Source of the DNA: a virus
Virus record (IMG/VR): IMGVR_UViG_3300024353_000029
Span: 1 to 20,142 of that record
Reading direction: 5' to 3' (one strand)
Length of the DNA stretch: 20,142 nt
In this document: piece after piece, positions 1-20,142 of the stretch
How the letters are laid out: every line of letters starts with the position of its first letter
How positions within the stretch are numbered: the stretch's first letter is position 1
The notes under the pieces: generated by a model
Database searches by the model: none
What the model was told of the DNA's origin: nothing
What the model saw: the letters and a program-made list of their open reading frames with translations, nothing else
Made by a program: the position numbers and the translations under genes

Positions 1-1905
1 TGCAAATTTGGCCAGATTACCGAACGCCTGGCCAATGCCTTTGAGAAGGCCCTGTGTGCCGGCTCCCCACGCTTCAAATGCGTCCAGAGTGTCGCCGATA
101 AAGTCCCCGTACAGGGCGGCTAAAGCCGACATCGTATTCGCCTGGATCATGGTTACCTCATCGGCATGATCCTCTTCAGCCTTCTTTTTATCCAGGAGAT
201 GTTTTTCGCGCAGGAGTCTCAAAAGTTCATTCCTTTCTTCTTCGTTTTTAATCGTATCTTCGATATGCTTTTTTTGTCTCTCATACTCTTGGTCGAGCGC
301 CCAGTCTGAATATTCAAGCTCGGATAGGGTCATCTGATTAATAGAATCGACGAGAGCCTGCTTGGATTCCAAATATGCCGCGAACTGTTCATCCCGCTTT
401 TCTTTCCTTTCCTCTGCGGCCGTATCTTCGAGCTCTGCCAGCGCCAGCTGGTAGGCTTCCTCGTTGAGATTCAATGCTTCCTGTTTGGCCGTCTGATCCT
501 CGAGCTCCTTTTCGATCGCTGCGTCCCTATCGAGCTTCTTTTGTTCGAGCGTCAATTTCGCGTATTCATATTCACTGAGAGTGGCCTGCTTGATCTCTTC
601 GGTCATCGCCTCCACGATTTTTGGGACTTCCTGTAATTTTACCTTATATTCTTCGACCTTTGGGATGATCCCCTCGTAACTCTCCCGCTGTTTGTCGATC
701 TCCTCTTTGTGTTTTTTCGATACCTTGGCCAGCGCTTCCTGGAGCTCCTTGCCTTCCTTTCCTTTGTGGATGGCCATCGTCATGGCGACGATGTTGCCTT
801 TGTATTTATTGTTGAGCTTCCCGAATTCCTCCCCGGTCATTCCGGCGGCCTTCTTCATGTCGATGAGTTTCTGGCGGAGTGATTTCTGGGCTTCAACCAG
901 CCGTTCATCTGCCTTTCGGACCTCATCTTTCGCCTTCTTTAGCTTCATAAAAACGATCGTGGCTGTGGCCACTGCAGCTATAACCAGGCCGATCGGTCCG
1001 AGCAATAAAGAAAACGCTCCTCCGAGCATGGAGACGCCGGCGACTAAAGCTGGGAGGATCATAACCAGCGGGCCCAAAACGGCCATCAAACCGCCCAGGA
1101 CTACAACGACTTTCATTATAGTTCCGGATAATTTGGGATGCTCTTTCATCCAGTCCTTTACTTTCTGGGCGACGCCGGAGATCTTCTCGACGATGCCTGT
1201 TATGACCGGCGCCAGGGTATTCGCAATACTCATTGATACGCCCTGGAAGGAGCCCTTCAGCGTGGTTAAGGAATCCGTGAGCACGGCTGCCTTGTCCGCC
1301 GCTTCCTGATCAAAGACTATCCCCATGTCTCGAGCTTTCTGTCTCAGGGCGTCCAGGCCCTCTTCTCCTGCAGCAAATAAAGGAAGGAGCTTGGTTCCAG
1401 CGCGGCCGAAGATCTCCTGCGCTGTGGCTGCCCGGATCGTAGGATTCTCAACGCTCGCGATTGCCCGGGCTATTTTATCGAACTGATCCTCGGGGCTTAA
1501 TTCTATTAGATCTTCCGCTTGAAGGCCGATCCGGTCGAATGCCCGGACGTATGTCGCCAGACCATCCTTGGCGTCCATGATAGTTTTCGACATCTTCTTG
1601 ACGCCCTTTTCGACATCATCGAGGCTGGCTCCGCTGATCTCCGCTGCGTATTTGAGCTCCGATAGTGCCTCAGTCCCGATTCCTGTTCTCAGGGCCATCT
1701 TATGGACTTGATCGCCGGCCGACATATAGCTCTTGACCATAAGGCCCACGGCGCCGGTTATAGCTCCGCCGGCGACCGTCATGGCCATGCCCGCCTTCTT
1801 GAAGGCTGCCGAGTGTTTCTTTAAACCAGCCCCGGCCTTTTTCAGAGCGGCCTTCATCTGGGCGTCGTCGGCCCCGATTCGGACAAGCATGCTTTTGACT
1901 ATCAT
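1..1905 (-). CDS. Tail tape measure protein, N-terminal part (runs off window)
   Basis: The reading frame is open from the ATG at 1905 to base 1, giving 635 codons with no stop, so the C-terminus lies outside the window. Tape measure proteins set tail length and are threaded inside the tail tube. Visible layout: residues 1-60 have an amphipathic Ala/Lys/Gly-rich start with a GGAITGAVGLMVKSY stretch typical of TP901-type tape measures; about 60-250 is the usual conserved minor-tail domain; about 255-320 is a cluster of hydrophobic segments (KVVVVLGGLMAVLGPLVMIL and following); about 323-610 is a long charged coiled coil rich in Glu/Lys/Gln. The start codon overlaps the stop of the GT chaperone extension (ATGA), so translation is probably coupled; only a weak Shine-Dalgarno (AAGAGG, distant) is present. 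The position right after the G/GT pair is the standard one for this protein. The family call is firm; the total length is unknown. Confidence 0.93.
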   Translation of the reverse strand, partial: MIVKSMLVRIGADDAQMKAALKKAGAGLKKHSAAFKKAGMAMTVAGGAITGAVGLMVKSYMSAGDQVHKMALRTGIGTEALSELKYAAEISGASLDDVEKGVKKMSKTIMDAKDGLATYVRAFDRIGLQAEDLIELSPEDQFDKIARAIASVENPTIRAATAQEIFGRAGTKLLPLFAAGEEGLDALRQKARDMGIVFDQEAADKAAVLTDSLTTLKGSFQGVSMSIANTLAPVITGIVEKISGVAQKVKDWMKEHPKLSGTIMKVVVVLGGLMAVLGPLVMILPALVAGVSMLGGAFSLLLGPIGLVIAAVATATIVFMKLKKAKDEVRKADERLVEAQKSLRQKLIDMKKAAGMTGEEFGKLNNKYKGNIVAMTMAIHKGKEGKELQEALAKVSKKHKEEIDKQRESYEGIIPKVEEYKVKLQEVPKIVEAMTEEIKQATLSEYEYAKLTLEQKKLDRDAAIEKELEDQTAKQEALNLNEEAYQLALAELEDTAAEERKEKRDEQFAAYLESKQALVDSINQMTLSELEYSDWALDQEYERQKKHIEDTIKNEEERNELLRLLREKHLLDKKKAEEDHADEVTMIQANTMSALAALYGDFIGDTLDAFEAWGAGTQGLLKGIGQAFGNLAKFA

Positions 1906-2506
1906 TTTATTTTCAGCCTCTTTTTAAGAGCCTTGAGTTCCTTCTTTACTTCTTCCTTTGTCCAGATCTTCGGCGGAAACATCTCAGGCAATAAGTCTGA
2001 GACAGTAATTCTCGTTCCAACTAAGTGACTTACGATTTCCGCCACGGCCCAGCCAATCATGAACCATGTTTTTTTCTCTCTCGCTTCATGGGCTTCGATC
2101 CGCTCCTGCAGCCCCGCGGGCGTGAGCTCTTCAAATTCTGCGAGGTCTTTTACGCCTATTTCGAACGCGATTTTACGGTACGTTTCGAGGGGGTCTTTCT
2201 TTTTTTTTTACCGGGCTTCACTCCCATCTGATCAGTGATTGCCTTGGCGATAATGCCGACGATATCGAGTACCGTATACTGGCCGGGGATCGCGCTGTCG
2301 ATGAGCTCTTCTACCTTTTCAGGAGTGAGCGATTCATCTTCTCTTATCAAGCCGGCATAAGCGAAAAACGGGATCTCATCAATGTTTATCTCCAGAATAT
2401 CAGTCAGCTCTTTTTCGCCTCCGTACTTCTCCCGGATGATCCTGATCGCCCTGAAGCCGTAGTGGAGTTTTCGCGGTTTATCGAGAGTGAGAACGTGAGC
2501 TTCCAT
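1902..2506 (-). CDS. Tail assembly chaperone GT fusion (programmed -1 frameshift product)
   Basis: A -1 shift at the ten-A run (2209-2200) joins the first 102 codons of the 116-residue chaperone to a 99-codon open frame that ends with TGA at 1904-1902, exactly overlapping the tape measure start. The fusion is about 201 residues. The extension reads protein-like throughout: KKDPLETYRKIAFEIGVKDL, then a FEELTPAGLQERIEAHEARE helix of the kind seen in T domains, a WFMIGWAVAEIVSHL helix and a Lys/Glu-rich tail. It has no start codon of its own near the shift site. In lambda and many siphophages the minor GT product recruits tail tube subunits to the tape measure. What is seen: slippery run, open -1 frame, synteny. 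What is inferred: that shifting occurs, and how often. No downstream pseudoknot was identified. Confidence 0.85.
2156..2506 (-). CDS. Tail assembly chaperone G-type (unshifted product)
   Basis: This is the 116-residue product when no frameshift happens. The N-terminus (LTLDKPRKLHYGFRAIRIIR, residues 6-25) and the acidic helical middle fit the small tail chaperones found between tube protein and tape measure. The C-terminal tail after the slippery run is a basic, low-complexity read-out (KKKRKTPSKRT) that looks like out-of-frame coding, which supports the GT frame being the evolved one downstream. The start overlaps the previous gene's stop as TAATG, and no strong ribosome site precedes it, so reinitiation after the 110-residue gene is likely. 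No enzymatic motif is present. The product should act in the cytoplasm and be absent from the finished virion, as known for lambda gpG. Confidence 0.85.
   Translation of the reverse strand: MEAHVLTLDKPRKLHYGFRAIRIIREKYGGEKELTDILEINIDEIPFFAYAGLIREDESLTPEKVEELIDSAIPGQYTVLDIVGIIAKAITDQMGVKPGKKKRKTPSKRTVKSRSK
2201..2207 (-). promoter_or_regulatory. -1 ribosomal frameshift site (A AAA AAA G)
   Basis: The minus strand has ten consecutive A followed by G (2209-2199). In the upstream frame the codons are AAA AAA AAA AGA. Slipping back one base at A AAA AAA (2207-2201) puts the ribosome on AAG AAA GAC and into a 99-codon open frame. The heptamer fits the X XXY YYZ rule. An alternative that cannot be excluded is transcriptional slippage on the A10 run, which would also reach this frame. 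Confidence 0.8.
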
Positions 2507-2838
2507 TATGGGAGCCTGACAATGCCGATTGTGACATCGGTAACGGCGCTGTAGGTGATCTGGACTTTGCCAGCGGTATCATTGAATCTGTCTTTAGGAA
2601 AGGGGCCAATGAATTTCTCACCAGTCGTAGCTGGAATTGTAACCGCGACGTCGTGGTCGACGCCCTGATCGCAGAGTGCCTGAGAATTAATTGTTACGTC
2701 CATCGGCGATGCGTCTGCGTTTTTGATGTGGATAAAGTCACGGCCGCTATTGACGAATTCATCTCCTCCAACGTCGGCTGCGACCAATGTCGGAGTGATA
2801 CCCGTCAGTACGACTACTTGTGGTGTTAAATTTGGCAT
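2506..2838 (-). CDS. Small virion-type structural protein of unknown role
   Basis: The 110-residue protein is beta-rich and lacks Lys-rich or membrane stretches. It has the pattern GDEFVNSGRDFIHIKNAD (about 25-42), then HDVAVTIPA and a FIGPFPKDRFND motif (about 76-87), followed by a final VQITYSAVT strand region. I recognise this pattern (a residue-exposed, VTVPAG/IGPF/FND-containing jelly-roll-like fold) from small conserved proteins coded in siphophage structural operons, often near capsid or tube genes. Here it sits between the tail tube gene and the chaperone. The ATG at 2838 has an excellent ribosome site (AAGGAGG, 7 nt away) that directly follows a terminator-like hairpin. Decoration or tail-tube accessory are both possible; neither is proven. 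Confidence 0.7.
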   Translation of the reverse strand: MPNLTPQVVVLTGITPTLVAADVGGDEFVNSGRDFIHIKNADASPMDVTINSQALCDQGVDHDVAVTIPATTGEKFIGPFPKDRFNDTAGKVQITYSAVTDVTIGIVRLP

Positions 2839-2851
2839 TTTTTTACCTCCT

Positions 2852-2878
2852 TAAAAAGGGGGACTGTCCCCTTTTTTT
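2852..2878 (-). terminator. Intrinsic terminator or attenuator after tail tube gene
   Basis: On the minus strand an A-rich arm, GGGGA, loop CAG, TCCCC and TTTTT form a compact hairpin with a U tract (core GGGGACAGTCCCC palindrome), starting 8 bp after the tube gene's stop. It looks like a rho-independent terminator, but the next gene in the same operon follows at once, its AAGGAGG directly abutting the T tract, so partial termination is more likely than full stop. A/T symmetry means it could work in both directions. Confidence 0.65.
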
Positions 2879-2886
2879 CTGTTAAG

Positions 2887-3303
2887 TTAGATTGCCGTCT
2901 TGGAGAGTCCGGCTGTTCCTTTGAGCGTGAAAGACGCTACGCTCGCGGCATCCTGAGCTGCTGAGACCGAGAGCGCTTCGACCGTGGCCTTTCCCATATA
3001 GGCGAAGCCGGGGGTTATGATCTGGTACTGCAGCTGCGTGGGTGGATCGGCGTTGTAGGCGTTCTCGATTTCAAGGAATCCTGCATCATCTTCGATCAGA
3101 AAAGCATCGAAACTCACGGCCCAGTTTCTATTGCCAGGAAGATGCTCTTCGTCGCCTCCGGAATCCTTGTCCGTGACATCCATAGTAGCAAGACCGCGAG
3201 GAAAATCGGCTCCTGACTGGCCTCCGACTTTCGTCCAAGTTGGCGAAACCTCTGTACCCGTGTTCACTTTCAAGTAGATGTCTATACCTTTTACTTTTCC
3301 CAT
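2887..3303 (-). CDS. Major tail tube protein (TP901-1/phi13-like family)
   Basis: The 138-residue protein shows the usual tube-protein signature: an N-terminal GIDIYLKVNTGT strand, a WTKVGGQSGADFPRG segment, then ATMDVTDKDSGGDEEHLPGNR (read as ATMDVTDKDSGG followed by the NRNWAVSFDAF strand), and a C-terminal VEALSVSAAQDAASVASFTL strand pair. The T-x-K-D-x-G…W…F-x-A/G pattern is characteristic of siphophage tube subunits that stack as hexamers around the tape measure. Length is normal for short family members without an added Ig-like domain. The ATG is preceded by AAGGAGG. The gene follows the tail completion gene and one unknown, and is followed by an attenuator hairpin, fitting a highly expressed product. 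Confidence 0.85.
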   Translation of the reverse strand: MGKVKGIDIYLKVNTGTEVSPTWTKVGGQSGADFPRGLATMDVTDKDSGGDEEHLPGNRNWAVSFDAFLIEDDAGFLEIENAYNADPPTQLQYQIITPGFAYMGKATVEALSVSAAQDAASVASFTLKGTAGLSKTAI

Positions 3304-3314
3304 AATTTACCTCC

Positions 3315-3713
3315 TTATGAGATTTCTTCAGGGATCTGTCTCACCCTAAAGATGTATTTTAATTCAGCCTGAAAAAGCGCTTTATGCTGGAGCTTGTAGT
3401 TGACAGCGTGAAGCCAGAACCGCTTATTGCCGGCCTCTATCTCTTCCTGGCCGCAGCGTATCATGTGGTTGAGCGCTTCATCACGCTCCTTGCTGGACTC
3501 GCTAAAAATGAAGATGGAGTAATTATGATCTTTCTCGGCTGCCTCTCTGCTTATCTTTTTGGGCGGCTTCATGTGGAAGCTGGGACATAAAATCCAGCAA
3601 GAATGACTATCCCCTCGCCGCTTTTTCTTTGGCTTTTTTTCTCCAACCGGAAAGCCCTTGACCCTGCCTGCGATGGCCTTCCCGATGTTCACTCCTGGTT
3701 TGAAAATTCCCAT
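3315..3713 (-). CDS. Unknown protein between tail completion and tail tube genes
   Basis: I do not recognise this 132-residue protein. The N-terminus is basic with a Lys/Arg cluster (KKPKKKRRG, about 26-34), then two cysteines (CWILC), a Lys-rich stretch, and a helical C-terminal half with NKRFWLHAVNYKLQHKALFQ and ELKYIFRVRQ. Two in-frame ATGs exist (3719 and 3713). The ribosome site GGAGG lies only about 1-2 nt before the first but 7 nt before the second, so 3713 is the better start. Its stop is 11 bp before the tube gene's ATG. In comparable phages the tail terminator is normally followed directly by the tube gene, so an added gene here is noteworthy; a tail-connector or tube-associated role is only a guess from position. 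Confidence 0.7.
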   Translation of the reverse strand: MGIFKPGVNIGKAIAGRVKGFPVGEKKPKKKRRGDSHSCWILCPSFHMKPPKKISREAAEKDHNYSIFIFSESSKERDEALNHMIRCGQEEIEAGNKRFWLHAVNYKLQHKALFQAELKYIFRVRQIPEEIS

Positions 3714-3715
3714 GT

Positions 3716-4105
3716 TCATACCTCCTCGATGAGATAGCGCTGCCGGAGAATTCCATGCCTCGTTATCCCGTCGATGTCGATTATAACCTCGTTCGTATCG
3801 AGTGCATCCAGGACCGCCCGGAAATTAGGGCCCAGATCTAGCGGGCTTTTTGTAAGGGCCTGCAGGATCGCGTCGCCCATTTCAGTCACTTCTTTTTTCC
3901 CTTTATACTGTGACCAGATATGCTTCGTAGAATAAACCTCCTGACCGGCCTCGAATTTGTCTGACCAATCCCGGGCCGTCAGCTCGCCCATGGTGACATA
4001 AGGATAAGGCGCCTGCTCCGGTATATCATCATAAACAGTGTAGCTGGTTTCAGCCTCGATCCTTGCGACCTCTGCGTCATGTAGAGTAAGAAAAGGTGAT
4101 TTCAT
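3716..4105 (-). CDS. Tail completion/terminator-type protein (DUF3168-like)
   Basis: The 129-residue protein has the layout of SPP1 gp17/lambda gpU-type tail completion proteins: an N-terminal helix (LTLHDAEVARIE), then a YTVYDDIPEQAPYPYVTMGE segment whose P-Y-P-Y-V pattern is the hallmark of the family, a middle strand region with HIWSQYKGKKEV, a MGDAILQAL helix, and a final GITRHGILRQRYLIEE strand. Such proteins cap the tail tube and join it to the head connector. The start overlaps the stop of the gp10-like gene (ATGA) and the stop overlaps the alternative start of the next gene, so the set is translationally coupled. Assignment rests on pattern and synteny. Confidence 0.82.
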   Translation of the reverse strand: MKSPFLTLHDAEVARIEAETSYTVYDDIPEQAPYPYVTMGELTARDWSDKFEAGQEVYSTKHIWSQYKGKKEVTEMGDAILQALTKSPLDLGPNFRAVLDALDTNEVIIDIDGITRHGILRQRYLIEEV

Positions 4106-4554
4106 CTTTCTAGGATCTCCTTGATCTTCTTCCAGAATAGATCCTTTATCGCGAGCCAGGCCGGAAACATAAACGGTCGGGCCGGCAGGCCTCTCTCCGC
4201 TATGACCTTACAGATCGGCCAGGGAGATTCGAAACCGTGTCGCCGGGCCCATCCTTCCAGCGCGTCGGGCGGAGGAAAATGGGGGCGTGTCCCGAATTCG
4301 ACATATGGCCCATACGGCGCTTCCGGACCTACTTCAGAAACCATGCCGCCGTCTTTAAGATCGACGATTATTGAGTTCGCAAGGTTGCCGAGATCCCAAG
4401 TTCTCGAATCCCGGAGCTTTTCCTGTGCCTCTCTCCGGACATCAATTCCAGTAGCATAAACCTCTCCCTTCACTAACCGCGATTTCTCTTCGCTCAAATT
4501 ATTCAGGGCCCGGAGGATTTCCCTTTCGCCGATGACGTCTATTTTGACTTTCAT
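4102..4554 (-). CDS. HK97 gp10-like head-tail connector/neck protein
   Basis: The 150-residue product starts with a MKVKIDVIGEREILRALNN helix typical of gp10-like proteins, has a long helix with KGEVYATGIDVRREAQEKLR, then the family's core YGPYVEFGTRPHFPPPDALE segment (about 81-100). The E-F-G-T motif and the later LPARPFMFPAW motif (about 124-134) are strong family markers. The protein is expected at the head-tail joint. It overlaps both neighbours by 4 bp (ATGA), inside the connector block gp6-like, adaptor, gp10-like, tail completion. Length is normal. Nothing unusual seen. Confidence 0.87.
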   Translation of the reverse strand: MKVKIDVIGEREILRALNNLSEEKSRLVKGEVYATGIDVRREAQEKLRDSRTWDLGNLANSIIVDLKDGGMVSEVGPEAPYGPYVEFGTRPHFPPPDALEGWARRHGFESPWPICKVIAERGLPARPFMFPAWLAIKDLFWKKIKEILER

Positions 4555-4880
4555 TTCTCTTCCCTGCAGAGGATCTCGAGGATCTGGCGCCTTTCTTTTA
4601 GATCTAAAATAGACTCGATCGCCAGCACCCTATCTCCGTGTTTAATTCTCATCTTCGTCGTGATGTCCTCTCGATATCTTATCTTCACTCTATGAGTGAC
4701 CTCCGCCTTGATCTGGTGAGAATAGAAATACTCTCGCCCTGAGAGCGGCTCTATGCTCGCCCAGACCGTAACTAGGACCTGCCAGCTTACTGTGTGGCCT
4801 TTGTGGCCGTCAGGCGTCTTGATCGGCCGTTGGAATGTGATCCTGTGCCGCATCTCGCCTATGGCTAACTTCTTTCTCAT
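4551..4880 (-). CDS. Head-tail adaptor (SPP1 gp16/phage head-tail joining family)
   Basis: The 109-residue protein carries the adaptor pattern: IGEMRHRITFQRP (about 7-19) at the N-terminus, a WQVLVTVWASIEPLSGREYF segment (about 33-52), a THRVKIRYREDI strand, and a DRVLAIESILDLKERRQILEI close. This R-I-x-F/Q, V-W-A-x-I-x-P-L-x-G-x-E-x-x, R-Y-R succession is diagnostic of the small beta-barrel joining protein that seals the connector. The same frame is open upstream to 5123, but that extension runs antiparallel to no start signal and overlaps the gp6-like gene; the ATG at 4880 overlapping that gene's TGA (ATGA) is the natural start and gives the usual family length. Confidence 0.87.
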   Translation of the reverse strand: MRKKLAIGEMRHRITFQRPIKTPDGHKGHTVSWQVLVTVWASIEPLSGREYFYSHQIKAEVTHRVKIRYREDITTKMRIKHGDRVLAIESILDLKERRQILEILCREEK

Positions 4881-5428
4881 ATTCTCAAGATCTTGAAGGG
4901 CCAGAATAGAGCTTTTAGTCCCTTCGGGATCTCCTCCGCTTCCCGGTTCTCGTATAAGTGCGAGAGGAGCTGCAGGATCCCCTGTTTCAGCGCTTCCGGA
5001 ACGTCCGTCGCAGCGTCTCCGTAGCCGGCTTTGAACTCTACTATGAAAGAGGCAAAACCTCGATGTGTTGGCCAGGAATAACCACTTTTGAGCCTCACGC
5101 GCCCTGGTGAATTCTGCGACCAATCAACATCATAGAGCGTTGAGTTTACGATCGACTCGTCGCCCGCTTCACTAATGACCTTAATGTCAATCACCTGCTG
5201 CAGCGGCGGCTTCGGGATCTCGATCTCCTCCGGCGCGGAATCCAGGTACATCTGCCAGGTCTGCGTTATGAAGGCCCGATTTGTCTCTCTCTCAGCCAGC
5301 TGCCGGGCCGTTGTGATCAGCGCGGAGATCAACACATTGTCATCGGCCGAGTCGACCTTCAGATGGTTCTTAGCCACGTCCTGAGAGATTGGCTCTAAAA
5401 GCGGGGCAGTCTTCAGCTTTAATCTCAA
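4877..5428 (-). CDS. gp6-like head-tail connector (phiE125 gp8 family)
   Basis: The 183-residue protein matches the connector family seen in HK97-like phages: PISQDVAKNHLKVDSADDN (about 13-31), where the E/Q-x-K-x-H-L-R/K-V-D-x-x-x-D-D motif is typical, then LISALITTARQLAERETNRA (33-52), a TQTWQMYLDS strand, and a C-terminal Y-G-D-x-x-x-D-V-P-E-A-L-K-Q-G-I helix segment. It forms the dodecameric ring below the portal. The predicted start is a TTG at 5428, not ATG: it is 6 nt after GAGGAG, and no in-frame ATG lies near a ribosome site. The frame ends in ATGA overlap with the adaptor gene. Confidence 0.85.
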   Translation of the reverse strand: MRLKLKTAPLLEPISQDVAKNHLKVDSADDNVLISALITTARQLAERETNRAFITQTWQMYLDSAPEEIEIPKPPLQQVIDIKVISEAGDESIVNSTLYDVDWSQNSPGRVRLKSGYSWPTHRGFASFIVEFKAGYGDAATDVPEALKQGILQLLSHLYENREAEEIPKGLKALFWPFKILRI

Positions 5429-5452
5429 AGTCCTCTCCTCTGCCGGACCCTA

Positions 5453-5474
5453 GGGGCTTGATTTATCAAGCTCC
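5453..5474 (-). other. Intergenic hairpin without T tract
   Basis: GCTTGA (5456-5461) and TCAAGC (5466-5471) form a perfect 6-bp stem around TTTA, extended outward by a wobble and two G-C pairs. It fills the gap between the 89-residue gene and the gp6-like gene. Neither strand has a U tract after it, so it is not a classic terminator; an RNA processing or stability element is possible. Confidence 0.5.
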
Positions 5475-5491
5475 CACTAAAAGGGGCCTGG

Positions 5492-5761
5492 CTACTTTTT
5501 CTTTTTCTCTTCTTTCTCGGGCGGCTTTTCGTCCTTCGTTTCAGGCGGCTCTAAGACCTTTGTTTCATTAGGCTCTTCGGCTTCAGGCTCTTCGATCTCT
5601 TCCTCCACGAGCTTTGGGGGTTTCACGGCAACGGCCAAACCCTTTTTGATCCAGGGCTTTGCGAGTACATCCGGCATGTCATAGGTCTTGCCCTTCTCGT
5701 AATCAATAACATTGATCCCATCCGGGCTGCCCTTTTTGTCCTCTTTCATTCTAACTTTCAT
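5492..5761 (-). CDS. Small acidic-tailed protein in capsid region, unknown
   Basis: The 89-residue protein has a short folded N-terminal half (MKVRMKEDKKGSPDGINVID, then YEKGKTYDMPDVLAKPWIKKG) and a highly charged Glu/Pro/Lys-rich tail from about residue 46 onward (EEEIEEPEAEEPNET and KPPEKEEKKKK). The first half resembles the small proteins often coded between the major capsid gene and the connectors of siphophages, with a G-x-x-Y-x-x-P-x-x-x-A-x-x-x-I-x-x-G-x-A pattern. The tail is probably disordered. The ATG at 5761 has AAAGGAG 7 nt upstream; a longer version starting at 5842 would begin inside the preceding hairpin leader and has no ribosome site. Function unknown. Confidence 0.7.
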   Translation of the reverse strand: MKVRMKEDKKGSPDGINVIDYEKGKTYDMPDVLAKPWIKKGLAVAVKPPKLVEEEIEEPEAEEPNETKVLEPPETKDEKPPEKEEKKKK

Positions 5762-5783
5762 AGATTTCTCCTTTAATGAAATA

Positions 5784-5819
5784 GGGAGAGGAGAGACACC
5801 CGCGTGTCTCCCCTTCCCT
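5784..5819 (-). promoter_or_regulatory. Strong intergenic hairpin, possible attenuator
   Basis: GAGACAC (5793-5799) pairs perfectly with GTGTCTC (5804-5810) around a 4-base loop, and the stem continues outward through GG/CC, A-T and GG/CC pairs with two mismatches. It lies in the 91-bp gap after the 127-residue capsid-adjacent gene and before the ribosome site of the next gene. On the minus strand it is followed by TATTTCATT, a poor T tract; on the plus strand by TTTT. Either a weak terminator or an mRNA end-protecting hairpin. Confidence 0.55.
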
Positions 5820-5852
5820 TTTGTGTCAATTACTACCGGCAATTTTCAGCCG

Positions 5853-6236
5853 CTAAACAACAGGTGCGTGGCGTGGACGTCCTAAGATGATTGCAGCCCA
5901 ACCAATTCCGGTTCCGGCAGTCGTGTCTACTCGAAGATACCTTTTCGTTCCGACATAGGCGAAGTGTTTAATCTCGTTATCATTGGCTTCCAGGAGCGTG
6001 GGTTCCGTACCCACCAGGTCAGCGTCAGGAACGGCGGCAGCGTCGGAAAGAGCGGCATCATCGCCGTGCATCAGTTGGAACGGCATATCTACGGTGAGAT
6101 CTCCACTTCCGCAAACGATCATCGCGCCCTCAAACCCTTTAAGGTCAACGATAGCATCTCCTTCTTTAGCTGCAGCACCAAGAGCAGCGGGGTAGATTGA
6201 ATACTTTGGTAAATAGTCGTGATATTTTTCTCTCAT
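5853..6236 (-). CDS. Capsid-adjacent small structural protein, unknown role
   Basis: The 127-residue protein follows the major capsid gene by 10 bp. It has MREKYHDYLPKYSIYPAALG at the start, a central DAIVDLKGFEGAMIVCGSGD strand region, a DADLVGTEPTLLEANDNE segment, then a KRYLRVDTTAGTGIGWAAII strand and a final LGRPRHAPVV. The G-T-x-P-T-L, G-x-K-R-Y-x-R-V and LG-x-P-R-x-x-P motifs recur in small proteins directly downstream of siphophage capsid genes; I know the pattern but not a proven function, with capsid cementing a reasonable guess. The start at 6236 has AAGGAG 6-7 nt upstream. The frame is open further upstream into the capsid gene, but without start signals. Confidence 0.75.
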   Translation of the reverse strand: MREKYHDYLPKYSIYPAALGAAAKEGDAIVDLKGFEGAMIVCGSGDLTVDMPFQLMHGDDAALSDAAAVPDADLVGTEPTLLEANDNEIKHFAYVGTKRYLRVDTTAGTGIGWAAIILGRPRHAPVV

Positions 6237-6246
6237 TTCATTCTCC

Positions 6247-7449
6247 TTATGTTGTGACCAGGATTTTGAGAATCTTGATGGCTTCAGCTTGAACAACTTG
6301 ACCGCCAACCCGTTTTCGTACTGTGAATTCAACTGCACCCTGCATCTTCTTGCTGTAAGGATCCCGGAGAATGCTGATCTGGAGCCGGTCACTGATCGTG
6401 TACCCGATCCGGAAATTACCGAAAGCTACGGCATAGGCATTGTCTGCCACGGCCGGCATATCGGGGCATTCGAGAATCGGTCGGCCCAGGATCGTCTGCG
6501 GCATCTTGGTAACTAAGCTCGGCATCCAGATATAGTGATTGGCAGCGTCCTTGAATAGCACGACCTTTTGAACTGTCGCCCGCCTCATAAGCCAAGTCGC
6601 GTTGGCCACATAAGGCTCTTTGAGTCCGTAATAAAGATTCAAGATATCCGTCACGCTAAGATCGCCCATCGTGTCGCCAGCGATGAAGGCAGCCAGGACT
6701 GCTGCATTTGAGAGGAATCCTTCGGCTTTATTGACTCCATCTCCCTTAACAAAATCCGTTCCTTCTGCAACGCCGAACTGTTCACCCGCTTCCATAGCAA
6801 TTTCAGCTTCCAGGTTGAAGTCGGAATCCTCGAGCTCCTGGTTGGATATGATCACATCTGCATAGAGTTCGTGGTTCGGGATTTTTTCCATCCCGTAGGC
6901 CAGGCCTTCCGTTTCTGTTTTGGTCTCTGTCTCGCCCACGTGTCGGGCTGCGAAGGTGCCCGTTCTTTTTCTCACCCAGATTTCAACATTACTTGTCGGC
7001 CGGACCCTAGCGATCGACCGGATATTGGAATATTCTATAAGAGTTTTGAGCAGCTCGTTGGAGATCTCCGGTGAAGCGAGATAGCCTGCACCCGTATCAT
7101 CTGAGATCCTTAGAACTTTCACTTCTTCCGGACCAACGATGCCTTTACGCATCCACTGATCCAGTGCTTTGTGCTCGGCAGACTTCTCGTTTTCCCCTTC
7201 AGCTTTAGGAATTTCAGGTGGGAGCCGGTTCATTTTTGTCTCTATATCGTCAAGTCGGGCGTCGGCTTTTTTCTTAAACTCTAGGAACTCTGTCTCTGTT
7301 GTTTTTCCCTTCTTCAGCTCTTCGAACTTATCGACGATAGCCTTGTTGATCTCTTCGATCTTCGTCTTTGTCTCTTCCTTGATTTCTACGCCGATGGCTG
7401 TCTTTACTTCTTCAATTAGTTCTTCTTTTTCCTTTTTTTCTAATGGCAT
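6247..7449 (-). CDS. Major capsid protein, HK97 fold
   Basis: The 400-residue protein has the HK97 arrangement. Residues 1-75 are a charged coiled coil corresponding to the delta (scaffolding) domain that the prohead protease normally removes. Residues 85-117 form a linker; the mature domain starts near the GAGYLASPEISNELLKTL segment (120-137). Further markers are the E-loop/spine region around RKRTGTFAARHVGE (160-173), ISNQELEDSDFNLEAEI (201-217), and the A-domain motif DFVKGDGVNKAEGFL (232-246), followed by the P-domain pattern ending in FTVRKRVGGQVVQAEA. The gene sits immediately after the protease, as in HK97. The ATG has AAAGGAA 6-7 nt upstream. A Lys-Asn crosslink cannot be judged by eye. 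Confidence 0.95.
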   Translation of the reverse strand: MPLEKKEKEELIEEVKTAIGVEIKEETKTKIEEINKAIVDKFEELKKGKTTETEFLEFKKKADARLDDIETKMNRLPPEIPKAEGENEKSAEHKALDQWMRKGIVGPEEVKVLRISDDTGAGYLASPEISNELLKTLIEYSNIRSIARVRPTSNVEIWVRKRTGTFAARHVGETETKTETEGLAYGMEKIPNHELYADVIISNQELEDSDFNLEAEIAMEAGEQFGVAEGTDFVKGDGVNKAEGFLSNAAVLAAFIAGDTMGDLSVTDILNLYYGLKEPYVANATWLMRRATVQKVVLFKDAANHYIWMPSLVTKMPQTILGRPILECPDMPAVADNAYAVAFGNFRIGYTISDRLQISILRDPYSKKMQGAVEFTVRKRVGGQVVQAEAIKILKILVTT

Positions 7450-7460
7450 GTATTTTTCCT

Positions 7461-8447
7461 TTATTTGGATTTCGGGATTTCGATTTTCTCAAGATAGAGG
7501 TGCGGTTGCGGCGTCTTATCTTGCCGAAGTCTCCCGATGGACTCGGGTATCAAGCTCTTCTCTCCACTCTGGGTGCCTTCCGGCGGCGCATTTGCTTCGA
7601 GAAGTGCTTCTAACGCCTGGATGGCGCTATTCACAAGTTTCAAATCAGCGTTCGATTTTACTCGTTCGCTCTTTTCCTCTTCAAGAAATTCGATCGCCCC
7701 TTCCAGTGATTTTGAGGCTGCCTCGAACATCTCGTAAGTGACATTATTGTCCTTCAGCCAGGCCTTAGCCTGCGCTGCGGTCCAGTTTTCTGTCGGGAAC
7801 CGTATTGACTGCGGAATGGGGTTATCGGATGGTTTTGCGGCTCCCTTCAATTTTCCCCAAATGACAGCTGCCGTCGCTGGCACCTTTTTGCTACCGTAAA
7901 TCGTGCCGTCCTTTGTGCGTCTAAACGTCTTTGGATCGAAGGACCCTGGCGATTTAATTCTGGCGCTGTGTTCGTTCGGAAAAGGCTTTTCTTCGTCCCA
8001 CTGCTTGACGCTCGTCACCAGGGCGGCCGGATGGGCCCCGAAAGTAACCGGTGAGATCTCAAAAAGTTTTATCTCCTTTAAGATCCTGGTTGTCCCATCC
8101 CAGAGATCCCTTATTGTCTTAAATCCGAACGAGAGGCCCTTGACGATTTTCTTCTTCATCAACGAGTGCTTCTCCCTGGCTAATTGGATGTTGAGGTCTA
8201 ATTCTCCCTTTACCTTCAGCCCCTTATCGTCTACTTCGAGCTCGACCAGGCCGATCGGATTCCGGACATCGTGATACCAGCACATGGGCCGGGTCTTGCC
8301 TTCCTTGAGCGTCTTATCAAAAGCTCCTTTTTCTATGACTTCGCCCAGGGCATCCGGTTTGCCAAAGATGGCCGCATAACCTTCGAAGGTTCCCTCCTCG
8401 GTTACCGCTTTAATATCAAACGGAAAGGTTTTTTCTTCCATGTCCAT
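7461..8447 (-). CDS. HK97-family prohead protease with long extra C-terminal region
   Basis: Residues 1-150 are a U35-type serine protease: FEGYAAIFGKPDALGEVIEKG (broken as FEGYAAIFGK and EVIEKGAF), catalytic His59 in CWYHDVRNPIG, Ser106 in KGLSFGFK, and an acidic residue at Glu130 in LFEISPVTF. It would cleave the capsid delta domain and itself during maturation. Residues 155-328 are additional, where stand-alone proteases of this family end near 200. They contain a segment with EHSARIKSP, IPQSIRFPTENWTAAQAKAW (212-230) and FEAASKS, a pattern I have seen fused to phage proteases or beside them, then a Glu/Lys coiled coil (250-285) and a Pro-rich end. The coiled coil could help scaffold binding; this is inferred. 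The ATG at 8447 has AGGAGGT 4-5 nt upstream. Confidence 0.9.
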   Translation of the reverse strand: MDMEEKTFPFDIKAVTEEGTFEGYAAIFGKPDALGEVIEKGAFDKTLKEGKTRPMCWYHDVRNPIGLVELEVDDKGLKVKGELDLNIQLAREKHSLMKKKIVKGLSFGFKTIRDLWDGTTRILKEIKLFEISPVTFGAHPAALVTSVKQWDEEKPFPNEHSARIKSPGSFDPKTFRRTKDGTIYGSKKVPATAAVIWGKLKGAAKPSDNPIPQSIRFPTENWTAAQAKAWLKDNNVTYEMFEAASKSLEGAIEFLEEEKSERVKSNADLKLVNSAIQALEALLEANAPPEGTQSGEKSLIPESIGRLRQDKTPQPHLYLEKIEIPKSK

Positions 8448-8456
8448 AGTTACCTC

Positions 8457-9488
8457 CTATTTTCTGGAGATTAAAATAGGCTTCTTTTTGCCTAAGAAAA
8501 TTATGTCATCGGGATTCCCTATTAAAAGCAGATCCCGCTTTTCTCCGGATATTTGAGAGCCGCTGGGTACCACGCTAACGACAGCAGCAGCAACATCAGC
8601 CTGGCTTTCGACCATGGGCCCTGCAGCGATTATGGAACCTCCGCCGGTAACGGTCGAATCGCCAGGAGCTTGTTTTATGCCAATCCCCGCAAAAACACCA
8701 CTCCCGGTGATGGCTGCAATACCAGAATGTTCTATGGCCTGGCCTTCTGCAATGAGCGAGCCCCCACCTGAAATGGCCGCGCTGATGAAGGTGGATTTTT
8801 TTCCAACGGCAACCTGTGAACCACCATTTGAAATACTCGCGCTCACCATGGCAGATTTCTCACCAGCTACAAACTGAGAACCTCCGCCGGCGACAGATGC
8901 TATACCGAGCATTCCCGCAAGTCCGAAAGCAAAAAGTGTCCCACCTGCGGATTTTAATGCGGAGCCTCTTCCGCCCTTTTCGGCCGTCCCGACAGGCGAG
9001 CCGTTCCCGGAGATTGAGCCGGAACCGGAATGCTCTTCTCCACTGACAGAGGGAACGTCTACCCTTATCCAGGAGACATTCTGACGCTGATTCTTCTGTG
9101 TGGCGACAGCTGTGACCCTGACTCTCAGAGCAGTGTAGTCCGTGATATTAGAAGCCTCTGCTTCACTCAGGGTCATGTTGTATTCGGCAAAGGCAGTGGT
9201 GAGCACTACGTCTCCGCTATCTTTAATTACGACAGCACCTTGCAGAAGCTCGAATTTGAATGTTCCCGAGACACCTGTCTTTACTCTAATCCTAACTACG
9301 TGGTCAGTATGGACTCCCGGGTCTATGACGCCGGAAAGACCTATCGTGAATGAATCCCCAGTTGCAGACCTCGGCGAGATTAAATAATCACCATCGTCAA
9401 ATGGCTCTTCGTCAATCTTTTCCCAGAGCGGGGTTACAGTCCAGCCTCCAGGGTTCTCGATATCAGAAGATGGTCGTGCGTATTGCAA
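8457..9488 (-). CDS. Virion protein with N-terminal beta domain and glycine-rich 20-residue repeats
   Basis: The 343-residue protein has three parts. Residues 1-150 look like a beta-sandwich (alternating hydrophobic strands such as HVVRIRVKTGVSGTFKFELL and YTALRVRVTAVAT), similar in pattern to carbohydrate-binding-like modules. Residues 155-316 are a repeat array of Gly-Gly-Gly-Ser units spaced 20 residues apart. Residues 317-343 are a short hydrophobic/basic close (DLLLIGNPDDIIFLGKKKPI). The start appears to be TTG at 9488, 7 nt after GAGGAG; the nearby ATG hits a stop after four codons. It lies between two structural genes and the protease. A head fibre or appendage is a sensible inference, but no receptor-binding motif is seen. 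Confidence 0.75.
   Translation of the reverse strand: MQYARPSSDIENPGGWTVTPLWEKIDEEPFDDGDYLISPRSATGDSFTIGLSGVIDPGVHTDHVVRIRVKTGVSGTFKFELLQGAVVIKDSGDVVLTTAFAEYNMTLSEAEASNITDYTALRVRVTAVATQKNQRQNVSWIRVDVPSVSGEEHSGSGSISGNGSPVGTAEKGGRGSALKSAGGTLFAFGLAGMLGIASVAGGGSQFVAGEKSAMVSASISNGGSQVAVGKKSTFISAAISGGGSLIAEGQAIEHSGIAAITGSGVFAGIGIKQAPGDSTVTGGGSIIAAGPMVESQADVAAAVVSVVPSGSQISGEKRDLLLIGNPDDIIFLGKKKPILISRK
8541..9017 (-). repeat. About eight tandem 20-residue glycine-rich protein repeats
   Basis: Units begin near residues 158, 180, 198, 218, 238, 259 and 279, with a degenerate last copy near 305. The consensus is small residue, Ile/Val, x, Gly-Gly-Gly-Ser, x, Ile/Val, Ala, x, Gly, then 8-10 variable residues; examples are SVAGGGSQFVAGEK, SISNGGSQVAVGKK and AISGGGSLIAEGQA. 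The DNA copies are diverged, so the period is conserved at protein level. Confidence 0.8.
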
Positions 9489-9504
9489 TTAACTTCTCCT
9501 CATT

Positions 9505-9858
9505 TTATGCATTCAAATCCAGATCCGCATCTGTCAGGGTGTATGTCCCCTGCGCGGCGAAAACCTCGTCCACAACATCCGCCGCTCCATAGAATACGCC
9601 TCCTGATAGCGCTGACCAAAATCCAATATAAGCAACCGTCTTTCCGGCCGGGACATCAAGCACCGGCTGGTTCGAAGAGTCTTTATTCCCGCCGGCCGCC
9701 GGATTCCAGGTGATCCCCTTTCTGGCATAAGCGGGACTGCCGCCCGAGATCTCGTTCGCCCCGTTGTCTCCCGGATCGCCATCATGGAGCGATACAAATT
9801 GAACAAGTGCTCCGAGCGCGTCTAGCATCGCGTTTTTTGCCAATGTGCTGTAACCCAT
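9505..9858 (-). CDS. Small phage structural protein, tail-fibre-like family
   Basis: The 117-residue protein begins MGYSTLAKNAMLDALGALVQ, then VSLHDGDPGDNGANEISGGS, PAYARKGITWNPAAGG, a DVPAGKTVAYIGFWSALSGG segment and an AAQGTYTLTDADLDL end. The K-N-x-M-L-D-A-L, S-L-H-x-x-D-P-G-x-x-G-x-N-E, P-A-Y-x-R and G-F-W-S-A motifs identify a widespread virion protein family usually filed as tail fibre or hypothetical structural protein. Its exact place in the particle is not settled. The ATG at 9858 has AGGAGG 6 nt upstream, lying inside the last codons of the minor head gene. An upstream in-frame start at 9891 lacks a ribosome site. Confidence 0.75.
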   Translation of the reverse strand: MGYSTLAKNAMLDALGALVQFVSLHDGDPGDNGANEISGGSPAYARKGITWNPAAGGNKDSSNQPVLDVPAGKTVAYIGFWSALSGGVFYGAADVVDEVFAAQGTYTLTDADLDLNA

Positions 9859-9860
9859 AT

Positions 9861-10748
9861 TTACCTCCTGACTCGATATCCAACGGCACACTCACATTGT
9901 GGGTGAGCTGTCGGGTGAGCGTCGCCGCTCGGAAATACGTCTGGCAAGGCAATCGGCCCCACCGATTCATTCTCTAAACAGATCTCGCACGGATCCGCCC
10001 CGCCGGCCATCCAGGACTTCTCCGGGATCCCCGGCAGCCAGCCTTCTTGTACGGCCTGTCCGAGCGAATTCATCTGGCCAAAATTAAAGGCGTTTGAGAT
10101 CTCCGTTCGCGCGATTCTCTGGGCCCTATTCTTATGCAGGAACTTCGCATAATTCGCGACCTGCTTATTGATCATGGCCGGAGCGACTCCTTGCTCCTGG
10201 AGTGTGGCCATAAACTTGGCCACGGCCATTGTCTCCCGGTTTGTCAATCCTACCAGGGGGCGGATCCTCTGGGATAAAACATAGGGACTCGTCACTTCCA
10301 GGGCGATCTGGTGCTGCAGCAGCGCGTGAGTCGAGCCCATCTGCGCAGCTGTGAGGTCCACTATCAGCCTGCCGCCTTCAGTATCTACCCAGGCCTTAAC
10401 ACTCGTCATGGTCGAGTCGAAATCGAATTGCTTGCGCTGGAGCCGGTTCACCTTTTTGGCGATCCCGTCGCCGGCGACCGATATGTTATTGACCCATTCT
10501 GTAAGCACATCATCTCGTACGAATTCCCTGATCATGCGCTCCCAGGGGGCCTTCCATTCAGCCGGTATATTTCTGGACTCGAGCGCGATCTTCGTGGTCT
10601 CTACGGTTACGAGCTCCGCTTGCTTCTTCCAAAGCGCCTTTACCGGTCTCGAGATGATGCGTTCTTCTTGATTTAGATATCGCCGCAGAACGAAATAATC
10701 CCGAGCGTCGGTGATTATAATGTCTCGAGCTCTTACTTCTAGCGCCAT
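9861..10748 (-). CDS. Minor head protein (SPP1 gp7/Mu gpF-like)
   Basis: The 295-residue protein shows the C-terminal module typical of head morphogenesis proteins: a helix with RAQRIARTEISNAFNFGQ (208-225, the R-x-x-R-T-E motif), followed by WMAGGADPCEICLENE with Cys254 and Cys257, then HPTAHPQCECAVGY with His278, His282, Cys285 and Cys287. These Cys/His residues probably bind a metal. The N-terminal 200 residues are mostly helical. Such proteins attach to the portal and can accompany DNA. The start follows the portal stop directly, with GAGG 5 nt upstream. Confidence 0.87.
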   Translation of the reverse strand: MALEVRARDIIITDARDYFVLRRYLNQEERIISRPVKALWKKQAELVTVETTKIALESRNIPAEWKAPWERMIREFVRDDVLTEWVNNISVAGDGIAKKVNRLQRKQFDFDSTMTSVKAWVDTEGGRLIVDLTAAQMGSTHALLQHQIALEVTSPYVLSQRIRPLVGLTNRETMAVAKFMATLQEQGVAPAMINKQVANYAKFLHKNRAQRIARTEISNAFNFGQMNSLGQAVQEGWLPGIPEKSWMAGGADPCEICLENESVGPIALPDVFPSGDAHPTAHPQCECAVGYRVRR

Positions 10749-11999
10749 TTATTCCTCTTCTATATTCCCGCTTATGTCGGCCAGCGGCACGAACGTCGCG
10801 GGAACCAGGATTATATCTCCCGCCTTTCCGATATCGTCATCGCCGGTCGCTCTCCTTTTTTCATTTAAGGTTCTCCAGTAAGCCCTCTCCTCCCTTTCAT
10901 AAACCTTATTTCGCTCCTCCTGGATTGCCTCGATTGCATTCTTATCGTATTCCAGTAATAGCCGGTCATCACCCCATGCCGGCGTTAGCCAGTTGTTATA
11001 TTCATCTCTCAAATAATCCATCAACGGAAGGATCGTCTCCATATAGAGCGCCTTCCGGGCTTCTTTATAGTTCGCGAACGTCTTGGATTCTTCGTCCCCG
11101 ATCAGCTGCGGAGCTACGCCAAAAACCGAACAAATTTTGCGCGAATTCAACTTGTCTGAATTGATCCAATCCATGTCCCTAGGAGTGATGGCGAACGACT
11201 GCCATTTTATCCCGGCTTCGAATACTGGAGGTCTCCCTGCGACCTTATAACCTAACATTTTCTTATCTAGCTGCTTTTCGAGACGCTCGTGTTGCTCGTC
11301 ATCCAGGTTGCCTTCGGTTACAATCGCACCTGGCGGCCGGCAATCATTCTCCAGGAGCCGTGCGTTCCATTCTGTCGCCATCGCCTGGATATCAATCTGC
11401 TTGGCCGCTACTTCGATCGGCGAGAGTCCATACCAATCGTCAAGGGGATGGAAGGCCTTTAAATGCAACACCTCATCGGCCTTGAAGTCCGGTTTGCGGT
11501 CAACACCACCCACGGTATAACGATATCCCCTGATGGGCTGGAACCTCGTCCCGGGCAAAACCTTGACCCTATCTGGCCTCATCATATATAGCTCTCTTGG
11601 TTCCCCTCCCCTTACAGGACCTACCTTTATAATGTAAGAGTTTCCGGCTATTAAATAAAAGGCCAGAATATTTTTTGTGAACGCCGCCCCGCCTTCTTGG
11701 GGATTCGGTCTTCGCATCCGATCAAGAAGAGGATGCTCCTCGAGCTTCTCCCTTTTCCCGGTACTGGATATCGGCCTCCTAAACAAATTCCACGGGATCC
11801 CGCCGGCCGCCTCTACGATCTGCTTAACACAGGCATAGACCGCGTAGCAGTTCTGATAACCAGCCTTCGCGAGTTTGGCGAGATCCTTCTTCGTCCATAG
11901 CGGACTTGTCCCCAACATCAACATCATAGACATAAAGACGGGATTTTCTTTCAGTCGCATATTCCTGGCGAATGTCTTTATCTGTTTAATTGGCCACAT
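10749..11999 (-). CDS. Portal protein, HK97 family
   Basis: The 416-residue protein has the family's landmarks: AKAGYQNCYAVYACVKQIVE near the N-terminus (V-x-x-C-V-x-x-I/V segment), LLDRMRRPNPQEGG followed by LIAGNSYIIKVG, then LYMMRPDRVKVLPG, a DEVLHLKAFHPLDDWYGLSP stretch (the H-x-x-x-x-x-x-x-x-x-x-G-x-S-P/x-I motif), and NSRKICSVFGVAPQLIGD, which is the strongest marker. Portals form the dodecameric DNA gate. An upstream ATG at 12026 lies inside the terminase gene, but GAGG precedes the ATG at 11999 by 5 nt, so 11999 is preferred. Unusually for a portal of this family, the final stretch is short and acidic. Confidence 0.93.
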   Translation of the reverse strand: MWPIKQIKTFARNMRLKENPVFMSMMLMLGTSPLWTKKDLAKLAKAGYQNCYAVYACVKQIVEAAGGIPWNLFRRPISSTGKREKLEEHPLLDRMRRPNPQEGGAAFTKNILAFYLIAGNSYIIKVGPVRGGEPRELYMMRPDRVKVLPGTRFQPIRGYRYTVGGVDRKPDFKADEVLHLKAFHPLDDWYGLSPIEVAAKQIDIQAMATEWNARLLENDCRPPGAIVTEGNLDDEQHERLEKQLDKKMLGYKVAGRPPVFEAGIKWQSFAITPRDMDWINSDKLNSRKICSVFGVAPQLIGDEESKTFANYKEARKALYMETILPLMDYLRDEYNNWLTPAWGDDRLLLEYDKNAIEAIQEERNKVYEREERAYWRTLNEKRRATGDDDIGKAGDIILVPATFVPLADISGNIEEE

Positions 12000-12006
12000 T
12001 AGCACC

Positions 12007-13410
12007 TCACCATATTTTCGCCTCACTCTGGGGCCTTAAAGCCGCGAGTGCATAGATGACTCCTTCAGCCTTATCAGGAGATCTCCCTAGCTTCTCTTTG
12101 ATCTTGCTTTTCGCCATGATTTCATATTGACCGGCTGAATTTACCTTGTATTTTATGGCCATGAGCTGTGTTGTGAGCTCACGATCAAGCGGCAGATCTA
12201 GCTCCGGAAGTAGCTCGTGCATTCCCCAGTGGATCTCCGCTCGCAGATTCTTGAACTTCGCCGGCTCCCGGGCCTTTCCCGATCCATGGATCTCGAGGAT
12301 CTTGATTCGCAACCTGTATTCTGCTTTTACGAGCTCCTCTCTCTTCTCCTTGCTGACCGCCCTCAGAATCATCTCCGTGTAAAGCTCTTTCTTCTCCCGG
12401 CGTTGCTCTTTCAGCCTATCCACTACACCGGCGCCCAGGCCATCGGCGTCTACCTTGATTTTGATCTGATCAAGGTCGGCTCCCCACTGCGGGATGATCT
12501 TCTCCTGACAGCAGCGCCAGATCTCGCCGGTCGTGCGCATGGTATCATGGCCCTGCGCCTGGTTATGTATCCGGACCCGGAGGCCTTCTCTTAGCACTAT
12601 GACCGTCTCATCGTCCCCGCTCCTGGCCACGTCGCAACCAATCTCGACGGGCAGAGAAGCCTTCAGATGTCGCTTAACCGCCTTTTGTATCTCAAGATAA
12701 GCGTAGACATTATCAGGCTCGCCCACCGCCTCCCAATCGCCTTCAAGTAGGGCCTTTATCAGCTGCGGCGTAAGGATATCTTTCATCATGGGGATATAGC
12801 TGGCCGGCAAATTAGCGATATTATCCGAAGGCAGCGACGGGATGAAAATGTGATCCTTCATGTTCTTCTCTATGAAGCGCTCCTTTATCCAGCCTATGTT
12901 CGGATTGCAGGAGAGGAGGAAGAAATATCGGATCCCTGGAATATTCAGCCGGAAGCGTGTGGCCAACATGATGAATTCCTTTTCAGTGAATTGTTCGGCC
13001 TGGTCCAGCGCTATCCAGCCGTATTCTCCGGACATAAACTTCTCCCAGTCATCCGGCCGCTCGCCGACTCCGCCATAGCGGATCCTCGAGCCGTTTATGT
13101 AAGTGATCATTTTCTCCGACCGGTTCCAGTCCCTAACAAGCCGCAGATCCAGGAACTTCTCCAGCTGCGGGAGGACCGTATCCCGGAACGATGGCCAGGT
13201 CTTTCTCATCAGCAGGCCGAAGTTGCCCGAGTAGTCAAGATTGAGCTGGTTCCCCTCATTGATTAGCGCAGCCGTCTTTCCTCCGCCCATGGCGCCGCCG
13301 AAGAGCTTATAGGTCTCCGGAGCTGCATGGAAGAGCAGCTGTTTCTTATTGCGTCGGGGATCGTAGCGCTGGCTCAGATCCACGGTTTCATATTCGACTG
13401 CGCTATCCAT
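12007..13410 (-). CDS. terL: Terminase large subunit
   Basis: The 467-residue packaging ATPase/nuclease has a Walker A at GGAMGGGKTAAL (38-49), a Walker B at GWIALDQAEQF (131-141) with Asp136 and Glu139, and a coupling motif SCNP (167-170). Walker B reads D-Q-A-E where many terminases have D-E; this variant recurs in related terminases, with Glu139 the probable catalytic residue. The C-terminal RNase H-like nuclease shows GCDVARSGDDET (Asp260), KVDADGLGAGVVDRL (Asp321) and GRSPDKAEGVIYAL (Asp446). All three metal-binding acids are therefore present. The start overlaps the small subunit gene by 8 bp and is preceded by AAGGAA. Confidence 0.96.
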   Translation of the reverse strand: MDSAVEYETVDLSQRYDPRRNKKQLLFHAAPETYKLFGGAMGGGKTAALINEGNQLNLDYSGNFGLLMRKTWPSFRDTVLPQLEKFLDLRLVRDWNRSEKMITYINGSRIRYGGVGERPDDWEKFMSGEYGWIALDQAEQFTEKEFIMLATRFRLNIPGIRYFFLLSCNPNIGWIKERFIEKNMKDHIFIPSLPSDNIANLPASYIPMMKDILTPQLIKALLEGDWEAVGEPDNVYAYLEIQKAVKRHLKASLPVEIGCDVARSGDDETVIVLREGLRVRIHNQAQGHDTMRTTGEIWRCCQEKIIPQWGADLDQIKIKVDADGLGAGVVDRLKEQRREKKELYTEMILRAVSKEKREELVKAEYRLRIKILEIHGSGKAREPAKFKNLRAEIHWGMHELLPELDLPLDRELTTQLMAIKYKVNSAGQYEIMAKSKIKEKLGRSPDKAEGVIYALAALRPQSEAKIW

Positions 13411-13963
13411 TCTTTTTCCTTTTTTTCTTCGGCCTCGGAACGGCCGTAATGACTTTTAAGTTTAGGTTCCCGGATACATCGAAATTATGCCGATCCTTCC
13501 AAAGTCCCGGGCGTCTATTTTTCAAAAAGAAGATACAGGCCGTCGTGTCCGGAACCACCATCTTCGTGATCTTCTTCACGACGATTGGCTTTGCTTTTTT
13601 GTCTTTGGCGTCCTTCGCCCGGAACTCCGCGTGGACCTCTTCATAGCTGAATCCCTTGGCTCTTTTTAAAAGTGCATTTTCGACTTCCACGTCGACCGGT
13701 TTCTTACCTTCTTTTAAGGCCTCAGCAAATTCAGGATATGTTCGCAGGTATAAATAAAACGATTCTTGAGATATCCCCAGCTTCTTGCAGATCTCCTTGT
13801 CAATCATTCCCCGCCGTGCATAGTCCTGGGCCAGTAGCGGGAAGTCCTCGTGATATTTCGTCTTCCGGCCAGCGTTTAACTTTTTTATTTTAATTTTCTT
13901 CATCGGGCGCACAGGTGTTTTCGCCCTTTTGACACTAGATTTTGTTGTGTCTTTCTTAGCCAT
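13403..13963 (-). CDS. terS: Terminase small subunit
   Basis: The 186-residue protein has a very basic N-terminus (residues 1-33), a helix-turn-helix region around GMIDKEICKKLGISQESFYL (about 52-71) followed by YPEFAEALKEGKK, and the C-terminal motif VVPDTTACIFFLKNRRPGLW, which is highly typical of small terminases that hand DNA to the large subunit. The end is again basic (RPKKKRKKNG). It would recognise the packaging site, unknown here. ATG at 13963 is preceded by a GTG in frame (13966); neither has a good ribosome site, the nearest GGAT being weak. This gene starts the packaging block; the divergent plus-strand gene lies 80 bp away. Confidence 0.9.
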   Translation of the reverse strand: MAKKDTTKSSVKRAKTPVRPMKKIKIKKLNAGRKTKYHEDFPLLAQDYARRGMIDKEICKKLGISQESFYLYLRTYPEFAEALKEGKKPVDVEVENALLKRAKGFSYEEVHAEFRAKDAKDKKAKPIVVKKITKMVVPDTTACIFFLKNRRPGLWKDRHNFDVSGNLNLKVITAVPRPKKKRKKNG

Positions 13964-13995
13964 CACATATCCGTAAATTATTTTAAATCAACCTC

Positions 13996-14025
13996 TTGCA
14001 AACCTTTTAAAACGGCATATATTAT
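13996..14025 (+). promoter_or_regulatory. Candidate sigma70-type promoter for plus-strand gene pair
   Basis: TTGCAA (13996-14001), an 18-bp spacer and TATTAT (14020-14025) match the -35 and -10 consensus at 4 and 5 of 6 positions, 18 bp before the plus-strand ATG and upstream of AGAGGA. The region between the divergent starts is AT-rich. It is the only clearly promoter-like segment in the window; no equally good minus-strand promoter for the terminase was found here. Confidence 0.5.
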
Positions 14026-14043
14026 ATTCAGAGGAAAAATAAA

Positions 14044-14424
14044 ATGAGAAAAAAATACAACGAAACGCAAGCCCGGATGCTTCTTTATCAGACTCTTAGC
14101 GAGAAAGGCCGCTTTCACGGTATCCCTAAAATGGCCCCTTCGACCTGGCGCCAAGTTTTGGAGGTTACCAGCGGCCTTGGTATCAGACCCTTTAAAGATC
14201 CTTTTAATGGCTGGCTGGAGCTGAAAGAGTTTAAGTCTCATGTCCCCACCTTGTTAAGAAATTATGGATATGGATATGCACCGGATCTAGTCGCTCAACT
14301 CTGCGGGTTTGAAACTCACCAAGAGCTTTACGACGCGCTCGATCTTCCGATGGTTGCAGAAAAGTCCGAAGCCGATTATTATCAAGACCTGGCTGATACC
14401 CATGAAGAAGGAGAATCCTTATAA
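14044..14424 (+). CDS. Unknown 126-residue protein on opposite strand
   Basis: I do not recognise this protein. It has a helical N-terminus (MRKKYNETQARMLLYQTLSE), a middle with WRQVLEVTSGLGIRPFKDPF and GWLELKEFKSHVPTLLRNY, and an acidic helical C-terminus ending EADYYQDLADTHEEGESL. There is one Cys and no membrane segment. It has a fair ribosome site (AGAGGA, 8 nt upstream) and a candidate promoter. Its stop is 1 bp before the ATG of the DUF523 gene, so the two form a coupled plus-strand pair, opposite to everything else here. Such isolated, self-promoted gene pairs in phages are typical of moron genes. Its link with DUF523 suggests a joint task, unproven. Confidence 0.75.
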   Translation: MRKKYNETQARMLLYQTLSEKGRFHGIPKMAPSTWRQVLEVTSGLGIRPFKDPFNGWLELKEFKSHVPTLLRNYGYGYAPDLVAQLCGFETHQELYDALDLPMVAEKSEADYYQDLADTHEEGESL

Positions 14425-14425
14425 A

Positions 14426-14860
14426 ATGAGTGATTCTATTTTTGTTAGCTCCTGCCTTTTGAGTAAGAAGTGCCTTTATCACGGCTTTCTGGCGACGTTC
14501 GCCAAGGAGCGGATCGAGGAGCTGCGAAAGGATGGCTACAAGATCCTGGACGCGTGCCCGGAAATGCTGGGCGGCCTTCCTTGCCCTCGCCCCCCGGCCC
14601 GTTTTCGCAACGGGATGATCATGGCCGGCAGCCAGGACGTTACCGCTAATTTTATGCGGGGCGCCGATCTCGCCATGGGGATCATCGATAAGGAGCGGCC
14701 CCGGCTTGCCCTCCTTTTGAAAGGTTCGCCGGCGTGCGATCCGGAATCCGGGATCTTCGGAAAACGAGTCGCTTATTTTATCCCTGCGATCGACTGTAAC
14801 CGGAAGAACGACTGGCTTCAACGGCTTGCTCTCCTCTTAGGCCGGGCTCCCTTGTTATAG
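14426..14860 (+). CDS. DUF523/TudS-type iron-sulfur protein
   Basis: The 144-residue protein is a clear DUF523 (PF04463) member: VSSCLLSKKCLYHG (7-20), ILDACPEMLGGLPCPRPPAR (40-59), GSQDVTANFMRGAD (68-81) and LLLKGSPACDPESGIFG (96-112). Characterised TudS-type members bind a [4Fe-4S] cluster by three cysteines and remove sulfur from 2-thiouracil. The matching residues here are Cys10, Cys44 and Cys104, with Glu46 and Ser101 also in place, so cluster binding looks intact. Two further cysteines (16, 53) are present. The usual S-C-G-x-x-x-I-Y-D-G loop reads A-C-D-P-E-S-G-I-F-G, slightly shortened. It follows the 126-residue gene by 1 bp, probably coupled. Its last 43 bp overlap the convergent ParB-CysH gene. 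The actual substrate in this phage is unknown. Confidence 0.87.
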   Translation: MSDSIFVSSCLLSKKCLYHGFLATFAKERIEELRKDGYKILDACPEMLGGLPCPRPPARFRNGMIMAGSQDVTANFMRGADLAMGIIDKERPRLALLLKGSPACDPESGIFGKRVAYFIPAIDCNRKNDWLQRLALLLGRAPLL

Positions 14861-16023
14861 GGATCCCAGTATCTATGAAACCTCTTTATATTTGAGTCTG
14901 TCTTGTGCGCCGGGTATATCAGCCGGCTCGTAAGGATCCTCATCTCTTCCCAGACCATCGGATAATTCTCTTTTAAGGCCTCATATTGCTCAGGGCGCTG
15001 AAACGGGCAGCACCAGCAGGCCGTTCGCTGGAATCCCTTGGCATACCCGGGCCAGATCAGGCGTTTTATTTTTTTCAGCATGGTTTCATAAGATGTTTGA
15101 GATGTCTCATAGAAAGGAGCGAAAACGGAGGCCCCGTTTTTCAGCTTCAGGAACGCAGTCCGGACACTCCTTCCCACTTTTTGATCAGAGCGGCCGCCGC
15201 GGATCTTGAGTGTCTTCGGCTGGGCTTCTGGATCGTAGCTGTCCAGGATCTCATTTATAAATTTATGCTGGCAATCCCGGAAAAGGGGATCTGGCCAGCG
15301 GCCTCTTTTGGTATAATATTCCACCAGGTTCGCGGGGCTGTTCATCCGGACTAAATCAACTTTCAGATCCATGCAGAGCCGGTTTATGTAGCTGGAGAGA
15401 TCCGGGAGCTCGCCGCCGGTTTCTACGAAAAGAACGGTAAAGGGCTTCTTCAGTTCCTTGCAAATTTTCCGGGTCCACAAAAGGGCCAGGAGCGAGTCTT
15501 TCCCACCGCTAAATTCGACATGGACATGCTCGAATTTTTTGATCAGATCCTTCGCGTCCTTTGGAATCCGGGCGATCGCGCCAGGATCCTCGAGCTTTTC
15601 TTCCCGATCCGGCCCGAAGCGCTCCATGACTTCGGTCATGGTGATAGCTGCACCCAGGTCTATTTTATAATCCTCGAGATTTATATCTTCGATATGGGGA
15701 TAAGTGAGCTCCGCGAGTTTCAGATCGTCATACTCGCCGGCCCGGTCATTATCTGAAAGGGCGAATTTTATCTTCGTGGCTTCGTCTTTTGCCTTGACGA
15801 TGGAGATATCGACTTCCCGGTGCTCGAGCTCCTGCAGGGCCCGCAGCCGCATATTGCCGCCCAGGGTTATATATCGGCCGTTTTCCCGGACACAGAGAAG
15901 AGGCTTATAGACGCCGAGCTCCAGGATCTGTTTTTTAAGGCGCTCATAGTCCTTCGTTTTTATATTCCGGGGATTCTTAGCCCAGGCCTCGACTTCGGAT
16001 ATCGGGACTTTTTTTATATTCAT
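14818..16023 (-). CDS. ParB-like domain fused to PAPS-reductase-type PP-loop domain (IbrB-IbrA-like fusion)
   Basis: The 401-residue protein has two recognisable parts. Residues 1-135 are a ParB N-terminal-type domain: LKKQILELGVYKPLLCV (29-45), then RYITLGGNMRLRALQEL (50-66), with the phage-type G-G-N-x-R motif at 55-59, and a LSDNDRAGEYDDLKLAEL helix (89-106). Residues 160-400 are a CysH/PAPS-reductase-type ATP pyrophosphatase: FSGGKDSLLALLW (171-183, PP-loop), VLFVETGGELPDLSSYI (197-213), FRDCQHKFINEI (248-259), KIRGGRSDQK (273-282), and a cysteine cluster ACWCCPFQRP (Cys336, 338, 339), with Cys251 as a possible fourth ligand. E. coli IbrB and IbrA are separate proteins of these two kinds, reported as co-activators of prophage genes. 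ATGA overlap with the upstream one-TM gene. Confidence 0.88.
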   Translation of the reverse strand: MNIKKVPISEVEAWAKNPRNIKTKDYERLKKQILELGVYKPLLCVRENGRYITLGGNMRLRALQELEHREVDISIVKAKDEATKIKFALSDNDRAGEYDDLKLAELTYPHIEDINLEDYKIDLGAAITMTEVMERFGPDREEKLEDPGAIARIPKDAKDLIKKFEHVHVEFSGGKDSLLALLWTRKICKELKKPFTVLFVETGGELPDLSSYINRLCMDLKVDLVRMNSPANLVEYYTKRGRWPDPLFRDCQHKFINEILDSYDPEAQPKTLKIRGGRSDQKVGRSVRTAFLKLKNGASVFAPFYETSQTSYETMLKKIKRLIWPGYAKGFQRTACWCCPFQRPEQYEALKENYPMVWEEMRILTSRLIYPAHKTDSNIKRFHRYWDPYNKGARPKRRASR

Positions 16024-16364
16024 TGACCACCATTTATTTTTTTGATCTCCGTAATCATTTCCTTTCCCAGATCCTCGAGCTTCGTGAAAATCCTTGCATG
16101 TTGTTGAGAATTGTGCTTATTGGCTTCTTTAATATTCTCGCTGATCATGCTGATTGCGGTTGCGTTAGCTGCAATATCCCTGTGATGATCAAAACAAAGG
16201 CTTTTCTTATGCATGTCGTTTATATTTCTGGGCGGATTCGCGGGAGTGATGGGCGTCTTGGCCCCCTTTTGCCATTTGAGCATAAACCAAAAAACAACGG
16301 CCAGGATAACTATTACCGCCGTGGCTATCGGGCCGATCGTATCCCAGGGGATCGCTTTAAACAT
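16020..16364 (-). CDS. Single-TM protein with helical C-terminus, lysis-cassette candidate
   Basis: The 114-residue protein has one strong membrane segment at about residues 10-30 (IGPIATAVIVILAVVFWFML), then WQKGAKTP, a Cys/His-containing stretch (LCFDHHRD) and a polar helix rich in Asn, Glu and Lys, likely a coiled coil (about 68-112). The layout, N-terminal TM then a soluble helix, resembles XhlA-like or holin-associated proteins and fits the neighbouring two-TM gene and amidase. It is translated by TAATG overlap with the upstream gene and shares ATGA with the downstream ParB-CysH gene. The role is inferred from topology and position; a membrane anchor partner for ParB-CysH cannot be excluded. 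Confidence 0.7.
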   Translation of the reverse strand: MFKAIPWDTIGPIATAVIVILAVVFWFMLKWQKGAKTPITPANPPRNINDMHKKSLCFDHHRDIAANATAISMISENIKEANKHNSQQHARIFTKLEDLGKEMITEIKKINGGQ

Positions 16365-16564
16365 TATGGAGCCGCCCCGTTAAATTCTTTTTTCTTCTGG
16401 AAGAGTCTTTTCCCCGTGTAGGCGCCAAGGCCGATAGTCAACCATGTCGCATACGCGGTGAACTGCGCGGCCGGCTTGAATCCCGTGAATACGAACGCCC
16501 CAGTGATCAGAAAAGCCCAGATGATGAATGCCACGGATGTGCGTATAGTGATTTTTCTTGCCAT
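16364..16564 (-). CDS. Two-TM small membrane protein, holin candidate
   Basis: The 66-residue protein has two hydrophobic segments (about 11-29, VAFIIWAFLITGAFVFTGF, and about 35-49, TAYATWLTIGLGAYT), separated by a short loop (KPAAQ), and a basic cytoplasmic end (GKRLFQKKKEF). Size and topology match class II-type holins, which form the membrane lesion that lets the amidase out. The gene is 1 bp after the two-TM coiled-coil gene. Holins are too diverse for a sequence-only assignment, so the call rests on topology and the adjacent endolysin gene. Confidence 0.65.
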   Translation of the reverse strand: MARKITIRTSVAFIIWAFLITGAFVFTGFKPAAQFTAYATWLTIGLGAYTGKRLFQKKKEFNGAAP

Positions 16565-16565
16565 G

Positions 16566-17282
16566 TTATTTTCCCAAAAAGAAACCTGCGAAAAAGGCTA
16601 TAACTCCACCTACAGCCGCACCTGTTTTTACACCCTTCCAGTATGACCTCTTCCCTCGCTTCTCAGAGAGATTAAACTTGCCTTCCCACCTGAGCGTAAT
16701 CTTATCCTCTCCAACCAACTGCTCCCGTACTTCCTTGATGACGCCATCCTTATCTGTGATAGTGTTCTTCAAGTCCGACACTTCTCCCTGGCTCGTATTG
16801 TATTTCTCCATCCAATCATCAACCTCCCCTTTGAGTGAAAATGAAGCTTCAAGAACAGTGAGATTTGACTTCCCACAATCCAGCGTGAAGACAATTCCCT
16901 GCTCTTGCTGTATGACCTCAGGACAGTTTATAATTTCAATAGTGCGTACGACGACCTGAGTAATGGGCATCGCTTTAATCTTCTTCTTCAGTTCCCGCTT
17001 TTCCTGGATTTTCACTATCATCTCTTTGTCTTTCTGCCTCAATTTCTTCTCTTTCTCCATTGCCAATGCCCAGTTATCTTGCGAGGATTTCTCCCACGCC
17101 TCTTCTCTTCCCTTGCTTTCTTTTTTATCCTGCTTCAGCTCAGTGATTTCCGTGTCCAGCCCTTTTATCTGCTTCTTGTATTTGTATTTTGCGATAGCCC
17201 CATCAATCGCTCCATAGGACAGATAGAGAATAACGAGGCCAATGACGAGTAAAATCCAATGCCGTTTTATCCAGTTAGTCAT
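16566..17282 (-). CDS. Coiled-coil protein with N- and C-terminal membrane segments (spanin-like)
   Basis: The 238-residue protein starts with a TM helix (WILLVIGLVILYLSYGAID, 9-27), followed by a long charged coiled coil (33-105), a central folded part with two cysteines (Cys120, Cys136), a second helical stretch (150-192), a short strand region (TLRWEGKFNL) and a final Gly-rich membrane segment (GAAVGGVIAFFAGFFLG, 221-237). An N-terminal signal anchor plus periplasmic coiled coil is the i-spanin layout, but a C-terminal TM is not typical of one. No lipobox for a partner o-spanin was found nearby. Other possibilities are a membrane-bridging lysis or superinfection-exclusion protein. The start overlaps the amidase stop by 8 bp and has AAGGAG 5-6 nt upstream. 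Confidence 0.6.
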   Translation of the reverse strand: MTNWIKRHWILLVIGLVILYLSYGAIDGAIAKYKYKKQIKGLDTEITELKQDKKESKGREEAWEKSSQDNWALAMEKEKKLRQKDKEMIVKIQEKRELKKKIKAMPITQVVVRTIEIINCPEVIQQEQGIVFTLDCGKSNLTVLEASFSLKGEVDDWMEKYNTSQGEVSDLKNTITDKDGVIKEVREQLVGEDKITLRWEGKFNLSEKRGKRSYWKGVKTGAAVGGVIAFFAGFFLGK

Positions 17283-17727
17283 AGCATCTCCTTACACACT
17301 CCCTCAAAGATTCCATATTGAAGAGTTTGCCCGGGCACGTTTTATGGGGAGCGAAATCGTGGTGGGAATAGATGTCCTTGATTGCAAGGCAGAAGAAGTC
17401 GAGCCACAAGGCGATGACCTTGGCACCCGCCGCCAGCAGTTGCTTCCCCGGTTTCTCTTTATCGAAATTGCCGATGAAACAGATTGCCAGGGAGTCGCGG
17501 TTCTCTCCCTTACAGTGGGCTCCTCTTCTGTCCCACATTCTGCCCAACAGGGCCTCGAAGTACAACTCCTCGCCGCTCTTGACGAGTTCCACCCCCACGT
17601 GGTATCCGATTTCCTTCCACTTCAAGGTTTTTGTGTGGTATTTTCTGATGGCCCCCCAGGAGACGGATCCGCTGTCCCGGGTGAGGCTGTGATGGACTAT
17701 GATTTTCGTAGGCAGGAACTTCGCCAT
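17275..17727 (-). CDS. N-acetylmuramoyl-L-alanine amidase endolysin (T7 lysozyme-like)
   Basis: The 150-residue Amidase_2 protein cuts the bond between MurNAc and L-Ala in peptidoglycan. It shows IIVHHSLT (9-16), GYHVGVE (41-47), an internal RMWDRRGAHCKG stretch and SHHDFAPHKTCPGKLF (121-136). By comparison with T7 lysozyme (zinc ligands H17, H122, C130; Y46 and K128), the counterparts here are His12 or His13, His122 and Cys131, with Tyr42 and Lys129. All catalytic positions are therefore kept. There is no signal peptide, so it needs a holin. Length equals that of T7 lysozyme; there is no separate cell-wall binding domain. The ATG lacks a clear ribosome site, so expression may depend on something not seen. 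Confidence 0.93.
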   Translation of the reverse strand: MAKFLPTKIIVHHSLTRDSGSVSWGAIRKYHTKTLKWKEIGYHVGVELVKSGEELYFEALLGRMWDRRGAHCKGENRDSLAICFIGNFDKEKPGKQLLAAGAKVIALWLDFFCLAIKDIYSHHDFAPHKTCPGKLFNMESLRECVRRCYD

Positions 17728-17825
17728 AGCACTTGATAATATAAACCCTGTTTTTTTGGTGATTTCAGGAAGTGATGGAAATTTTCGGGTATGCCGATAC
17801 TAATTTCGCAAAACCCGATAAAAAT
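17728..17825 (-). other. 98-bp intergenic gap with hairpin before the lysis cassette
   Basis: The largest gene-free interval in the right half. On the minus strand TCGGGT and ACCCGA (plus-strand 17813-17818 and 17785-17790) form a 6-bp outer stem and TGCGA/TCGGCA a bulged inner stem. The T tract after it is weak (AAAATTT). An AT-rich TATATT lies just before the amidase start, but no convincing -35 box was seen. Confidence 0.4.
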
Positions 17826-18104
17826 TTACGGATAAAAGGTCTTGACAATGAATTTTCTTTCACCCGGTTTTCTCAACCAGATCTCTTTCGTGCAGATCGG
17901 AGGAAGCTCGTAATTTCGCACTTCCTCGATGTCCTCTTCTTTTATCTCGTCAAAAACGATCCTGATTTTTCTCATCTCCTTCTCCCGGATCGCCTCGACA
18001 TGAAAAACGGGATCGTCCAGATAATTCACCTTATATTGGCTTCGGACCAGAATATTCCTGGCGCTTTTCCTCGCTCTATAAAACCTCTGTTTTGTCATTT
18101 GCAT
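17826..18104 (-). CDS. Unknown small protein
   Basis: I do not recognise this 92-residue protein. It opens basic (MTKQRFYRARKSARNILVRS) and continues into alternating acidic/basic strands and helices: FHVEAIREKEMRKIRIVFDE, IKEEDIEEVRNYELPP, then ICTKEIWLRKPGERKFIVK at the end. There is one Cys, no membrane segment and no known catalytic motif. The ATG at 18104 has GAGAGG 9 nt upstream; a TTG at 18113 lies too close to the ribosome site. It sits between the 26-residue membrane peptide gene and the lysis cassette. Confidence 0.65.
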   Translation of the reverse strand: MQMTKQRFYRARKSARNILVRSQYKVNYLDDPVFHVEAIREKEMRKIRIVFDEIKEEDIEEVRNYELPPICTKEIWLRKPGERKFIVKTFYP

Positions 18105-18132
18105 TTTCAGCAACCTCTCAACTTCGCCGTCT

Positions 18133-18213
18133 CTATTTCTCCAAAAAATAACTGGCCGCGAAAATCAATATCGTAATAATGAAAGCCAAGAGCATCGCAC
18201 TCCAATCGATCAT
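18133..18213 (-). CDS. 26-residue single-TM microprotein
   Basis: A tiny frame starts at the ATG at 18213, overlapping the MazG-like stop (ATGA), and ends TAG at 18133. The product is nearly all one hydrophobic helix: MIDWSAMLLA, FIITILIFAA, SYFLEK. The charge pattern (acid near the start, EK at the end) and length match phage membrane micropeptides. GAGG lies about 10 nt upstream. Small ORFs of this size arise by chance, but the perfect overlap and pure TM composition favour a real gene. Confidence 0.5.
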   Translation of the reverse strand: MIDWSAMLLAFIITILIFAASYFLEK

Positions 18214-18512
18214 TTTTTTGCCGCCTCGAGCGCTTCGTTTTTTCCTTTAAGAAAAGCCTCCATCCATTTCTCCACGTTCTCGAAATTCAGTAAAAACCGA
18301 ATCCCCATGGCCACGGTATGAATCAGCTCTTTTTTCAGAACGTGGGCCCCGGCTCTTTCATAATAAAAATCCAGGGCAGCCTGCAGGGCCTCGCCCGCCT
18401 CTTCTGCTACGATGGCCGCGCCGTGGACGGGATCCCGATACCATACCGGGAATTTGGCCTTCGCTCGAGCGAGCTCTTCTTCTACTTCTTTTAGGATATT
18501 TTCCATCTTCAT
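18210..18512 (-). CDS. MazG-like nucleotide pyrophosphohydrolase-fold protein
   Basis: The 100-residue all-helical protein shows HGAAIVAEEAGEALQAALDF (30-49) containing the E-E-x-x-E metal site (Glu37, Glu38, Glu41) and a second helix KKELIHTVAMGIRFLLNFE (60-78). MazG-type enzymes hydrolyse NTPs or dNTPs to monophosphates. The second half of the site, usually E-x-x-D, reads E-L-I-H here (Glu62, His65). Phage members of this subgroup often have E-L-V-Q at this place, so the protein may bind nucleotides without the canonical activity. The start overlaps the nuclease stop (ATGA), with GGAG 7 nt upstream. Confidence 0.82.
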   Translation of the reverse strand: MKMENILKEVEEELARAKAKFPVWYRDPVHGAAIVAEEAGEALQAALDFYYERAGAHVLKKELIHTVAMGIRFLLNFENVEKWMEAFLKGKNEALEAAKK

Positions 18513-18979
18513 TTCTTTTCTCCGAACGTGAAATCAGGGACGCCCCGGGCAAGAGTAAACTTGCCGACCTGGATCTTCCCCAGATCTTCGACTACCATAA
18601 GGCCGGTCGATCCTACACTCACCAATTTGATAGAGTGCCACTTCTCTCTTTTTATCCAGATCATCAAGCGCTCCCAGGACCCTATGTTATGGAAATATTT
18701 AAAGAACTCATCGAGCCGTCTTGTGATATGATCATCGAGGCTGCTTTGTATCCACAAAATCAGCCCTCCTTTCCTAGCTATCAGGTCGCAGCCAAAGACG
18801 TCGTTATTCTGCGGCAGCCAGATCATCTTCTTTTGCCCGGGATGCTTTTCATCCGGGACCATGATCGGCCTTGATGTCATAGGAAAGTTCCGGACGGTCC
18901 AGCCGCGCTCCTGGAGCCAGTCCCGGATCCAGCGCTGGTATGCGTTACCTTTCTCGCGGAGTGATTTTTTCTTTTTCAT
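18509..18979 (-). CDS. PD-(D/E)XK-fold protein, catalytic residues partly missing
   Basis: The 156-residue protein has the topology of Holliday junction resolvase-type nucleases: helix KGNAYQRWIRDWLQERGWTV (10-29), then NNDVFGCDLIARKGGLILWI (58-77), followed by an Arg-rich helix (HITRRLDEFFKYF). The core Asp is Asp65 (or Asp60) in DVFGCDLI. The E-x-K half that should follow in the next strand reads Q-S-S (78-80). Q-x-K and Q-V-T forms occur in phage relatives, but without Lys the nuclease activity is doubtful. A DNA-binding or altered enzyme is possible. The ATG has GGAGGAG upstream and the gene overlaps the upstream zinc-finger-like gene by 35 bp. Confidence 0.75.
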   Translation of the reverse strand: MKKKKSLREKGNAYQRWIRDWLQERGWTVRNFPMTSRPIMVPDEKHPGQKKMIWLPQNNDVFGCDLIARKGGLILWIQSSLDDHITRRLDEFFKYFHNIGSWERLMIWIKREKWHSIKLVSVGSTGLMVVEDLGKIQVGKFTLARGVPDFTFGEKK

Positions 18980-19244
18980 CGTTCTTCTCCTCCAGCTTTT
19001 TTATTCTTTGCTCATGCTCTGTAATTCTCTTCTCATGGTCCGAAAGCATCGTGGCAGCCATTCTTTTTTCCTTCCTCACTATTTTCCAATATAGCTGCTG
19101 ATGGTCATAGCTGCAGAAGTCTTGCCACGACACTTTTTGTTTGAAGCGTTTTTTGCATTTCCCAAGCTCTGAGAGCCGACAAAGCTTCGTTAAAGCAGTT
19201 AATTGTCTTCGTTTTTTTCTTTCCATATCATGCATGTCATGCAT
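18945..19244 (-). CDS. Degenerate FCS-type zinc-finger protein with coiled-coil tail
   Basis: The 99-residue protein has a basic N-terminus (ERKKRRQL), then ELGKCKKRFKQKVSWQDFCS (26-45) continuing into YDHQQLYW. This resembles the C-G-K-x-F…W-x-x-F-C-S-x-x-C…Y-W fingers common in small phage proteins. Here Cys30, Cys44 and His48 stand in, while the first ligand is missing or replaced by Cys22. Residues 66-93 form a Glu/Lys coiled coil. The frame begins MHDMHDM, with three candidate ATGs at 19244, 19235 and 19226; none has a Shine-Dalgarno. Start at 19244 is 7 bp after the stop of a 21-codon frame with a strong ribosome site, so coupling may drive its translation. Confidence 0.65.
   Translation of the reverse strand: MHDMHDMERKKRRQLTALTKLCRLSELGKCKKRFKQKVSWQDFCSYDHQQLYWKIVRKEKRMAATMLSDHEKRITEHEQRIKKLEEKNDEKEKITPRER
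19230..19244. promoter_or_regulatory. 15-bp perfect palindrome over a start codon
   Basis: ATGCATGTCATGCAT is a perfect 7+1+7 inverted repeat covering the first codons of the zinc-finger-like gene, including its likely ATG. Such symmetry fits a repressor site or a small mRNA hairpin limiting translation. It could also be chance, since the repeated codons Met-His-Asp create it. Confidence 0.35.
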
Positions 19245-19251
19245 TATTGCG

Positions 19252-19317
19252 CTATATTTTGAGCTTGGTCAGTAACCTTCTCGGGGGAGAAAACTCCAAT
19301 GTGTTGGTAAGGCTCAT
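19252..19317 (-). CDS. 21-residue ORF with very strong ribosome site, possible leader peptide
   Basis: The ATG at 19317 follows GAGGAGGAG by 2-4 nt, the best ribosome site in this region, yet the frame ends after 21 codons. The product starts MSLTNTLEFS and ends with RRLLTKLKI, a basic amphipathic peptide. It sits between the 65-residue gene and the zinc-finger-like gene, which itself lacks a ribosome site and starts 7 bp after this stop. A leader for translational coupling or a genuine micropeptide are both plausible. Confidence 0.45.
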   Translation of the reverse strand: MSLTNTLEFSPPRRLLTKLKI

Positions 19318-19334
19318 TTCTCCTCCTCGGTGCA

Positions 19335-19532
19335 TTACCAGCCTATGTTTTTGCTGGCTCTGACGGCTGCCTCTTCCCCTACCTCTTCTTTCTTTTTTCT
19401 CATAACCTTCTCGAAATATGTCCCCACTTCGCCTTGGAACCAGGGGCTTCCGGTTGGGGCAAATCGCCATTTTGTGAGCAGCTCCTCGTAGCTGGCGGTA
19501 TCAAGCCAGTCTTTCGTTTTTTGGGGTATCAT
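19335..19532 (-). CDS. Small conserved phage protein of unknown function
   Basis: The 65-residue protein reads SYEELLTKWRFAPTGSPWFQ (14-33) then GEVGTYFEKVMRKKKEEVG and ends SKNIGW. The L-x-x-W-R-x-A-P-x-G-x-P-x-F-Q-G-x-x-G-x-Y-F pattern is one I know from small early-region proteins of many siphophages; no function is established. The ATG at 19532 has AGGAGG 5 nt upstream and directly abuts the previous gene's stop. A second frame in the same stretch (19252-19470) is out of phase with these signals and is not preferred. Confidence 0.75.
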   Translation of the reverse strand: MIPQKTKDWLDTASYEELLTKWRFAPTGSPWFQGEVGTYFEKVMRKKKEEVGEEAAVRASKNIGW

Positions 19533-19724
19533 TCAGTCCTCCTTTCCGGGAATAAAGTCCGGAGGGCAGCCGCCCCTTCTTTTCCGGCCCGGGATGATTC
19601 GAGTGATTTTCAAGCTCTTGATCGGCCGCTTCTTCTCCTTATTCTCTGCGTCGATTAAAGCTTCGGCGAACGTCTTAAATTTTTCCTTTGTTTTTTTGCC
19701 ATCTTCATATTCAATTTCCTGCAT
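19533..19724 (-). CDS. Unknown small basic protein
   Basis: I do not recognise this 63-residue protein. It is rich in Lys and Glu, with a FKTFAEALIDAENKEKK helix in the middle, and a C-terminus with a basic cluster and a single Cys (PGRKRRGGCPPDFIPGK). A disordered end is likely. The ATG has AAAGGAG 6 nt upstream, and its stop is directly followed by the next gene's ATG, so it belongs to the same dense operon. The RGG-containing end might touch nucleic acid, a guess from composition only. Confidence 0.65.
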   Translation of the reverse strand: MQEIEYEDGKKTKEKFKTFAEALIDAENKEKKRPIKSLKITRIIPGRKRRGGCPPDFIPGKED

Positions 19725-19734
19725 TTTTATCTCC

Positions 19735-19929
19735 TTAAAGATGATAAGCTAATTGTCCATCATCTTTTACCTTGCTTTTTTTCCAGTCTATTTGTGATTT
19801 GAATAAGATTTCTTCTTTACATCTTTTACAGTGACCTTCGCCATCGGTTCCTCCTCCTGGCAATCCCCAAAGTGCTCTAATTTTAATTCTCCCCCCACAA
19901 TTTTTATGGATTAATTTTTTTATCTTCAT
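19735..19929 (-). CDS. Small zinc-ribbon protein
   Basis: The 64-residue protein has IHKNCGGRIKIRALWG (7-22) and GEGHCKRCKEEILF (30-43). His8 and/or Cys11 with Cys34 and Cys37 form a plausible C-x2-C zinc ribbon with one degenerate knuckle. Phages carry many such proteins, often for nucleic-acid or protein binding. There is no tightly placed ribosome site: GGAG is 13 nt upstream, overlapping the previous gene's end. Function otherwise unknown. Confidence 0.65.
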   Translation of the reverse strand: MKIKKLIHKNCGGRIKIRALWGLPGGGTDGEGHCKRCKEEILFKSQIDWKKSKVKDDGQLAYHL

Positions 19930-19930
19930 C

Positions 19931-20131
19931 TTATATTTTTTTCTCCTTCGCCGGCAGGATCTCGGCCGGCACCTTGCCTACTAAATTGACCCCGGACTGC
20001 AGGAAGACGTCTATGAGCTCCGTTTTCTTGCAGCTGCTAAATTTCCCGGGCTTCTTCTTTAGCGTTTTGACCATATAATCCTGGACCTTCTTGCTCTTGA
20101 AGATCCCGGACTTCTCTCCGAACTCGAGCAT
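19931..20131 (-). CDS. Unknown small protein, possibly partial at window edge
   Basis: The frame from ATG 20131 gives 66 residues: MLEFGEKSGIFKSKK, a Lys-rich middle, then KKTELIDVFLQSGVNLVGKV and a short polar end. The frame stays open to the right edge of the window (three more codons), so the true start may lie outside. GGGGA just before the ATG could serve as a ribosome site. No motif recognised. Confidence 0.5.
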   Translation of the reverse strand: MLEFGEKSGIFKSKKVQDYMVKTLKKKPGKFSSCKKTELIDVFLQSGVNLVGKVPAEILPAKEKKI

Positions 20132-20142
20132 TTCCCCGATCG

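Follow-up and report, generated by a model that had tools for sequence, protein, structure and literature searches.

What might a virus do with a single protein that joins a ParB-type domain to an ATP pyrophosphatase of the CysH type? The question is raised by a gene at positions 14818-16023 of the window analysed here, the whole of a 20,142-nucleotide stretch of viral DNA (IMG/VR record IMGVR_UViG_3300024353_000029, positions 1 to 20,142). The original prediction, drawn from the sequence by itself, recognized the fusion, compared it with the IbrB and IbrA proteins of Escherichia coli and with the DNA phosphorothioation enzyme DndC, and placed it between the lysis and packaging genes, where it indeed lies. 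The two strongest functional clues were absent from that prediction, namely a TudS-like partner gene and an exchange with DNA methyltransferases. We give a probability of about 0.5 to the reading that the fusion gene encodes the writer of a module of two genes, which would thio-modify viral DNA and take the place of a methyltransferase.

The fusion protein

The predicted open reading frame is real, lies on the minus strand and encodes 401 residues (Table 1). Its product unites a ParB N-terminal domain and a CysH-type PP-loop domain in a single chain, joined in-frame as had been proposed: Pfam places ParB_N at residues 2-91 (E = 5e-7) and PAPS_reduct at residues 167-339 (E = 6e-8), each match passing its curated cut-off, and the second match keeps the C-terminal half within the PP-loop group. 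Modelling of the whole chain with AlphaFold2 (28-row alignment) gave two confident domains (mean pLDDT 88) and a linker with pLDDT values of 51-58 across most of residues 121-150, falling below 50 at residues 125-129. In Foldseek searches, the N-terminal half of this model matched ParB and Noc structures, and the C-terminal half those of CysH, APS reductase, NcsA and TtuA (including 6vpu and 2goy). Pfam, the PDB search and Foldseek agree on an N-terminal ParB domain of the CTPase type, which may bind CTP. The central helix-turn-helix by which ParB partition proteins bind parS was found neither by Pfam nor in the AlphaFold2 model, the linker and PP-loop domain coming straight after ParB_N. Rfam and tRNA scans of the whole window returned no matches.

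The GGNMR and SGGKDS motifs occupy the residues assigned to them in the original prediction. The cysteines at 336, 338 and 339 are also where it put them, but they do not form the conserved cluster that it described: position 338 is variable, and invariance is limited to C251, C336 and C339. Together with the PP-loop motif (SGGxDS), these three residues are kept in all 28 homologues, divergent as they are, and P244, G276, P303, W324, GY326-327, G330, R333 and P340 are likewise invariant. In the ParB motif, G56 and R59 are nearly so.

Table 1. Features of the locus (positions in the window) and the homologous gene of an isolated archaeal virus
Feature	Position	Strand	Details and basis
ParB-PP-loop fusion gene	14818-16023	-	ATG start, 401 aa
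ParB N-terminal (ParB/Srx) domain, residues 1-120	15664..16023	-	Pfam, PDB ParB matches, fold
GGNMR phosphate-binding-type motif, residues 55-59	15847-15861	-	
Disordered linker, residues 121-152	15568..15663	-	pLDDT; identity drop
CysH-type PP-loop domain, residues 153-401 and stop	14818..15567	-	PAPS_reduct, SspD models, fold
SGGKDS, residues 172-177	15493-15510	-	
Cys251 codon, proposed cluster ligand	15271..15273	-	Invariant in 28-homologue alignment
Cys336-x-x-Cys339 motif (RTACWCCP), proposed cluster ligands	15007..15018	-	Cysteines invariant in 28-homologue alignment
TudS/DUF523-like [4Fe-4S] protein gene, module subtype	14426..14860	+	144 aa; PF04463, E 7e-19
Gene directly ahead of tudS, 126-aa product of no known family	14044..14424	+	phmmer
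Sigma-70-like promoter (TTGCAA-16-TATATT, or -18-TATTAT)	13996..14025	+	Weak evidence
Terminase small subunit, next late gene	13403..13966	-	phrog_309, E 2e-46
ParB-PP-loop fusion gp05, Methanoculleus virus L4768	L006:1242-2486 (NC_074642.1)		

A TudS-like partner

The fusion gene converges on a tudS gene, and the 3' ends of the two overlap by 43 nt. The model of the TudS-like protein is confident (mean pLDDT 96) and comes closest, among PDB structures, to TudS 6z96 (TMq 0.83). It shares the fold of the thiouracil desulfidase TudS (DUF523, PDB 6Z92-6Z96) and, among the functional residues described for that enzyme (Cys10/43/104, Glu45, Ser101 and Ser103; PMC10611767), keeps the three cluster cysteines, the catalytic glutamate and the first serine, the second serine being replaced by alanine. 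The third cluster cysteine is lost only in L027. Unlike canonical TudS, the copies linked to the PP-loop enzyme form a distinct subtype with mostly CR[YW]H (a few carry other letters) instead of CRYD/N and SPSCD-type ends instead of SPSCG; furthermore, an active-site loop of about 14 residues (IYDGtFsG) is deleted in every linked copy. Unlinked TudS proteins, including L091 and eight unlinked copies from phage records, have CRYD/N and the loop. With the loop missing, the active site may be more open and so better able to take a substrate that is large or bound to a protein. The C-terminal tail of the window TudS recurs in L039, L037 and L049, and the idea that it results from a frameshift was accordingly rejected.

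The protein encoded directly upstream of tudS has no Pfam or PHROG match, and phmmer recovers relatives from L039 and L049, which are close kin, and from nowhere else. The promoter-like sequence ahead of these two genes, one of 4 such sites found against 2.1 expected, could drive 14044-14860 separately.

Linkage and co-divergence of the two genes

Scans of IMG/VR and an HMM survey of viral contigs yielded 34 clusters of the PP-loop protein, and the recurrence of the fusion architecture in about 34 sequence clusters argues that it did not arise by chance. According to the linkage scans, which used short peptide patterns, were not exhaustive and, for one of the two TudS patterns, favoured the module subtype, TudS lies within 3 kb of the ParB-PP-loop gene in 32 of 34 clusters (22 of the 24 found by the fusion scan alone, the other 10 having been found via TudS). 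The exceptions are L041, a 9-kb fragment, and L042, where no TudS occurs in 61.8 kb. In the reverse direction, 32 of 38 viral TudS clusters adjoin a PP-loop protein; four of the remaining six are at contig ends, the contig of L052 carries the fusion at another place, and L091 is a canonical TudS. TudS is otherwise very rare in phages, occurring in 15 of 50,697 phage records. The TudS copies in eight further records labelled as phage are canonical and unlinked, at least one of them in a contig with chromosomal-looking neighbours. Two controls were negative, TudS being found at 0 of 21 ParB-methyltransferase loci devoid of the PP-loop fusion and at 0 of 8 other PAPS-reductase loci. Most clusters have tudS on the strand opposite to the fusion gene (convergent) and some have it co-directional. 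At L080:4807-6402 the module is unfused (or frameshifted), with ParB, PP-loop and TudS as three consecutive open reading frames in the same orientation.

In GTDB species genomes, hits of the fusion scan were confined to metagenome-assembled genomes of Akkermansia (L092-L094). With the window protein alone as query, scans of viral and genome contigs gave no matches, and an alignment-based search is needed. The module is common to one archaeal virus and to others that are probably viruses of bacteria. We found no paper describing the ParB-PP-loop and TudS pair in the open-access literature, in which absence is not proof; the known viral TudS-DUF1722 protein, RudS (PMC11417400), has a different architecture.

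Evolutionary distances, compared over 25 pairs, point to the same partnership. TudS distances correlate with those of the PP-loop half (r = 0.41, P = 2e-4; r = 0.39 after removing ParB) and less with those of the ParB half (r = 0.23), while the PP-loop and ParB halves reach only r = 0.18 despite their common chain. Because the TudS-PP-loop correlation exceeds both ParB correlations, it seems to be with TudS that the PP-loop half forms the functional unit, and ParB looks like an exchangeable part.

The two genes might also have separate roles, the PP-loop protein as thiolating enzyme and TudS as an eraser or counter-defence factor that strips sulfur from bases or from host thio-marks and so protects phage functions. 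Desulfuration is the known activity of TudS, and tudS, which in the window may have a promoter of its own, is mostly encoded on the strand opposite to the fusion. Tight co-divergence and near-constant pairing fit a partner at least equally well, and we know of no thio-base DNA mark in hosts; we therefore hold an eraser to be quite improbable.

A ParB domain exchanged with DNA methyltransferases

Over residues 1-125, the ParB half of the window protein shares about 78% identity with the ParB domains of L007, L008 and L009, after which similarity drops to chance level and these three proteins continue with N6_N4_Mtase as their catalytic half. Compared with L039, the nearest PP-loop relative, identity over residues 1-125 is about 65% and similarity runs on through the PP-loop half. 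The breakpoint of the swap, at about residue 125-130, falls inside the disordered linker. Gene order is kept around it: L008 reads g16364-like gene, ParB-methyltransferase, TerS, TerL and portal, and the window reads g16364, g16020, ParB-PP-loop, tudS with 14044 (opposite strand), TerS, TerL and portal. In both L007 and L008, the TerS homologue directly follows the ParB-methyltransferase gene, and in many loci the module is found just before terminase or portal genes. The fusion thus resembles the phage ParB-DNA methyltransferases in its ParB half and in its slot before the terminase, and differs from them in having a PP-loop catalytic half, with TudS.

The exchange seems to have recurred. In a tree of 69 ParB halves, methyltransferase and PP-loop partners must have replaced one another at least 6 times, and its starred branches alone force 8 changes when the PP-loop label is set against all others. 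The two kinds of fusion are not simple alternatives, since they occur together in L025 and L040.

Several other arrangements of these domains were observed. Paralogues sharing the ParB domain, either ParB-PP-loop beside ParB-methyltransferase or beside ParB alone, adjoin each other within a genome at L040:1287-4422, L025:5998-8845, L022:3-2435 and L014:3560-7254, and those of L040 and L022 are closest sisters in the ParB tree. In one viral contig (L114:4001-6013), the fusion partner of the same ParB domain is a PLP-dependent enzyme (PALP, E = 8e-17), possibly another DNA-modifying catalytic half. The ParB domain is joined to a C5-cytosine methylase-like half at L123:3959-5077 and to another methyltransferase type at L120:3959-5191. 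At L103:4001-6273 and L108:2787-5026, and in L115, L117 and L118, a ParB-methyltransferase gene is directly followed or overlapped by a separate PAPS_reductase gene with no TudS, a second kind of pairing between methyltransferase and PP-loop enzyme. Gut phages of the Heliusvirales (L003:3121-3897, L004:3061-3759) have a stand-alone PAPS-reductase between TerL and portal, with no TudS nearby.

Comparison with known PP-loop systems

The nearest characterised PP-loop enzymes appear, judging by sequence, to be SspD and BrxP of DNA phosphorothioation. PADLOC models matched the PP-loop halves of 21 family members as follows: SspD all 21 (to 4e-20), BrxP 18, and two DndC models 4 and 3, so that the kinship foreseen in the original prediction stands for SspD and BrxP and hardly extends to DndC itself. 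NCBIfam gave the uncharacterised families PRK08557/08576/13795, far below their cut-offs, and the PDB profile search gave weak matches to GMP synthase, QueC, NcsA, LarE, TtuA and APS reductase. The fusion shares the CysH-type domain with SspD, BrxP and DndC, from all of which it differs in carrying ParB and in having a TudS-like partner.

These likenesses lend themselves to a backbone branch of the module reading, a minimal SspD/DndC-like system with ParB in place of the ATPase or DNA-binding subunits, TudS as a sulfur relay only and a backbone phosphorothioate instead of a thio-base as product. DndC is described as holding a [4Fe-4S] centre by three cysteines (PMC10853773), and the three invariant cysteines of the fusion could do the same; DndB of the Dnd systems is classed in the ParB superfamily (PMC10853773). 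Against this branch, the additional cysteine dyad described for DndC has no counterpart, no further cysteine being invariant among the 28 homologues. In 13 viral records, some of them incomplete, DndD did not rise above the cut-off (one weak short match) and no virus-encoded cysteine desulfurase was found, although the host could supply the latter. A homologue of a pyrimidine desulfidase, moreover, has no known role in phosphorothioation. We regard the backbone branch as rather unlikely.

Like the tRNA thiolases TtuA and NcsA, which are among its fold matches, the fusion combines a PP-loop with a three-cysteine site. TtuA has paired zinc fingers at both ends; the cysteine content of the window chain leaves no room for these, the order of the cysteines differs, and the tRNA enzymes have no ParB domain. 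The PP-loop protein and TudS might nonetheless thiolate or de-thiolate tRNA or the nucleotide pool during infection, with ParB binding a nucleotide. TudS acts on 4-thio-UMP (PMC10611767), and its fused form RudS, including one phage copy, on s4U of tRNA (PMC11417400). The ParB half, however, is one that DNA methyltransferases also carry and that no RNA enzyme was seen to carry, the locus adjoins the terminase gene and not tRNA or nucleotide genes, and the linked TudS proteins are devoid of the canonical loop; such a role seems improbable.

A transcriptional co-activator of phage genes, after the manner of IbrB-IbrA, would explain the pair of domain superfamilies, ParB-like and PAPS-reductase-like, which is the same in E. 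coli YbdM/YbdN, used here as stand-ins. These are, however, separate proteins, and YbdN is annotated with DUF3440, for which Pfam found no match in the fusion protein at E <= 0.01. The YbdN alignment covers 59 aa of the PP-loop only, similarity beyond the PP-loop being undetectable, and the ParB half gave no meaningful alignment with YbdM, so that the direct kinship suggested by the original prediction was rejected. With no helix-turn-helix and with TudS left unexplained, we consider co-activation very improbable. A CysH/APS reductase function was also rejected. The PP-loop fold is shared (Foldseek 6vpu, 2goy), but those enzymes have a C-terminal redox cysteine of the ECGLH type, no cysteine past C339 is conserved in the 28 homologues, and the linkage is unlike that of sulfate assimilation.

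A proposed thio-modification module for viral DNA

Since the fusion is nearly always accompanied by TudS, and since its slot holds a DNA methyltransferase in related phages, the pair probably adds sulfur to viral DNA. BREX type 4 makes the same exchange, its PAPS-reductase standing in for a methyltransferase in DNA phosphorothioation (PMC12839542). In the proposed module, the ParB-type domain would be a swappable address that keeps the enzyme on viral DNA and probably depends on an NTP to do so. The PP-loop domain would spend ATP to adenylate an acceptor oxygen on DNA, and sulfide carried on [4Fe-4S] clusters, at the C251/C336/C339 site and in the three-cysteine TudS-like partner, would then replace this oxygen, with a host cysteine desulfurase as the likely source of sulfur. 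Phage DNA thiolated in this way could escape host restriction, as would the methylated DNA of the ParB-methyltransferase relatives that occupy the same slot.

For the acceptor, we slightly favour a base carbonyl (thio-pyrimidine type) over phosphate, because the only known TudS chemistry is the exchange of sulfur and oxygen on pyrimidines. That viruses thiolate their own DNA bases, to a thio-pyrimidine or similar, by means of a PP-loop enzyme that ParB addresses and of a [4Fe-4S] partner resembling TudS is a tentative and somewhat doubtful extension of the module reading. Several observations weigh against the module itself: a TudS mostly on the opposite strand does not look like part of a strict enzyme-donor operon, the known TudS enzymes remove sulfur and do not add it, L041 and L042 have the fusion with no TudS, and the target of ParB-type domains may be nucleotides and not DNA.

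Implications and an isolated virus

Among the 50,697 phage records, a full-length homologue occurs in one virus only, Methanoculleus virus L4768/Blf4, which is entered twice; the homologue is its gp05. Blf4 is an isolated lytic virus of archaea (PMC8540584). In Pfam, gp05 matches PAPS_reduct and, below threshold, ParB_N and QueC; its gene is followed by a TudS-like gene (gp06) and then TerL. It is annotated as 'DNA modification methylase', yet has no Pfam methylase domain, and this is likely a misannotation through the ParB half. A PADLOC scan of 51 Blf4 proteins gave mainly methyltransferase models among the matches listed (25 of 63 families). The candidate is therefore directly testable in an isolated virus.

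The natural sulfur mark known so far in DNA is on the phosphate backbone, and an enzyme that thiolates DNA bases was not described in the open-access papers that we searched. If the proposal is true, sulfur chemistry would join the known viral ways of disguising DNA, the TudS family, known so far for sulfur removal only, would gain a role in sulfur transfer, and the ParB address domain would be one that viruses trade between methylation and sulfur chemistry.
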